Notes under the pieces: generated by a model
The model's input: the letters and a program-made list of their open reading frames with translations, nothing else
Told to the model about the DNA's origin: nothing
The model's database searches: none
Position numbers and translations under genes: made by a program
Shown here: piece by piece, positions 1 through 64,000 of the stretch
Layout of the letters: each line of letters opens with the position of its first letter
Position numbering within the stretch: position 1 is the stretch's first letter
Assembly (NCBI RefSeq): GCF_033304595.1
Contig: NZ_CP116341.1
Location: forward strand, 973,001-1,037,000
Direction: 5' to 3'
Origin: Sporosarcina jeotgali
GTDB taxonomy: Bacteria > Bacillota > Bacilli > Bacillales_A > Planococcaceae
DNA length: 64,000 nucleotides

Positions 1-1
1 A

Positions 2-559
2 ATTATCCAAAGAATGAAAATCACATTGCCTGGCGCCCACAATTTGGAGAACATCTTGTCAGCAACCGCAGCTGCGTTGTTGTATGGCTGTGAGCGGAGC
101 GCCATTGAAAGTGTTCTAAGTTCGTTTACAGGTGTTCGGCACCGCATGCAATTTGTAACGGAATACGATGGACGTAAATTTTATAATGATTCAAAGGCAA
201 CTAATACACTTGCAACTAAAAGTGCGCTGTCATCATTTGAGACACCAACGATTCTAATCGCCGGGGGACTGGATCGAGGTCATTCTTTTGAGGAATTGCG
301 TCCACACATGACTCACGTCAAGGCTCTGATTGGAATTGGTGAGACTGGTGATCGAATCGTCCAATTTGCCGAATCATGCGGGATTGACATTGTCAAAGAG
401 ACAGGAAACCTTCGGGATGCGATTCAAGAAGCATACGCCGTATCTGATGCCGGGGATACCATCCTCTTATCTCCAGCCTGTGCGAGCTGGGATCAGTACC
501 CTAACTTTGAAGCAAGAGGCGATGAATTTATCGAGACTGTGCAAAAACTTAAATCGTGA
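2..559 (+). CDS. murD: UDP-N-acetylmuramoylalanine--D-glutamate ligase, C-terminal part
   Basis: This is the 3' part of a gene whose 5' end lies before the window; the frame is open from the first bases. MurD adds D-glutamate to UDP-MurNAc-L-Ala in the cytoplasm, an essential peptidoglycan precursor step. The visible ~185 residues hold the end of the central ATPase domain and the C-terminal Mur ligase domain: GAHNLENILSA, the HRMQ segment, the NDSKATN substrate loop, AGGLDRG, and the closing LSPACASWDQY motif. These are MurD signatures rather than those of MurC, MurE or MurF. It is followed after 42 bases by a SEDS-family gene, the usual order in the Bacillales division cluster. Confidence 0.97.
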   Translation: MIQRMKITLPGAHNLENILSATAAALLYGCERSAIESVLSSFTGVRHRMQFVTEYDGRKFYNDSKATNTLATKSALSSFETPTILIAGGLDRGHSFEELRPHMTHVKALIGIGETGDRIVQFAESCGIDIVKETGNLRDAIQEAYAVSDAGDTILLSPACASWDQYPNFEARGDEFIETVQKLKS

Positions 560-601
560 ACTGTAAGTATTCATTAACTCTGTAAATCTAACAGCGAAAG
601 G

Positions 602-1690
602 ATGCATCCACTGCTTTCAAAGTATAGAATGCTCTTTATGTTTTCTGCAGTTGCTCTCACGGTTATCGGTGTTCTTTTCGTGCACTCAGCAGCAGCGTAT
701 TGGGGAGAAATCAGATATGCGGACGCAGCCCCATTTGCCGTCAAGCAACTAGTTTACATAGGTGTTTCCATTACAATCGCCTACTTAATGATGAGAACCC
801 CGATTCTTTCGACAGAGAGATTTTGGACGATATTTTATATCGCAGCTATTGTATTGTTAACGTTAGTGCTGATTCCGGGTATTGGGGCGGTCAGGAATGG
901 CTCGCAAAGCTGGATAGCTTTTGGTCCTATCAGTTTGCAGCCGGCAGAATTTGTGAAAGTGGCTTTAATTGGAAAACTTGCAATGAGTATGAAGATGAAA
1001 TCGGGGCAGAGGGTATGGGATTGGCGTCATTTTGCATTGATTTTATTGCCCTTCGCTTTAATTATGATGCAACCTGACCTGGGTTCAGCCGTCATAATGA
1101 TCGTTTCAGCATTTGTTGTATTGTTTGTAGCGGGTTATCCGTTAACGTTCTTTTCTCTTTTAGGTGTCACAGGAGTGGGAGCATTCACTGCATTAATCGC
1201 TGCAGCCCCGTATCGTTTGGATCGTATAAAGTCCTACATTGATCCGTGGAGTGATCCGCTAGGAAAGGGATTCCAGGGGATCCAGTCGTTATTTGCAATT
1301 GCGCCAGGAGGCTTGCTTGGACATGGTTTCGGAAATAGCCGGCAAAAATATTTGTACTTACCGGAGCCGCAGAATGATTTCATTTTTTCAATTATTGCTG
1401 AAGAAACCGGCTTTATAGGCGCAACCTCAGTTTTGCTGTTATTTGTCTGTTTGCTCATTGGAGCCTTCGGAATTGCTATTCGTACAAAAGGATGGAAAGA
1501 ATGCTTAGTTGTATCCGGTATGGCATCCATTATCATTTTTCAAGCGTTTTTGAATGTCGGTGTTGTCTCAGGCCTGCTGCCGGTAACTGGTGTAACTTTG
1601 CCATTCATCAGTTATGGAGGGTCTTCAATGCTGACAACATGGCTGGCAGTAGGGGCGATCTTACATTTTTCTAGACAAAAGAAAGATTGA
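602..1690 (+). CDS. spoVE: SEDS-family peptidoglycan polymerase, SpoVE/FtsW type
   Basis: A 362-residue polytopic membrane protein with about ten hydrophobic segments, the size of SpoVE and FtsW. Family motifs are visible: NGSQSWI..G...QPAEFVK near residues 99-121, QPDLGSA with the conserved aspartate near residue 159, LPEPQNDFIFSIIAEE near residues 250-265, and a C-terminal GVTLPFISYGGSS. SEDS proteins polymerise lipid II into glycan strands with a partner class B PBP. The position after murD matches spoVE in B. subtilis, but sequence alone does not decide whether it acts at the vegetative septum (FtsW) or in spore cortex synthesis (SpoVE). Unlike B. subtilis, murG and murB do not follow; divIB comes directly next. 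Confidence 0.9.
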   Translation: MHPLLSKYRMLFMFSAVALTVIGVLFVHSAAAYWGEIRYADAAPFAVKQLVYIGVSITIAYLMMRTPILSTERFWTIFYIAAIVLLTLVLIPGIGAVRNGSQSWIAFGPISLQPAEFVKVALIGKLAMSMKMKSGQRVWDWRHFALILLPFALIMMQPDLGSAVIMIVSAFVVLFVAGYPLTFFSLLGVTGVGAFTALIAAAPYRLDRIKSYIDPWSDPLGKGFQGIQSLFAIAPGGLLGHGFGNSRQKYLYLPEPQNDFIFSIIAEETGFIGATSVLLLFVCLLIGAFGIAIRTKGWKECLVVSGMASIIIFQAFLNVGVVSGLLPVTGVTLPFISYGGSSMLTTWLAVGAILHFSRQKKD

Positions 1691-1710
1691 GTGAAAAGGA
1701 GGGGGAGGAA

Positions 1711-2526
1711 ATGGAAAAGGTTATTGATATCGAGGAACGGATCCCATCTATGCGCAAAAAGCGTCGTAAAAAAACCAATCGAAAGTTTGTGTTCATTTTA
1801 CTCATATTTGTTATCATCCTCCTCGTCCTCCTTTACTTTCAATCACAAGCGAGTAAAATCGATGCTGTTGAACTGAATGGTGCTGTGCTTCATGATAAGG
1901 ATTTCTATTTAAAACAAGCTGGCATCGCTTCTGGGGACTCCATTTGGGGGTTTAGTGCGGATGATGCAAGGAAGCGCCTAAACGGCGTTGAAGGAGTACA
2001 GAAGGCTTCAATTTCACGCAAATGGTTTCGTGATGTGCACATTACAATCCAGGAATGGAAACCCATTGCGTGGATCGATCGAAAAGGGCAATACGACCTT
2101 ATTCTTGAAGATGGAGAAGTTTTTGTACCGGATACAGAGCCGACTATCGATATCCCGATTGTCACTGGATTCGAAGATGCAGATGTACGAAAACTTCTTG
2201 CCTCCCAGCTTGTGGAGTTAGACGACTCCGTGTATCAGCTCGTTTCTGAAATTAGGGAACCTGATGAGTCTGATGGGGATCGCGTGATTTTGTATATGGA
2301 TGATGGTTATGAAGTTCATGCGACACTTGGAACATTGGCGGACAAGCTCTCTTATTATGCGGAGATTGTAAATCAGCTGAATGGTTCTGAAAAAGGCGTG
2401 ATTGATGTGGAAGTAGGAACATATTTTACACCATATAGTAAATTGTATGGAAATGAAGAAGAAACAGCAGATGAAGAAAATGCGGAAGAAGAAAAAGGTG
2501 ATGACAGTGAGTCTGAAGACGAGTGA
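1711..2526 (+). CDS. divIB: Cell division protein DivIB/FtsQ
   Basis: A bitopic division protein that, with DivIC and FtsL, controls septal wall synthesis. The ATG at 1711 is preferred because a strong AAGGAGG (1696-1702) lies 8 bases upstream; a TTG start at 1687 would overlap the previous stop. The product (271 aa) has a basic N-terminus, one membrane segment at about residues 27-45, a POTRA domain (KIDAVELNGAVLHDKDFYLKQAGI) and the extracellular beta domain. The last ~25 residues are almost entirely acidic (Glu/Asp). This tail is encoded by the region that overlaps the start of the next gene. Confidence 0.93.
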   Translation: MEKVIDIEERIPSMRKKRRKKTNRKFVFILLIFVIILLVLLYFQSQASKIDAVELNGAVLHDKDFYLKQAGIASGDSIWGFSADDARKRLNGVEGVQKASISRKWFRDVHITIQEWKPIAWIDRKGQYDLILEDGEVFVPDTEPTIDIPIVTGFEDADVRKLLASQLVELDDSVYQLVSEIREPDESDGDRVILYMDDGYEVHATLGTLADKLSYYAEIVNQLNGSEKGVIDVEVGTYFTPYSKLYGNEEETADEENAEEEKGDDSESEDE

Positions 2527-3232
2527 CCGGAAAAAAAGAAATAACCGTATTTCTTACGCTCTCGTATTTTTAGTGCTTGGTTTCATTTTTTCTTTCTCCT
2601 ATAGGACACTTGGTCCAGGTTCTGAAACCCAACAGCTAAGAGCTCAAGTCGATACGGAAGAAGAAGGATTTCGCGAGCAGCTGATTGAGCAAAAAGAACG
2701 GAATAAGCAGCTGACAGATGAAATCTCTGCTAAGCAAAAGTCGATTGCAGAAGTTGAACAGTCGTTAAGTGATTCCGAGGAAAATCATGACCAGCTTGTT
2801 GAAGAAGCAAAAAGCCTGCGGTTGCTTCTTGGCGTGGTTCCTGCGAGCGGACAAGGTGTACGGGTCGAACTCGCAGATGGAAACTACGACCCAGCCCAGC
2901 AGAATCCGAATGAATATATCGTCCACGAGAGTCAAGTATTGTTAGTAGTCAATGAACTTAAAATTGCTGGAGCGCAAGCATTATCTATCAATGGACAACG
3001 CTTAAATGCGAATTCAAGTATAAAATGCACGGGGCCAGTGATTACAATTGATGGACAAACGTACCCTGCTCCTTTTGTGGTGGAGGCAATTGGCGATTCC
3101 AATGCGCTTAACTCTTCCATAATGCTAAAGGGGGGCGTTATGGATACTCTGATGTCAGACAATATTGAAATGAAAATTGAAAAGTTGAAAGAGATCACAA
3201 TGCCTGCATTACGTGATGACATACAAGGATAA
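2507..3232 (+). CDS. ylxW: DUF881 membrane-anchored protein YlxW
   Basis: A 241-residue protein with one N-terminal membrane segment (ISYALVFLVLGFIFSFSY), a charged coiled-coil stretch (about residues 35-90) and a DUF881 domain containing the conserved pattern VNELKIAGAQALSINGQR. The reading frame opens earlier inside divIB. GTG at 2507 is chosen because AAAAGGTG ends 6 bases upstream; an ATG at 2501 sits too close to it. DUF881 proteins occur between divIB and ftsA in Bacillales and their molecular function is not settled. It is followed by a paralogue, ylxX. Confidence 0.85.
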   Translation: MSLKTSDRKKRNNRISYALVFLVLGFIFSFSYRTLGPGSETQQLRAQVDTEEEGFREQLIEQKERNKQLTDEISAKQKSIAEVEQSLSDSEENHDQLVEEAKSLRLLLGVVPASGQGVRVELADGNYDPAQQNPNEYIVHESQVLLVVNELKIAGAQALSINGQRLNANSSIKCTGPVITIDGQTYPAPFVVEAIGDSNALNSSIMLKGGVMDTLMSDNIEMKIEKLKEITMPALRDDIQG

Positions 3233-3261
3233 TTCAAACCGGCGAGAGGGGATGAGTATGT

Positions 3262-3975
3262 ATGAAACGTAAATGGATGTTCACTTTCATCCTGCTCATT
3301 GTCGGTTTCATGGTTGCCGTGCAATACAACACTGTACAGCAGCCTGAGGAGCGGGATACGCGGGATTTGTGGGCAATCAGGAACGAGTTAGCAAAAGAAC
3401 GTAAACTTCATTCAGAACTATTAACGGAAGTTCGAGAGTTGGATAAAACACTCGGGAAATACAATTCTTCTGAAGGCGAAAATGCAGGAAGAGCATTAGC
3501 CGATACACTTCATGGTTTACGGCAGCAAGCAGGAATGATAGACCAAAGCGGGCCGGGGATTCTAATCGATGTGGTTCCTTCAGAAGAGAGCATGGCTTTC
3601 GGAACACCGCTGCACGAAGTAAGCCCTGAATTGCTGACGCGCTTTGTAAATGATGTAAACCGGTTTAAAGGGATCGACATGGAAATCGACGGAAAACGAG
3701 TGACCGCATTAAGTGCGATCCGGGATATTAACGGGGAGACAACCGTCAATGGTTTGCCTGTTTCGTTACCTCCATTCCAAATAAAAATTTTATCTGCTGA
3801 CTTGGGAAGCAGTGAAAAACTCTACAACTTCTTACAATCGTCATCGATTCTTGATGACTTTTACTTGGACGACTTTGTGTTAGAGATCAGTCAACCGGAA
3901 ACGAATGTAACAATTAACGGCAGAATCGACAAATTTGAAAATCGATTTCTGAAAGAATTGCCAAAGGAGGGCTGA
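3262..3975 (+). CDS. ylxX: DUF881 membrane-anchored protein YlxX
   Basis: A second DUF881 protein (237 aa), similar in architecture to the preceding ylxW: a short basic N-terminus, one hydrophobic anchor (MFTFILLIVGFMVAVQY), a heptad-like charged region at about residues 28-60, then the globular domain (GPGILIDVVPSEES, FVNDVNRFKGIDMEIDGKRV, SALSAIRDINGETTVNG). The paralogous pair is also found in B. subtilis next to sbp and ftsA. The role is unknown; the location suggests a link to division or wall synthesis, which is inference. A GAGAGGGG stretch lies upstream of the ATG. Confidence 0.85.
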   Translation: MKRKWMFTFILLIVGFMVAVQYNTVQQPEERDTRDLWAIRNELAKERKLHSELLTEVRELDKTLGKYNSSEGENAGRALADTLHGLRQQAGMIDQSGPGILIDVVPSEESMAFGTPLHEVSPELLTRFVNDVNRFKGIDMEIDGKRVTALSAIRDINGETTVNGLPVSLPPFQIKILSADLGSSEKLYNFLQSSSILDDFYLDDFVLEISQPETNVTINGRIDKFENRFLKELPKEG

Positions 3976-3977
3976 CA

Positions 3978-4349
3978 ATGTGGTTACCAATATTGGGGTT
4001 GATACTTGGGGTATCACTCGGATTTCTCACAGATCTCCAGATTCCTCATGAATACGGTAATTATTTGTCTATTGCCGTACTGGCAGCGCTCGATACGTTA
4101 CTTGGAGGAATTCGTGCCCACTTGCAGCGGGTCTATGATGACCAAGTGTTCATCACAGGATTTTTTTTCAATATTTTACTAGCTGCGGGACTTGCATTCC
4201 TTGGCGTACACTTAGGTGTGGATCTCTATCTCGCTGCTATATTTGCGTTTGGTGTGCGGCTGTTCCAGAATTTAGCTGTTATTCGAAGAGTATTACTCAC
4301 TAAATGGTCAGAGTATCGTAAAGTTTCTGCGACAAATACTACAAAATGA
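3978..4349 (+). CDS. sbp: Small basic membrane protein Sbp (DUF1290)
   Basis: A 123-residue hydrophobic protein with three or four membrane segments (WLPILGLILGVSLGFLT, YLSIAVLAALDTLLGGIRA, FFFNILLAAGLAFLGVHLGVDLYLAAIFAFGVRLFQN) and a basic C-terminal tail. It fits the small basic protein family encoded between ylxX and ftsA in Bacillales. It starts two bases after ylxX with AAAGGAGG just upstream, so the two are very likely translated from one message. The function is not established. Confidence 0.87.
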   Translation: MWLPILGLILGVSLGFLTDLQIPHEYGNYLSIAVLAALDTLLGGIRAHLQRVYDDQVFITGFFFNILLAAGLAFLGVHLGVDLYLAAIFAFGVRLFQNLAVIRRVLLTKWSEYRKVSATNTTK

Positions 4350-4380
4350 GAGGATTTCGAGAGGAGATGGCGAAAATATT

Positions 4381-4409
4381 TAGACAATGCAGTAAGAATA
4401 CAATAGAAT
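4381..4409 (+). promoter_or_regulatory. Possible sigma-A promoter for ftsA-ftsZ
   Basis: TAGACA at 4381-4386 and TAGAAT at 4404-4409 are separated by 17 bases, in the short gap between sbp and ftsA. The match to TTGACA/TATAAT is moderate. B. subtilis also has promoters just upstream of ftsA, which supports the location but not the exact boxes. Confidence 0.4.
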
Positions 4410-4440
4410 GGAAGAAGAGTCATAATTGGAGGTGCCAAAG

Positions 4441-5718
4441 ATGAGTCAGTCAAATATGTATGTATCACTCGACATCGGGTCCTCCACTATCAAAGTCCTA
4501 ATCGGTGAGGTAGATGGCGGATCCTTGCATGTAATCGGGGTCGGCAATGTTCAATCTGCCGGTATCCGTAAAGGATCCATTGTGGACATTGACGCAACCG
4601 TCCAGTCTATCCGTAAAGCTGTAGAACAGGCAGAACGAATGACAGGATTACAAGTTAAAGAGGTTGTTCTGGGAATACCATCTAATGGTGTTACCTTGCA
4701 AGATGTAAAAGGTGTTGTTGCTGTAAACTCTGTGAATCGTGAAATTACAGACGACGATTTAGATCGTGTCATGGAGTCAGCGCAAGTCATGTCTGTTGCA
4801 CCTGAGAGAGAAATTGTAAATATCATTCCTAAGCAATTCATTGTGGATGATTATGATGAGATAAAGGATCCAAGAGGGATGATCGGCGTTCGTCTGGAAA
4901 TGGACGGTACAATGATTACAACGTCAAAAACACTTGTGCACAATATCCTTCGTTGTGTAGAACGGGCTGGGCTTTCCATCCGCGAAATCTATTTGCAGCC
5001 GCTCGCATCTGGAACGTTTGCATTAACAGAAGACGAAATGAATCACGGAACAGCGTTCATCGATATCGGAGGCGGTTCAACGACAGTTTCCGTTTTCTGG
5101 GAAAATCGATTTGCCGCAACGAAAGTACTTCCAGTCGGCGGAGATCATATTACAAAAGATCTTTCAATTATTCTTAAGACGCCAACTGAACAGGCAAGAA
5201 AAATTAAGCATCAATATGGTCATGCATTTTATGATGATGCCTCTGATGACGAATTGTTTGAAGTTCCGGTAATTGGCGCAGATACGAAAGATCAGTATAG
5301 CCAAAAATACATATCGGAAATTATCGGAGTGAGACTCGAGGAGCTATTTGAACTTGTGCTTGAAGAGTTGTACCACTTAGGTATCCGAGATCTTCCGGGG
5401 GGTGTTGTATTAACTGGCGGCACAACCAAAATGGATGGTATTTTGCAACTGGCACGTCATGTTCTCAACACACGTGTTAGAATCCATACGCCAGAATATA
5501 TTGGTGTTCGGGAGCCGATGTACTCAACAGCAGTTGGTCTCATTCGATATGCGAGTATGGAAGATGTTTTCTTTGGAGAAGGACATTTCGAACCAATGGG
5601 ACAAGCATACGATGAAACAGCTGCTGCACCCGCTGCTAGGAAGAGTCAGGAACCGAAACAAGCAAAAGATTCTTTGCTTGGGAAAACTAAACGCTTTTTC
5701 GATAGCTTTTTTGAATAA
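4441..5718 (+). CDS. ftsA: Cell division protein FtsA
   Basis: The actin-like ATPase that tethers FtsZ to the membrane. ATG 4441 has TGGAGGTG (4427-4434) 6 bases upstream and gives MSQSNMYVSLDIGSSTIKVLIGEV; an upstream TTG in frame is unlikely. Actin-fold nucleotide motifs are visible: DIGSSTIKV (residues ~8-16), AFIDIGGGSTTVSVF (~200) and VVLTGGTTKMDG (~325). The SHS2/1C insertion lies at about residues 80-160, and the C-terminus (LLGKTKRFFDSFFE) forms the expected amphipathic membrane-targeting helix. The 425-aa length is normal. It is transcribed with ftsZ 44 bases downstream. Confidence 0.97.
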   Translation: MSQSNMYVSLDIGSSTIKVLIGEVDGGSLHVIGVGNVQSAGIRKGSIVDIDATVQSIRKAVEQAERMTGLQVKEVVLGIPSNGVTLQDVKGVVAVNSVNREITDDDLDRVMESAQVMSVAPEREIVNIIPKQFIVDDYDEIKDPRGMIGVRLEMDGTMITTSKTLVHNILRCVERAGLSIREIYLQPLASGTFALTEDEMNHGTAFIDIGGGSTTVSVFWENRFAATKVLPVGGDHITKDLSIILKTPTEQARKIKHQYGHAFYDDASDDELFEVPVIGADTKDQYSQKYISEIIGVRLEELFELVLEELYHLGIRDLPGGVVLTGGTTKMDGILQLARHVLNTRVRIHTPEYIGVREPMYSTAVGLIRYASMEDVFFGEGHFEPMGQAYDETAAAPAARKSQEPKQAKDSLLGKTKRFFDSFFE

Positions 5719-5762
5719 ATTCGAGACCCAAATGATACGTGGAATGATTAGGAGGAGAAGAG

Positions 5763-6941
5763 ATGCTAGAGTTTGATACGAACATTGAAGCGCTCGCAGT
5801 CATCAAAGTAATCGGTGTTGGCGGCGGCGGAAATAACGCAGTAAATAGAATGATTGAGCATGGAGTACAAGGTGTAGAGTTCATCGCGGTAAACACGGAT
5901 GCACAAGCACTTAACTTGTCCCAAGCAGAAGTGAAACTTCAAATTGGCGGAAAGTTGACACGCGGTCTTGGAGCAGGGGCAAACCCTGAAGTCGGCAAGA
6001 AGGCTGCTGAAGAAAGCCGTGAGCAGCTGGAAGAGGCACTTCGAGGCGCTGATATGGTATTCGTCACTGCAGGTATGGGCGGCGGTACAGGTACTGGTGC
6101 AGCACCTGTCATTGCACAAATTGCAAAAGATCTCGGTGCTCTTACAGTAGGTGTCGTCACACGTCCATTCACATTTGAAGGACGCAAACGTTCCACACAA
6201 GCAATCGGCGGAATTACCGCAATGAAAGAATCTGTCGATACACTTATCGTCATTCCAAATGATAAATTGCTTGAAATTGTAGACAAAAACACGCCAATGC
6301 TCGAAGCATTCCGTGAAGCGGATAATGTCCTTCGTCAAGGTGTTCAAGGTATTTCAGATTTGATCGCTGTACCGGGTCTTATTAACCTGGACTTCGCCGA
6401 TGTGAAGACGATTATGTCTAACAAAGGGTCGGCGCTTATGGGGATCGGAATGTCTACAGGAGAAAACCGTGCATCTGAAGCTGCTAAAAAAGCAATCTCC
6501 AGCCCGCTTCTTGAAACATCAATTGATGGAGCAAAAGGTGTGTTGATGAACATTACTGGCGGTTCTAATCTAAGTCTATTTGAAGTACAAGAAGCAGCTG
6601 ATATTGTTGCTTCCGCTTCTGATGAAGATGTGAACATGATATTCGGTTCAGTCATCAATGATGATTTGAAGGATGAAATCATCGTGACAGTTATTGCAAC
6701 TGGTTTCACAGATGAGCAGATCACTCAAGTTCGCGGAAACCGCAACGCAGGATACGGTGGAGTTCGTCAGCGTGAGACGCAGGCGCCGCAAAGTAATCCG
6801 ACGCCAAGCAATCAAATTCGCCACGAAGAACCGCAGCATCAGCAGCCGGTCCACCAAGAACCCGCTCGCAGTCAGCAGCAGACACAACAAGACGATGGCT
6901 TGGACATCCCGACGTTCTTGCGCAATCGTCGTCGTAAATAA
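5763..6941 (+). CDS. ftsZ: Cell division GTPase FtsZ
   Basis: The tubulin-like GTPase that forms the Z ring (392 aa). The tubulin signature GGGTGTG lies at about residues 103-109, preceded by [15 protein letters not shown] near residue 19. The T7 synergy loop appears as [11 protein letters not shown] (~205-215). After residue ~316 comes a Gln/Pro-rich flexible linker and the conserved C-terminal peptide [16 protein letters not shown], which binds FtsA, SepF and EzrA in Bacillales. AGGAGGAGAAG precedes the ATG. A strong terminator follows, so ftsA-ftsZ ends this transcription unit. Confidence 0.99.
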
Positions 6942-6955
6942 CCGAAATGTACCAG

Positions 6956-6987
6956 CCTCCGGCAATTGAGCCGGAGGTTTTTTTGTG
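6956..6987 (+). terminator. Rho-independent terminator after ftsZ
   Basis: An 8-bp GC-rich stem CCTCCGGC/GCCGGAGG with an AATTGA loop is followed by a run of seven T. Confidence 0.93.
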
Positions 6988-7005
6988 TTCTTCTTTCGAA
7001 CAAAC

Positions 7006-7012
7006 TGTCGAA
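7006..7012 (+). promoter_or_regulatory. Candidate Spo0A box upstream of spoIIGA
   Basis: TGTCGAA is an exact match to the Spo0A-binding 0A box, about 80 bases before the spoIIGA start. An imperfect inverse copy (TTCGAACA, 6995-7002) lies next to it. In B. subtilis the spoIIG promoter is a sigma-A promoter activated by phosphorylated Spo0A with unusually long -35/-10 spacing. Here GTGACA (7039-7044) and TAATCT (7066-7071) are 21 bases apart, which would resemble that layout, but the -10 is weak. Confidence 0.5.
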
Positions 7013-7092
7013 CTTTTCTTTCAGGTTCATACCGTAAAGTGACAAAACTCGTGATGGAATAATGGTAATCTTGCAAACAAGGAGGACAGCCT

Positions 7093-7953
7093 ATGTATGG
7101 GGAAGTCATGATTATTATCAATATGGTTTTCAATTATACAGTTCTGTCATTTGCCAATGCGACCGGGGATACCAAAATTAGCAAGAAGCGATTGGCGTCA
7201 GCAGCTTTTGCAGGTGCCATTCCAGCAGTTGTTTTCCCTGACTCTGTAGTAGCTTCACTGACTGCGTTTGCAATCATGGCAGGCTGTGCATTCGGTTTTT
7301 CTGCACGTCTTTGGAAAGCATCCGTAGGACTCGTACTGATCGGTGCATTCTTAGCAGGCGGATTGTTATCCGCACTTCCATTCAGTCAATTGGGTCAGAG
7401 CTTTCAATATCACTTGATCATCTATGTGGCACTTGCATATTGCTGTCTTCAATTAGTAAAAGTAAAGTGGCTGGATGTTCGCAAAATCAGCCGGTTTTCA
7501 GAGTTTGCGTGCGATTCGGAGCTGCATCTATTTGGTACTTCAGTGAATTTGCGCGTATTTATTGACACGGGTAATAGCTGCACCGAACCATTGTCAAATG
7601 ATGCCGTTCATTTCGTATCACTCCGAGCGGTGAAGTCTATTATCCCAGATGATTTGCTCGAAGGATTACAGAAAGCTGGAACTGAACAAGGCTCCATTCC
7701 TGATTTATCCCAATTCCCTGAACGGTACAGCAGACAATTGCGTCTCATTCGGATTCAAACGGTCGAAGGGGCGAATTGGGCTGCAGGGATCCGGTTTGAC
7801 AGCTGGGAATTGGAAGGTAATCGCTCTTTAGAAAAAGGATATATCGTGTTGACAGCTGATAATGCGCGATACCCGCATAGTGCAGCTGCAATCCTCCATG
7901 TATCTGCCTTGGAGACTAGAGAAGAAGAAAGGGGAATGCTTCATGCTACATGA
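7093..7953 (+). CDS. spoIIGA: Sporulation sigma-E processing peptidase SpoIIGA
   Basis: A membrane aspartic protease that cleaves the pro-sequence of sigma-E in the mother cell in response to the forespore signal SpoIIR. The 286-aa product begins with about five membrane segments (residues ~1-140) followed by a cytoplasmic protease domain with the active-site motif [13 protein letters not shown] (about residue 155), the DTG typical of aspartic proteases. AAGGAGG lies 6 bases upstream of the ATG. Its last codons overlap the start of sigE, its substrate gene, as in B. subtilis. This gene is strong evidence that the organism forms endospores. Confidence 0.95.
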
Positions 7954-8653
7954 ATTGAAGAAATGGCTTTCGGTACTCGCTGGAATCTTTAAGAAGAAAA
8001 ATGGGACGTACTATATCGGTGGACATGAATCGCTGCCCAAGCCTCTGACAAGGGAAGAAGAAGCCGAAACGATTGCCGCATATATGGCGGGGGATCAACA
8101 AGCCAGAGACCGGTTAATCGAGAAGAATTTACGTCTTGTTGTCTATATCGCAAGACGGTTCGACAATACGAATACGCACATTGAAGATTTAATCAGCATT
8201 GGTGCAATCGGGCTGATTAAAGCCATTGAAACGTTCAAAAGTGATAAAAATATCAAATTGGCAACGTACGCATCACGATGTATTGAAAACGAAATCTTAA
8301 TGCATCTGAGAAAAACGAATCGAACGCGTTCTGAAATTTCTTTTGACGAGCCCCTCAATTCCGATGCAGATGGAAATGAGCTTTTACTGTCTGATATTTT
8401 AGGGACAGATGAAGATATTATTACAGATGACGTTGAGAAGAAAATCGAGCGTCAGCATATGATTGATGCAGTAACGACACTCAGTGATCGGGAGCGGCAT
8501 ATTATGGAATGCAGATTCGGGTTGACAGGGAAAATTGAAATGACTCAAAAAGAAGTTGCAGATTTACTTGGCATTTCCCAATCGTATATTTCACGTTTAG
8601 AAAAGAAGATTATTTCGGAACTTCGTGATCGTTTGAACCATCCAATAGCGTAA
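7943..8653 (+). CDS. sigE: RNA polymerase sporulation sigma factor sigma-E (pro-form)
   Basis: The early mother-cell sigma factor, made as an inactive precursor. ATG 7943 is chosen over upstream in-frame codons because GAAAGGGG (7929-7936) is well placed and it gives an N-terminal pro-sequence ([21 protein letters not shown]) followed by TYYIGG, matching the cleavage region in pro-sigma-E. Region 2 is [12 protein letters not shown]...[19 protein letters not shown], then [19 protein letters not shown]; region 4 is [24 protein letters not shown]. Length 236 aa against 239 in B. subtilis. It overlaps spoIIGA by 11 bases. Confidence 0.96.
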
Positions 8654-8746
8654 TGGTTGAAATTGGTGTTTCAGAAAACCGCATAGAACTCCACTCAGAG
8701 GATAAGCTATCTCGTACAGTCATCTACAGAATACGGAGGAATTCAG

Positions 8747-9532
8747 ATGGTACGTACAAGAGTGGAAATTTGCGGTATTGACACATCTACTTTGCCGCTT
8801 CTGTCGAGTGAAGTCATGAAAGAAACGTTCATCCGCCTGCAAAGCGGGGATGAATCAGCTAGAGATGAACTTGTAACAGCGAATTTACGGCTCGTCCTAA
8901 GCCTTGTGCAGCGATTTGCCTATCGCGGGGAACAAGCAGATGATTTGTTTCAAGTCGGTTGTGTCGGTCTGCTGAAGTCCATTGACAACTTTGATTTAAA
9001 ACACAATGTAAGATTTTCAACGTATGCAGTGCCTATGATTGTCGGGGAAATTAAACGGCATTTGAGAGATCATCATTCCGTTCGAGTGTCACGCTCGCTC
9101 CGAGATATAGCGTATAAAGCAATTCGTGCAAAAGAAGAATTTATCAACGAACATCAAAAAGAACCAAGAATATCTGACTTAGCAAAAATGACGGACATCC
9201 CGGAAGAGGATATCTTATTTGCTCTGGATGCCATACAAGATCCGATGTCCCTTCACGAACCGATGAATGGGGATGGCGGAGATCCAGTATATATGATGGA
9301 TCAGCTGCATGATAAAACAGTATCAGAAGAACGGTGGTCAACTTATGTGTCGATGAAGGAAACGATGACAGGACTCGATAACCGACAGCAGCTGATTTTG
9401 TCGAAGCGGTTTTATCTTGGGCAAACACAAACTGAAATTGCTAGGGAGCTGGGCATTTCTCAGGCTCAAATATCCCGCTTGGAAAAACAGGCAATTGCTC
9501 AAATCCGTGAAGGAATGGAACAAAATAAATAA
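8747..9532 (+). CDS. sigG: RNA polymerase sporulation sigma factor sigma-G
   Basis: The late forespore sigma factor (261 aa). It starts VRTRVEICGIDTSTLPLL, the characteristic sigma-G N-terminus that includes the anti-sigma-factor-sensitive region. Region 2 (NLRLVLSLVQRF...DDLFQVGCVGLLKSIDNFDL, FSTYAVPMIVGEIKRHLRD), region 3 and region 4 (LGQTQTEIARELGISQAQISRLEK) are intact. The gene follows sigE after 93 bases, as in B. subtilis. I could not identify a convincing sigma-F or sigma-G promoter in that gap. ACGGAGG precedes the ATG. Confidence 0.96.
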   Translation: MVRTRVEICGIDTSTLPLLSSEVMKETFIRLQSGDESARDELVTANLRLVLSLVQRFAYRGEQADDLFQVGCVGLLKSIDNFDLKHNVRFSTYAVPMIVGEIKRHLRDHHSVRVSRSLRDIAYKAIRAKEEFINEHQKEPRISDLAKMTDIPEEDILFALDAIQDPMSLHEPMNGDGGDPVYMMDQLHDKTVSEERWSTYVSMKETMTGLDNRQQLILSKRFYLGQTQTEIARELGISQAQISRLEKQAIAQIREGMEQNK

Positions 9533-9538
9533 TTTCGG

Positions 9539-9571
9539 ACGCAATGCGATTGATGCATTGCGTTTTTTTTG
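9539..9571 (+). terminator. Rho-independent terminator after sigG
   Basis: An 8-bp stem CGCAATGC/GCATTGCG with loop GATTGAT is followed by eight T. Confidence 0.93.
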
Positions 9572-9610
9572 TACGGCTATCTGCATAGAATATGAAAAAG
9601 GGGGATTTCT

Positions 9611-9856
9611 ATGCGCTTTTCAGAATTTCAAAAAAAAGAAGTGATTGATATGCAACGCGGGAAATTTCTTGGGTTCATCCAGGATGCGGCAATCGATATA
9701 ACAATAGGTAAAATTGATACGCTGCATATCGGAGATACGGAAAGATCGCTGTTTATGGAAATGCGCGTAAAAGACCAAAAGCAGTTTGGTTATGATGAAG
9801 TTGTGACGATTGGAAAGGATATTGTCCTTATTAAAAAGAAAGAGCCCAAAAAGTGA
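9611..9856 (+). CDS. ylmC: PRC-barrel protein of the YlmC/YmxH family
   Basis: An 81-residue protein made of a single PRC-barrel-like domain: MRFSEFQKKEVIDMQRGKFLGF, then DAAIDITIGKIDTLHI and VVTIGKDIVLIKKK. YlmC/YmxH proteins are found after sigG in spore formers; their function is not firmly known, though some are linked to sporulation. AAGGGGG lies 8 bases upstream of the ATG. In B. subtilis ylmD separates ylmC from ylmE; here it is missing. Confidence 0.85.
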   Translation: MRFSEFQKKEVIDMQRGKFLGFIQDAAIDITIGKIDTLHIGDTERSLFMEMRVKDQKQFGYDEVVTIGKDIVLIKKKEPKK

Positions 9857-9924
9857 CTTATCGTTGATAACTAGGCTTCTGGTTGATACAATGGAACAAA
9901 GTATCGAGAAAAGTAGTGATAAAG

Positions 9925-10617
9925 ATGACACCATTACAGCAGCGGATAAATACAATTGAAGAGACCATTTGCCAGGCGTGTGAACGGGCAGGCAGGGATC
10001 GTGATGAGGTTACGGTTATTGCAGTTACCAAGCAAGTGTCTGAAGAACGTACACAAAATGTTTTGGACCAGGGGATCATCCATTTAGGTGAGAACCGGCC
10101 CGAAGGACTTCTTGCAAAACAGCATGCAATTCCTCAAGGGGCTGTTTGGCATTTCATCGGAAATGTGCAAAGTCGCAAAGTAAAAGAAATCATCGAACGA
10201 ATTGATTATCTCCACTCTTTAGATCGATTGAGTATAGCAAAGGAAATTCAGAAACGGGCAGTGGAACCGATTGACTGTTTCGTACAAGTTAATGTTTCTG
10301 GTGAGGAATCGAAATCTGGATTATCACCAGCTGAAACGCAAGAATTTATCGATGCATTAGTTGATTATGATAAAATACGGGTAATCGGTCTTATGACAAT
10401 GGCTCCATTCACAGAAGATCAGGATTCCATCCGAGAAGTGTTTAGAAAGCTGCGCGAACTGCGGGATGAACTGGCAGCTAAAAAGATGAAACATGCACCG
10501 TTAACCAAATTGTCCATGGGGATGTCGAATGATTACAGTATTGCAATCGAAGAGGGCGCGACCCATGTGCGAATTGGGACTGCACTCGTCGGTTCGGAGA
10601 GCGAGGGAGACGAATGA
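9925..10617 (+). CDS. ylmE: PLP homeostasis protein, YggS/YlmE family
   Basis: A single-domain PLP-binding barrel protein that buffers pyridoxal phosphate and amino-acid balance without a known catalytic reaction. The cofactor lysine sits in VIAVTKQVS (residue ~35), followed by LGENRPEGLLAKQ, WHFIGNVQSRK, VNVSGEESKSGLSP, GLMTMAP and the phosphate-binding LSMGMSNDYSIAIEEGATHVRIGTALVG. The ATG at 9925 gives the usual N-terminus (MTPLQQRINTIEETICQAC); an in-frame ATG at 9883 would add 14 atypical residues. The ribosome binding site is weak in both cases. The stop overlaps the sepF start. Confidence 0.93.
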   Translation: MTPLQQRINTIEETICQACERAGRDRDEVTVIAVTKQVSEERTQNVLDQGIIHLGENRPEGLLAKQHAIPQGAVWHFIGNVQSRKVKEIIERIDYLHSLDRLSIAKEIQKRAVEPIDCFVQVNVSGEESKSGLSPAETQEFIDALVDYDKIRVIGLMTMAPFTEDQDSIREVFRKLRELRDELAAKKMKHAPLTKLSMGMSNDYSIAIEEGATHVRIGTALVGSESEGDE

Positions 10618-11090
10618 GTATTAAAGGCAAATTCGAAAAATGGTTTTACCTTGACGAAGAAGAAGCGGCAGCGCAAGAAACAGCGGCTAAGCAGCAAGCA
10701 GCTCCAACAATGCCGGAGCGGAAGCCGAGTAAACAAACTTCCATGAAAAATGCTCCCCTGCCTAAACAGAATCGCAAGGAACCCCAGACTGGCGGGAACA
10801 TTGTGAGCTTACAAAGCGTCCAAAAATCATCAAAAGTTATTTTAGTTGAGCCCCGTGTCTATGCAGAAGCACAAGATATCTCGGAACATCTGACCAGCAA
10901 ACGTGCAGTCATAGTGAATTTACAGCGTATCGACCGTGAACAGGGAATTCGGATTGTTGATTTCCTTAGCGGTGCAGTGTATGCGTTGAATGGAGATATC
11001 CAGCGGATTGGCACAGATATTTTCCTTTGCGTTCCGGAAAACGTAGAAGTGAATGGCTCAATCTCCGACTATTTGAACGAAAGAAACTAA
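10614..11090 (+). CDS. sepF: Cell division protein SepF
   Basis: A 158-aa FtsZ-binding protein that forms rings bundling protofilaments and acts as an alternative membrane anchor to FtsA. The N-terminus (MSIKGKFEKWFYLDEEE) is the membrane-binding amphipathic helix, followed by an Ala/Gln/Lys-rich linker (about residues 18-75). The conserved SepF domain follows (VEPRVYAEAQDISEHL, VNLQRIDREQGIRIVDFLSGAVYALNGDIQRIGTDIFLCVP). It overlaps ylmE by 4 bases, so the two are probably translationally coupled. Confidence 0.96.
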   Translation: MSIKGKFEKWFYLDEEEAAAQETAAKQQAAPTMPERKPSKQTSMKNAPLPKQNRKEPQTGGNIVSLQSVQKSSKVILVEPRVYAEAQDISEHLTSKRAVIVNLQRIDREQGIRIVDFLSGAVYALNGDIQRIGTDIFLCVPENVEVNGSISDYLNERN

Positions 11091-11109
11091 ATGAGGTGTA
11101 CCAACCGTA

Positions 11110-11394
11110 ATGGCAGAATTATTAATTCGACTGTATCAAATAATTACGTATGCTCTTTCCATCTATTCCGTTTTACTCGTCATCTATATTTTGATGTCGT
11201 GGGTACCAGCTTCTCGAGAGACTAAGTTCGGCAGGATCCTAGCGAAAATTGCAGAACCTTATTTAGGATTCTTCCGGAACTTCATTCCTCCTCTTGGAAT
11301 GATTGATATCTCCCCAATTATTGCGTTGTTTGCACTGCAGCTAATCGGGCAGGGTCTGACACCTGTATTTAATTTCTTTTTGCGTTTACTTTAA
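11110..11394 (+). CDS. ylmG: YggT family membrane protein YlmG
   Basis: A 94-residue protein with two hydrophobic segments (YALSIYSVLLVIYILMSWV and DISPIIALFALQLIGQGLTP) and the YggT family pattern EPYLGFFRNFIPPLGMIDISPI between them. It is part of the conserved sepF-ylmG-ylmH cluster. Family members are linked to division-site or membrane organisation in several bacteria and plastids; the exact role is unproven. Confidence 0.92.
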   Translation: MAELLIRLYQIITYALSIYSVLLVIYILMSWVPASRETKFGRILAKIAEPYLGFFRNFIPPLGMIDISPIIALFALQLIGQGLTPVFNFFLRLL

Positions 11395-11428
11395 TGCGTT
11401 GCATTTAACAATCATATTGTTGGACCAG

Positions 11429-11450
11429 TCCTCACGCTGTGGGGATTTTT
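11429..11450 (+). terminator. Possible terminator between ylmG and ylmH
   Basis: A 7-bp stem TCCTCAC/GTGGGGA with a 3-base loop and one G-T pair is followed by five T. It may only attenuate readthrough into ylmH, because that gene has no obvious promoter of its own. Confidence 0.5.
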
Positions 11451-11469
11451 CTATAAGGAGACGAGTACA

Positions 11470-12246
11470 ATGGACGGCATCTTACAACACTTTAGAAAAG
11501 AAGAGCAGCCTTTTATTGAAATGGCGATGGACTGGGCAAGAGAGGTCGAGGATCTGTATTCTCCTAAATTGACCGACTTTCTAGATCCGCGTCAGCGTTT
11601 TATTGTGGAATCCGTTGTTAAGGGAAGCGGTTTGCTAGTGGCGGAGGATGGTGGATTTGAAGGGGCAGAGCGCAAGCGGATGCTCATTTATCCTGATTAC
11701 TATGAACCGGCTCGCGAGGACTTTCAAATCGATGTTTTCGATGTGCGTTACGCATCCAAGTTCTTGACGCTGGAGCATCCTGCAATTTTAGGAGCATTGA
11801 TGGGACTTGGTCTTGATCGTGCGAAATTTGGTGATATCCGGTTGAAAGACGGCGACGTCCAACTCGCAAGTGTATTGGAGCTAAGCACGTATTTGACTGC
11901 TAATTTCACATCTGCCGGTAAAGCTAAAATCCATTTGACTGAACTGTCCGATCGTGAAGACTGGATTACACTTGAGGAAGTGTGGCTGGAAGAAACCCAA
12001 ATCATTAGTTCACTCCGGCTGGACACGGTCATCGCAGCGCTGTTGAATGTTGCGCGCCAGAAATCTTCTGCGTATATTCACGGCGGGAAAGTTAAAGTGA
12101 ATTGGCGTGTGGTGGATCAGCCATCATTTGAGTTAAATGAATCAGATGTGCTTTCCATCCGTGGACATGGCCGGTTTAAAATGATTGCGATTGAAGGCAG
12201 GACTAAAAAGGATAAAATTCGTTTAGTAACTGGGAAGTTGGAATGA
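11470..12246 (+). CDS. ylmH: S4-domain RNA-binding protein YlmH
   Basis: A 258-residue protein with an N-terminal YlmH-type domain (about 1-170; GADRKRMLIYPDYYEP-like motif seen as GAERKRMLIYPDYYEP) and a C-terminal S4 RNA-binding domain (LRLDTVIAALLNVARQKSSAYIHGGKVKVNWR, then LSIRGHGRFKM). YlmH homologues bind the ribosome and have been linked to rescue of stalled 50S-peptidyl-tRNA complexes, alongside RqcH in the same pathway; rqcH also lies in this window. ATAAGGAG precedes the ATG. Confidence 0.92.
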   Translation: MDGILQHFRKEEQPFIEMAMDWAREVEDLYSPKLTDFLDPRQRFIVESVVKGSGLLVAEDGGFEGAERKRMLIYPDYYEPAREDFQIDVFDVRYASKFLTLEHPAILGALMGLGLDRAKFGDIRLKDGDVQLASVLELSTYLTANFTSAGKAKIHLTELSDREDWITLEEVWLEETQIISSLRLDTVIAALLNVARQKSSAYIHGGKVKVNWRVVDQPSFELNESDVLSIRGHGRFKMIAIEGRTKKDKIRLVTGKLE

Positions 12247-12255
12247 TTTTTATGG

Positions 12256-12280
12256 ACAGACTTTAGAAAAAGTCTGTTTT
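12256..12280 (+). terminator. Rho-independent terminator after ylmH
   Basis: A 9-bp perfect stem ACAGACTTT/AAAGTCTGT with an AGAA loop, followed by a short T-rich run. Confidence 0.75.
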
Positions 12281-12334
12281 CTGTTATAGTCAACGATATA
12301 ACGTATAACGAACATCAAAAGGGGAGAGACTTGC

Positions 12335-12841
12335 ATGGCGCTTACACCAATTGATATACATAATAAAACGTTCGGCAGCAGATGGCGTGGATATGATGAA
12401 GATGAGGTTAATGAATTCCTCGAGCAGCTCATGAAAGACTATGAAAACTTGCTTGAAGAGAACAAAGAACTTACGCGTAAATTGAAAGAAACAGAAGATC
12501 AAGTTGCGCATTTCAATGCAATTGAAGAAACGCTGCAAAAATCGATTATGATCGCCCAAGAAGCTGCGGAAGATGTGCGCAGAAATTCTACTCAAGAGTC
12601 TAAGCTCATCATTAAAGAAGCGGAAAAGAATGCAGATCGCATCGTCAACGAAGCATTGTCACGTTCACGTGAAATTTCAATCGAGATTGAGGATTTGAAA
12701 AAGCAGTCTAAAGTATTCCGCAATCGCTTCCGCATGCTGATTGAAGCACAGCTGGATTTGGTGAAAATGGACGATTGGGACACGCTTCTCGATTATGAAC
12801 AGAACACGAAACAGCTGGAAGCTGCAGCAGATAACGAGTAA
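12335..12841 (+). CDS. divIVA: Cell division/polarity protein DivIVA
   Basis: A coiled-coil scaffold that binds curved membrane at septa and poles and positions Min proteins, and the chromosome during sporulation. The conserved N-terminal membrane-binding domain reads LTPIDIHNKTFGSRWRGYDEDEVNEFLEQLMKDYE (residues 3-38), followed by a long coiled coil to about residue 150. The 168-aa length is near B. subtilis DivIVA (164 aa). AAGGGGAGAG lies upstream of the ATG. TATAAC-like repeats at 12297-12309 could be -10 elements, but no good -35 is visible. Confidence 0.96.
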   Translation: MALTPIDIHNKTFGSRWRGYDEDEVNEFLEQLMKDYENLLEENKELTRKLKETEDQVAHFNAIEETLQKSIMIAQEAAEDVRRNSTQESKLIIKEAEKNADRIVNEALSRSREISIEIEDLKKQSKVFRNRFRMLIEAQLDLVKMDDWDTLLDYEQNTKQLEAAADNE

Positions 12842-12848
12842 CAGACAC

Positions 12849-12878
12849 TTGACTTTATGGGCTGTTCGCCCCTATAAT
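12849..12878 (+). promoter_or_regulatory. Sigma-A promoter for ileS
   Basis: TTGACT (12849-12854) and a perfect TATAAT (12873-12878) are separated by 18 bases, directly before the T-box leader. This gives a start point near 12885. Confidence 0.75.
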
Positions 12879-12884
12879 ATGGTT

Positions 12885-13131
12885 CATATTGAATGACAGG
12901 CATTGAAAGAGACAGTACTTTCCAAGTAGGCTGTGATTTAGCGAGTCGGGGATAGTGAGAGCCCGATTGCAGGTTGGAAAGGAAGATCACTCTGGAGCCG
13001 GATTGCAGCAGCAATCCCGGAGCACACCCCGTTACGGTGTTCGAGAGGCAGTCGTGATTTCTATACGGCTGCAACTAGGGTGGTATCGCGAGCACAGTCC
13101 TCGTCCCTTTTACAGGGACGGGGATTTTTTG
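12885..13131 (+). ncRNA. T-box leader (tRNA-Ile sensing) upstream of ileS
   Basis: A transcribed leader that lets uncharged tRNA-Ile switch off the terminator. The T-box core AGGGTGGTATCGCG is at 13077-13090. A candidate AUC isoleucine specifier codon sits at 12986-12988 near the 3' side of stem I. The terminator stem CCTCGTCCC/GGGACGGGG (13099-13125) is followed by six T. The region between holds the other stems expected of the class. It lies directly before isoleucyl-tRNA synthetase, which agrees with the specifier. The remaining bases to the ileS start (13132-13215) show nothing beyond the ribosome binding site AAAGGAGG. Confidence 0.95.
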
Positions 13132-13215
13132 ATGTTTTATTTTTATTCAAAGAAATCAATTTGTCGACACGAAACACCGTCATTAATGAGTTATTATTTC
13201 AAAGGAGGAATTGGA

Positions 13216-15972
13216 ATGGATTATAAAGACACGCTGCTTATGCCGAAAACTGACTTTCCGATGAGAGGCGGTTTACCGACGAAAGAACCGCAAATGCAAG
13301 AACAGTGGGAAAAAGACAACATGTATGCGAAAGTTCAGGAACGGACAAAAGGGAAACCGACGTTCATCTTGCATGACGGACCTCCATATGCAAACGGAGA
13401 CCTCCACATGGGTCACGCGCTTAACAAAGTTCTGAAAGATATTATCGTGCGTCACAAATCCATGACGGGCTTCCATGCACCCTACGTTCCAGGCTGGGAC
13501 ACACACGGTCTGCCAATCGAACAGGCACTTGTGAACAAAGGTGTAAAGCGTAAAGAGCACAGCATTGCTGAGTTCCGTGAAATGTGTAAAGACTATGCAC
13601 TTACTCAAATCGACAACCAGCGCACACAATTTAAACGTCTGGGTGTTCGCGGTGATTGGGATAATCCATACATCACATTAAAACCTGAATTTGAATCACG
13701 TCAAATTAAAGTATTCGGGGACATGGCGAAAAAAGGCTATATCTATAAAGGCTTAAAGCCTGTCTACTGGTCACCATCATCTGAAACAGCGTTAGCTGAA
13801 GCGGAAATTGAGTACCAAGACAAAAAGTCGCCATCCATCTACGTAAGCTTCCCGGTCCGTGATGGCAAAGGGGTATTAGAGTCGGACGTCACTATCTTAA
13901 TCTGGACAACAACGCCATGGACAATTCCAGCAAACTTAGGAATTTCGGTACACCCTGACTTTGTTTATACAATTGTAGAAGCAAATGATAAAAAGTTCTT
14001 AGTTGCAAAAGACTTGGTCGAAGGTCTTGCTGCTGAACTAGGATGGGAAGATTACACGACAGCAGGGGAATTCAAAGGACGCGAACTCGAGCGCATCACT
14101 GCGAGTCACCCGATTTACGATCGTGAATCACTTGTGATGCTCGGTGAACACGTAACTGCTGATGCTGGTACGGGGTGTGTTCATACAGCTCCAGGACACG
14201 GTGAAGATGACTTCTACGTCGCGAAACAGTATGGACTTGGCGTCTTATCTCCAATTAACGACCGTGGGGTTATGACTGCAGAAGCCCCATTGTTTGAAGG
14301 ACTATTCTATGAGGATGCAAACAAAGCCGTTACAGAAAAGCTTAAAGAAGTAGGAGCACTGGAAAAGCTTTCGTTCTTCACGCACTCATATCCGCATGAC
14401 TGGCGTACGAAAAAGCCGGTTATTTACCGTGCTACTGCTCAGTGGTTTGCGTCGATTGAATCATTCCGGGATGAACTGCTTGAAGCGATCCGCAAAACGG
14501 ACTTCACGCCGTCTTGGGGGGAGACACGACTCTATAACATGGTGCGCGACCGCGGAGACTGGTGTATTTCACGTCAGCGCGTGTGGGGTGTTCCGATTCC
14601 TGTGTTCTATGCAGAAGACGGCGAACCGATTATTACGGATGAAACAATCGATCACATCTCAACGTTGTTCCGTGAACACGGTTCTAACATTTGGTTCGAA
14701 TGGGAGACGAAAGATTTGCTGCCGAAAGACTTCTCTCATGAAGGCAGCCCGAATGGAACATTTACGAAAGAAACGGACATTATGGACGTTTGGTTCGACT
14801 CAGGTTCTACACACCAAGGTGTTCTTGTGGAGCGTGATGATCTTTCATATCCAGCAGATCTCTATCTGGAAGGATCTGACCAGTATCGCGGATGGTTCAA
14901 CTCATCTTTGACAACAAGTGTAGCAATTAACGGAATTGCACCCTATAAAGGCTTGCTAAGCCACGGGTTTACGCTGGACGGTGAAGGACGCAAGATGAGT
15001 AAATCAATCGGCAACGTTATTCTACCTTCTAAAGTGACGAACCAATTCGGAGCAGATATCCTGCGCCTATGGGTATCTTCAGTGGATTACACAGCAGACG
15101 TCCGCGTTTCTGATTCGAACTTCAAGCAAGTTTCTGAAGTGTATCGTAAAATCCGGAACACCGTCCGTTTCCTTCACGGAAATACGTCTGACTTCACACC
15201 AGGTACAGATACGGTTGCGTTTGAAGACTTGCGTCCAGTGGACCAGTATGTGTATGTGAAACTTCAAGATTTGATTCGTGATGTTAGAACTGCGTATGAA
15301 CAATACGAATTTGCAAATGTGTATCATGCAATTAATTCGTTCTGCACAGGAACGTTAAGCTCGTTCTATCTTGATATTGCAAAAGATGTCGTATACATCG
15401 AAGCTGCGGATCATCCGCACCGACGTGCGATGCAAACAGTCATGTATGACTCTCTTCTTGCCTTATTGAAACTCGCTGCACCAATCTTGCCGCACACAGC
15501 TGACGAAATGTGGGCTTACTTGGAACACGAAACAGCAGAAAGTATCCAGCTTACAGACATGCCTGAAGCTAAGGAACTTGAAGCGTCTGACCTTCGTGCG
15601 CAGTTTGACCAGCTGATGCTTGTGCGTGATGATGTGTTGAAAGCTCTGGAAGAAGCGCGTAATAACAAAGTTATTGGTAAATCCCTAGAGGCACACGTAA
15701 CTGTAGCTGTTCGTGAAGATCTTGCTTCACTATTTGAAACGGAAGAAATCGACTTTGCTCAATTCTTCATCGTTTCAAAATTCAGTGCGGTGCCAGCTTC
15801 TGAGATGGCAGAGAATGCAGTTTCACTAACTACGGGTCAAGTATCCGTTGAAAAAGCAGCCGGTGAAAAATGTGAACGCTGCTGGACAATTTCAGAGACA
15901 GTCGGTTCAAACGCTGACTATCCTGAGTTGTGTGAGCGTTGCGCAGACGTTGTTGCGCATCATTATGCTTAA
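13216..15972 (+). CDS. ileS: Isoleucyl-tRNA synthetase
   Basis: A class I aminoacyl-tRNA synthetase of 918 residues that charges tRNA-Ile. The ATG at 13216 has AAAGGAGG at 13201-13208; the frame is open upstream through the T-box but that part is leader RNA. The HIGH-type motif is [17 protein letters not shown] (residues ~55-71), the CP1 editing domain includes [12 protein letters not shown], and KMSKS is present as [10 protein letters not shown] (~593). The C-terminal zinc motif has two CxxC pairs, CERCW and CERCA (~885-910), typical of the bacterial-type IleS. Confidence 0.99.
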
Positions 15973-15979
15973 TAACTAA

Positions 15980-16025
15980 ACAGGCGCTGCAATCCGTCTA
16001 TTCGGGTCTTGCAGCGTCTTTTTTC
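15980..16025 (+). terminator. Rho-independent terminator after ileS
   Basis: The stem GGCGCTGCAA/TTGCAGCGTC, with one G-T pair and a 16-base loop, is followed by six T. Confidence 0.9.
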
Positions 16026-16037
16026 ATTCATACTTGA

Positions 16038-16068
16038 TTGACTTGCGCGTGATGGGTTAGGGTATGAT
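16038..16068 (+). promoter_or_regulatory. Possible promoter for lspA
   Basis: TTGACT (16038-16043) and TATGAT (16063-16068) are 19 bases apart, slightly longer than ideal. It sits between the ileS terminator and lspA. Confidence 0.38.
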
Positions 16069-16105
16069 AAACTAAACAAGATACTGCAGGACGGAGGGAA
16101 TCGGG

Positions 16106-16585
16106 TTGTTCATTTATTATGGTATTGCAGCACTTGTTATTTTGGTCGATCAGCTGACAAAATGGCTGGTCGCTGCTAATATGGAAATCGGAGAACGAAT
16201 TCCTTTAATCGAACCGTATCTAGGCTTACTGTCTCATCGGAATCGCGGTGCGGCATGGGGCATGCTGGAAGGTCAAATGTGGTTATTTGCAATTGTTACG
16301 ATTGTCGTCGTTGGCGGAATCGTTTATTACTTTCAAAAAGAGGCAAAGAACGAACCGTTATTTGCATGGAGTTTAATGTTATTGCTCGGCGGCGCTGTCG
16401 GAAACTTTATTGACCGAATGGTGAGAGGCGAAGTGGTAGACTTTGTCAACGTTCTTATCCCGGTCATTAACTATGATTTCCCGATATTTAACGTAGCCGA
16501 TGCAGCATTGACAGCAGGCGTTGTACTCGTGATTCTTCATTTGATTTTAGACGAAAAAAAGAACAAGAAAGATAAGGTGGCATAA
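16106..16585 (+). CDS. lspA: Lipoprotein signal peptidase (signal peptidase II)
   Basis: The membrane aspartic protease that removes signal peptides from prolipoproteins after lipidation. A 159-aa protein with four membrane segments and the conserved blocks VDQLTKWLV, NRGAAWGML, GGAVGNFIDRMVRGEVVDFVNV and FNVADAALTAG. The two catalytic aspartates lie in the last two blocks (near residues 100 and 130). It uses a TTG start preceded by GGACGGAGGG. The next gene starts at its stop codon region. Confidence 0.97.
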   Translation: MFIYYGIAALVILVDQLTKWLVAANMEIGERIPLIEPYLGLLSHRNRGAAWGMLEGQMWLFAIVTIVVVGGIVYYFQKEAKNEPLFAWSLMLLLGGAVGNFIDRMVRGEVVDFVNVLIPVINYDFPIFNVADAALTAGVVLVILHLILDEKKNKKDKVA

Positions 16586-17499
16586 TGGAACAGTTTCAAT
16601 ATGTAATTGAAGAACAGACAGCAGGTGAGCGAATCGATAAAGCGCTGGCAACTGCAAATCCGGATTGGTCACGGACTCTTATTCAGCAATGGGTAAAAGA
16701 CGGGATTGTCTTAGTGAATGGCGGTACAGTAAAACCAAATTATAAGGTGAAATCTGGAGATGCACTCACCGTGGATGAACCAGCGCCGGAAGAACTTAAT
16801 ATTCCTGCTGAAGATTTAAATCTTGAAATTGTCTATGAAGACAGCGATGTTCTTGTTGTTAACAAACGCAGTGGAATGGTAGTACATCCCGCACCTGGGC
16901 ATACAACAGGGACACTTGTGAATGGACTTATGCATCATTGTACGGATCTGTCAGGCATTAATGGCATCATGAGACCGGGGATTGTACACCGTATTGATAA
17001 AGACACATCGGGACTGCTCATGGTCGCTAAAAATGATAAAGCGCATACTTCACTCTTTAATCAGCTCGTGGAAAAATCAGTAACACGTGTCTATACTGCA
17101 CTCGTTCACGGACATATTCCGCATGATAATGGCACAATTGATGCACCTATAGGAAGAAACCAAAAAGACCGTCAAAGCATGTCTGTCGAAAACACAGGTA
17201 AACATGCGGTCACACACTTTAAAGTGCTGGAGCGATTTGGAGACTTTACACTTGTGGAGTGCCGATTGGAAACAGGGAGAACGCATCAAATTCGTGTCCA
17301 TATGAAATACATTGGCCATCCTCTTGCCGGGGATCCAAAATATGGTCCGAAGAAAACAATCGATTTTGATGGACAAGTTCTTCACGCCGGTACGCTAGGA
17401 TTTGTGCATCCGGTAACTGAAGAGTATATGGAGTTTAAAGCTCCGTTACCAGAAGATTTCGAGCAATTACTGAATGAAATGAAGTCTAAAAAAGGTTGA
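16585..17499 (+). CDS. rluD: RluA/RluD-family 23S rRNA pseudouridine synthase
   Basis: Converts uridines to pseudouridine in large-subunit rRNA. The 304-aa protein has an N-terminal S4 domain (RIDKALATANPDWSRTLIQQWVKDGIVLVNG, residues ~13-45) and the catalytic RluA domain with HRIDKDTSGLLMVAKN around the nucleophilic aspartate (~140), plus GRTHQIRVHMKYIGHPLAGDPKYG. It corresponds by position to B. subtilis ylyB, between lspA and pyrR. The exact target uridines cannot be read from the sequence. Confidence 0.93.
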   Translation: MEQFQYVIEEQTAGERIDKALATANPDWSRTLIQQWVKDGIVLVNGGTVKPNYKVKSGDALTVDEPAPEELNIPAEDLNLEIVYEDSDVLVVNKRSGMVVHPAPGHTTGTLVNGLMHHCTDLSGINGIMRPGIVHRIDKDTSGLLMVAKNDKAHTSLFNQLVEKSVTRVYTALVHGHIPHDNGTIDAPIGRNQKDRQSMSVENTGKHAVTHFKVLERFGDFTLVECRLETGRTHQIRVHMKYIGHPLAGDPKYGPKKTIDFDGQVLHAGTLGFVHPVTEEYMEFKAPLPEDFEQLLNEMKSKKG

Positions 17500-17524
17500 C
17501 GTAAAGATTTTCAACCTGTATGCT
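17496..17524 (+). promoter_or_regulatory. Sigma-A promoter of the pyr operon
   Basis: TTGACG (17496-17501) and TATGCT (17519-17524) with an ideal 17-base spacer lie directly after the pseudouridine synthase. Transcription would start near 17531, just upstream of the PyrR-binding loop. Confidence 0.7.
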
Positions 17525-17530
17525 TGTTGT

Positions 17531-17677
17531 AGAAACTTAATAGCGAACCTTTAACGCCAATCCAGAGAGGTTGGGAAGGATGCACGTTGTTCAGAGTCAC
17601 GCTTGCGAGCGCGGACTGCTGAATTCTATTTACGCATGTAAACCTTCCTGCCAGAAAGACGGCTGGAAGGTTTTTTG
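17531..17677 (+). promoter_or_regulatory. PyrR-dependent attenuator leader before pyrR
   Basis: The PyrR-binding hairpin is recognisable by TCCAGAGAGG followed by TTGGGAAGGA (17561-17580), the conserved anti-antiterminator. The terminator stem AACCTTCC/GGAAGGTT with an internal CC/GG pair lies at 17641-17672, followed by a run of T. With UMP bound, PyrR stabilises the first hairpin and favours termination of the pyr operon transcript. Confidence 0.92.
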
Positions 17678-17703
17678 TATGTGAAAACCAACGTAAGGGT
17701 TAG

Positions 17704-18297
<594 letters not shown>

Positions 18298-18324
18298 TTG
18301 AAAACTGCTTGGAGGCCATGAGAA

Positions 18325-19638
18325 ATGTCAGAAAAAGTATTGGATATCCATGAAAAACCCGCAAGTGGAAAATGGCTTGCATTAAGTCTCCAGCACATGT
18401 TCGCAATGTTCGGTGCAACAATCCTAGTCCCGCAACTCGTTGGACTTAGCCCGGCAATTGCTTTACTTACAAGTGGTATCGCTACACTCATTTTTGTGGT
18501 TGTCACTCAAGGTAAAGTTCCAGCATACCTTGGCTCTTCCTTTGCTTTCATCGTCCCGATACAAGTCGCGACCGAAACAGGCGGAATCGGAAGTGCGATG
18601 ATCGGAAGTATGTTTGTAGCTTTAGTCTACGCGATCGTGTCACTCGTCATTTGGAAAACAGGACATAATTGGATCATGAATATCTTACCTCCAGTTGTGG
18701 TGGGCCCGGTTATCATGGTTATTGGACTCGCCGTGGCTCCGACTGCAGTCGGCATGGCAAGCCGTATAGATATTGACGGAGTGTCAACTTACAGTCTTCT
18801 TCATTTCTCAGCAGCCATAGTCACACTGGCGGCAGCAATCATTTGTCTTATGTTTTTCCGGGGCGTCATAAGCTTAATGCCAGTGTTAATTGGAATAATT
18901 ATAGGCTATCTTTACTCAGCAGCAATCGGCATTTTAAACTTCCAGCCTGTACTTGAGGCGAAGTGGTTTGCAGTCCCGGAGTTCTTAATACCAGGAGTCG
19001 ATTACAATTTTGTTGTCACACCAACGCTGCTGTTCGTCATGGTACCAATTGCGATTGTGACGATTTCAGAGCACATCGGTCACCAGCTCGTATTAGGGAA
19101 AGTAGTGGAACGTGACTTCATCCGCGATCCTGGATTAAATCGCTCTCTATTAGGTGATGGAATTGGAACACTCATAAGCGGATTGCTCGGCGGACCGCCA
19201 AAAACGACTTACGGTGAAAATATCGGAGTTATGGCGATTACACGAGTATATAGTGTCTATGTCATCGTTGGGGCTGCAGTGTTCGCAATTCTATTCTCTT
19301 TCATGGGGAAAGTAATGGCAATGATTGCAACCATTCCAACAGCGGTACTTGGAGGGATTTCTATCCTGCTCTTCGGAATTATTGCATCATCCGGTTTGCG
19401 AATGCTTGTGGATCACCAAGTGGACTTTGATAAGCAGCGGAATCTTGTCATCACATCTGTCATTCTCGTCATTGGAATCGGCGGTGCATCCATCAACTTC
19501 AGCGACACTTTCCATATCGAAGGCATGGCGCTGGCTGCAATCGTAGGTGTACTTCTGAACTTAGTGCTCCCGGGACGTGAAAAGAATAAGTTGGATGATG
19601 TTCAAGAAGAACCTTTATGGACAGATAAAGAAAACTAA
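18325..19638 (+). CDS. pyrP: Uracil permease (NCS2 family)
   Basis: A 437-residue membrane transporter with about 12-14 hydrophobic segments that imports uracil. Family motifs include LQHMFAMFGATILVPQLVGLSPAIALLTSGI near the N-terminus, TISEHIGHQLVLG (~245) and GDGIGTLISGLLGGPPKTTYGENIGVMAITR (~275). It follows pyrR by only 27 bases. In B. subtilis an attenuator separates the two genes; no such element fits here. TTGGAGG precedes the ATG. Confidence 0.95.
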   Translation: MSEKVLDIHEKPASGKWLALSLQHMFAMFGATILVPQLVGLSPAIALLTSGIATLIFVVVTQGKVPAYLGSSFAFIVPIQVATETGGIGSAMIGSMFVALVYAIVSLVIWKTGHNWIMNILPPVVVGPVIMVIGLAVAPTAVGMASRIDIDGVSTYSLLHFSAAIVTLAAAIICLMFFRGVISLMPVLIGIIIGYLYSAAIGILNFQPVLEAKWFAVPEFLIPGVDYNFVVTPTLLFVMVPIAIVTISEHIGHQLVLGKVVERDFIRDPGLNRSLLGDGIGTLISGLLGGPPKTTYGENIGVMAITRVYSVYVIVGAAVFAILFSFMGKVMAMIATIPTAVLGGISILLFGIIASSGLRMLVDHQVDFDKQRNLVITSVILVIGIGGASINFSDTFHIEGMALAAIVGVLLNLVLPGREKNKLDDVQEEPLWTDKEN

Positions 19639-19639
19639 A

Positions 19640-19753
19640 TACGTTAGACCTTTTAACATTGTTCAGAGAAACAAGGAAAGGTTTATGTGACAGGAACTGT
19701 TCAAGGGACCTGCATACATAAATGGCCTTCCTACATGCTGGGAAGGCTTTTTT
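19640..19753 (+). promoter_or_regulatory. PyrR-dependent attenuator between pyrP and pyrB
   Basis: A shortened PyrR-binding hairpin is suggested by GTTCAGAGAAAC (19660-19671) followed by AAGGAAAGG. The terminator stem GGCCTTCC/GGGAAGGC with loop TACATGCT (19724-19747) precedes six T. Location before pyrB matches the third attenuator of the B. subtilis operon. The binding loop is less canonical than the one before pyrR. Confidence 0.85.
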
Positions 19754-19787
19754 AAGACCTTCCCCTAACTAAGAGGAGGACGACAAA

Positions 19788-20699
19788 ATGGATAACTTAC
19801 TTACTATGAAACAATTTAACGAAGAAAATATTATGGAGATCTTGAATTATGCGGAGTACTTGAAGCGTCATGGAATTCGAGAATTGCCCGGGAAATATTT
19901 AGTGAGCAACTTGTTTTTTGAGCCTAGTACACGCACAAAGCTAAGCTTCGAAATCGCTGAAAGAAAATTGGGATTAGAAATTATCCAGTTTGATCCAGGT
20001 CATTCAAGCACGACTAAGGGAGAAACGCTATTCGATACTGTTAAGACATTGGAAGCACTTGGTGTAAACGCAGTCGTCATCCGACACCCTGAAAAAGAAT
20101 ATTACAAACAACTGGAGGGCATAAAAATCCCAGTATTTAATGGCGGAGATGGAACAGGGCAGCATCCAAGTCAATCATTATTGGATCTATTTACCATCAA
20201 AGAAGAGTTCGGTTACTTCCAAGGACTTAATGTAGTGATTGCTGGAGATTTGTCACACAGCCGAGTTGCTGCTTCTAACGCAGAGGCATTGCAAAAACTA
20301 GGTGCAAACGTACAATTTGTCTGCCCGGATGAATGGTCAGGTGATTATGAGACACTTTCAGGCTGGGACAATGTAATTGAGCAAGCTGACGTTGTGATGC
20401 TGCTAAGAGTACAGCATGAGCGTCATGATGAAAAGATGAGCTTTACTAAAGACCAGTATCATGCACAATACGGATTGACTGCAGACCGTGCAGCGATGAT
20501 GAAGGAAAATGCAATTATCATGCATCCCGCGCCAATCAACTGGGGAGTTGAGATTGCAGAATCATTGACAACTCATCCAAAACTCCGTGTCTATGAAGCG
20601 GTTGAAAATGGCGTCTATATTCGCGCTGCTGCGATGGAAATGATCTTACGAGGAGGAAATGTTCATGCACAAGCTGCTCCGAAATATTTGGCTATTTAA
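19788..20699 (+). CDS. pyrB: Aspartate carbamoyltransferase catalytic subunit
   Basis: Condenses carbamoyl phosphate and aspartate to carbamoyl aspartate, the first committed pyrimidine step. The 303-aa sequence has the carbamoyl-phosphate loop [13 protein letters not shown] (residues ~43-55), [10 protein letters not shown] (~75), [22 protein letters not shown] and [12 protein letters not shown]. No regulatory PyrI subunit is present, as usual in Bacillales. AAGAGGAGG precedes the ATG. Its last 35 bases overlap pyrC. Confidence 0.98.
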
Positions 20700-21939
20700 T
20701 GAAACTTCACAAGATTTAAAGGATGTACGCATACAAGACGGTAAGATTGCAGAAATCGGACAAAACTTGGAAGTAAAAGGTGCCGAAGTGATTGAAGGAA
20801 ACGGGTATTGCCTGGCACCAGGATTTGTCGATGTCCATGTACATTTACGCGAGCCGGGCGGCGAGCACAAAGAAACAATTGAGAGTGGAACGAAAGCTGC
20901 TGCTAAAGGCGGTTACACAACCATCTGTGCGATGCCAAATACACGTCCTGTTCCAGATACCATTAAAAATATTGAACACGTGAACGAGTTAATTGAAAAA
21001 AATGCAGTAATTCGTGTGTTGCCATATGCATCGATTACGATTCGAGAAGCTGGAAAAGAGCGCACGAATTTAGCAGAACTAAAAGAACATGGAGCATTCG
21101 CATTTACGGATGACGGCGTAGGTATTCAACAAGCCGGAATGATGCTTGAGACCATGCAAGACGCGGCAAAATTGAACATGGCTGTTGTTGCACACTGTGA
21201 AGATAATACGCTCATTTATGGAGGAGCGATGCACGAAGGGATCCGGAATAAGGAACTCGGACTTCCGGGAATTCCTTCTGTTGCAGAATCAGTCCATATT
21301 GCACGAGATATTCTTCTTGCTGAAGCTGCAGGTGCACATTACCATGTTTGCCACGTAAGCACGAAAGAATCCGTTCGTGTCATCCGTGATGCAAAACGAG
21401 CTGGTGTCCATGTTACTGCTGAAGTGACGCCTCACCATTTATTGCTGACAGAACATGATATTCCTGAAGATGATGCTGCTTGGAAGATGAACCCTCCATT
21501 GCGTGGAAACGAAGACTTGGCGGCACTGAGAGAAGGATTGCTTGACGGAACACTAGATTTCATTGCAACGGATCATGCGCCGCATAGTGCGGAAGAAAAG
21601 GCTGCAGGATTCAAAACAGCGCCGTTCGGAATCACAGGATTTGAAACAGCATTCCCATTGCTTTATACAAATTTCGTGAAAAACGGAGACTGGACATTGA
21701 ATCAGCTAATCGACTGGTTTGCGAAAAAACCATGTGACGTTTTCGACCTTCCATATGGTTCAATTGAAGAAGGAGCTATTGCTGATCTGGTACTGCTCGA
21801 TTTGACGACTGAACAGGCCATTAACCCGACTGCGTTTTTATCAAAAGGAAAAAATACACCGTTTACAGGAGTAACTTGTACGGGATGGCCCGTGTTGACA
21901 ATGTATGGCGGTGAAACGGTCTATTCTGTGCAAAAGTGA
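20665..21939 (+). CDS. pyrC: Dihydroorotase
   Basis: A zinc metalloenzyme cyclising carbamoyl aspartate to dihydroorotate. The 424-aa sequence has the metal motif [17 protein letters not shown] (residues ~56-72), AHCEDN, HVCHVST, and [12 protein letters not shown] (~303) typical of class I dihydroorotases. ATG 20665 is preferred over ATG 20659 because AGGAGG at 20651-20656 is then 8 bases away. The start lies inside pyrB, which suggests translational coupling. Confidence 0.97.
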
Positions 21940-21978
21940 AGATCGGGATGATCGAGTGAAGTAGAGGAGGGTTCTTGC

Positions 21979-24375
<2,397 letters not shown>

Positions 24376-24376
<1 letters not shown>

Positions 24377-25005
24377 TGACTAAACAAGAAATCGCAAAAA
24401 TTCTATTGCACGTAGGTGCTGTAACACTTAGCCCGGATGAGCCTTTCACATGGGCATCAGGCATCCAATCACCCATTTATTGTGACAACCGCCTTATCAT
24501 GTCAGACCCAGGCGGCAGAAGAAGGATTGCTGAAGGAATGGCTGCTTCCATTAAAGCGAATTACCCTGAAACAACAGTCATTGCTGGGACAGCTACAGCT
24601 GGTATCCCGCATGCGGCATGGATTGCAGATATTTTAGGATTGCCGATGGTCTATGTCCGTTCAAAAGCAAAAGGTCACGGACGGAGTAAGCAGATCGAAG
24701 GGAAAGTAAAGCCGGAAGACCGGGCTGTCATCGTGGAAGATTTAATTTCTACTGGCGGTAGCAGCTTGACTGCTGCGGATGCATTAACAGAAGCTGGCGT
24801 TCAAGTGGAAGGTGTTGTCTCCATCTTTACATATGGATTGGAAAGTGCTGATCAAGCATTTGAAAAAGCTGGATTATCTTATACCAGCCTCACAGATTTC
24901 AATGCCCTCGCTGAAGTAGCAACGCGTTCCGGAGCAATCCGCGAAGAATCTGTTGCTCCTCTCCTTGACTGGCACCAAAAATTAAAATCTGGCACGTTGC
25001 AATAA
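24376..25005 (+). CDS. pyrE: Orotate phosphoribosyltransferase
   Basis: Transfers the phosphoribosyl group from PRPP to orotate to make OMP (209 aa). Motifs: FTWASGIQSPIYCDNR (residues ~21-36), TATAGIPHAAWIA, VRSKAKGHGRSKQIEG and the PRPP loop AVIVEDLISTGGSSLTAAD (~117-135). Two adjacent ATG codons (24373 and 24376) overlap the pyrF stop; the second is chosen and the difference is one residue. It is the last gene of the pyr operon, followed by a terminator. Confidence 0.97.
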
Positions 25006-25011
25006 TTGACG

Positions 25012-25045
25012 GAAGCTGGCGTTTTACGCTGAGCTTCTTTTTTTA
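25012..25045 (+). terminator. Rho-independent terminator of the pyr operon
   Basis: GAAGCT/AGCTTC with an inner GCG/CGC pairing around a TTTTA loop is followed by seven T. Confidence 0.85.
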
Positions 25046-25112
25046 TGGAACTTTTTAAAACGACAGCATTTGACAGATGTCGTTTAGTAGTAGGGAGTGG
25101 AAATATATGTAG

Positions 25113-25312
25113 GTTTGTGACGATTCGAAGAGATGGTTGTATCGAAAAGTTGGTTTATGAGCGTTTTTGTCGGTTTATGATCCTATTTTGGAGTTTATGA
25201 GCGCAATATGTGTTTTATGATCACAATTTGTGATTTATGAGCTTTTTCGACGATATATGATCATTATCTCGTGTTTATGAGCGAATTTCGTGATTTATGA
25301 TCACACTTGCCA
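25113..25312. repeat. Tandem 20-bp periodic repeat array with alternating units
   Basis: This fills most of the ~350-base gap between pyrE and rqcH. Eight clear units start at 25153, 25173, 25193, 25213, 25233, 25253, 25273 and 25293, exactly 20 bases apart. Each begins with (G/A/T)TTTATGA (ATATATGA in one). The next three bases alternate strictly between GC-type (GCG, GCG, GCT, GCG) and TC-type (TCC, TCA, TCA, TCA), giving a 40-bp dimeric period. The second half is looser (AATTT and GTG are common). A decayed unit, GTTTGTGA, sits in phase at 25113, and a barely recognisable one at 25133. It is flanked by two converging terminators. No coding potential or known function is apparent. Confidence 0.9.
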
Positions 25313-25318
25313 AACAAC

Positions 25319-25354
25319 ATAAAAACCCAGCAAGGCGGGGAGCCATGCTGGGGT
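25319..25354 (-). terminator. Rho-independent terminator of rqcH
   Basis: Read on the reverse strand, CCCAGCA/TGCTGGG forms a 7-bp stem around a GC-rich loop and is followed by five T. It faces the pyr operon terminator across the repeat array. Confidence 0.88.
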
Positions 25355-25357
25355 AGG

Positions 25358-27049
25358 TTATGCTTTTAACTGCCGTACGACATCTTCATCGGGGGTGACA
25401 AAAATCGTTTTTTGTTCAAAGTAGATGACAAACCCTGGTTTTGACCCATTGGGCTTTTTTACGTGACGGACTTCTGTGAAATCGACTGGCACGGATGCTG
25501 ATCCTCGTGCCTTACTGAAGTAAGCCGCGAGAGTGGCAGCTTCTTGAATCGTTTGTTCGCTCGGCTCCTCATCGTGAATGACTACGTGTGACCCCGGAAT
25601 ATCTTTGGTATGCAGCCAAATATGGTTGCGGGCAGCGAGCTTCGAAGTCAGCCAATCATTTTGTCGGTTATTTTTCCCGACTGAGATTTTTATACCATCT
25701 GTCGACTGATACGATTCGGGCATCGGTTTCTTAGGTTTTACTTTCTTCTTGCCTTTTCGAGCTTTCATGAGACCCAGTTCCGCAAGTTCGTCCCGGATTT
25801 CATCGATATCATCAGTAGATGCCTGCATGACTTGCTGTTTCACCATTTCAAAATACTCGATGTCTTCGCGGGCTTTTTCCAATTGACTAGCAAGTTGAAT
25901 TAAGGCATTCTTCGCTTTTGTATACTTTGAAAAATAACGCTGCGCATTGTCAATCACAGATTTGCGTGGATCCAGTTGAATCGTCACAGTTGTTCCTTGC
26001 TCATAATAGTTATCAACAACGGCTTCTTTTTGCCCTTTTTCAATCGCATAACTGTTTGCTGTGAGAAGTTCACCATAAAGTTGGAACGTATCCAAGCGAC
26101 CTGCGTCATTGCGTTCTTTTTCCAGCTTTTGCACTTTTAACTTCAGTTTGGAAATTTCGTTATCCAGCCAGCGCTCTAGATCAGCTGCTTGCGCTTTCAC
26201 CCGTTCTCGAACTGCACGGGCAAAGTAGACTTTGTCCAGCAATTCCCCGAGGGTCGGATAAACAATCTCGGATCCTTCCGTGAACGTCAGCTCAGCTGCA
26301 GAAAATAATAACTTTCCCTCCTTTTCCACAGTGTTCGGATGAAAAGGACCTTCTGAAAAAATCTGGACGAATGACTGATAGGTCTCATATGCAGACGCTC
26401 CGGCTGAACTGGTTAATCGATACAGCAGTTCCTCCGCATGCACCGGTGAAAATCCTGAAAGCTCTTGAACAACAGCTTTAGGAGTATCAAACGATGGAAG
26501 TAATTGTTCAAACTCTTCTTGAGTAAGTGTAAATGGATTGCGTTTATCTTGCGGCGGTGCTGGGATGTAAGGTTGGCCTGGCATAATGGTACGATAGCTG
26601 TTCACACTTGGCGGCAAGTGCTTCATGCTGTCGATGATCATATCTCGTTCCGGATCGATCAGTAAAAAGTTACTGTGACGCCCCATGATTTCAAATATGA
26701 TTGCACGTTCCATATCATCGCCAATTTCGTTTTTTGAACGTATCGTAAACTTTAAGATTCGGTCTGTTCCCATTTGTTCAACTGCTGTAATTGTGCCGCC
26801 TTCTAAGTGTTTTCGAAGTGTCATGCAGAACATTGGAGGTTCTTTTGGGTTCTGAATCGTTTCTTCTGTAAATTGCACGCGCGCATAGGAAGGATGAACC
26901 GAAAAAAGTAACTTTCGGTTTTGACCGCCTGCTCGGATAATGAATACGGTTTCTTGTGCGTTTGGTTGGTGAATCTTTGTGATTCTCCCATTTTCTATCG
27001 TTTGTAGTTCGCGTTTCATCGCGGTTGTGAACAACCCGTCAAATGCCAT
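25358..27049 (-). CDS. rqcH: Rqc2/RqcH ribosome quality control protein (NFACT family)
   Basis: Binds stalled 50S subunits carrying peptidyl-tRNA and recruits tRNA-Ala to add C-terminal alanine tails, marking the chain for degradation. The 563-aa protein starts MAFDGLFTTAMKRELQ and has the NFACT-N domain (IMGRHSNFLLID ~118), a helix-hairpin and coiled-coil middle (about residues 280-430), and the NFACT-R domain with NHIWLHTKDIPGSHVVI (~480). GAGGAA lies 7 bases before the ATG; a longer frame upstream is not needed. It is formerly annotated as a fibronectin-binding protein (YloA). It is on the opposite strand to its neighbours, unlike in B. subtilis. Confidence 0.95.
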   Translation of the reverse strand: MAFDGLFTTAMKRELQTIENGRITKIHQPNAQETVFIIRAGGQNRKLLFSVHPSYARVQFTEETIQNPKEPPMFCMTLRKHLEGGTITAVEQMGTDRILKFTIRSKNEIGDDMERAIIFEIMGRHSNFLLIDPERDMIIDSMKHLPPSVNSYRTIMPGQPYIPAPPQDKRNPFTLTQEEFEQLLPSFDTPKAVVQELSGFSPVHAEELLYRLTSSAGASAYETYQSFVQIFSEGPFHPNTVEKEGKLLFSAAELTFTEGSEIVYPTLGELLDKVYFARAVRERVKAQAADLERWLDNEISKLKLKVQKLEKERNDAGRLDTFQLYGELLTANSYAIEKGQKEAVVDNYYEQGTTVTIQLDPRKSVIDNAQRYFSKYTKAKNALIQLASQLEKAREDIEYFEMVKQQVMQASTDDIDEIRDELAELGLMKARKGKKKVKPKKPMPESYQSTDGIKISVGKNNRQNDWLTSKLAARNHIWLHTKDIPGSHVVIHDEEPSEQTIQEAATLAAYFSKARGSASVPVDFTEVRHVKKPNGSKPGFVIYFEQKTIFVTPDEDVVRQLKA

Positions 27050-27173
27050 GTGAATTCCTCTTTCTTTTCGTTTCCTCCATTTTAGCACTACGCGCCAAAC
27101 ATATGGTATAATACGAATACAAACTTCGGATCGAACTGGATTAGGGCTGATTTGAATGGAGAGACTACATTAG

Positions 27174-27803
<630 letters not shown>

Positions 27804-27807
27804 AACA

Positions 27808-28032
27808 ATGTTATATCCATCTGTTGATTCACTAAAAGAGAAAATCGATTCAAAGTACACGCTTGTCTCACTTGCTGCAAAGAGAGCCCGCGAAATGCAA
27901 GAAAAGAAAGACGAGCAGCTAGTTTCCTACACATCACATAAAAATGTCGGCAAAGCACTTGAAGAAGTAGCAGCAGGCATGCTTCATAAACGCAAGACGG
28001 ACGCTTCCGTTGTCTATGAGGACGAAATTTAA
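27808..28032 (+). CDS. rpoZ: RNA polymerase omega subunit
   Basis: A 74-aa subunit that supports assembly of core RNA polymerase. It starts [31 protein letters not shown], the conserved omega pattern with the SKYTLV...AAKRAREM helix, and ends in a short acidic tail. It begins four bases after gmk, the usual pairing. Confidence 0.93.
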
Positions 28033-28056
28033 ACGTACTTGAGTTGAATACACATA

Positions 28057-28096
28057 TGGAAGCTCCCTTAGAAAATGTACTTTCTTTGGGAGTTTG
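28057..28096 (+). terminator. Possible terminator between rpoZ and coaBC
   Basis: AAGCTCCC and GGGAGTTT with an inner AGAAA/TTTCT pairing form a long hairpin. The following sequence is only moderately T-rich, so termination may be partial. Confidence 0.5.
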
Positions 28097-28120
28097 TCAT
28101 TTTCGGGGAGGATGAAGAGG

Positions 28121-29329
28121 TTGTTAGCCAATAAAAAAGTTTTGCTTTGTGTGACTGGCGGCATTGCCGTCTACAAAGCGGTTGCACTGGTTAGTAAATT
28201 GAGTCAATCCGGAGCGCAGGTGAAAGTGGTGATGACCCGCTCTGCGATGGAGTTTGTTCAGCCGTTATCGTTCCAAGTTATGTCTCGGAACGATGTTTAT
28301 TACGATACGTTCGATGAAAAAGATTCCTCAGTTATCGCACACATCGATCTTGCAGATTGGGCAGATTTAATTATCGTTGCACCGGCTACTGCGAATTTCA
28401 TCGGGAAACTGGCAAATGGCATCGCAGATGATATGGCGTCAACTCTCTTACTTGCAGCGACAGCTCCTGTTTGGATTGCGCCTGCCATGAATGTCCATAT
28501 GTACGAGCACCCGGCAGTCCTTCGGAATATCGATACTCTTTATAAAGATGGAGTTCGATTCATCGAACCATCCGAGGGTTTTTTAGCATGCGGATATGTT
28601 GGCAAAGGCCGTCTAGAGGAGCCTGAACGCATTGTGGAACTAGTCGATTCGTTCTTTAATGAAACCGTAAAACTGCCGCTTGCAGGTAAAAAAGTGGTCG
28701 TGACGGCAGGTCCGACATTAGAACGAATTGATCCGGTCCGGTACATATCAAATTTCTCAAGCGGCAAGATGGGGTACGCGATGGCGCAAGCTGCGGTTGA
28801 ACTCGGTGCAGAAACGATTCTCATTTCGGGACCTGTATCGCTGGCTCCACCAGCAGGAGTTGAGCTCATTCGTGTAGAAAGCGCGGCTGAGATGCTTCAA
28901 GCCGTTTTAGATTATTACTCAGCTGCGGATTATGTTGTTAAATCAGCTGCAGTTGCAGATTATCGTCCAAAGACAATTCATGAACAAAAGATGAAGAAAA
29001 AAGAAGGCGAAACATCGCTGGAATTGGAACGGACAACCGATATTTTGAAAACGTTAGGTGAAATGAAAACAACACAGCGGCTTGTCGGATTTGCGGCAGA
29101 AACGACTGATGCACTTACATATGGAAAAGGTAAGTTGGAATCGAAAAATCTGGATTGGATTATTGTGAATGATGTTACGGATCCTGCAGGCGGTTTTGGC
29201 AGTGATGAGAACGTCGTGACCCTGATTTCAAGATCCGGTATCGAGATTCTATTCCCGGCTATGGAGAAAAAGGAGCTGGCGAAGCAATTGCTCACAACGA
29301 TCGTTCAAGAAGGAACAGATTCCCTATGA
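28121..29329 (+). CDS. coaBC: Bifunctional CoaBC: PPC synthetase / PPC decarboxylase
   Basis: Joins cysteine to 4'-phosphopantothenate and decarboxylates the product, on the way to coenzyme A (402 aa). TTG 28121 is preferred: GGGGAGG is 9 bases upstream and the product begins MLANKKVLLCVTGGIAVYK, the normal N-terminus. An ATG at 28112 sits directly on that ribosome site. The N-terminal FMN decarboxylase part has APAMNVHMYEHPAV and the catalytic CGYVGKGRLEEPE loop. The C-terminal synthetase part has VVTAGPTLERIDPVRYISNFSSGKMG. The stop overlaps the priA start. Confidence 0.93.
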   Translation: MLANKKVLLCVTGGIAVYKAVALVSKLSQSGAQVKVVMTRSAMEFVQPLSFQVMSRNDVYYDTFDEKDSSVIAHIDLADWADLIIVAPATANFIGKLANGIADDMASTLLLAATAPVWIAPAMNVHMYEHPAVLRNIDTLYKDGVRFIEPSEGFLACGYVGKGRLEEPERIVELVDSFFNETVKLPLAGKKVVVTAGPTLERIDPVRYISNFSSGKMGYAMAQAAVELGAETILISGPVSLAPPAGVELIRVESAAEMLQAVLDYYSAADYVVKSAAVADYRPKTIHEQKMKKKEGETSLELERTTDILKTLGEMKTTQRLVGFAAETTDALTYGKGKLESKNLDWIIVNDVTDPAGGFGSDENVVTLISRSGIEILFPAMEKKELAKQLLTTIVQEGTDSL

Positions 29330-31737
29330 TCGCTGAAGTGATCGTGGATGTTGCAGCGTATCCGATTGATCGTCCATTTGACTATAAAATTCCTGAACTT
29401 TTTTTAGGCTTTGTAGAACCCGGGATGCGTGTAAAAGTACCATTTGGTCCGCGTAAAGTAGCAGGCTATGTGGTTGCTTTGAAAAACGACAGCGACTTGG
29501 ACGTCAGTAAGATTAAACCGTTGGAAGAGCTTATCGATTTTGAACCAATTCTCTCATCGGAACTGCTCAAACTTTCGGAATGGCTTGCTGTGGATACGCT
29601 TGCTTATCGAATAGAGGCCCTTCAAGTTATGCTTCCGGCGGCAATGCGTGCTAAGTATGAAAAGTATATACAAGTGGAGGATTCATCAGCCATCACAGAT
29701 ACTGAATTTATGAATATGCTGCGGGGCAGAGACCGTGTTCCATTAAAAATAGCTGATACATCAGAGCTGTTAAGGCAGCTTAAGGCCTATGTAAAAAACG
29801 GTGCAGTCCGTGTAGACACGCTTGTTAAACAACAGACAGCTGTGAAGAAAGTCCGAATGATTCATATTGCTGAGATAGAAGAATTGAATCAGCAAGTAGA
29901 GACATTAAGTAAACAAGCGGTCAAACAGCGTGAGTTGGTAAATTGGATGATTGAACATGCAGGACAAACCATTGAAGCCGGAAAGCTGATTGCTGAATCC
30001 GGCGTATCTGCCACTGTTTTGAAAACAATCATTGAAAAAGGATTTGCCCAGGAAAAAAAGACAGAAGTGTACCGGGAACCTGATGCATTGGAAATCCAGG
30101 ATACAGCGATTCCAAAACAGCTTACCGCCTATCAGCAGCACGCAGTGGATGAAATACTTGAAGCATATCGATCAGGTACAGATACAACATTCCTGCTGCA
30201 CGGCATTACAGGCAGCGGCAAGACTGAGGTGTACTTGCAAACGATCGAAGAAGTGCTGTCAACTGGAAAAGAAGCAATTATGCTTGTACCGGAGATTTCG
30301 CTGACGCCTCAAATGACTACGCGGTTCAAAGAGCGTTTCGGTGATCAAGTTGCAGTTATGCACAGTGCACTATCTGCAGGTGAGAAATATGATGAGTGGC
30401 GTAAAATTCATCGTAAAGAAGTGAAAGTGGTTGTTGGGGCGCGTTCTGCTATTTTTGCGCCTTTTGAAAAACTAGGAATCATTATTTTGGATGAAGAGCA
30501 CGAATCTACGTATAAACAAGAAGATTCTCCCCGCTATCATGCACGGGATGTTGCGATTTGGCGTGCACAGTTCAATCATTGCCCTGTGATTCTCGGAAGT
30601 GCGACTCCCGCCCTTGAATCTTATGCGCGTGCGTCGAAAGGTGTTTATCGTCTTCTGGAATTGCCAACACGGGCAAAAGATCAGGAGCTGCCAAACGTCA
30701 ACATCGTCGATATGCGAGCTGAACTGAAAGACGGCAACCGTTCTATGTTTTCTGTCCCGCTGGCGGATGCTGTCAGAGATCGATTGGATAAAGGAGAACA
30801 GACAGTTCTGTTTTTAAATAAGCGTGGTTTTTCTTCTTTTGTTTTATGCAGGGATTGCGGGACGACGATTCAATGTCCGAACTGTGATATTTCATTGACG
30901 TATCATCGGGCCACTGAGAATTTAAAATGTCACTACTGCGGACATGAAGAACGAGTGCCTCAAGTCTGCCCTGAATGCGAAAGTGAACATATTCGTTTTT
31001 TTGGAACGGGTACACAAAAAGCGGAAGAAGAGATTGCAAAACTTTTCCCGGAAGCGCGAGTGCTTCGTATGGATGTCGATACGACTCGCCAAAAAGGATC
31101 ACATGCCCGTCTGCTTCAAAAGTTCAGTGAAGGCCAGGCAGATATTTTACTTGGGACGCAAATGATTGCTAAAGGACTTGATTTTCCGAATATTACACTT
31201 GTCGGTGTTTTAGCGGCAGATACAACCCTGCATCTGGCAGATTTCAGAGCCGCGGAAAAGACGTTTCAATTGCTTACTCAAGTAAGCGGCAGAGCAGGAC
31301 GTCATGACTTAGAAGGAGAAGTATTTGTTCAAACGTACACACCGGAACACTATGCAATCGAACTTGCTAAAGCTCAAGTATATGAACCGTTTTATGAAAT
31401 GGAGATGGGAACTCGGAAGCAATTTGGGTATCCGCCATTTTATTACATTGTCAATATTCAATTCAGCCATGAAGATTTAATGAAAGTTGTAGGATATGCT
31501 GAAAAAGCAGGACGATTTTTAGCAGACGGGTTAAGTCCGGAAAGCGTCATTATCGGTCCGACAGCGTCTGCCATTAGCCGTGTGAATAATAGATATCGCT
31601 ATCAATGTTTGATAAAATACAAAAAAGAACCGAAACTGACAGAGACACTGCAGGCACTTATCCGGATTTATCGAACGGATTGGATAAAAGACGGATTACA
31701 GCTTTCTGTTGATAAATCACCTGTCGTTATTTACTGA
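29326..31737 (+). CDS. priA: Primosomal protein N', PriA helicase
   Basis: The 3'-to-5' DNA helicase that reloads the replisome at collapsed forks (803 aa). It has the N-terminal DNA-binding domain, Walker A in LLHGITGSGKTEVYL (~residue 290), the DEEH box in IILDEEHESTYKQ, and GSATPALES. The zinc-binding region is rich in CxxC pairs (CRDCG, CPNC, CHYCG, CPEC at about 505-545). The helicase C-terminal motifs LLGTQMIAKGLDFPNITLV and TQVSGRAGRHD follow. It overlaps coaBC by 4 bases. Confidence 0.97.
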   Translation: MIAEVIVDVAAYPIDRPFDYKIPELFLGFVEPGMRVKVPFGPRKVAGYVVALKNDSDLDVSKIKPLEELIDFEPILSSELLKLSEWLAVDTLAYRIEALQVMLPAAMRAKYEKYIQVEDSSAITDTEFMNMLRGRDRVPLKIADTSELLRQLKAYVKNGAVRVDTLVKQQTAVKKVRMIHIAEIEELNQQVETLSKQAVKQRELVNWMIEHAGQTIEAGKLIAESGVSATVLKTIIEKGFAQEKKTEVYREPDALEIQDTAIPKQLTAYQQHAVDEILEAYRSGTDTTFLLHGITGSGKTEVYLQTIEEVLSTGKEAIMLVPEISLTPQMTTRFKERFGDQVAVMHSALSAGEKYDEWRKIHRKEVKVVVGARSAIFAPFEKLGIIILDEEHESTYKQEDSPRYHARDVAIWRAQFNHCPVILGSATPALESYARASKGVYRLLELPTRAKDQELPNVNIVDMRAELKDGNRSMFSVPLADAVRDRLDKGEQTVLFLNKRGFSSFVLCRDCGTTIQCPNCDISLTYHRATENLKCHYCGHEERVPQVCPECESEHIRFFGTGTQKAEEEIAKLFPEARVLRMDVDTTRQKGSHARLLQKFSEGQADILLGTQMIAKGLDFPNITLVGVLAADTTLHLADFRAAEKTFQLLTQVSGRAGRHDLEGEVFVQTYTPEHYAIELAKAQVYEPFYEMEMGTRKQFGYPPFYYIVNIQFSHEDLMKVVGYAEKAGRFLADGLSPESVIIGPTASAISRVNNRYRYQCLIKYKKEPKLTETLQALIRIYRTDWIKDGLQLSVDKSPVVIY

Positions 31738-31763
31738 ATAGGAACCAGAAAAGAGGAATTTGT

Positions 31764-32285
31764 TTGACTGTACTAGAAATTGTAAAATATCCAGCTGAAA
31801 TATTGGAAACGAAAACAAAAGAAGTAACGAAATTTGACCGTAATTTACACAAGCTGCTGGACGATATGATGGAAACGATGATCGCTGCAGATGGTGTAGG
31901 AATCGCTGCTCCACAAGTGGGACAGTCAATCCGCGCTGCGATTGTGGATATTGGTGAGGGAGATCCGCCTATTGAACTTATCAATCCTGTCATTACCGCA
32001 GTTGGCGGGGAAGATGTGGACTTGGAAGGCTGCCTAAGTTTCCCCGATTTGTACGGTGAAGTGAAGCGTCCATTTTTTGTACGTGTAGAAGCACAAGAAC
32101 GGGATGGTTCACTCTATGAACTGGAAGCTGAAAGCTTTGAAGCACGAGCGATTATGCATGAAATCGATCATTTAGACGGCATTTTGTTCAATAAAAAAAT
32201 TAGCCGGATTGTCGACGCTTCGGAATTTGAAGAATTGGACGAAGAGCTCGTTCAACTTGAAAAGGACGGTGAAGGGATTGAATAA
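31764..32285 (+). CDS. def: Peptide deformylase
   Basis: Metalloenzyme removing the N-formyl group from new proteins (173 aa). The three motifs are intact: [12 protein letters not shown] (about 43-54), EGCLSFPD with the metal cysteine (~90) and HEIDHLDG with the metal histidines and catalytic glutamate (~132). It uses a TTG start with AAAGAGGAA upstream. It overlaps fmt, whose product acts on the same formyl group. Confidence 0.96.
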
Positions 32286-33219
32286 GCTTTTATTTATGGG
32301 AACACCTGATTTTTCAGCGCCTATTTTGCGTATGCTCCACGAAGAAGGGTATGAAATTGTCGGTGTTGTGACTCAACCTGATAGACCTGTTGGCCGAAAG
32401 CGCGTCTTGACACCGCCTCCTGTGAAAGCGGAAGCATTGCGTCTGGGGCTTCCTGTTATTCAACCTGAAAAGTTAAGAGGCTCCGCTGAGTTGGAGGAGA
32501 TTAAAGCGCTTGCTCCCGACTTGATTGTCACAGCGGCCTTTGGTCAGATTCTGCCAAAAGAACTGCTTGAAGTTCCTAAATTAGGGTGTATTAATGTACA
32601 CGCTTCATTGCTTCCAGCCTATCGCGGCGGGGCCCCGATTCACCAGGCAATTATGGACGGCTGCACGGAAACCGGGGTAACCATTATGTACATGGCAGAA
32701 AAACTAGATGCTGGTGACATTATCTCACAAGCGACAGAACAGATTTCACCCACTGATGATACAGGCAGTATGTTTGATAAATTATCACTTACTGGAGAAA
32801 AATTGTTAAAAGAGACATTGCCTTCGATTCTGGAAGGGACAAATGCGCGAATTCCGCAAGATGAAGAAAAAGTTACATTTGCAAAAAATATCTCACGCGA
32901 GCAAGAGCGGATTGACTGGACACAAAAAGGAACGGATATTCATAACCAAGTGAGAGGCCTTACCCCTTGGCCTACAGCCTATACGACATTTGGCGGAGAG
33001 AACGTAAAAGTCTGGAAGACCGAAGTACTTCCAACAGAATCCAAAGGTGAATCGGGTGAAATCATCGAGTTGACTAAAGATCAAATTCTTGTGAAAACAG
33101 GTGATGATACAGCGATTGCAATTACAGAATTGCAGCCTTCTGGAAAAAAACGCATGACTGCAACCGTCTTTTTGAACGGATCGGGTAGCCAGTGGAAAAA
33201 AGGAGATTTCTTCCTATGA
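32278..33219 (+). CDS. fmt: Methionyl-tRNA formyltransferase
   Basis: Formylates initiator Met-tRNA using 10-formyl-tetrahydrofolate (313 aa). TTG 32278 gives [20 protein letters not shown], the standard N-terminus; longer upstream frames lie inside def. The folate-binding motif [18 protein letters not shown] is at about residues 109-126, with the catalytic asparagine in INVHAS just before. The C-terminal tRNA-binding OB-like domain is present ([13 protein letters not shown]). It overlaps def by 8 bases and rsmB by 4. Confidence 0.95.
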
Positions 33220-34574
33220 CAGCAAAGAAGAAAATAATGATGCAGGGGAACGTCCGGGATGCGGCACTTTCCATTTTACTTGAAGTGAGCCGGAACCAAG
33301 CATACAGCAATCTATTATTAACCCGGACGATGAAATCCTATGCCATTAAAGAGCAGGACAAACCATTGTTAACGAATTTAACATATGGAACGTTACAGTA
33401 TCGATTGACACTGGATTATTATCTAGCTCCATTCATCAAAGGGAAACTGGATGATTGGGTTCGTGAACTGCTTCGTATGTCGCTGTATCAGATTGTCTAT
33501 TTAACAAAGATTCCTCCACACGCTGCTGTAAATGAAGCAGTGGAAATTGCAAAAGTTCGTGGACATAAAGGAACAACCGGATTCGTAAATGGAGTTCTTC
33601 GCTCTGTATTGCGCCAAGGGGTCCGATCTCTTGATGAAATAACTGATGGAATTACACGTTTGTCATTAGAGACAAGTCATCCTGAATGGCTGATCCGACG
33701 CTGGATTGATCAGTACGGCTTGAAAGTCACTTCGGAAATGGCGCGTGCTAATAATGAGCCGCCGATGAATACGGCACGTGTCAATATCGCGCAGACAACT
33801 GTTGAAAAAGCACTTCACCAGCTGAAGAGTGAAGGTGCAAAAGTGGAGTTAGGGAAAGTGGTGCCTGAAGCGATTTATTGTCATTCAGGAAATGTCGCAA
33901 AAACCTATACGTACACCAAAGGATGGCTGACTGTTCAAGATGAAAGCTCAATGCTTCCTGTTTATGCACTGGATGTGCAGCCGGGAATGAAGGTGCTTGA
34001 TATGTGCGCAGCACCTGGCGGGAAAACGACCCAAATTGCTGAGCATTTGAACGATACAGGAGAAGTGCACGCGCATGATCTTCATGAACATAAATTGCAG
34101 CTGATCGAAGAGAATGCAGAACGTTTAGGCCTGAATTCGATTTGGACTTCCAGCGGGGATAGCCGCGAATTGGGATATACGTATAAACCGAACACGTTCG
34201 ACCGGATTTTAGTGGATGCGCCATGCAGCGGTCTGGGGGTTGTCCGCAGAAAACCGGAAATTAAGTACAATAAGACGGAAGCAGATCTTGAATCGCTTAC
34301 AAAAATCCAAGGAGAATTACTTGAAACGGCTTGGACGCTTGTCAAACCAGGCGGCAAAATTGTCTACAGTACATGTACAGTCGATAAGACTGAAAATGAT
34401 GGAGTCGTGCTGCAATTTCTAGAACGTCATCCTGAAGCTATTAAATTAGTTCCAGAATTCTTCGAAGAAGCGGGTCTTTTAACGCCAAACGGGATGCTGC
34501 AAGTATTGCCGCAGGACTTCGGAGGCGATGGATTTTTCGCAGCAGCCTTGCAAAAACCAATAAGCAACGACTAA
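33216..34574 (+). CDS. rsmB: 16S rRNA (cytosine-967-C5)-methyltransferase RsmB
   Basis: SAM-dependent rRNA methyltransferase (452 aa) with an N-terminal NusB-like domain (about residues 10-140, [23 protein letters not shown]) and a C-terminal catalytic domain. SAM motif [16 protein letters not shown] (~264), [19 protein letters not shown] with one conserved cysteine, and [15 protein letters not shown] with the catalytic cysteine. The ATG at 33216 overlaps the fmt stop, with AAAGGAG 10 bases upstream. In B. subtilis rlmN follows; here prpC follows directly. Confidence 0.95.
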
Positions 34575-34602
34575 ATAGACGTACAGGGATGGGGGAAGCG
34601 GA

Positions 34603-35361
34603 ATGCATTTCAGTGTACGAACTGATATTGGCAGAAAACGCACATTCAATGAGGACCAAGCAGCTGTATTTGTACTTGAAAACGGTTATGCACTTGCTGT
34701 AATCGCTGACGGTATGGGTGGCCATCGAAGTGGAGATGTCGCAAGTGAAATGGCTGTACGTTTAATGGGAGAACATTTCAATGACCTGAACGCAGCAATT
34801 CCGGAAACCAAGGAAACTTGGAATGAATGGCTGGATTCGATTGTACGCAAAGTGAACCAGCTGATTTTTGAAAAAGCTCAGTCTTCTCCAGAACACGAAG
34901 GTATGGGAACAACGCTTGAAGCAGCAGTTATTGCTGAAGGAAATTGTTACATTGCCCATGTGGGGGACAGCCGGGTCTATTCGGTCAGTTCGGATACAAT
35001 CACCCAGCTGACAAAGGATCATTCTTACGTAAATGCTTTGCTAGCAAGCGGGGAAATCACGGAAGCTGAGGCTGAAGTTCATCCGCAGCGTAATTGGATC
35101 ATGCGTGCTGTCGGATCTGAACGCGATATTGAGCCTGAATTTTATCATGTACCCCTTAAAAAAGAAGACTATCTGTTATTGTGCACAGATGGTCTGAGCA
35201 ACAAAGTCGAACCTGAAATGATGCGGGAACTCATCGTTGCGGACAATACACTCGAAGAAAAAGTGAAACAACTGATTGATCTCGCTAACGAAAGAGGCGG
35301 AGAGGACAACATTACTGCGGTGTTGCTTGCCTCTAACGACCATGGAGCTGGTGCTGTATGA
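34603..35361 (+). CDS. prpC: PP2C-type Ser/Thr phosphatase PrpC
   Basis: Manganese-dependent phosphatase that reverses phosphorylation by PrkC (252 aa). PP2C motifs: RTDIGRKRTFNEDQ (~5-18), VIADGMGGHRSGDVAS (~34-49), HVGDSRVY (~122), LCTDGLSNKV (~193) and GGEDNITAVL (~233). The metal-binding aspartates in these blocks are intact. AUGGGGGAAG-like ribosome binding sequence (GATGGGGGAAG) precedes the ATG. Its stop overlaps the prkC start. Confidence 0.96.
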   Translation: MHFSVRTDIGRKRTFNEDQAAVFVLENGYALAVIADGMGGHRSGDVASEMAVRLMGEHFNDLNAAIPETKETWNEWLDSIVRKVNQLIFEKAQSSPEHEGMGTTLEAAVIAEGNCYIAHVGDSRVYSVSSDTITQLTKDHSYVNALLASGEITEAEAEVHPQRNWIMRAVGSERDIEPEFYHVPLKKEDYLLLCTDGLSNKVEPEMMRELIVADNTLEEKVKQLIDLANERGGEDNITAVLLASNDHGAGAV

Positions 35362-37337
35362 TTGGTAATCGAATTGGAGACCGCTATGATATCATCGGCA
35401 CAATCGGTGAAGGCGGGATGTCTAAAGTTTACTTGGCACATGATGTGATTTTAGATCGGGATGTCGCGATTAAAGTCTTAAATTACGACTTTGCGAACGA
35501 AGAAGAGTTAAAACGCAGATTTCAGCGTGAAGCGCTTTCTGCAACTAGCTTAACCCACCAAAATATCGTCAATATATTTGATGTGGGTGAAGAAGATGAG
35601 CTTCATTACCTGGTGATGGAGTACGTGAAAGGTCTGACTTTAAAGCGCTTTATTTTAGAGAACGGTCCGCTTGAACCTGAGAGAGCCATTCCGATCATGC
35701 TGCAGCTAGTTGCTGCCATATCAAATGCGCATCATAACGGCATCATTCATCGTGATGTGAAGCCGCAAAATATTTTAATGGATGAAGAAGGTAACGTGAA
35801 AATTACAGACTTCGGAATTGCAATGGCGCTTACAGCGACCTCCCATACCAAAACGAATTCTGTACTGGGTACCGTCCATTATTTATCACCGGAACAAGCA
35901 AGAGGCGGGATGGCAACTAAGAAATCAGACGTCTATTCGTTGGGGATTGTCTTTTACGAGTTACTGACGGGCAAGCTGCCATTTTCAGCCGAATCAGCTG
36001 TAGCGATTGCTCTTAAGCATTTACAGGAAGAGACGCCTTCTGTGCGAGCGGATTTCCCAATGATCCCTCAAAGTGTTGAAAATATTATTTTGAAAGCCAC
36101 GACAAAGGATGCCAGGCATCGGTATGTTTCAGCAGATGAAATGTATGACGATTTGCTGACAGCACTCGATCCAGCACGAGTCAATGAACCTAAGTTTGCA
36201 ATTCCTTTTGATGAAGATGAAACACGTGCGCTTCCAGTCATTAAAGATGCTCCAAGTTTACTGGACACTGAACAAACGATGAAGATTGAACCCGTTCGAT
36301 TAAAGGCAGAGCCTGTGAAATCAGAACCGGTTCCTCAGAAGAACAAACGTAAAAAATGGCCGATTTTTGCAAGCATTGCGATAGTAATCGCTGCTGCAAT
36401 TGCAATACTGTATCTCACAGGTATGTTTGACCGGCAAGTGACTGTCCCTGACGTACTAGGAAAAGATGAAGCAGATGCAATCGCACTCCTTGAAGAAAAG
36501 GGATTTGTTGTAGATGGCAAACTCGAACAGCCTTCTGAGGAATATGAAAAAGGGGAAGTTTTCCGAACGATTCCTGAAGCAGACAAACAGCGTGACAAAG
36601 GAAGTTCGGTCAAGTTATATATCAGTACAGGTAAAGAGACGATGACGTTCATTGATTATACAGGCAGGGACTACGAGGCTACTCAAGAACGGTTAGATCC
36701 TTTTAAATTCAAGTCTATCAAATCAGAAGATGAATTCGATGATCAACCTAAAGGAACCATCCTAAGACAAGATCCAGATCCCGATTCAGAAGTCGTTCCC
36801 AGTGAAACGGATGTTGTATTCACTGTTAGTAAAGGACCGGAAACGAAAACGCTGGAAAGCTTGATTGGATTTACGGATGATCAGTTAAATGCTTACGCAC
36901 GTTCGTCGGGCTTCAATATAAGGGTGGCTAAAAAGAGTAACTCGGATTCCATTCCTGAAGGCCAGGTTATGAAACAGGAACCGGATGCAGGTCAGTCGCT
37001 CCCAATTGGAACAACGGTAAATGTAACAGTTTCAAAAGGGCCAGCTCAAAAGCCGGTAAAACTTTACGTAAAGCGTATCAAGATCCCTTACGAAGCATTA
37101 GAAGATGACGGTTCGTCAGAGGATGGGGATGAAGAGAGACCCCCTCAAACGGTTCGCATTTATATTCAAGACCGCGAACATTCAATGACCGATCCAATTG
37201 AGGAATTTGACATAACTGAAGATACTGAGAAACAAATTACAGTCGAGTTGGAAGAAGGTCAGCGAGGCGGATATAAAATCCTCCGCGGTACAACAGTTAT
37301 CGAAGAAAAGACGTTTAACTACAAAGACATTCAATAA
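35358..37337 (+). CDS. prkC: PASTA-domain Ser/Thr protein kinase PrkC
   Basis: Membrane kinase sensing muropeptides and wall precursors; in spore formers it also triggers germination. The 659-aa protein has an N-terminal Hanks kinase domain (GEGGMSKVYLAHD, VAIKVL, IIHRDVKPQNIL, ITDFGIA, about 1-270), a low-complexity juxtamembrane segment and one membrane helix (IFASIAIVIAAAIAILYL, ~336-353). Three PASTA repeats follow, starting near residues 360, 430 and 495, then a C-terminal Ig-like domain (~565-659). The layout matches B. subtilis PrkC (648 aa). It overlaps prpC by 4 bases. Confidence 0.97.
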   Translation: MIGNRIGDRYDIIGTIGEGGMSKVYLAHDVILDRDVAIKVLNYDFANEEELKRRFQREALSATSLTHQNIVNIFDVGEEDELHYLVMEYVKGLTLKRFILENGPLEPERAIPIMLQLVAAISNAHHNGIIHRDVKPQNILMDEEGNVKITDFGIAMALTATSHTKTNSVLGTVHYLSPEQARGGMATKKSDVYSLGIVFYELLTGKLPFSAESAVAIALKHLQEETPSVRADFPMIPQSVENIILKATTKDARHRYVSADEMYDDLLTALDPARVNEPKFAIPFDEDETRALPVIKDAPSLLDTEQTMKIEPVRLKAEPVKSEPVPQKNKRKKWPIFASIAIVIAAAIAILYLTGMFDRQVTVPDVLGKDEADAIALLEEKGFVVDGKLEQPSEEYEKGEVFRTIPEADKQRDKGSSVKLYISTGKETMTFIDYTGRDYEATQERLDPFKFKSIKSEDEFDDQPKGTILRQDPDPDSEVVPSETDVVFTVSKGPETKTLESLIGFTDDQLNAYARSSGFNIRVAKKSNSDSIPEGQVMKQEPDAGQSLPIGTTVNVTVSKGPAQKPVKLYVKRIKIPYEALEDDGSSEDGDEERPPQTVRIYIQDREHSMTDPIEEFDITEDTEKQITVELEEGQRGGYKILRGTTVIEEKTFNYKDIQ

Positions 37338-37350
37338 GGATGGGGATAGG

Positions 37351-38232
37351 ATGCCAGAAGGTCAAATTCGAAAAGCGATTAGCGGGTTTTACTATGTAAA
37401 GTATGATGGAGGGACAGTGCGCTGCAGAGGAAGAGGCGTATTTAGAAAGCGAAAAATCACTCCGCTTGTAGGTGACTGGGTAACATACGTACAAGAAGGA
37501 GTAGAAGATGCGACGATTACTGAAGTTCATCCGCGAAAGAATGAACTAGTGCGTCCTCCTGTTTCTAACATTGACTTGGCGTTACTTGCGGTCTCAATCG
37601 TAGAGCCGGCGTTCAGTTCTAACTTGCTAGATCGCTTTCTTGTCCTTGTTGAGTCCCATCATATTGAGCCTGTCATTTGCCTGACGAAGAAAGATAAAGC
37701 GAATGAAGCCGAACTTCAGAAAGCTGAAGAAGCTGCTGCTTATTACCGATCAATAGGTTATTCGGTATTGATGACTTCTATTGATGAGCCTGGACTTATT
37801 GAGAAACTGCAGCCGTTCTTGGAGGGAAAGACAACTGTTCTTGCTGGACAATCCGGTGTCGGGAAATCAACCTTGTTGAATACGCTTTTACCTAACTTGT
37901 CACTCGAAACAGGCGAAATATCAGAATCACTCGGACGGGGGAAACATACGACACGTCATGTTGAGCTTCATGAACTGGCTGGCGGCTTGGTTGCCGATAC
38001 CCCTGGATTCAGTTCATTGGAATTTGATACCCTTGAAAAACAAGAGCTGGGAAGTTGTTTTCCTGAGTTCCTGGAAGCGTCTGAGCAATGTAAATTCAGA
38101 GGCTGCCTGCACTTGAAGGAACCTTCTTGTGAAGTGAAAAGAAAAGTGGAATCCGGTGAAATTCTTCAAACCCGTTACAATCATTACTTGCAGTTTTTGC
38201 AGGAAATCACTGACAGAAAGCCGAGGTATTAA
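37351..38232 (+). CDS. rsgA: Ribosome small-subunit GTPase RsgA
   Basis: Circularly permuted GTPase assisting late 30S maturation (293 aa). N-terminal OB fold (VRCRGRGVFRKRKITPLVGDWV), then G4 as CLTKKDKA (~112), G1 as LAGQSGVGKSTLLNTLLP (~166), G3 as DTPGFSS (~215), and a C-terminal zinc motif C-x4-C-x-H-x5-C (CKFRGCLHLKEPSC). Called CpgA/YloQ in B. subtilis, where it is also in the PrkC target list and next to prkC. AAGGATGGGG precedes the ATG. Confidence 0.96.
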   Translation: MPEGQIRKAISGFYYVKYDGGTVRCRGRGVFRKRKITPLVGDWVTYVQEGVEDATITEVHPRKNELVRPPVSNIDLALLAVSIVEPAFSSNLLDRFLVLVESHHIEPVICLTKKDKANEAELQKAEEAAAYYRSIGYSVLMTSIDEPGLIEKLQPFLEGKTTVLAGQSGVGKSTLLNTLLPNLSLETGEISESLGRGKHTTRHVELHELAGGLVADTPGFSSLEFDTLEKQELGSCFPEFLEASEQCKFRGCLHLKEPSCEVKRKVESGEILQTRYNHYLQFLQEITDRKPRY

Positions 38233-38237
38233 TTGAA

Positions 38238-38906
38238 ATGATTAAAATAGCACCTTCTATCTTATCAGCAGATTTTGCGAAGCTTGGAGAAGAAATCAAA
38301 GAAGTCGAGCAAGGCGGTGCGGATTGGATTCACGTAGATGTAATGGACGGTCATTTTGTCCCGAACATTACAATTGGCCCGCTTATTGTTGAAGCAATCC
38401 GCCCTGTCACCTCCTTGCCATTGGATGTTCATCTCATGATTGAAGAACCAGATCGGTATATTGAACAATTCGCAAAGGCGGGAGCAGATTATATTACTGT
38501 TCACGAAGAGGCATGCCGTCATCTGCACAGGACCATACAATTGATCCGTTCCTTTGGAGTAAAGCCGGGAGTTGTATTAAATCCGCATACTCCTGTCGAA
38601 ACCATCCAACATGTATTAGAAGACATTGATCTCGTTCTATTTATGACGGTGAATCCCGGGTTCGGAGGACAGAAGTTTATCTCTTCTGTCGTGCCTAAAG
38701 TTAAACAGCTCTCGGACATTGTTAAAGAGCGTAACTTATCCCTTGAGATCGAAATTGACGGAGGGATTACTTCCGAGACGATAGGGTTGTGTGTAGAAGC
38801 AGGCGCAACTGTATTTGTTGCAGGATCAGCAGTATATAACCAAAAAGACCGCGCAGCTGCTATCCAAAAAATACGTACAGCAGGCGAAAAGGCGCAAAAC
38901 AAGTGA
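38238..38906 (+). CDS. rpe: Ribulose-phosphate 3-epimerase
   Basis: Interconverts ribulose-5-phosphate and xylulose-5-phosphate in the pentose phosphate pathway (222 aa). TIM-barrel motifs: APSILSADFAKLGEEI (~5-20), WIHVDVMDGHFVPNITIG with metal ligands (~31-48), DVHLMIEEPDRYI, VNPGFGGQKFI (~140) and IEIDGGIT. It starts 5 bases after rsgA and overlaps thiN. Confidence 0.97.
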   Translation: MIKIAPSILSADFAKLGEEIKEVEQGGADWIHVDVMDGHFVPNITIGPLIVEAIRPVTSLPLDVHLMIEEPDRYIEQFAKAGADYITVHEEACRHLHRTIQLIRSFGVKPGVVLNPHTPVETIQHVLEDIDLVLFMTVNPGFGGQKFISSVVPKVKQLSDIVKERNLSLEIEIDGGITSETIGLCVEAGATVFVAGSAVYNQKDRAAAIQKIRTAGEKAQNK

Positions 38907-39556
38907 AGACGATTATAATATGTGCAGGGGGGCCAGAGGAAGAAGTTATCCCTCTGGCTCTCTTTTTAGATGAGAACACACAATTTATAGGTGCTGATCG
39001 AGGAACGCTCCAGCTGCTTGATGCAGGGATCGATCCCCTGGCGGCGGTTGGTGACTTTGATTCAGTCAGTGAAGAGGAAATGAAAAGAATTGAAGCAACA
39101 GGCTGTTTCATCGAAAAACGTCCTCCTGAAAAAGAGGAGACCGATACGGAACTGGCATTGAACCTTGCTTATTCGCAGAACCCCGATAAGATTATTTTGA
39201 CCGGAGTAACAGGCGGTCGTCTAGATCATATGTTTTCCACAGTTCAGCTTCTGGTTCGCAATGCCGGGCGGAAGTCATCCGCACAATTGGTACTTGCGAA
39301 CAGACAAAATGAACTGACGCTTCTTCAGAAAGGGACTCATAGCTTCAAGAAGAATGAGCAGTTTCCTTATCTCTCTTTCTTTAGCATGACGGAGTCCGTG
39401 AGGGGGCTGACGCTGACAGGTGTGAAATATGAAGTCTTCCTTGAAGAGATACATCTTGGAGATACTCGCTTCACGAGCAATGAGATTGTTGAACCATCTT
39501 GTACTATCTCACTGCAAGCCGGCATATGTTTAATGGTAAGGAGCTCAGATTCCTGA
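38903..39556 (+). CDS. thiN: Thiamine pyrophosphokinase
   Basis: Converts thiamine to thiamine diphosphate with ATP (217 aa). The TPK motifs are clear: ICAGGPEEEV near the start, GADRGTLQLLDAGIDPLAAVGDFDSVSEEE (~30-58, metal-binding aspartates) and KEETDTELAL (~76). The end of the protein matches the thiamine-binding domain (GLTLTGVKYEV, SNEIVEPSCTISLQAGICLMV). GTG start overlapping the rpe stop. Position corresponds to yloS/thiN in B. subtilis. Confidence 0.95.
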   Translation: MKTIIICAGGPEEEVIPLALFLDENTQFIGADRGTLQLLDAGIDPLAAVGDFDSVSEEEMKRIEATGCFIEKRPPEKEETDTELALNLAYSQNPDKIILTGVTGGRLDHMFSTVQLLVRNAGRKSSAQLVLANRQNELTLLQKGTHSFKKNEQFPYLSFFSMTESVRGLTLTGVKYEVFLEEIHLGDTRFTSNEIVEPSCTISLQAGICLMVRSSDS

Positions 39557-39569
39557 AAGGAGTGGGGAG

Positions 39570-39722
39570 TTGCGGATTTATACTTTTACTTTGCCTAAGT
39601 TTGTAAGTGGAATTGTACGAAAGTGCATGGTCGTGTTTTCTAAGGAGGATACAGCGAAAGCGAAATCATCCACTACAGCATCAAAGAAGCGGAAAAAGCG
39701 ACATGAAAAAACGCCGGGCTGA
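39570..39722 (+). CDS. spoVM: SpoVM-like small sporulation protein with extended basic tail
   Basis: A 50-codon frame starting with TTG, with AAAGGAG 7 bases upstream, between thiN and rpmB, exactly where spoVM lies in B. subtilis. The first ~25 residues, beginning MRIYTFTLPKFVSGIVRKC, align well with SpoVM (26 aa; similar K-F/I-Y-T-x-x-L-P-K-F-x-x-G-I-V-R pattern), the amphipathic helix that senses convex membrane and anchors the SpoIVA coat base. After VVFSK the frame continues with about 25 further residues rich in Lys, Ser and Thr (SKKRKKRHEK). The stop codon lies inside the terminator hairpin. Start and homology are judged by eye. Confidence 0.82.
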   Translation: MRIYTFTLPKFVSGIVRKCMVVFSKEDTAKAKSSTTASKKRKKRHEKTPG

Positions 39723-39742
39723 AATTCAGCCTGGCGTTTTTA
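39706..39742. terminator. Bidirectional terminator between spoVM-like gene and rpmB
   Basis: ACGCCgGGCTGA and TCAGCCtGGCGT form a 12-bp stem with one mismatch. A-rich sequence precedes and five T follow, so it can end transcripts from both strands. The stop of the spoVM-like gene is within it. Confidence 0.92.
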
Positions 39743-39756
39743 TTGGTTGCGGTCTA

Positions 39757-39945
39757 TTATACGCGTTGAACTTTACCTGATTTAAGTGCGCGGGCAGATA
39801 CCCAAACACGCTTCGGTTTGCCGTTTACAAGAATACGGACTTTTTGAAGGTTCGCACCCCATACACGTTTGCTAGAGTTCATTGCGTGGGAACGATTATT
39901 CCCTGCACGTGCTTTGCGACCAGTAATTACACATTCCTTAGCCAT
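39757..39945 (-). CDS. rpmB: 50S ribosomal protein L28
   Basis: A 62-aa ribosomal protein starting [27 protein letters not shown] and containing the L28 core [13 protein letters not shown], ending [14 protein letters not shown]. The start at 39945 has AGGAGGTT just upstream on the reverse strand; longer frames upstream are not supported. It has no zinc cysteine pairs apart from one Cys (C-minus form). Reverse orientation relative to neighbours is also seen in B. subtilis. Confidence 0.97.
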
Positions 39946-40004
39946 TTTATAACCTCCTCGCGAATGATGATTAAGCGTTTCACTTATAATTCGCATACTA
40001 GATT

Positions 40005-40033
40005 AATTTATCATATCCGTCTATCCCATGCAA
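40005..40033 (-). promoter_or_regulatory. Possible promoter of rpmB
   Basis: On the reverse strand TTGCAT (40033-40028) and TAAATT (40010-40005) are 17 bases apart, about 60 bases before the L28 start. Confidence 0.45.
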
Positions 40034-40159
40034 GCTTTTTTCTCTGTTCTCTCAAGCAATTTTCCTTTACACGTTTAAGAAAACGTTTGCTTTCTTTTCT
40101 TATAGGCGTGTATATAGTACAATGTGAACAGTGAAACTGGATTCAGGAGGGATAACGGC

Positions 40160-40522
40160 ATGTCAATTCAAATGGAAAACGATTATGGGAAAATTGATAT
40201 AACGAATGAGACAATCGCCCGGATCGTCGGTGAAGCTACCATAGAATGCTACGGGGTTGTAGGAATGGCCTCCAGGCATCAAATTCGTGACGGACTGACA
40301 GAAATTCTGAGAAAAGAGAACTTTGGCAAGGGTGTTGTCGTTAGAAACGCAGGTGCTGACACACAAATTGATCTCTATATAATTGTAGGGTACGGAACGA
40401 AGATCACTGAAGTTGCCTACCAAGTGCAATCCAAAGTACAGTATACACTTAAAAAAACACTCGGGATGACAATCGGTTCCGTCAATATTTATGTACAGGG
40501 CGTTCGTGTGACGAACCTGTGA
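40160..40522 (+). CDS. yloU: Asp23/Gls24 family envelope stress protein YloU
   Basis: A 120-aa Asp23 family protein: GKIDITNETIARIVGEATIECYGVVGMASR, then KGVVVRNAGADTQIDLYIIVGYGTKITEVAYQVQSKVQYTLKKTLGM and VNIYVQGVRV. It is paired with the DAK-type gene fakA downstream, a conserved pair in Firmicutes; function is not fixed. ATG 40160 has AGGAGGG 8 bases upstream. TACAAT at 40118-40123 with TTTTCT 17 bases before could be its promoter. Confidence 0.92.
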   Translation: MSIQMENDYGKIDITNETIARIVGEATIECYGVVGMASRHQIRDGLTEILRKENFGKGVVVRNAGADTQIDLYIIVGYGTKITEVAYQVQSKVQYTLKKTLGMTIGSVNIYVQGVRVTNL

Positions 40523-40539
40523 AGGAGGAACACAGTTCT

Positions 40540-42198
40540 ATGAAGTCGATAGATGGACTACAGTTTGCAGAAATGATATCAATGGGAGCATACCATCTTA
40601 AACAAAACGCGGATTATGTGGATTCGCTGAATGTTTTCCCGGTACCTGATGGAGATACGGGAACAAATATGAATTTATCAATGACTTCAGGTGCAAAAGA
40701 AACAGCAGCAAACGTTTCTGCTCACCTGGGCAAGACTTCACAAGCTTTGTCCAAAGGCTTATTAATGGGCGCCCGTGGAAATTCAGGTGTGATTTTATCG
40801 CAATTATTCCGCGGTTTTGGGAAATCAGTTGAAGAAAAAGAAGTTCTGACTGCAAGTGAATTTGCGGAAGGGCTCCGATATGGTGTGGAAACGGCATATA
40901 AAGCGGTCATGAAGCCTGTTGAAGGTACGATTTTGACTGTTGCAAAAGATGCGGCAGCTGTCGCAGTGGAAACAGCAGCTGCAGAAACGGATCTTGTCCA
41001 ATTGATGGAAGCTATTTTGACAGAAGCAAAAGCTTCTCTTAAAAGAACACCTGACCTATTGCCGGTCTTAAAAGAAGTTGGTGTTGTAGATAGCGGCGGA
41101 CAAGGACTCGTATATGTGTACGAAGGATTTTTGGCTTGCTTAAAAGGTGAAGAATTGCCAGAGCGTACTGTTGTTCAGTCAATGGACGAACTCGTTAGCG
41201 CAGAACACCACCGAAATGTACAAGGATTCATGGATACTGCGGATATCGAGTTTGGATATTGTACGGAGTTCATGGTGAGATTTGAAGACGATAAAACAAA
41301 AAATCATCCTTTCGATGAAAATGACTTCAGACTGCAATTGAATGAAATGGGTGACTCGCTGCTAGTTATCTCTGATGAGGAGATCGCGAAAGTACATATC
41401 CATACAGAAAACCCGGGAAATGCATTATCATGCGGACAACAGTATGGTTCACTCATCAATATTAAAATCGAGAACATGCGTCAGCAGCACATGGATATCG
41501 TGGGAGATCAGTCGGCGGGCAAAAACACACCTGCAAAGAAAGTGCCTTACGCAATCGTGACGGTTGCAATGGGTGAAGGGATTGCGGATTTACTAAAAAG
41601 TATCGGTGCCTCTTTTGTGATTGAAGGCGGGCAAACGATGAACCCTTCCACTGAAGATATTGTCAAAGCGATTCAAGAAGTAGGCGCAGAACGTGTTCTA
41701 ATCCTTCCTAACAATAAGAATATTGTGCTGGCAGCTGAACAAGCGGCTGAAGTGATTGGAATTGAAGCGGCAGTAGTGCCGACGAAGTCGGTTCCTGAGG
41801 GACTTGCAGCTATTTTAGCGTTCAACCCTGAGGCAGACGTAACTGCGAACGCGAAATCCATGAAAGCAGCAGCTTCTGTTGTGAAGACTGGGCAAGTGAC
41901 AACAGCAGTTCGGGATACATCGATCGATGGTGTTGCAATCCATACAGATGATTACATGGCGATCTCAAACGGAAAGATTACCATCGCCACTCCGTCACTA
42001 GATACGACAATGAAGTCGCTGATTGACGATATGATCACCGAGGATGATGAAATTGTGACCGTAATTTATGGCGAAGACGTTTCGAAACAAGATGCTGAAC
42101 AGATGGTTGCTTATATTGAAGGACAGTTCGAGCATGTAGAGATTGAATTATATAACGGGAAACAGCCGTTGTATCCATATATACTGTCAGTAGAATAA
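40540..42198 (+). CDS. fakA: Fatty acid kinase catalytic subunit FakA (YloV, DAK family)
   Basis: A 552-aa protein with an N-terminal Dak2/DhaL nucleotide domain: NVFPVPDGDTGTNMNLSM (metal-binding aspartates, about residues 29-46), GARGNSGVILSQLFRG (~85) and VDSGGQGLVYVYEGFL. It is followed by the FakA middle and C-terminal domains (EFGYCTEFMVRF, HIHTENPG, ILPNNKNIV). FakA phosphorylates fatty acids bound to a FakB protein for phospholipid synthesis. GAAGGAGG precedes the ATG; a GTG at 40519 is a less likely start. Terminator downstream. Confidence 0.93.
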   Translation: MKSIDGLQFAEMISMGAYHLKQNADYVDSLNVFPVPDGDTGTNMNLSMTSGAKETAANVSAHLGKTSQALSKGLLMGARGNSGVILSQLFRGFGKSVEEKEVLTASEFAEGLRYGVETAYKAVMKPVEGTILTVAKDAAAVAVETAAAETDLVQLMEAILTEAKASLKRTPDLLPVLKEVGVVDSGGQGLVYVYEGFLACLKGEELPERTVVQSMDELVSAEHHRNVQGFMDTADIEFGYCTEFMVRFEDDKTKNHPFDENDFRLQLNEMGDSLLVISDEEIAKVHIHTENPGNALSCGQQYGSLINIKIENMRQQHMDIVGDQSAGKNTPAKKVPYAIVTVAMGEGIADLLKSIGASFVIEGGQTMNPSTEDIVKAIQEVGAERVLILPNNKNIVLAAEQAAEVIGIEAAVVPTKSVPEGLAAILAFNPEADVTANAKSMKAAASVVKTGQVTTAVRDTSIDGVAIHTDDYMAISNGKITIATPSLDTTMKSLIDDMITEDDEIVTVIYGEDVSKQDAEQMVAYIEGQFEHVEIELYNGKQPLYPYILSVE

Positions 42199-42207
42199 AA
42201 CAGCATG

Positions 42208-42243
42208 AAAAGCGTTGCGGCCATGAGCCGCTGACGCTTTTTG
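42208..42243 (+). terminator. Rho-independent terminator after fakA
   Basis: AAAAGCGT/ACGCTTTTT with an inner GGC/GCC pairing around CATGA forms a hairpin ending in a T run. Confidence 0.88.
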
Positions 42244-42268
42244 TCTGTTTGGAGGACAGTTATGAATT

Positions 42269-42297
42269 TTGTTTTCTAGCATCTGTTCGTGTAGAAT
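42269..42297 (+). promoter_or_regulatory. Possible promoter for sdaAB
   Basis: TTGTTT (42269-42274) and TAGAAT (42292-42297) with a 17-base spacer lie between the fakA terminator and sdaAB. Confidence 0.42.
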
Positions 42298-42333
42298 GAA
42301 TAGTAGGTATATGGGCAAAAGGGGGAGTTTTTG

Positions 42334-42996
42334 TTGAAATTCAGATCCGTTTTTGAAATTATCGGGCCAGTCATGATTGGCCCCTCATCTTCACATACAG
42401 CAGGAGCTGCACGGATTGGACTTGTAGCGAGAGATTTGTTTGGCCGTCAGCCGGAATGGGCTACGATTCACTTATACGGTTCGTTTGCAGAGACTTATAA
42501 AGGTCACGGAACGGATGTTGCGATTATCGGAGGATTGCTTGGATACGATACATTTGATGAGAGAATCCGTACTGCGTTCGAAGACGCAGAAAAGTTAGGC
42601 ATGACTTTTGAATTTATTGCCGAAGAAGAAGAGATGGATCATCCAAATACAGCGAAATTAGTCATTGGAGACAAACAAGGTGTTATGGAACTTATCGGAA
42701 TCTCAATTGGCGGAGGTACGATGGAAGTCATCGAGCTAAATGGTTTTCCACTTCGCCTTTCCGGACATTTCCCGGCATTGCTCGTAGTCCACGATGATCG
42801 TGCTGGTGTTATTGCAAATGTATCTAATGCAATTGCTGCACAAGATATGAATATTGCTCATATGGAAGTCGGCCGTAAAGAAAAAGGGAAAATGGCGCTC
42901 ATGGTCATCGAGGTCGATCAAGTCGTCAACGATGCACTGATCGAAGAACTGCGTGCACTTCCAAATGTCACACAAGTATCTACATTGGCGAACTGA
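42334..42996 (+). CDS. sdaAB: L-serine dehydratase, beta subunit
   Basis: One half of the iron-sulfur L-serine dehydratase that makes pyruvate and ammonia from serine. The 220-aa product starts MKFRSVFEIIGPVMIGPSSSHTAGAARIG, the serine-binding region, and has a C-terminal ACT domain (ALLVVHDDRAGVIANVSNAIAAQDMNIAHMEVGRK, about 148-182). Two adjacent TTG codons (42331, 42334) follow AAAAGGGGGAG; the second gives the family-typical start. It is directly followed by sdaAA. Confidence 0.95.
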   Translation: MKFRSVFEIIGPVMIGPSSSHTAGAARIGLVARDLFGRQPEWATIHLYGSFAETYKGHGTDVAIIGGLLGYDTFDERIRTAFEDAEKLGMTFEFIAEEEEMDHPNTAKLVIGDKQGVMELIGISIGGGTMEVIELNGFPLRLSGHFPALLVVHDDRAGVIANVSNAIAAQDMNIAHMEVGRKEKGKMALMVIEVDQVVNDALIEELRALPNVTQVSTLAN

Positions 42997-43009
42997 GGAG
43001 GCAATTATA

Positions 43010-43918
43010 TTGGATATTTTATTTTCAAACGTAAAAGAACTTGTCGCAGTTGCTGAAAAAGAGCAGCAGCCGATTTCTGAAATAATGATTCGTCAAGAAA
43101 TGCTATTAACACGCAGATCGCGTGAAGAAATAGTTGCACAAATGGAGAACAACTTAGCTGTGATGGAAAGCTCTGTAGAAGAAGGATTAAAAGGTGTCCA
43201 CTCTCCTTCCGGTTTAACAGGCGGCGATGCAGTTCTAATTCAAAACTACATGAAAACAGGCAAATCGTTATCTGGAGAACTATTGCTGGATGCTGTCAGC
43301 AAAGCAGTCGCGACGAATGAAGTAAATGCTGCAATGGGACTGATTTGTGCAACGCCTACGGCAGGGGCTGCGGGTATTGTGCCAGGTACGTTATTTGCCG
43401 TGAAGAATAAATTGAACCCTACGCATGAACAGATGGTCAATTACTTGTTCACGACTGGGGCATTCGGTTTCATCGTAGCAAATAATGCATCCATTTCCGG
43501 TGCTGCAGGGGGATGCCAGGCAGAGACGGGATCTGCTGCATCCATGGCAGCCGCTGCGATTGTTGAAATGGCTGGAGGGACGCCACAGCAAAGTGCGGAA
43601 GCCTTTTCGATTGTCATGAAAAATATGCTCGGTCTCGTCTGCGATCCAGTCGCAGGGCTCGTCGAGGTGCCGTGCGTGAAACGGAATGCCATGGGGGCAG
43701 CTAAAGCGCTTGTAGGTGCTGACATGGCACTTGCCGGAGTGGTGAGCATTATTCCGACCGATGAAGTTATTGAAGCGATGCACAAAATCGGTCAGTCGAT
43801 GCCATCCGCTTTGCGTGAAACCGCAAAAGGCGGACTAGCGGCTACTCCGACCGGCAAGGCGCTGGAGGCAAAAATCTTCGGCAAGGACAAGGAATCACGT
43901 GACACGGTCACTAAGTGA
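43010..43918 (+). CDS. sdaAA: L-serine dehydratase, alpha subunit
   Basis: The iron-sulfur subunit (302 aa) partnering the gene upstream. TTG 43010 has GAGGAGG about 8 bases upstream and gives MDILFSNVKELVAVAEK; an earlier frame lies in sdaAB. Cluster-ligand cysteines lie in the family contexts ICATPTAGAAGIVPG, GGCQAETGSAASMAAA and LVCDPVAGLVEVPCVKRNA. It overlaps recG by 20 bases. Confidence 0.96.
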   Translation: MDILFSNVKELVAVAEKEQQPISEIMIRQEMLLTRRSREEIVAQMENNLAVMESSVEEGLKGVHSPSGLTGGDAVLIQNYMKTGKSLSGELLLDAVSKAVATNEVNAAMGLICATPTAGAAGIVPGTLFAVKNKLNPTHEQMVNYLFTTGAFGFIVANNASISGAAGGCQAETGSAASMAAAAIVEMAGGTPQQSAEAFSIVMKNMLGLVCDPVAGLVEVPCVKRNAMGAAKALVGADMALAGVVSIIPTDEVIEAMHKIGQSMPSALRETAKGGLAATPTGKALEAKIFGKDKESRDTVTK

Positions 43919-45947
43919 GCCTGTTACCTCACTTAAAGGGATAGGAAAGTCAGCTGGCGAGCAGCTGGAGAAGTTAAATGTCGAGACAATTGAAGAGTTA
44001 GTTATGATGTTTCCATATAGGCATGAAGATTTTAGACTGAAAGATTTGTCTGAGACCCCTCACGAGGAACGTGTAACGATAGAAGGACGGGTGGAGAGTG
44101 TTCCATCCGTCTTGTTTACGGGAAAGAAACGTTCACGATTACAAGTACAGCTGCTAGTAGGGAACCATCTCGTTAAAGCGGTGTTTTTCAACCAGCATTA
44201 TTTAAAGGATCGCATGAATCCGGGGCAAATTGTGACCATCACTGGAAAATGGGATCGAGGCAGACAGCTCATTAATGTGAGCAATTTTAAAGACGGCCCT
44301 AAAATCGGGCAGGCTGATTTTGAACCAGTGTACAGTTTGAAAGGAATCGTCAAGCAGCCGACATTCAGGCGCTGGATGAGAACTGCACTGGATGAGGCTG
44401 TGTATGAAATTCCGGAAACCTTGCCTGTGCAATTACTCGACTTGTATAAGCTGCCGGGAATAGCAGAGACGCTTGAAATGGTTCATTTCCCGAACAGTCC
44501 TGAAGATGTAAAACAAGCACGCCGCCGTGTTGTGTATGAAGAGTTGTTGCACTTTCAGTTAAAGATGGCTGCGCTAAAGAAAGTCCGTAAGGCAGCCGGC
44601 AAAAGCACAACAATTGTATATGATCTGGAGAAATTGAAGCAGTTCATCGACAGCCTTCCGTTCGAATTAACAGGTGCTCAAAAACGAGTGGTGAATGAAT
44701 TATGTGCAGAACTGAAAAGCCCGCTGCGGATGAATCGTTTGCTTCAAGGAGATGTCGGTTCAGGTAAGACGGTCGTAGCAGCCATTGCGCTATATGCGGC
44801 TATTACGGCAGGATTTCAAGGGGCTCTTATGGCACCAACCGAAATTCTTGCAGAACAACACGCTGAGACACTATCCAGCTGGCTTGAACCCGCGGGGGTA
44901 ACGGTTGCGTTTCTATCTGGATCTACAAAAGGGAAAGCGCGGCGTGAAATCATAGCTCGACTTGAAAGTGGAGAAATCGATTTGCTCATTGGTACGCATG
45001 CTCTTATTCAGCCGGATGTGAATTTCCATAAACTTGGTTTGGTCATCACGGATGAACAGCATCGCTTCGGCGTTGAGCAGCGCCGTGTACTTCGTGACAA
45101 AGGGGAAAGTCCCGATGTGCTCTTTATGACGGCAACCCCGATTCCAAGGACACTGGCAATCACAGTGTTCGGGGAAATGGATGTTTCTTTGCTGGATGAA
45201 ATGCCGGCAGGACGTAAAGAAATCGAAACACACTGGTTAAAAGAAGATTCACTTGCACCTGTTCTTCGCAGAATGGAAAAAGAATTGCAGGCGGGCAGGC
45301 AAGCATATGTTATTTGTCCGTTAATTGAGGAATCTGATACGTTGGATGTCCAGAACGCTGTTGATGTTTTCGGGCAGCTATCGACCTATTTTGCTGGCCG
45401 TTTTACAGTGGGGCTTATGCATGGACGGCTTCACTCTGATGAAAAAGATGAGGTTATGCGTGACTTCAGTGAAGGGAAAATTAATTGCCTGGTGTCGACG
45501 ACAGTTGTCGAAGTAGGTGTAAACGTGCCGAATGCGACGTTTATGCTTATCTATGACGCGACACGCTTTGGCCTGGCGCAGCTTCATCAATTAAGAGGGC
45601 GAGTCGGTCGGGGTGCGGATCAGTCGTATTGCGTGCTGTTAGCAGATCCGAAGACTGAAGAGGGTAAAGAACGTATGATGACGATGGCGGAAACAAATGA
45701 TGGGTTTTTATTAGCTGAAAAAGATTTGGAACTTCGCGGATCAGGGGACTTCTTTGGCAAGAAACAAAGCGGATTGCCGGAATTTAAAATGGCGGATTTA
45801 ATACACGATTATCGTGCGTTGGAAACCGCTCGGCAGGATGCTGAGAAGTTGCTGGAAATGGATTCGTTTTGGACAGATCCTGATTATAAAAGTCTCCGGA
45901 ATACTGTGGAAGAATCAGGAGTATTGCAAAATGATCGTATAGATTAA
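43899..45947 (+). CDS. recG: ATP-dependent DNA helicase RecG
   Basis: Branch-migrating helicase acting on stalled forks and Holliday-type junctions (682 aa). N-terminal wedge/OB domain (LKGIGKSAGEQLEKLN, RLQVQLLVGNHLVKAVFFNQ), helicase motifs LLQGDVGSGKTVVAAIAL (~283), LIGTHALIQ, ITDEQHRFGVEQR (DEQH), TATPIPRTLAI, and the C-terminal ATTVVEVGVNVPNAT-like and QLRGRVGRGADQSYC motifs. GTG start within the end of sdaAA with a weak AAGGA upstream. Confidence 0.97.
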   Translation: MTRSLSEPVTSLKGIGKSAGEQLEKLNVETIEELVMMFPYRHEDFRLKDLSETPHEERVTIEGRVESVPSVLFTGKKRSRLQVQLLVGNHLVKAVFFNQHYLKDRMNPGQIVTITGKWDRGRQLINVSNFKDGPKIGQADFEPVYSLKGIVKQPTFRRWMRTALDEAVYEIPETLPVQLLDLYKLPGIAETLEMVHFPNSPEDVKQARRRVVYEELLHFQLKMAALKKVRKAAGKSTTIVYDLEKLKQFIDSLPFELTGAQKRVVNELCAELKSPLRMNRLLQGDVGSGKTVVAAIALYAAITAGFQGALMAPTEILAEQHAETLSSWLEPAGVTVAFLSGSTKGKARREIIARLESGEIDLLIGTHALIQPDVNFHKLGLVITDEQHRFGVEQRRVLRDKGESPDVLFMTATPIPRTLAITVFGEMDVSLLDEMPAGRKEIETHWLKEDSLAPVLRRMEKELQAGRQAYVICPLIEESDTLDVQNAVDVFGQLSTYFAGRFTVGLMHGRLHSDEKDEVMRDFSEGKINCLVSTTVVEVGVNVPNATFMLIYDATRFGLAQLHQLRGRVGRGADQSYCVLLADPKTEEGKERMMTMAETNDGFLLAEKDLELRGSGDFFGKKQSGLPEFKMADLIHDYRALETARQDAEKLLEMDSFWTDPDYKSLRNTVEESGVLQNDRID

Positions 45948-46001
45948 CAGCTAAATTGAGCATCTGTATATTGAAAGTGATTTTAGGAGCTATAAATTTT
46001 G

Positions 46002-46040
46002 GAATGCAAAGAGAATGCCGCCTCTTGCATTCTTTTTTTT
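46002..46040 (+). terminator. Rho-independent terminator after recG
   Basis: GAATGCAA/TTGCATTC forms an 8-bp stem, with an inner GAG..CTC pairing, followed by eight T. Its 3' arm also supplies the -35 box of the fapR promoter. Confidence 0.92.
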
Positions 46041-46053
46041 ATCTTTATATACT
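46025..46053 (+). promoter_or_regulatory. Sigma-A promoter of fapR
   Basis: TTGCAT (46025-46030) and TATACT (46048-46053) with an ideal 17-base spacer. The -35 overlaps the 3' arm of the recG terminator. Predicted start near 46060. Confidence 0.65.
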
Positions 46054-46057
46054 GTTA

Positions 46058-46074
46058 CTATTACCAAGTGCTAA
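46058..46074 (+). promoter_or_regulatory. Putative FapR operator
   Basis: The 17 bases match the remembered FapR consensus core (TTAGTACCTAGTCTTAA) at 12 positions, including TACC and AGT in the centre and TAA at the end. It covers the predicted transcription start, the usual repressor position, and lies directly before fapR. Confidence 0.6.
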
Positions 46075-46089
46075 ACGTGAGGAGTGACT

Positions 46090-46671
46090 ATGTTGCGAAT
46101 ACTTAAAAAAGACCGTCAGCATCAGCTGGCACAGCTGTTGGACGCGACCCCTTTTTTAACGGATGAGGAAATCGCACATCACTTCAGCGTGAGCGTGCAG
46201 ACTATACGGCTGGACCGGCTTGAATGTGGAATTCCTGAACTGAGGGAACGAATGAGAACTGCGGCGACCGAAACGATTGCTGATAAAGTAAAGGCGCTGC
46301 AGCAAGAAGAAGTAATTGGTGAAATCATAGATATTGAATTGGATAGCAAAGCGATATCTATCCTTGATATTACATCGCTTCATGTATTCCAAAAAAGCGG
46401 GATTGCACGCGGACATCATTTGTTTGGACAAGCCAATTCACTGGCTGTCGCCATTCTTGACGATGAGCTCGCACTAACTGCAAAGTCTGTGCTACACTTT
46501 GTCAAGCCGGTTAAAGCGGGAGATCGTGTCATCGCAAGAGCCATTGTTCGCGGGAAAAGGGATAATCGGACTTTTGTCGAAGTAACTTCCACAGTTGGAG
46601 ATGAAAAAGTCTTCAGCGGCGAGTTTCAAATGTATCGCTCCGCAGGGACGAGTCAGGAGGAAGTTGAATGA
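46090..46671 (+). CDS. fapR: Fatty acid biosynthesis transcriptional repressor FapR
   Basis: Malonyl-CoA-responsive repressor of membrane lipid genes (193 aa). N-terminal helix-turn-helix ([34 protein letters not shown], residues ~21-54) and C-terminal hotdog effector-binding domain ([27 protein letters not shown], then [15 protein letters not shown]). ATG 46090 follows GAGGAG. It is first in its own operon and overlaps plsX by 4 bases. Confidence 0.96.
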
Positions 46672-47660
46672 AAATTGCAGTAGACGCGATGGGCGGCGAC
46701 CATGCCCCAAAGGAAATCATCGCAGGCGTAATGCAAAGTCTTCAAGAATTTAATGATATACATATACAGCTTTTTGGCGACGAAACAAAAATGAAGCCTT
46801 ACTTAACAGCTCACGAACGATTAACTGTACATCCATGCACTGAAATCATCGAACCGGATGATGAACCAGTAAGAGCTGTGCGCAGAAAAAAAGATGCTTC
46901 CATGGTTCGCATGGCACAAGCCGTGAAGGACGGGGAGGCAGACGCGTGTGTGTCCGCAGGAAATACAGGTGCCCTGATGGCTGCTGGATTATTCATCGTG
47001 GGACGCATTGAAGGGATTGAACGGCCTGCCCTTGCACCGACGCTTCCGACGATTGGCGGTGAGGGATTCGTGCTGCTTGATGTTGGAGCGAACGCTGACG
47101 CGAAACCGAGTCAGCTCGTTCAATATGCGATTATGGGAAGTATTTATGCAGAAAAAGTCCGCGGTATTCAAAACCCGCGTGTTGGCTTGTTGAATATCGG
47201 AACAGAACCAGGAAAAGGGAATGACTTAACTAAAGCTGCTTATGATGAGTTAATGAAAGCCCCATTAAACTTTATCGGCAATATCGAGGCACGTGATTTG
47301 TTAACAGGCACAACAGATGTTGCCGTGACAGATGGTTTTACGGGGAATATGGTATTGAAAACGATCGAAGGCACGGCTTCGGGTCTGTTTTCGATGATCA
47401 AAGATGTGTTCGCGTCTTCAGTAAAAACGAAAATCTCTGCAGCGCTTGTTAAGGACGATTTACGCGGTCTGAAAAAACAAATGGATTATACAGAGTATGG
47501 CGGAGCTGGCCTATTCGGCTTAAATGCCCCGGTCATAAAGGCACATGGTTCATCCAATGCAAATGCAGTGAAAAATGCAATCCGGCAAGCACGAACTATG
47601 GCGGAATATCACGTGAGCGAAACAATTCGTGAAACCATTAATGAGGAGGAGACACGATGA
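46668..47660 (+). CDS. plsX: Phosphate acyltransferase PlsX
   Basis: Makes acyl-phosphate from acyl-ACP for phosphatidic acid synthesis by PlsY (330 aa). It starts [21 protein letters not shown] and has [58 protein letters not shown] and [12 protein letters not shown]-type ([16 protein letters not shown]) motifs. AGGAGGAAG precedes the ATG. It overlaps both fapR and fabD by 4 bases. Confidence 0.97.
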
Positions 47661-48598
47661 CAAAGGTAGCGTTTCTATTCCCGGGACAAGGTTCTCAAAA
47701 AGTGGGAATGGGTGTGGAGTTAGCAGCACAAGAAGGAAGTCAGCATTTTTTTGAAACAGCAGATCGCGAGTTAGGGTTTGGATTAAGCGGACTGATGACC
47801 GAAGGACCTCAGGAAGAATTGACGGTTACTTATAATGCTCAACCCGCATTGTTAACCGTTGGTGCGATGATAGCTGACCGTCTGAAAGAAGCTGGAATCC
47901 AGCCTTCCTATACAGCTGGACATAGTCTTGGAGAGTACACAGCGCTTTACGCATCAGGTGTTCTTTCGTTTGAAGATGCAGTGACAACTGTACACAAACG
48001 CGGTCTATTCATGAATGAAGCGATGCCTGCAGGTGAAGGAGCAATGGCTGCGATTCTTGGACTTGAAATCGAACCATTGACAGAAGTGACGAAAGCGGTC
48101 ACTGCTGAAGGGAATCTTGTGCAGGCGGCGAATCTTAACTGTCCGGGACAAGTTGTTATTTCCGGAACAAAGGCTGGTGTGGATGAGGCGTGTATTCGCT
48201 TGAAAGAAGCGGGGGCTAAACGTGCCCTCATGCTCGACGTAAGCGGTCCTTTCCATTCGGAACTTATGCGTCCAGCCGCAGGGAAACTCGGTGAAGTGCT
48301 TGAAAGTATAGAGATGAATGAAGCAAGAGTTCCAGTCATTGCTAATGTGACGGCTCATTCCGTAACAGAAAGCACTGAAGTAAAAAGATTATTGATTGAA
48401 CAATTATCATCTCCTGTCAGATGGGAAGAATCCGTTCGGCAAATGCTGGACTTAGGGGTAACTCAATTTATAGAGTGCGGTCCCGGTAAAGTATTGAGCG
48501 GGCTTGTTCGTAAAATCGACAGAAGAGCAGCGGTTTGGCCAGTATACGATGAAGAGACACTAAACGCAGTCATAGAAGCATCGAAGGAGTGGTCGTAA
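47657..48598 (+). CDS. fabD: Malonyl-CoA:ACP transacylase
   Basis: Loads malonyl groups onto acyl carrier protein (313 aa). Motifs: [12 protein letters not shown] (~7-18), the nucleophilic serine in [12 protein letters not shown] (~91-94), and the catalytic histidine in [11 protein letters not shown] (~200); GPGKVLSGL near the C-terminus. GAGGAGA precedes the ATG. Its stop overlaps the fabG start (TAATG). Confidence 0.97.
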
Positions 48599-49344
48599 TG
48601 GGGAAGTTTGCAGGAAAAACAGCAGTAGTGACAGGGGCATCCAGAGGGATTGGGCGTGAAGTTGCATTGCTGCTTGCTCGTGAAGGGGCGAATGTTGCAG
48701 TAAACTACAGCGGAAGTCAGGAGCGGGCACAACAAGTCGTTCAGGAAATTGAAGCGATGGGCAGCAAAGCAATTGCTGTCCAAGCGGATGTAACATCGGC
48801 GGATAGTGTGAAAGCCCTTATGGATCAAACACTTGAGACATTCGGTTCGATTGATCTCCTTGTGAATAACGCAGGGATTACGAAAGATAATCTACTCATG
48901 CGTATGAAAGAAGACGAGTGGGATGCAGTTATCGATACGAATTTAAAAGGTGTTTTCTTATGCACAAAAGCGGTTTCCAGACAAATGATGAAGCAGCGTG
49001 CAGGCCGTATTGTCAATATGGCATCCGTTGTCGGTATCGCGGGGAATCCAGGTCAAGCCAACTATGTGGCAGCCAAGGCCGGCGTAATCGGATTGACGAA
49101 AACGACTGCAAAAGAACTTGCATCCCGCGGAATCACAGTCAATGCAGTTGCTCCTGGATTTATCACAACAGACATGACCGATGCATTGGGTGACGATATG
49201 AAGGACCAGCTGCTAAGTGGAATTCCTTTAGGATCACTCGGACGACCTGAAGATGTAGCGAAAGCCGTTGCATTCTTCTTGTCGGATGATGCGTCCTATG
49301 TTACTGGACAAGTGCTCAACGTAGACGGCGGCATGGTCATGTAA
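48598..49344 (+). CDS. fabG: 3-oxoacyl-ACP reductase
   Basis: NADPH-dependent short-chain reductase of the fatty acid elongation cycle (248 aa). The cofactor loop [16 protein letters not shown] is at ~12-27, NNAGIT at ~90, catalytic Ser in MASVVG (~141) and [10 protein letters not shown] (Tyr-x3-Lys, ~154-158), and the C-terminal [15 protein letters not shown] 48598 uses AAGGAG upstream and overlaps the fabD stop. It is separated from acpP by a 229-base gap holding a repeat element. Confidence 0.97.
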
Positions 49345-49390
49345 CTTGTTTTTTATGATGTGTTTAACAGATTTTTAAAAATGGATATTA

Positions 49391-49518
49391 GTTGATTGTA
49401 GTGGAAGGCGGCGACTCCGGAGGGGTTAGCGAAGAATGAAGACCCCGCAAGGAGCACCGCGACTGAGGAGGCTGAATTCGAGCCCCTCGGAAAGCGTCCG
49501 CCTGCAACGGAAATTAAC
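49391..49518. repeat. Bacillales-type intergenic element with imperfect terminal inverted repeats
   Basis: A ~128-base block between fabG and acpP. The ends GTTGATT...GGAAGGCGG and CCGCCTGCAACGG...AATTAAC are inverted relative to one another, matching at 15 of 21 positions. The interior is GC-rich, with GGCGACTCCGG, GAAGACCCCGCAAGGAGC and CTCGGAAAGCGTCCGCC. This pattern resembles a non-coding repeat seen, from memory, in intergenic regions of many Bacillaceae and Planococcaceae. It has no open frame with a ribosome site and no transposase. The rest of the gap (49345-49390, 49519-49559) shows nothing clear. Confidence 0.75.
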
Positions 49519-49573
49519 GGTGGCAAAAGCCGGATGTTAAGTATATCCATTTCAGCGAGAGGAGGTGACAATA

Positions 49574-49810
49574 GTGGCTACAGTCTTAGAGCGTGTTACA
49601 AAGGTAGTTGTCGACCGTTTGGGAGTCGATGAAAGTGAAGTGAAACCAGAAGCTTCTTTCACTGATGATCTTGGTGCAGACTCATTGGATGTTGTTGAAT
49701 TAGTTATGGAACTAGAAGACGAATTCGACATGGAAATCTCTGATGATGATGCTGAAAAAATCAGTACAGTGGGAAGTGCTGTCTCATACATCGAAGAAAA
49801 AACTAAATGA
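49574..49810 (+). CDS. acpP: Acyl carrier protein
   Basis: The 78-aa carrier for growing acyl chains. The phosphopantetheine serine lies in [24 protein letters not shown] (~residue 37). GTG 49574 is preferred because AGGAGGTG ends 6 bases upstream and it gives [24 protein letters not shown] 49565 lies within that site. It belongs to the FapR-controlled group and is followed by a strong terminator. Confidence 0.97.
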
Positions 49811-49818
49811 GTTTAGCA

Positions 49819-49864
49819 CAGAGACTCTTTCGGCCCTTACTAAAAGGCCGGGAGTGTCTCTTTT
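49819..49864 (+). terminator. Rho-independent terminator after acpP
   Basis: AGAGACTCTTTCGGCC and GGCCGGGAGTGTCTCT form a long stem with small mismatches, followed by four T. Confidence 0.9.
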
Positions 49865-49869
49865 CCATT

Positions 49870-49898
49870 TTGCACTACGCTGGCAGACAGGGTAGAAT
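49870..49898 (+). promoter_or_regulatory. Sigma-A promoter for rnc-smc-ftsY
   Basis: TTGCAC (49870-49875) and TAGAAT (49893-49898), spacer 17, lie between the acpP terminator and rnc. Confidence 0.65.
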
Positions 49899-49934
49899 AA
49901 AGAAGAACTTGTTATAGAAGGGCGGATTTTATGA

Positions 49935-50702
49935 ATGTCAACGAATAAAAGAGTAAACGATAAGTCAGCTAAGACCGTGTTGCCAGCTGCAGTTCGTAAA
50001 AAGTTTGAGGAGTTGCAGGAGCGTCTTGAAGTTCGCTTCGAGAATGTTTCTCTGCTGTACAATGCCTTTACCCACTCTTCCTATGTGAATGAGCATAGGG
50101 GCAAGAAATACTCAGACAATGAACGGCTGGAGTTTTTAGGAGATGCCGTGCTGGAGCTGGCTGTGTCGCAATATTTGTTTGCAACTGAACCGAACAAGAC
50201 TGAAGGAGAACTGACGAAGCTGCGGGCAGCCATTGTTTGTGAACCGTCATTAGTAACGTTCTCAACCGAACTTAACTTTGGAGAGTACATCCTTTTAGGA
50301 AAAGGCGAAGAACTGACTGGCGGACGTACCCGGCCTGCTCTGCTGGCAGATGTATTTGAAGCATTTATCGGTGCCCTTTATCTTGATCAAGGATTTGACG
50401 TGTCGATTGATTTTCTGGAACGTACAGTATTCCCGAAAATCGGACTTGGAGCTTTTTCGCATGTGATGGATTACAAAAGCCGGTTACAAGAAATTGTCCA
50501 GCAAACCAATCATGGACAGCTTAACTATCGGATTGTTGAAGAATCAGGTCCTGCACATGCGAAAAAGTTTCTCACATACGTTCAGCTTGGAGAAACAAAA
50601 CTAGGCGAAGGTGTCGGGAGATCGAAAAAAGAAGCAGAACAGGAAGCAGCTCGCCAAGCGATCCAGCAGTTATTGGATGAGCATAAGAAAGAGGAGAGCT
50701 GA
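49935..50702 (+). CDS. rnc: Ribonuclease III
   Basis: Double-stranded RNA endonuclease for rRNA and regulatory RNA processing (255 aa). The catalytic signature [17 protein letters not shown] is at ~63-79, [16 protein letters not shown] at ~140, and a C-terminal dsRNA-binding domain ([22 protein letters not shown] to [17 protein letters not shown]) at ~182-250. It starts the conserved rnc-smc-ftsY cluster. Confidence 0.97.
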
Positions 50703-50704
50703 AC

Positions 50705-53700
50705 GTGTTTTTAAAACGTCTTGAAATTATTGGATTTAAATCATTTGCTGAAAAGGTATCTATCGAATTTGTACCTGGTGTCACAGCCGTTGTTGGACCG
50801 AATGGCAGCGGGAAAAGTAATGTTATCGATGCGATTCGCTGGGTACTTGGTGAACAATCCGCTAAATCGCTGCGCGGAGCTAAAATGCAAGATGTGATTT
50901 TTGCAGGCAGTGATACTAGAAAACCTTTGAACTTTGCAGAAGTGACCCTGATTTTAGATAATACAACTGGTTTATTTCCACTCGATTATACGGAAATCAG
51001 TGTGAGCAGACGCGTGTTTCGCTCGGGAGAGAGTTCGTTTCAGCTGAACGGCCAAGCTTGTCGATTGAAAGATATTAATGATGTCTTTGTAGACTCTGGT
51101 TTAGGAAAAGAAGCATTCTCAATCATCTCACAAGGCCGGGTTGACGAAATATTGAATAGCCGGCCAGAAGATCGGAGAAGCATATTTGACGAAGCTGCAG
51201 GTGTCTTAAAGTATCGAATGCGTAAAAAGAAAGCAGAATTCAAACTAATTGAAACAGATGATAACTTGGATCGGATTTTAGATATTCTAAAAGAACTGGA
51301 CGACCGGATGGAACCGCTTGCGGCGAATGCTGGCGCTGCAGAGCGTCACGGACAACTTGTGACTGAGCTGAGAGATTCCGATGTACGTCTACTTAACGTT
51401 GAAGCTTCACTGCTGCAAACCGAACTGTTGGAAAATAAAAGGGTTATGGAAGACAAATCAAAAATTAAAATAGAGATGGAAAAAATGGCTGGTACAATGG
51501 AACATCGGCTTCAACTAGCTAAAGCCTCTCTCTCTAATTTGGACAAAAAGATTTCAGCTCTTCAAGAACAACATGTTGTTTCGAGCTCTGAAGCAGAGAA
51601 GTGGGAAGGCCGGCGACTTCTCTCGTTAGAGAAACAACGGAACGTCAAAGATCGCTCTGAGCGGCTTACAGAGGATTTAGAAGCTTTGAAGCAATTGCTT
51701 GGACAACTGGAAGTGAAAAAAACAGAGCTCACAAAGCATAATCATGAAACTGAACTTCAACTTTCCAGCAAAACAGAAGAAATGAATTCCATTTCGAAAA
51801 AACTCAAACGGTCACTTGCTGAAACTGAACAAGAAATTGAGAATCTAAAATCGACCTATATCGAAGTTCTCAATGAAGAAGCGACTGTTCGCAATGAGTT
51901 GAAGCATATCGAAGAACGTCTCGCCGGCGAACAGTATTCATCTGAAAAAACAGGTAAGCAGACGGCAGAGCTTCAATCCAAACTTGAAGCACTTCATGCG
52001 TTAAAAGAACAGCAGACTGCTGAACTTGTTAAGCTGAAGAGAAACATGGAGGAAGCGACGAAACAAGCTGAAGCGAATCACGAACAGCTGCGAAAAACCG
52101 AGACTCAGCTTGCAGAGACCCAAACGATGCATCAGCAGGCTGTGAATAAGCGTTATGAATTACAAGGGCGGCTTCGTGCGTTGAAAAGCATGGAAGCGGA
52201 TTTTTCGGGCTTCTATTCAGGAGTAAAAGAAGTACTGGTTGCCAAGCAAGCAGGAACTCTTGAAGGAATAGAAGGCGCTGTAGCTGAATTGATTTCTGTT
52301 GATAAAAAATATATCAAAGCCGTGGAGACTGCGCTGGGCGGAGCAATGCAGCATATTATCTCGACAACTGAGCGGCATGCAAGAGCTGCTATAGGCTTTT
52401 TGAAAAAGAAGAATGCCGGGCGCGCAACATTCCTTCCACTCGATGTCATGAAAGCACGCTTCGTTCCGAAAGATGTTTTATCGAAAGTGAATCAGCACCC
52501 TGATTTTGTTGGGACAGCTGACCAGCTTGTGACAGTTCAACCTTCATATCGGAATGTAACTGCGAATTTGCTAGGGGCTTCTATTGTTGCAAAAACATTG
52601 AATGGGGCGTCTGAAATTGCCAAACTCGCTGGTTATCGATTCCGAATTGTCACTCTAGACGGTGACGTCGTGAATGCAGGGGGCTCACTGACAGGTGGCG
52701 GTTCCAAAGTACAATCAACCGTATTTTCACGAAAAGCGGAACTTGAAACATTGACATCCCAGCTAGATCAGTTGAATCGTTCAATTGGGGCCGCAGAAGA
52801 AAAATTGAGTGCCATTAAAATGACGATTGCAGGAGAGATGCAAAAAGCTTCGATATCTGCACAAAACACAGATGAAATGCAACATGCGATTACCCGTCTT
52901 GACTCGGAACTTCAAGAGACAACCTTTGAAATTCGAACAGCTGAATCTGAATGGAAAACGATTGAAGCAGGAAGAAAAGGCTCAGAAGACACTCGCAGTT
53001 CATTGTTTGAAAAACGTGATGAACTCTATTTGCAGCGTGAACGTCTGACTGCACAGCAACAGGAACTTCAAACTTCAGTTGCTTCTTTGGAACGTCTTGC
53101 AGCTGATCATCGCAATGAAGAGCAGGCACTGCGGGACCGTTATAGCGAACTACGTGAAGAAACTGCGATTTTACGTGAACAGGTCACCAACCGATCTTCT
53201 CTCGCACACGCTGCTGAATCAGAACTTCAAGAGGCAAAACGCAAGATCGTCCAAACAGAAGAGGAAATTCAATTTTTGGCAGGCCAGAAAGAAGGAGAAA
53301 TCCTTACTCCTGAAGAAATTGAACAGCGGATAGCTGCGGAGACGACAATCGTCACTGAAGTGAAATCTGAATTACAAGCTAAACGGGCGGAACGGGATCA
53401 GCTGTCAATATCCTGTGATGAGCAAGAGGCTGCATTGAAAGAAACATCTGACCAAATACGAATCGTTACTTCAGAACTAGGCAATTTAAATGTCGCGTTT
53501 TCTAGAAATGAAGTGAAATTGGAGTCTGTCCTTATTCGTTTGCTGGAAGACTATGGACTTCATCCTGATTATGAAATTCCTGAAGAGTTCAATGCGGCAG
53601 CGGTCAGAGTGCGAGTGGAACAGCTGAAACGAGAGGTTGAATCGTTAGGTCCTGTGAATCCCGGCGCAGTCGAAGAGTATAAGGAAGTACTCGAAAGACA

Positions 53701-54268
53701 TACCTTCTTAACAGACCAGCGGAATGATTTACTGGAAGCGAAAACGACGCTAGAAGAAGCAATGTCTGAAATGGATATGGAAATGAAAACAAGATTCATT
53801 TCCACGTTTGACGCTGTCCAACAACGATTCCGTACTGTTTTCAAGGAAATGTTTGGCGGTGGGGAAGCAGATTTAGTACTAACTGATCCAGAGAACTTAC
53901 TTGAAACAGGTGTGGATATCATTGCTCGACCGCCGGGGAAAAAACTTCAGAATTTAAGCCTTCTTTCAGGCGGAGAACGTGCGTTGACAGCGATTACGCT
54001 GCTGTTTTCTATTATTGAAGTGCGTCCAGTGCCATTTTGTATATTAGATGAAGTGGAGGCAGCATTGGATGAAGCAAACGTCATTCGGTACAGCCGCTAT
54101 TTGAAAAAGTTTTCTGAAGACACTCAGTTTATTGTCATCACCCACCGAAAAGGAACGATGGAAGGTGCAGATGTCTTGTATGGAATTACGATGCAGGAAT
54201 CTGGTGTATCCCGACTTATTTCGGTGAAAATGTCCGAAGTACCGGAAAACGCGTTAAGTACACCATAA
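50705..54268 (+). CDS. smc: Chromosome segregation protein SMC
   Basis: Condensin ATPase that compacts and separates chromosomes together with ScpA and ScpB (1187 aa). Walker A GPNGSGKSNVIDAIRW (~32-47), long coiled-coil arms (about 170-500 and 680-1010), a hinge domain (about 510-650, EGAVAELISVDKKYIKAVETALGGAMQHII), the ABC signature LLSGGERALTAI (~1090) and Walker B FCILDEVEAALDEANV. GTG start two bases after rnc with GAGGAG upstream. One nearly identical length to B. subtilis SMC (1186). Confidence 0.98.
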   Translation: MFLKRLEIIGFKSFAEKVSIEFVPGVTAVVGPNGSGKSNVIDAIRWVLGEQSAKSLRGAKMQDVIFAGSDTRKPLNFAEVTLILDNTTGLFPLDYTEISVSRRVFRSGESSFQLNGQACRLKDINDVFVDSGLGKEAFSIISQGRVDEILNSRPEDRRSIFDEAAGVLKYRMRKKKAEFKLIETDDNLDRILDILKELDDRMEPLAANAGAAERHGQLVTELRDSDVRLLNVEASLLQTELLENKRVMEDKSKIKIEMEKMAGTMEHRLQLAKASLSNLDKKISALQEQHVVSSSEAEKWEGRRLLSLEKQRNVKDRSERLTEDLEALKQLLGQLEVKKTELTKHNHETELQLSSKTEEMNSISKKLKRSLAETEQEIENLKSTYIEVLNEEATVRNELKHIEERLAGEQYSSEKTGKQTAELQSKLEALHALKEQQTAELVKLKRNMEEATKQAEANHEQLRKTETQLAETQTMHQQAVNKRYELQGRLRALKSMEADFSGFYSGVKEVLVAKQAGTLEGIEGAVAELISVDKKYIKAVETALGGAMQHIISTTERHARAAIGFLKKKNAGRATFLPLDVMKARFVPKDVLSKVNQHPDFVGTADQLVTVQPSYRNVTANLLGASIVAKTLNGASEIAKLAGYRFRIVTLDGDVVNAGGSLTGGGSKVQSTVFSRKAELETLTSQLDQLNRSIGAAEEKLSAIKMTIAGEMQKASISAQNTDEMQHAITRLDSELQETTFEIRTAESEWKTIEAGRKGSEDTRSSLFEKRDELYLQRERLTAQQQELQTSVASLERLAADHRNEEQALRDRYSELREETAILREQVTNRSSLAHAAESELQEAKRKIVQTEEEIQFLAGQKEGEILTPEEIEQRIAAETTIVTEVKSELQAKRAERDQLSISCDEQEAALKETSDQIRIVTSELGNLNVAFSRNEVKLESVLIRLLEDYGLHPDYEIPEEFNAAAVRVRVEQLKREVESLGPVNPGAVEEYKEVLERHTFLTDQRNDLLEAKTTLEEAMSEMDMEMKTRFISTFDAVQQRFRTVFKEMFGGGEADLVLTDPENLLETGVDIIARPPGKKLQNLSLLSGGERALTAITLLFSIIEVRPVPFCILDEVEAALDEANVIRYSRYLKKFSEDTQFIVITHRKGTMEGADVLYGITMQESGVSRLISVKMSEVPENALSTP

Positions 54269-54291
54269 TTTGATAAAGGAACGTGAAAAAA

Positions 54292-55299
54292 ATGTCTTTT
54301 TTTAAGAAAATGAAAGAAAAAATCACGGGCACGAATGATTCAGTCACTGGCAAATTCAAAGATGGTTTAACCAAAACGCGCGACTCTTTTACATCCAAAG
54401 TGAATGATCTGGTCGCTCGTTTCCGTGAGATTGACGAGGAATTTTTCGAGGAATTGGAAGAGGTTCTGCTGCAGGCCGATGTTGGTTTTGAAACAGTGAT
54501 GGAATTAATCGACCTGTTAAAAGTCGAAGTGCAGCGCAAAAATATTAAAAACACTGCGGGGATTCAAACGGTTATTTCTGAAAAACTTGTTGAAATCTAT
54601 AATTCTCAAGGCGAAAGTGACAACAGTTTGAATATCCAAGAAGATGGAATTACAGTCCTTCTCATGGTTGGCGTGAACGGTGTAGGAAAAACAACGACGA
54701 TTGGTAAACTGGCTTCCCGACTGAAAGCTGAAGGAAAGACAGTCATGCTTGCGGCAGGTGACACATTCCGTGCCGGTGCAATTGAGCAGCTAGTTGTCTG
54801 GGGCGAACGTGCGGGAGTTGAAGTGATCCGGCAGTCTGAAGGATCTGATCCTGCTGCAGTGATGTTCGATGCCGTGAATGCTGCGAAAAAACGCAATGTG
54901 GACGTATTGATTTGCGATACAGCAGGACGGTTGCAGAACAAAGTGAATTTGATGAATGAGCTGCAAAAAGTGCATCGCGTCATTGGACGTGAAATTCCGG
55001 GTGCTCCTCATGAGGTGCTGCTCGCGCTAGATGCAACAACAGGGCAAAACGCATTAATCCAGGCAGAAACGTTTAAAGAAGCGACTGATGTAACAGGAAT
55101 TGTCCTAACAAAGCTGGACGGGACTGCGAAAGGCGGAATTGTTCTGGCAATCCGTAACAAGTTGAGTATTCCGGTGAAGTTTGTAGGGCTGGGTGAAGGT
55201 ATCGATGATTTGCAGCCATTCGATCCTGAGAAGTATGTATACGGTCTTTTTGCTGATGGACTGGAATTAGAGGCCAGCCAGGAAGCCAAAGAGGATTAA
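54292..55299 (+). CDS. ftsY: Signal recognition particle receptor FtsY
   Basis: SRP receptor GTPase delivering ribosomes to the membrane (335 aa). The ATG at 54292 is preferred; AAAGGA (54275-54280) is then about 11 bases away, while the GTG at 54283 sits too close. N domain at ~20-100, G domain with GVNGVGKTTTIGKLASRL (~127), DTFRAGAIEQL, DTAGRLQNK and TKLDGTAKGG. The short basic N-terminus lacks the long acidic domain found in E. coli, as usual for Bacillales. Confidence 0.96.
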   Translation: MSFFKKMKEKITGTNDSVTGKFKDGLTKTRDSFTSKVNDLVARFREIDEEFFEELEEVLLQADVGFETVMELIDLLKVEVQRKNIKNTAGIQTVISEKLVEIYNSQGESDNSLNIQEDGITVLLMVGVNGVGKTTTIGKLASRLKAEGKTVMLAAGDTFRAGAIEQLVVWGERAGVEVIRQSEGSDPAAVMFDAVNAAKKRNVDVLICDTAGRLQNKVNLMNELQKVHRVIGREIPGAPHEVLLALDATTGQNALIQAETFKEATDVTGIVLTKLDGTAKGGIVLAIRNKLSIPVKFVGLGEGIDDLQPFDPEKYVYGLFADGLELEASQEAKED

Positions 55300-55371
55300 G
55301 ACAAGTAAAATACCTTGACGGACTATGGGGCAACAGCTACTATTAAGAGAAGGTCTGAGGAGGAATTGTGC

Positions 55372-55704
55372 ATGCTAGAGAAAACGACACGTGTTAACTT
55401 CCTCTTTGATTTTTATCAATCGTTATTGACGGATAAGCAGCGGATTTATATGGAACTGTATTACCTTGATGATTTGTCGTTAGGCGAAATTGCAGAGGAA
55501 TACGAAGTGTCCAGGCAAGCTGTATATGATAATGTCCGCAGAACAGAAGCGATGCTCGAAGACTATGAAGCAAAACTATCGTTGTTTAATAAGTTTCAAG
55601 AACGCTCAGAGTTAATCAGGCAGATCGAACAGCGGCTTTCAGCTGAAAAAGCGCTGACTGATGAAATCCAAAAGTTATTACAACAAATTAAAGAACACGA
55701 CTAA
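55372..55704 (+). CDS. ylxM: YlxM helix-turn-helix protein of the SRP pathway
   Basis: A 110-aa protein with a sigma-70 region 4-like helix-turn-helix ([41 protein letters not shown], about 17-57) and a helical tail. It is always beside ffh in Firmicutes; streptococcal YlxM binds small cytoplasmic RNA and Ffh. ATG 55372 follows GAGGAGG; longer upstream frames are untypical. Confidence 0.94.
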
Positions 55705-55717
55705 GGAGGCTCTATGC

Positions 55718-57073
55718 ATGGCTTTTGAAGGATTAGCGCAGCGCCTGCAAGGGACGCTTCAGAAAATCACAGGCAAGGGTAAAATTAGTGAAGCTGATGT
55801 AAAAGAAATGATGAGAGAAGTCCGCTTTGCGTTAATTGAAGCGGATGTCAATTTGAAAGTCGTTAAAGAGTTTGTGAAGACGGTCAGCGAACGTTCGGTT
55901 GGTCAAGACGTCATGAAGAGTCTGACGCCGGGCCAGCAAGTCGTGAAAATTGTGAAAGACGAACTCACAAAGTTGATGGGAGAAGAGCAATCGGGAATTC
56001 AGTTTGCTCGGAAATCACCAACTGTCATTATGATGGTCGGTTTACAAGGTGCTGGTAAAACAACGACCTCAGGTAAACTCGCTAATTCTTTGCGTAAGCG
56101 AAACAATAAGCAGCCATTGCTTGTGGCAGCAGACGTTTATCGGCCAGCAGCAATCCAGCAGCTGGAAACTATAGGGAAGCAATTGACGATTCCTGTATTT
56201 TCGATGGGAACTGATATCTCACCTGTTGAAATCGTTCGCCAAGCACTCAAAAAAGCAGATGAAGATCACAATGACGTTGTCATCATTGACACGGCGGGTC
56301 GACTGCATATTGATGAAACCCTCATGCAGGAGTTAAAAGATATCCGCGAGCTTTCATCACCTGATGAAGTATTCCTAGTTGTAGACTCGATGACTGGTCA
56401 AGACGCTGTCAATGTAGCGAAAAACTTTGACGATGCAATTGGGATTACGGGTGTCGCTCTTACCAAACTTGATGGTGATACACGCGGCGGTGCGGCGCTT
56501 TCGATTCGTTCTGTTACTCAAAAGCCGATTAAATATGTCGGTATGGGTGAAAAAATGGATGCCCTTGAGCCATTCCATCCTGAACGCATGGCTTCCCGAA
56601 TTCTTGGAATGGGCGATGTCATGTCTCTTATTGAGAAAGCTCAGGAGAATGTCGATGAGGACAAAGCGAAAGAGCTTGAACAAAAGCTTCGCACTTCAAC
56701 CTTTACTTTGGACGATTTCCTTGATCAGCTGCAACAGGTGAAACAGATGGGGCCGCTTGATGAGATTTTGAAAATGATGCCAGGCTTCAATAAAATTAAA
56801 GGTCTGGATAATGCCAAAGTGGATGAAAGTCAAATGGGGAAAGTGGAGGCAGTCATCTATTCGATGACAACTCAAGAACGTACGACCCCTGAGATGATCA
56901 ATGCGAGCCGTAAAAAGAGAATTGCAAAAGGATCAGGGACTTCCATCCAAGAAGTTAACCGATTGCTGAAGCAATTTGAAGAGATGAAAAAAATGGTCAA
57001 ACAGATGACCGGAGCACAGCAACGCGGTAAAAAGAAGATGAAAATGCCAGGAATGGATGCCTTTTTTAAGTAA
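55718..57073 (+). CDS. ffh: Signal recognition particle protein Ffh
   Basis: The SRP54 GTPase that binds signal peptides and scRNA (451 aa). NG domain: GLQGAGKTTTSGKLAN (~107), ADVYRPAAIQQLE, DTAGRLHIDE, TKLDGDTRGGAALS. Methionine-rich M domain from about residue 300, with RIAKGSGTSIQEVNRLLKQFEEMKKMVKQM as the RNA-binding part and a Met/Lys tail. ATG 55718 has AAGGAGG about 8 bases upstream; an ATG at 55714 is out of frame. Confidence 0.98.
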   Translation: MAFEGLAQRLQGTLQKITGKGKISEADVKEMMREVRFALIEADVNLKVVKEFVKTVSERSVGQDVMKSLTPGQQVVKIVKDELTKLMGEEQSGIQFARKSPTVIMMVGLQGAGKTTTSGKLANSLRKRNNKQPLLVAADVYRPAAIQQLETIGKQLTIPVFSMGTDISPVEIVRQALKKADEDHNDVVIIDTAGRLHIDETLMQELKDIRELSSPDEVFLVVDSMTGQDAVNVAKNFDDAIGITGVALTKLDGDTRGGAALSIRSVTQKPIKYVGMGEKMDALEPFHPERMASRILGMGDVMSLIEKAQENVDEDKAKELEQKLRTSTFTLDDFLDQLQQVKQMGPLDEILKMMPGFNKIKGLDNAKVDESQMGKVEAVIYSMTTQERTTPEMINASRKKRIAKGSGTSIQEVNRLLKQFEEMKKMVKQMTGAQQRGKKKMKMPGMDAFFK

Positions 57074-57108
57074 TTCATCCAAAAAAACAAGGTGTTAAGA
57101 AAAAACAC

Positions 57109-57137
57109 TTTACAAACATCAAAAAGCTTGATAATAT
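57109..57137 (+). promoter_or_regulatory. Promoter of rpsP
   Basis: TTTACA (57109-57114) and TAATAT (57132-57137) with a 17-base spacer lie about 40 bases before the ribosomal protein gene. A weak GGTGTT/AACACT hairpin (57091-57109) precedes it and may end ffh transcripts. Confidence 0.6.
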
Positions 57138-57175
57138 ACTATCTTGTGTGAAACTATTCGGAGGTGCAACTAAAA

Positions 57176-57448
57176 ATGTCAGTAAAAATTCGTCTTAAAC
57201 GTATGGGTGCAAAGAAATCACCTTTCTATCGTATCGTAGTAGCAGATTCACGGGCTCCTCGTGATGGCCGTCAAATCGAAACAGTTGGAACTTACAACCC
57301 GCTTACAAAGCCGGCTGAAGTGAAAATTGACGAAGCAAAAGTTTTGGATTGGATGCAGAAAGGCGCTAAGCCATCTGATACAGTTCGTAACTTGTTCTCA
57401 GAACAAGGCATCATGGAGAAATTCCATAACGTAAAACTTAGCAAGTAA
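57176..57448 (+). CDS. rpsP: 30S ribosomal protein S16
   Basis: A 90-aa ribosomal protein: [32 protein letters not shown] is the S16 signature at the N-terminus, followed by [13 protein letters not shown] and [26 protein letters not shown] lies upstream of the ATG at 57176. The gene heads the rpsP-khpA-rimM-trmD-rplS cluster. Confidence 0.98.
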
Positions 57449-57463
57449 TCAGGAGGTGCGCTC

Positions 57464-57697
57464 ATGGAGCAGCTGATTAAGACAATCGTAAAACCGTTAG
57501 TCGATTATCCCGAAGCGATTCACGTCGAACAGGATGAACAAACGAATCGGGTTGCCTACAAACTTTCTGTCCACCCTGAAGATATGGGGAAGATTATTGG
57601 AAAGCAAGGACGTGTCGCAAGTGCGATACGGACAATTGTTACATCAGCTGCAGGCAGCTACCGAGGTAAACGAGTTTACCTGGATATCGTTGACTAA
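57464..57697 (+). CDS. khpA: KH-domain RNA-binding protein KhpA
   Basis: A 77-aa single KH domain protein: LSVHPEDMGKIIGKQGRVASAIRTIVTSAAG contains the GxxG loop (GKQG, ~49). KhpA pairs with KhpB/Jag as an RNA chaperone linked to cell elongation and division. AGGAGGTG precedes the ATG. In B. subtilis ylqD lies between it and rimM; here it does not. Confidence 0.95.
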   Translation: MEQLIKTIVKPLVDYPEAIHVEQDEQTNRVAYKLSVHPEDMGKIIGKQGRVASAIRTIVTSAAGSYRGKRVYLDIVD

Positions 57698-57706
57698 CAC
57701 TGCGTA

Positions 57707-57737
57707 AAGGGAGGAGCCTCGGTTCCTCTCTTTTTCT
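57707..57737 (+). terminator. Possible terminator after khpA
   Basis: GGGAGGA/TTCCTCTC pair around GCCTCGG and are followed by five T. The stem is imperfect, so read-through into rimM is likely. Confidence 0.6.
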
Positions 57738-57790
57738 ATATCAATGAATTTTTCAACTTCATATAAACGAACAAAGGAAGTGAATGGATC

Positions 57791-58306
57791 ATGCAATGGT
57801 TTAACGTCGGACAACTCGTGAATACACATGGAGTACAAGGTGAAGTGCGTGTCACACCTCGGACAGACTTCCCGGAAGAACGGTTTGCAGTCGGCAGTGA
57901 GCTATCTCTGTTCATGCCAAACGAGACTGCACCCATCAAGCTTAAAATCTCCGGGTCGCGCATTCACAAAAATTTCTACTTGCTCACTTTTGAAAACCAT
58001 TTCAATCTCAGTCACGTAGAAAAATACAAAACAGGGATGCTGAAAATATCAGAGAAGCAACTTAGTGAACTTGGTGAAAACGAATTCTATTATCACGAAA
58101 TCAAAGGATGCGATGTTGTCACTCTCGAAGGGGACTCAATCGGCAAGGTTACAGATATATTAGAAACCGGCGCAAATGATGTGTGGACTGTTACACCTGC
58201 GCAAGGTAAACCACACTACATTCCTTATATTGAAGATATCGTCAAAGAGATCGATATCGAAAATAAGAAAATTACGATTGAGGTCATGGAAGGGCTTCTT
58301 TCATGA
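57791..58306 (+). CDS. rimM: Ribosome maturation factor RimM
   Basis: 30S assembly factor binding S19 (171 aa). N-terminal RimM beta-barrel ([29 protein letters not shown], ~4-32) and C-terminal PRC-barrel ([36 protein letters not shown], about 97-135; [27 protein letters not shown]). ATG preceded by AAAGGAAG. The stop overlaps the trmD start codons. Confidence 0.96.
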
Positions 58307-59040
58307 TGAATATCAGTATTCTTTCGTTATTTCCTGAAATGTTCGAAGGGGTCCTTCATACTTCGATTTTGAAGAAAGCGCAAGAGAATAAAGCTGTTTC
58401 ATTTTCGGTGACTGATTTTAGAAACTACTCCGAGAACAAACATCATAAAGTCGATGATTACCCGTATGGCGGAGGTGCTGGCATGGTATTAAAGCCAGAA
58501 CCGCTCTTCAATGCTGTAGAAGCGGTCACAGAGGGTGCTGTTAAGCCGCCGCGAGTCATTTTGATGTGCCCCCAGGGAGAACGTTTCACCCAGGCTAAAG
58601 CAGAGGAGCTGGCGTCAGAAGAGAATCTGGTTTTCATATGCGGACATTATGAAGGATATGATGAGCGGATTCGCGAACATCTCGTTACAGATGAACTCTC
58701 AATCGGAGACTTTGTATTGACTGGCGGCGAGATTGCATCGATGGCGATTATTGATAGCGTTGTTCGTCTGCTGCCCGGAGTGCTTGGCAATAACGCTTCA
58801 TCTGTTGAAGATTCCTTTTCAACAGGATTGCTTGAGCACCCGCACTATACCCGTCCCGCGACATATAAAGGTTTTTCTGTGCCAGATGTATTACTGTCCG
58901 GCAATCACGGTGAAATCGACAAGTGGCGTATGGAACAATCCCTGAGACGGACACTTGAACGCCGCCCGGATCTATTAGATAAAATTTCGTTAACTCCTGA
59001 GCAGGATAAGATGTTGAAGAAACTAAAATCTAACCGATGA
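58306..59040 (+). CDS. trmD: tRNA (guanine-37-N1)-methyltransferase TrmD
   Basis: SAM-dependent knotted-fold methyltransferase that prevents frameshifts (244 aa). Motifs: [30 protein letters not shown] (~48-65), [15 protein letters not shown] (~108-122) and [19 protein letters not shown], with [10 protein letters not shown] near 178. Two ATGs (58303 and 58306) sit on the rimM stop; the second gives the typical N-terminus. Confidence 0.97.
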
Positions 59041-59043
59041 GTG

Positions 59044-59072
59044 TTGCATACACTATGTGTTTGTGCTAATAT
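59044..59072 (+). promoter_or_regulatory. Promoter of rplS
   Basis: TTGCAT (59044-59049) and TAATAT (59067-59072), spacer 17, immediately after trmD. Confidence 0.65.
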
Positions 59073-59078
59073 GATATA

Positions 59079-59154
59079 CGTGCTTCTATGTAAGCACATA
59101 CTTAACTGATGTTCCGCTGCGATTACATATCGCATGAGCCTCTAAGGATAGGAG
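59079..59154 (+). promoter_or_regulatory. Putative rplS (L19) mRNA leader
   Basis: The leader carries two small hairpins: GTGCTT/AAGCAC (59080-59097) and GCGAT/ATCGC (59118-59132). Structured L19 leaders that allow autoregulation are known upstream of rplS in Bacillales; I assign this one by position and structure, not by a covariance search. Confidence 0.5.
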
Positions 59155-59164
59155 AGAAAAAATC

Positions 59165-59509
59165 ATGCAACAACTAATTGCAGATATTACAAAAGATCAG
59201 CTTAAAAGCGATCTACCGGCATTCCGTCCGGGAGACACAGTGCGTTTGCACGTAAAAATCGTTGAGGGAACGCGCGAGCGTATTCAGCTATTTGAAGGTG
59301 TCGTTATCAAGCGTCGTGGAGGCGGAATCAGTGAGTCATTCACAGTTCGCAAAATCTCTAACGGTGTTGGCGTGGAGCGTACATTCCCTGTACACACACC
59401 AAAAATCGTAAAATTAGAAGTGACTCGTCGCGGTAAAGTACGTCGTGCGAAGTTGTACTACCTTCGCAACTTGCGCGGAAAAGCTGCACGTATCAAAGAA
59501 CTTCGATAA
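59165..59509 (+). CDS. rplS: 50S ribosomal protein L19
   Basis: A 114-aa ribosomal protein at the 30S/50S interface. The L19 signature [62 protein letters not shown] spans most of it (written as one known block, about residues 19-80), ending [29 protein letters not shown] precedes the ATG. A terminator follows. Confidence 0.98.
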
Positions 59510-59522
59510 GCATAGTAAGATC

Positions 59523-59556
59523 AGGAGACCGTTTATGCGGCCTCCTTTCTTTTTGC
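59523..59556 (+). terminator. Rho-independent terminator after rplS
   Basis: AGGAG-A-CCG and CGG-C-CTCCT form a stem with one mismatch around TTTATG, followed by a T-rich run. Confidence 0.85.
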
Positions 59557-59610
59557 CTCTAAGTCGGATTGAAGGTACAATAGGTTTAATAGACTACAGG
59601 GGGCAATGGC

Positions 59611-60168
59611 ATGAACGACAAGAAAAAGAAAAATGAAACCTTTGAATGGGTGAAAGCGCTACTTATTGCATTTGGAATTGCGGCGATCATTCGTGTTTTT
59701 CTATTCACGCCGATTGTTGTAGATGGAATTTCCATGATGCCGACTCTTGAAGACGGCGATAAAATGATTGTGAACAAGATCAGTTACTCAATTGGCAAGC
59801 CGGATCGTTTCGATATCGTTGTATTTCATGCACCAGAACAAAAAGATTATATTAAACGTGTTATCGGGCTTCCTGGTGATACCGTAGAATATAAAGATGA
59901 TGTTCTTTATATAAATGATCAAGCGTATCCCGAACCTTACCTGGATGCGTATAAAAAAGAAATCACTGAAGGTACACTAACTGAAGACTTTACGCTGGAA
60001 GAGAAAATTCAACGGCAAACTGTCCCTGAAGGACATGTGTTTGTCATGGGGGATAATCGAAGAAAAAGTAAAGATTCACGGCATATTGGTGCTGTGGATA
60101 TTGATGAAATAATAGGTACGACAAAATTTGTTTTCTGGCCGATGAATGATATCGGGCTAGTGGATTGA
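59611..60168 (+). CDS. lepB: Signal peptidase I
   Basis: Membrane serine protease cleaving secretory signal peptides (185 aa). One N-terminal membrane segment (ALLIAFGIAAIIRVFLFTPIVV, ~17-38), the catalytic serine in GISMMPTLEDGD (~42), the lysine in YIKRVIGLPGDTVEY (~82), and box E as GDNRRKSKDSRHIG (~148). Box E has RRK where many homologues have an R-x-N pattern. GGGGGCA lies upstream of the ATG. The rplS-lepB-rbgA order differs from B. subtilis, which lacks a sip gene here. Confidence 0.95.
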   Translation: MNDKKKKNETFEWVKALLIAFGIAAIIRVFLFTPIVVDGISMMPTLEDGDKMIVNKISYSIGKPDRFDIVVFHAPEQKDYIKRVIGLPGDTVEYKDDVLYINDQAYPEPYLDAYKKEITEGTLTEDFTLEEKIQRQTVPEGHVFVMGDNRRKSKDSRHIGAVDIDEIIGTTKFVFWPMNDIGLVD

Positions 60169-60185
60169 GAAAGTAGGGGGAGCAG

Positions 60186-61040
60186 ATGACCATTCAATGG
60201 TTTCCCGGTCACATGGCGAAAGCCCGAAGAGAAGTAACCGAACAGTTAAAACTTGTAGATATCGTTTTTGAACTTGTAGATGCACGACTTCCATTATCTT
60301 CTCGGAATCCGATGATTGATGAAGTCATTCATCAAAAACCAAGAATACTGATATTGAACAAAATGGATTTGGCAGATGAACATGAAACTGCTAAGTGGAT
60401 CCGATATTTTGATGACCAGGGCATTCGTGCAGTCGCAATTAACTCGTTTGAAGGCAAAGGACTGCAGGCGGTGACCAAGGCGGCAAAAGAAGTGCTCGCT
60501 CCCAAAATTGAGCGGATGAAAAAGCGCGGAATCCGGCCAGGTGCAATTCGTGCGATGATCGTCGGGATTCCAAACGTTGGAAAATCAACGCTGATTAATC
60601 GGCTTGCTCATAAAAACATAGCGAAAACAGGGAATAAGCCAGGCGTTACAAAAGCACAACAATGGATTAAGTACGAAAAAGAACTGGAATTGCTTGATAC
60701 GCCAGGTATTCTATGGCCGAAGTTCGAAGATCCGGAGACCGGTCAGAAACTTGCATTGACAGGGGCTATTAAAGATACGATTGTCAACATGGAAGATCTC
60801 GCAATGTACGGATTGCGGTTTTTATCAAACCGGTACTCTGGCCGTTTAGAAGAACGGTATGGTTTTGCGACTGTAGAGGACAACACAGCAGAATTGTTTG
60901 AGGCAGTAGGTGCACGCCGCAAAGCCTATACAACTGGCGGAGAAATCGATTACGATAAAGTTGCAGAACTGATCATACAAGATGTCAGAACTGGGAATTT
61001 CGGAAAATTGACATTCGACTGGACAGAAGAGCAGAAATGA
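60186..61040 (+). CDS. rbgA: Ribosome biogenesis GTPase RbgA (YlqF)
   Basis: Essential circularly permuted GTPase for late 50S assembly (284 aa). It starts [16 protein letters not shown], the family signature, with G4 as LNKMDLADE (~58), G1 as [18 protein letters not shown] (~128) and G3 as [14 protein letters not shown] (~175), then a helical C-terminal ANTAR-like domain. GTAGGGGGAG precedes the ATG. Confidence 0.97.
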
Positions 61041-61044
61041 CCTA

Positions 61045-61073
61045 GCCGGAGCCGGCAACCGGCTTCGGTTTTT
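61045..61073 (+). terminator. Rho-independent terminator after rbgA
   Basis: CCGGAGCCGG/CCGGCTTCGG with a CAA loop (one G-T pair) is followed by five T. Confidence 0.92.
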
Positions 61074-61143
61074 GTATATCTAAAAGTCAGCATAATAACC
61101 GATAAAAGAAGTAAGGAACTGAAGAAGGATGGAAGGTGAGCAT

Positions 61144-61926
61144 GTGAAAACTATACAAGCGATCAAATTACAACTAAAAGAAACGAACGAGCCCGAACCC
61201 TGGATGGCGGAGCTGACAGCGGATTCACGCAAGGGGGTACAGCAAGCGCTGAACAGCTGGAATCGAGCGTATGAAAAGCGCTGCGCATCTATAGCTAACC
61301 ATATAGAAAAACAACAGTTTGATGCATCGTTTGCACCGTTTCCGGGCGCTGAAATAGCTGGGACGGACGAAGCCGGCAGGGGTCCTTTAGCAGGTCCTGT
61401 GGTGACAGCGGCTGTCATTCTTCCGCTTGAAGCAGACGAGTTGATCGGATTGGATGACTCTAAGCAGATTCCTAAAAACGAACGTGAACGTCTTGCGGAA
61501 ATTATCAAGCGGATTGCGGTAGCTTGGTCCGTTCATGTGCAGCCGGCAGAACGAATCGATGAAATTAATATATACGCGGCTACTCGTGAATCGATGGAAA
61601 AGGCGATTTGCACATTGTCTGTTCAACCCGATCAAGTCCTTGCGGATGCAATGCCATTGTCTGTGAACTGCCCATCTGCCTCCATCGTAAAAGGGGATGC
61701 TCGAAGTTTAGCGATCGCTGCTGCTTCCATACTTGCGAAAACGACACGTGATCAGTTAATGGACAACTTGCATGAGGAATATCCCATGTACCGTTTTGAC
61801 AAACATGCTGGCTATGGGACGCCAGAGCACTTGAAGGCTCTTGAAGAGTGTGGTCCATCTGTTCACCACCGTAGAACATTTGAGCCCATTAAAACAATGA
61901 TCGCAAGAAAGGCGGCCCCCTTATGA
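61144..61926 (+). CDS. rnhB: Ribonuclease HII
   Basis: Removes ribonucleotides from DNA-RNA hybrids (260 aa from GTG 61144). The catalytic acidic residues lie in AGTDEAGRGPLAGPVVTAAVIL (~75-96), LDDSKQI (~108) and GDARSLAIAAASILAKTTRD (~185). GGAAGGTGAG lies just upstream of the GTG; ATG 61129 is an alternative start giving five more residues, but its ribosome site touches the codon. An N-terminal extension (~70 residues) of unknown role precedes the catalytic domain, as in B. subtilis RnhB. The stop overlaps the next start. Confidence 0.95.
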   Translation: MKTIQAIKLQLKETNEPEPWMAELTADSRKGVQQALNSWNRAYEKRCASIANHIEKQQFDASFAPFPGAEIAGTDEAGRGPLAGPVVTAAVILPLEADELIGLDDSKQIPKNERERLAEIIKRIAVAWSVHVQPAERIDEINIYAATRESMEKAICTLSVQPDQVLADAMPLSVNCPSASIVKGDARSLAIAAASILAKTTRDQLMDNLHEEYPMYRFDKHAGYGTPEHLKALEECGPSVHHRRTFEPIKTMIARKAAPL

Positions 61927-63953
61927 ACAATCCGTCTATTATCCCAAACCTCAGCTCAGCTAATCTTGGGAATTTACAGCCAGCGCAGCCCGCTCAACTA
62001 AAGGAAGGGCAACTATTCCATGGAACCATCAAGCAGCTGTATCCTGGTGAAATGGCAGAAGTCCAAATCGGGAGCCAAAAGCTGAATGCAAAATTAGAAG
62101 TTCCGCTAAAAGCAGGTGATTCTTATTATTTTCAAGTGAAATCCACTGAACCTGAATTGCAATTGAAACTGGTCTCCGGACCTCATGCGCAAGGAGAAAG
62201 TCAAAGTGCGAAAATCGGCAGTCTGCTTGAAACGCTGCAGCTCACGAAGACTCCTGAAATGCGTAAACTTGTAGACTTTTTCATGAAACAGCAAATTCCA
62301 ATTACACGAGAATCATTGATTGCTGGTGAAGCACTTCTGAAGCAAACCCTCCCGGCACAACAGCAGGAAGCACTTCAATCGATAGGGAAGTTAGTATCTC
62401 TTAAGCTGCCAATAACACCTCAATTGTTTCAAGCGATGATGGGAATTGAAGCAAAGGCAGGACTTCAAGGTGTACTCGATGAACTTCAGCTGGCCGTAAA
62501 GGGCGATACTAAAATACCTGTTGCTCAAAAGACGGATATCCAAACAATTCTGCAGCAAATTAAACAGCCTTTAGTGGAAACGAATGGGGGGAAGCTGCTG
62601 GCGCAAACGCTATCAGCAGCATTGGACAAATCTGCTCCGCCTGAACTGCGGTTCCAAGCTGTTCAACTTCTGAAGACAGCAGGAATCTTACCTCCGCAAA
62701 CGTCACTTGCCAACTTGCCGAAAGTGTTAGCGGAACTTGTCAATTCATCCCAAAAGACGGAAACTCAAAGTCAGGCATTTGAAAAGCAAGCGGCCCAACA
62801 GATAAACTCGACTTCTGGTACAACGGGTTCGTCGGAAACTGTGCCTAAAATTGACGCTAAGCAGTTGTTAACGATGCTTCAACAAGCAGCTAGTGGTGTA
62901 ACTAAACTGACACGGGGAGCTTCGACAGACCTTCAGCGGAATATTCAACAATCGGACTTGCCTGCAGCTGTGAAGACTCAGTTGATGAATTTATTAACAA
63001 CACATTCACAAACGAGTGAGACTGCAAATACTTTAGTTTCGAAATTTAGTGAGATAGTGTTCAGCGAATCTGCGAAACAGATGCTGCCTGGCCAAAATAC
63101 TGTTCAGACATCAATGAAGTTGACCAATACGGATCAAAATTCAACAGTTGTCCCGAACGCTGCGCCGAACGTAACACAACCGGGCTTGCCGGTTCTGTTG
63201 CAAGGGGTGCTGGATGCTCAAGGAGACCAAGAAAAACTGCCTGCACTCGTTAGACAGGCGATGCAATCGGATTCGCCGGTCATTCAATCTTTCTTAGCAG
63301 CTGCAGAAGCAGCTGTAAGTGACGAACTTTCAGGGAGCACGGTTAAACAAGCCATACAATCTGTATTGGCGAAAATGGGTGTTCACTATGAAGCGGGTCT
63401 CGCAGCAAAAGATCCTCATATTGCACAAATTCAGGACTCCCTGAAACCGCAGCTGGTTGCGCTATTGCAAGAGGGAGCAGCCGGAGCAGCACTTCGGGAT
63501 GCAGCTGAAACAGTCGTTTCAAGACTGAATGGACAACCGCTGCAATCTGCTGAGTCGGGTGTTCAACAGCAAATAATCATGCAAGTCCCGCTTCAGCTGC
63601 AAGGCAGGAAAATTGACGCCACGATTGAATGGAACGGACGAATGAAAGAGAACGGGAAAATTGACCCGGATCATGCGCGTGTTCTGTTTTACTTGGATCT
63701 TGAAACCATCCAGAAAACCGTAGTTGATATGCAAGTTCAGAACAAAGTGGTCACATTGACTATTTTTAACGAAGATCCTGCATTGAAAATGGTTGGAGAG
63801 CTGCTTCAGGATAGGCTGGCAGAAGGGTTGGATACGGAGGGGTATCAGCTTTCGGCTGTTCGGTTCAAGCCGTTTCAAGAAGATGTGAAACCGTCAAATA
63901 AATCGACCTTGTCTGCAGATAACGGAACACAAGGAGTCGATTTCCGGATATGA
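61923..63953 (+). CDS. FliK-like (hook-length control type) protein, YlqG position
   Basis: A 676-aa Gln/Ala/Leu/Ser-rich protein with no membrane segment. The long N-terminal and middle part (about 1-540) is low in complexity and carries repeated Gln-Gln-Leu and Ala-Leu stretches. The C-terminal ~100 residues (LQLQGRKIDATIEWNGRMKENGKIDPDHARVLFYLDLETIQKTVVDMQVQ and following) look like the FliK/Flg_hook C-terminal domain in pattern. It overlaps rnhB by 4 bases and is followed by an FlhB-like gene. It occupies the place of B. subtilis ylqG. The flagellar link is inference. Confidence 0.6.
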   Translation: MNNPSIIPNLSSANLGNLQPAQPAQLKEGQLFHGTIKQLYPGEMAEVQIGSQKLNAKLEVPLKAGDSYYFQVKSTEPELQLKLVSGPHAQGESQSAKIGSLLETLQLTKTPEMRKLVDFFMKQQIPITRESLIAGEALLKQTLPAQQQEALQSIGKLVSLKLPITPQLFQAMMGIEAKAGLQGVLDELQLAVKGDTKIPVAQKTDIQTILQQIKQPLVETNGGKLLAQTLSAALDKSAPPELRFQAVQLLKTAGILPPQTSLANLPKVLAELVNSSQKTETQSQAFEKQAAQQINSTSGTTGSSETVPKIDAKQLLTMLQQAASGVTKLTRGASTDLQRNIQQSDLPAAVKTQLMNLLTTHSQTSETANTLVSKFSEIVFSESAKQMLPGQNTVQTSMKLTNTDQNSTVVPNAAPNVTQPGLPVLLQGVLDAQGDQEKLPALVRQAMQSDSPVIQSFLAAAEAAVSDELSGSTVKQAIQSVLAKMGVHYEAGLAAKDPHIAQIQDSLKPQLVALLQEGAAGAALRDAAETVVSRLNGQPLQSAESGVQQQIIMQVPLQLQGRKIDATIEWNGRMKENGKIDPDHARVLFYLDLETIQKTVVDMQVQNKVVTLTIFNEDPALKMVGELLQDRLAEGLDTEGYQLSAVRFKPFQEDVKPSNKSTLSADNGTQGVDFRI

Positions 63954-64000
63954 GTGAAAAACGATACAAACGCCGTGAAGCAGTCGCGTTAACCTATTTG
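63950..64000 (+). CDS. FlhB-like export protein (C-terminal domain type), partial
   Basis: A new frame starts at the ATG overlapping the previous stop and runs off the window after 17 codons: MSEKRYKRREAVALTYL. The motif REAVAL-x-Y resembles the start of the FlhB cytoplasmic domain (K-x-AVAL-x-Y). In B. subtilis the corresponding gene is ylqH, a truncated FlhB-like protein. Only the first residues are visible, so the call rests on order and this motif. Confidence 0.65.
   Translation, partial: MSEKRYKRREAVALTYL

Follow-up and report, generated by a model that had tools for sequence, protein, structure and literature searches.

What kind of element consists of short units repeated at exact 20-bp steps between two convergent genes? 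The question is raised by an array in the window (the whole stretch of 64,000 nucleotides that was analyzed), which lies between two open reading frames that we take, following the sequence-only reading, to be pyrE (24373-25005, + strand; relatives in 41 of 41 genus genomes) and the convergent rqcH (25358-27088, - strand). The array is made up of eight cores of 9 bp, TTTATGA[GT]C, spanning 151 bp of the + strand (25154-25304), with unit starts at 25154, 25174 and so on up to 25294 and a step of exactly 20 bp throughout. The sequence-only reading had described eight TTTATGA units at this spacing; the spacing is exact for all eight, but only seven begin with TTTATGA, the sixth (25254) beginning with TATATGA (core TATATGATC). 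The GC/TC alternation claimed for the following dinucleotide does hold without exception here, GC-type units 1 (the head, 25154-25173, with a T-run in its spacer), 3 (25194-25213), 5 (25234-25253) and 7 (25274-25293) taking turns with TC-type units 2 (25174-25193), 4 (25214-25233), 6 (25254-25273) and 8 (the tail, 25294-25304, a core), and TGATCA is found, as had been noticed, in three of the latter (units 4, 6 and 8). The array was also said to lie between two converging terminators. On the pyrE side, a probable intrinsic terminator (25010-25045, +; stem 25017-25031) is supported by a terminator scan for which 0.6 such matches would be expected by chance in the stretch, but on the rqcH side the probable terminator, an 11-nt inverted repeat (25326-25352) with an adjacent A run (25317-25352, -), was not reported by the scan.

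The array is neither a product of chance nor alone. The genome contains 154 two-unit pairs, compared with none for a reversed control pattern. A sequence-only model trained on 32 eight-unit arrays gave 134 matches in the window's genome (one contig of 3,203,634 bases, Sporosarcina group) among the 150 of 820 candidates scored, including the pyrE-rqcH array itself, which is one of the 32 training arrays (G000:C1:998154-998303, E 1.5e-27). Reading around the matches revealed 59 arrays, each holding three or more exact cores, and the stretches around four weak matches (near 378, 380, 389 and 936 kb) held no array. The number of units was 5 in two arrays, 7 in one, 8 in 23, 9 in four, 10 in six and 11-30 in 23, which sets a floor at eight units: exactly eight in 23 of the 59, and fewer in three. 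Two of these three (2653306 and 1901975) start at the end of an ISL3-type insertion sequence, and the third (1902312) duplicates much of the sequence of a neighboring array, so that by our reading all three are cut or partial.

ISL3-type ends were observed within or at the edge of three arrays, in the same unit phase (L220, G000:C1:1593113-1594848; L226 together with L244, 2653396-2655131; L328, near 1901975), the transposase family having been checked for the L220 copy. Two ISL3-type copies are flanked by 8-bp duplications (GGGTTTAT and GGATTTAT), and this insertion sequence seems to insert preferentially into the arrays. One array consists of two 10-unit halves interrupted by a full insertion. 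Elsewhere, five consecutive arrays of 8-9 units each, about 317 bp apart, form a higher-order repeat (L326, G000:C1:2837144-2838582).

The pyrE-rqcH array has exactly eight units in each of six species. In their alignment, 5 of 72 core columns were variable compared with 38 of 77 spacer columns (p = 6e-9), the corresponding figures being 74 of 151 for the upstream flank, 35 of 55 for the downstream flank, 71 of 300 for pyrE and 76 of 298 for rqcH. Judging from this comparison, the cores are evidently under selection and the spacers evolve like the flank. Two decayed units had been proposed to continue the phase upstream; we do not count them, because 25114 matches the core at six of nine positions and 25134 at only three, and because this segment changes between species just as the remaining upstream flank does. 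Across 30 pairs of orthologous short arrays, the substitution rate stays at 0-4% at core positions 2-7 and 9, reaches 14% at position 1 and 20% at position 8, and lies at 19-43% over positions 10-20, but these rates are partly biased since the units were found by their core, and the clean estimate of core conservation is that of the pyrE-rqcH locus. Two more species carry an array after pyrE, of 14 units (G022) and 7 units (G008). In six relatives devoid of it, the interval after pyrE measures 48, 66, 99, 131, 192 and 321 bp, and in the other array-less relatives read it exceeds 1 kb, these intervals, up to the next gene of whatever identity, being taken by reading. The sequence-only reading had made a functional role depend on finding such arrays in related genomes and on units that do not diverge freely. 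More arrays are indeed present in the same and in related genomes, with the core held and the spacers drifting between species, which favors a function.

Outside the window's genome the floor of eight is softer. Among 94 further arrays, read from 97 loci (L021-L117) out of at least 120 stretches found, the mode is again eight units (31 arrays), with 24 arrays shorter. Chaining gave three units in L043, four in L114, five in L052, six in L104 and seven in L025, L232, L040 and L148. In genomes with divergent cores (described below), 47 chains of at least five units comprised 19 with seven or eight units, one with six and 27 with more, shorter chains being discarded and arrays near locus ends being marked and left uncounted. 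Arrays were kept at three or more exact cores for the 59-array catalog and the 94-array count, and at five or more units for the placement and divergent-core counts. Where several species carry an orthologous array, each copy counts on its own in the 94-array, alternation, placement and head/tail figures. Arrays near locus ends were dropped from the 94-array, step, alternation and same-index counts, and ten loci from other organisms were included in the 94-array count and excluded from the step, stop-codon, alternation, placement and same-index counts. Two apparently orthologous arrays, L324 (G035) and L289 (G443), have six and eight units, the shorter seeming, by eye, to have about 40 bp (two units) less. 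The L317 array (G017:C7:159000-160200) is interrupted by a run of N, which indicates that draft genomes may give miscounts.

Could the arrays be neutral or selfish tandem repeats, spread and homogenized by slippage and recombination and serving no cellular function? Longer arrays are homogenized, often as 40-bp dimers, the copy number at one place varies among species (8, 9 and 34 units in the L213 group), and the presence across genera is patchy, all of which would fit such an origin. Nevertheless, an eight-unit floor despite mutually diverged spacers is unexpected of neutral slippage. Cores held against drifting spacers and flank, with eight units kept in six species, also speak against it, as does the strong bias of the arrays toward convergent and against divergent places (see below). 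We consider this explanation unlikely. The recent duplication envisaged by the sequence-only reading fits the longer, homogenized arrays but not the eight-unit ones, whose units differ from each other. That eight-unit arrays are copies of one master was rejected, since units of the same index are no more alike (similarity of 0.43) than others (0.42). A decaying mobile repeat, also suggested, is disfavored among the arrays compared: both flanks of 26 of 34 arrays of the window's genome match an array-bearing locus of another genome, in a comparison confined to loci picked for carrying arrays.

The anatomy of the units points to a phased and polar element. We counted 1321 steps of 20 bp, 54 of 21 and 8 of 19; in the genomes with divergent cores there were 482 of 20 bp, 4 of 19, 3 of 22 and 124 of 21 (124 of 613), the latter being commoner there. 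Steps of 20 bp are expected for sites two helical turns apart. A/T-rich positions (2-5 and 12-14) recur ten bp apart within the unit, and the A/T-G/C periodicity at 10 bp has an amplitude of 0.144 inside 32 exact-20 arrays, to which the 20-bp repeat contributes, compared with 0.03 and 0.02 in the flanks. The last unit usually lacks the A/T patch of its second half, which is present in 39 of 117 tail units compared with 875 of 1176 body units (15 of 56 compared with 379 of 586 in the window's genome alone). The head unit is enriched in T-runs, with 38 of 117 compared with 187 of 1176 body units (27 of 56 and 78 of 586 in the window's genome). These two features indicate that the element is polar, with two different ends. 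GC-type units are in excess at the head in the wider set (81 of 117 compared with 672 of 1176 body units), an excess absent from the window's genome alone (26 of 56 compared with 317 of 586), and in genus g29 a GC-type first unit with a T-run is followed by a mostly TC-type body in seven of nine readable loci (the exceptions being L368 and L363). The strict alternation of the pyrE-rqcH array turned out to be only a tendency: in 49 eight-unit arrays, 235 of 343 steps alternate, compared with 178.2 (sd 8.4) after shuffling, and the orthologous array of G022 is entirely GC-type. The array strand is G-rich in the 100 bp upstream of the 49 eight-unit arrays (G 0.31, C 0.17), unlike downstream (G 0.21, C 0.24).

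With ATGA recurring every 20 bp, each ATG frame ends after seven codons at the TGA of the next unit, and the geometry of the units fits a chain of overlapping minigenes exactly. However, frame-breaking 21-bp steps are tolerated, and stops in the spacers, read in frame, occur at the chance level (95 of 1183 units, with 97.2, sd 7.4, expected). This refutes the chain, to which we give practically no credence.

The arrays favor convergent gene pairs and are rare between divergent ones. Of 118 intergenic arrays, 50 lie between convergent genes, 60 between tandem genes and 8 between divergent genes; intergenic regions of 150 bp or more that carry no array split into 16, 79 and 35 (p = 1e-8; genes called by a simple ORF rule). 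An earlier count in the window's genome alone gave 11 convergent, 19 tandem and 3 divergent out of 33, and one array extends more than 45 bp into a called gene. Arrays between tandem genes show no orientation preference, 28 being oriented with the genes and 32 against. An element that works at the transcript level, such as a sponge or a processing signal, might be reached by read-through of the nearby terminators, and folding of the reverse strand gives a slightly negative mean z (-1.16, 40 arrays). The indifference to gene orientation argues against it, as do a forward-strand mean z of -0.21 in the same arrays and the lack of a promoter excess upstream over resampled sequence. There is also no flank-to-flank pairing: the two flanks of one array show better pairing than mismatched flanks in just 24 of 49 arrays, and a stem between them is unsupported. 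At Rfam gathering scores, the sole match in the whole window is a T-box leader (12894-13111, +), and the array matches no RNA family. We regard action at the RNA level as very unlikely. The replication link that had been suggested is unsupported: array orientation relative to replication was split 15 against 28 loci, which is nonsignificant (p = 0.07) and sensitive to terminus placement, the origin having been assumed near 0 and the terminus at 1.6 Mb.

The core itself changes between lineages. Model matches were found in 55 of 68 genus genomes (45 candidates scored per genome), many of them without exact core pairs, and the 13 genomes with no match under the same scoring suggest that the element is either dispensable or drifted beyond the model's reach there. 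Reading the loci revealed other cores at the same 20-21-bp step: TTTATGCGY (G036), TATGATCG (G002 and G441), TATGAGCG (G443, G035, G444 and G245), TAYGAGCGGT (G017) and, also in related genomes, TCTATGATC. Genus g29 has TCTATGATCA in most loci read, G375 has TTTATGCGCG, and two core types each occur in G061, G437 and G063. A core is mostly common to the loci read within one genome and differs between genomes, the loci being drawn nonrandomly from the best model matches (150 candidates scored), with a single locus each for G035 and G444. Cores for the unit counts were chosen by eye; a re-reading without chosen cores was anchored on ATG, ACG or ATA and took the best chain per locus, L307 being read on the other strand.

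Farther afield, at least 19 of 398 Bacilli sampled, in 7 of 145 genera, match at E 1e-6 (7 candidates scored per genome). Five of the seven genera belong to the window's own family and two lie elsewhere, again as a lower bound. Arrays of the same step are also present in Fictibacillus nanhaiensis, Alkalihalobacterium elongatum (eight units), Pontibacillus yanchengensis, Bacillus sp. V3-13 and Peribacillus cavernae, and in the reading that covered g29 and G375, 5 of 23 loci had no clear array on the hit strand (none in L357 and L360, poor ones in L362 and L355, one on the other strand in L374). A core common to the loci of a genome, with spacers that are not, and shifting from one genome to the next, is the pattern expected from a single partner that reads the sequence. 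Gene conversion among the arrays seems less likely, since the spacers differ.

Minigenes, RNA folds, an own promoter and links to TIGR-Tas or RAYT systems (see below) being unsupported, action on double-stranded DNA remains. We give an even chance to the reading that the array is a polar platform on double-stranded DNA for a putative sequence-specific protein, with at least eight phased sites, located at the ends of transcription units. Such a protein would recognize the core, here TTTATGA[GT]C, repeated every 20-21 bp (two helical turns), and its copies would bind head to tail along one face of the helix. Eight sites, or about 151 bp, would be the smallest working platform, presumably because a head-to-tail oligomer or a single wrap of DNA closes near that length. 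At the ends of transcription units, chiefly between convergent genes, such platforms would insulate transcription or manage supercoiling. Among the options raised by the sequence-only reading, a phased protein-binding site is the best supported. More tentatively, and at somewhat under an even chance, we envisage a hitherto undescribed nucleoprotein system that spans the chromosome in Planococcaceae and in some further Bacillales, in which some sixty polar platforms of at least eight sites, located at the ends of transcription units and each with head, body and tail, would serve a fast-evolving DNA-binding protein co-evolving with all its sites, about eight of which would close a ring, wrap or filament acting as a boundary element or topological insulator. 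Against this reading, no binding protein was found: among the 40 scanned of the 60 flanking proteins listed, one LysR-type protein is the sole recognized DNA-binding regulator; nine of the 40 have no family at E 1e-8, and the genes are varied, with no common theme seen.

No dedicated protein would be needed if the arrays were BIME-like sites at which DNA gyrase, or some other housekeeping enzyme, wraps DNA strongly where convergent genes end. It speaks against this that, to our knowledge, gyrase is universal, whereas 379 of the 398 Bacilli have no match at the threshold and scoring given above, so that array presence is a lower bound. In its favor, the minimum array length, about 151 bp, comes close to that of the 130-bp gyrase motif, whose GC content is likewise periodic, and gyrase cleavage sites are over-represented in BIME-2 elements (PMC6379681). 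The alternation of A/T and G/C patches at 10 bp, the enrichment between convergent genes and the lack of an orientation preference would likewise fit. On the other hand, the gyrase motif is degenerate and symmetric, with a period of 10.75 bp (PMC6379681), whereas the array core is base-specific and polar, has a period of 10.0, and changes its dialect from genome to genome within a restricted taxonomic range. We hold a housekeeping site of this kind to be quite unlikely. Returning to the platform for a dedicated protein, a counted minimum of sites combined with helical phasing, held cores and lineage dialects is unusual for bacterial intergenic repeats. The arrays point to a putative DNA-binding protein and open two questions to experiment: what sets the border between convergent bacterial genes, and what makes about eight sites necessary. 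The dialects would permit the study of a protein and dozens of sites shifting specificity jointly.

We found no prior description of the array family in the open-licence literature, and several known systems can be set beside it. A CRISPR array was discarded, since a 9-bp core with 11-bp related spacers differs from long identical repeats with unique spacers. TIGR arrays, which work with Tas proteins, also have two alternating short repeats and spacers of about 10 nt, but the spacers here are related across arrays (A/T at positions 12-14, G at 19) instead of unrelated and guide-like, and a Nop domain was matched in none of the eight array genomes searched, compared with 4 of 14 control genomes. 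A phage or plasmid origin is unsupported: one array (L220:2026-2226) had no BLAST match in plasmids or phages with the low-complexity filter on, and seven viral contigs carry a single core pair each. Iterons and parC-type centromere arrays are head-to-tail direct repeats bound by an oligomerizing protein, a likeness in layout; the arrays described here, however, are chromosomal and number 59, and no rep, par or replication initiator gene was recognized among the 40 of 60 flanking proteins scanned, nine of which have no family.

REP/BIME elements of E. coli and other bacteria are dispersed intergenic repeats as well, found for the most part where neighboring genes converge or run in tandem (PMC3733652), and insertion sequences target them (PMC1525189), so that they resemble the arrays in dispersal, in location at gene 3' ends, in rarity between divergent genes and in apparently attracting insertions. 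They differ in that the core TTTATGA[GT]C is nonpalindromic (TGATCA occurs in only some TC-type units) and is arranged in direct repeats at a 20-bp step with a floor of eight. A RAYT link was also rejected, and the arrays are unlinked to the Y1 transposase of that type: Y1_Tnp is found in 12 of 15 genomes searched, some of them without exact-core arrays, and is absent from the array-rich G010, G020 and G007. The gyrase motif, a long A/T-G/C periodic motif of 130 bp set against an array of 151 bp, is the nearest physical parallel and the placement is that of REP elements, but neither explains a base-specific, polar and dialect-forming core. As a repeat family the arrays are new to us, and in kind the family belongs broadly among dispersed intergenic repeats and direct-repeat protein-binding arrays.
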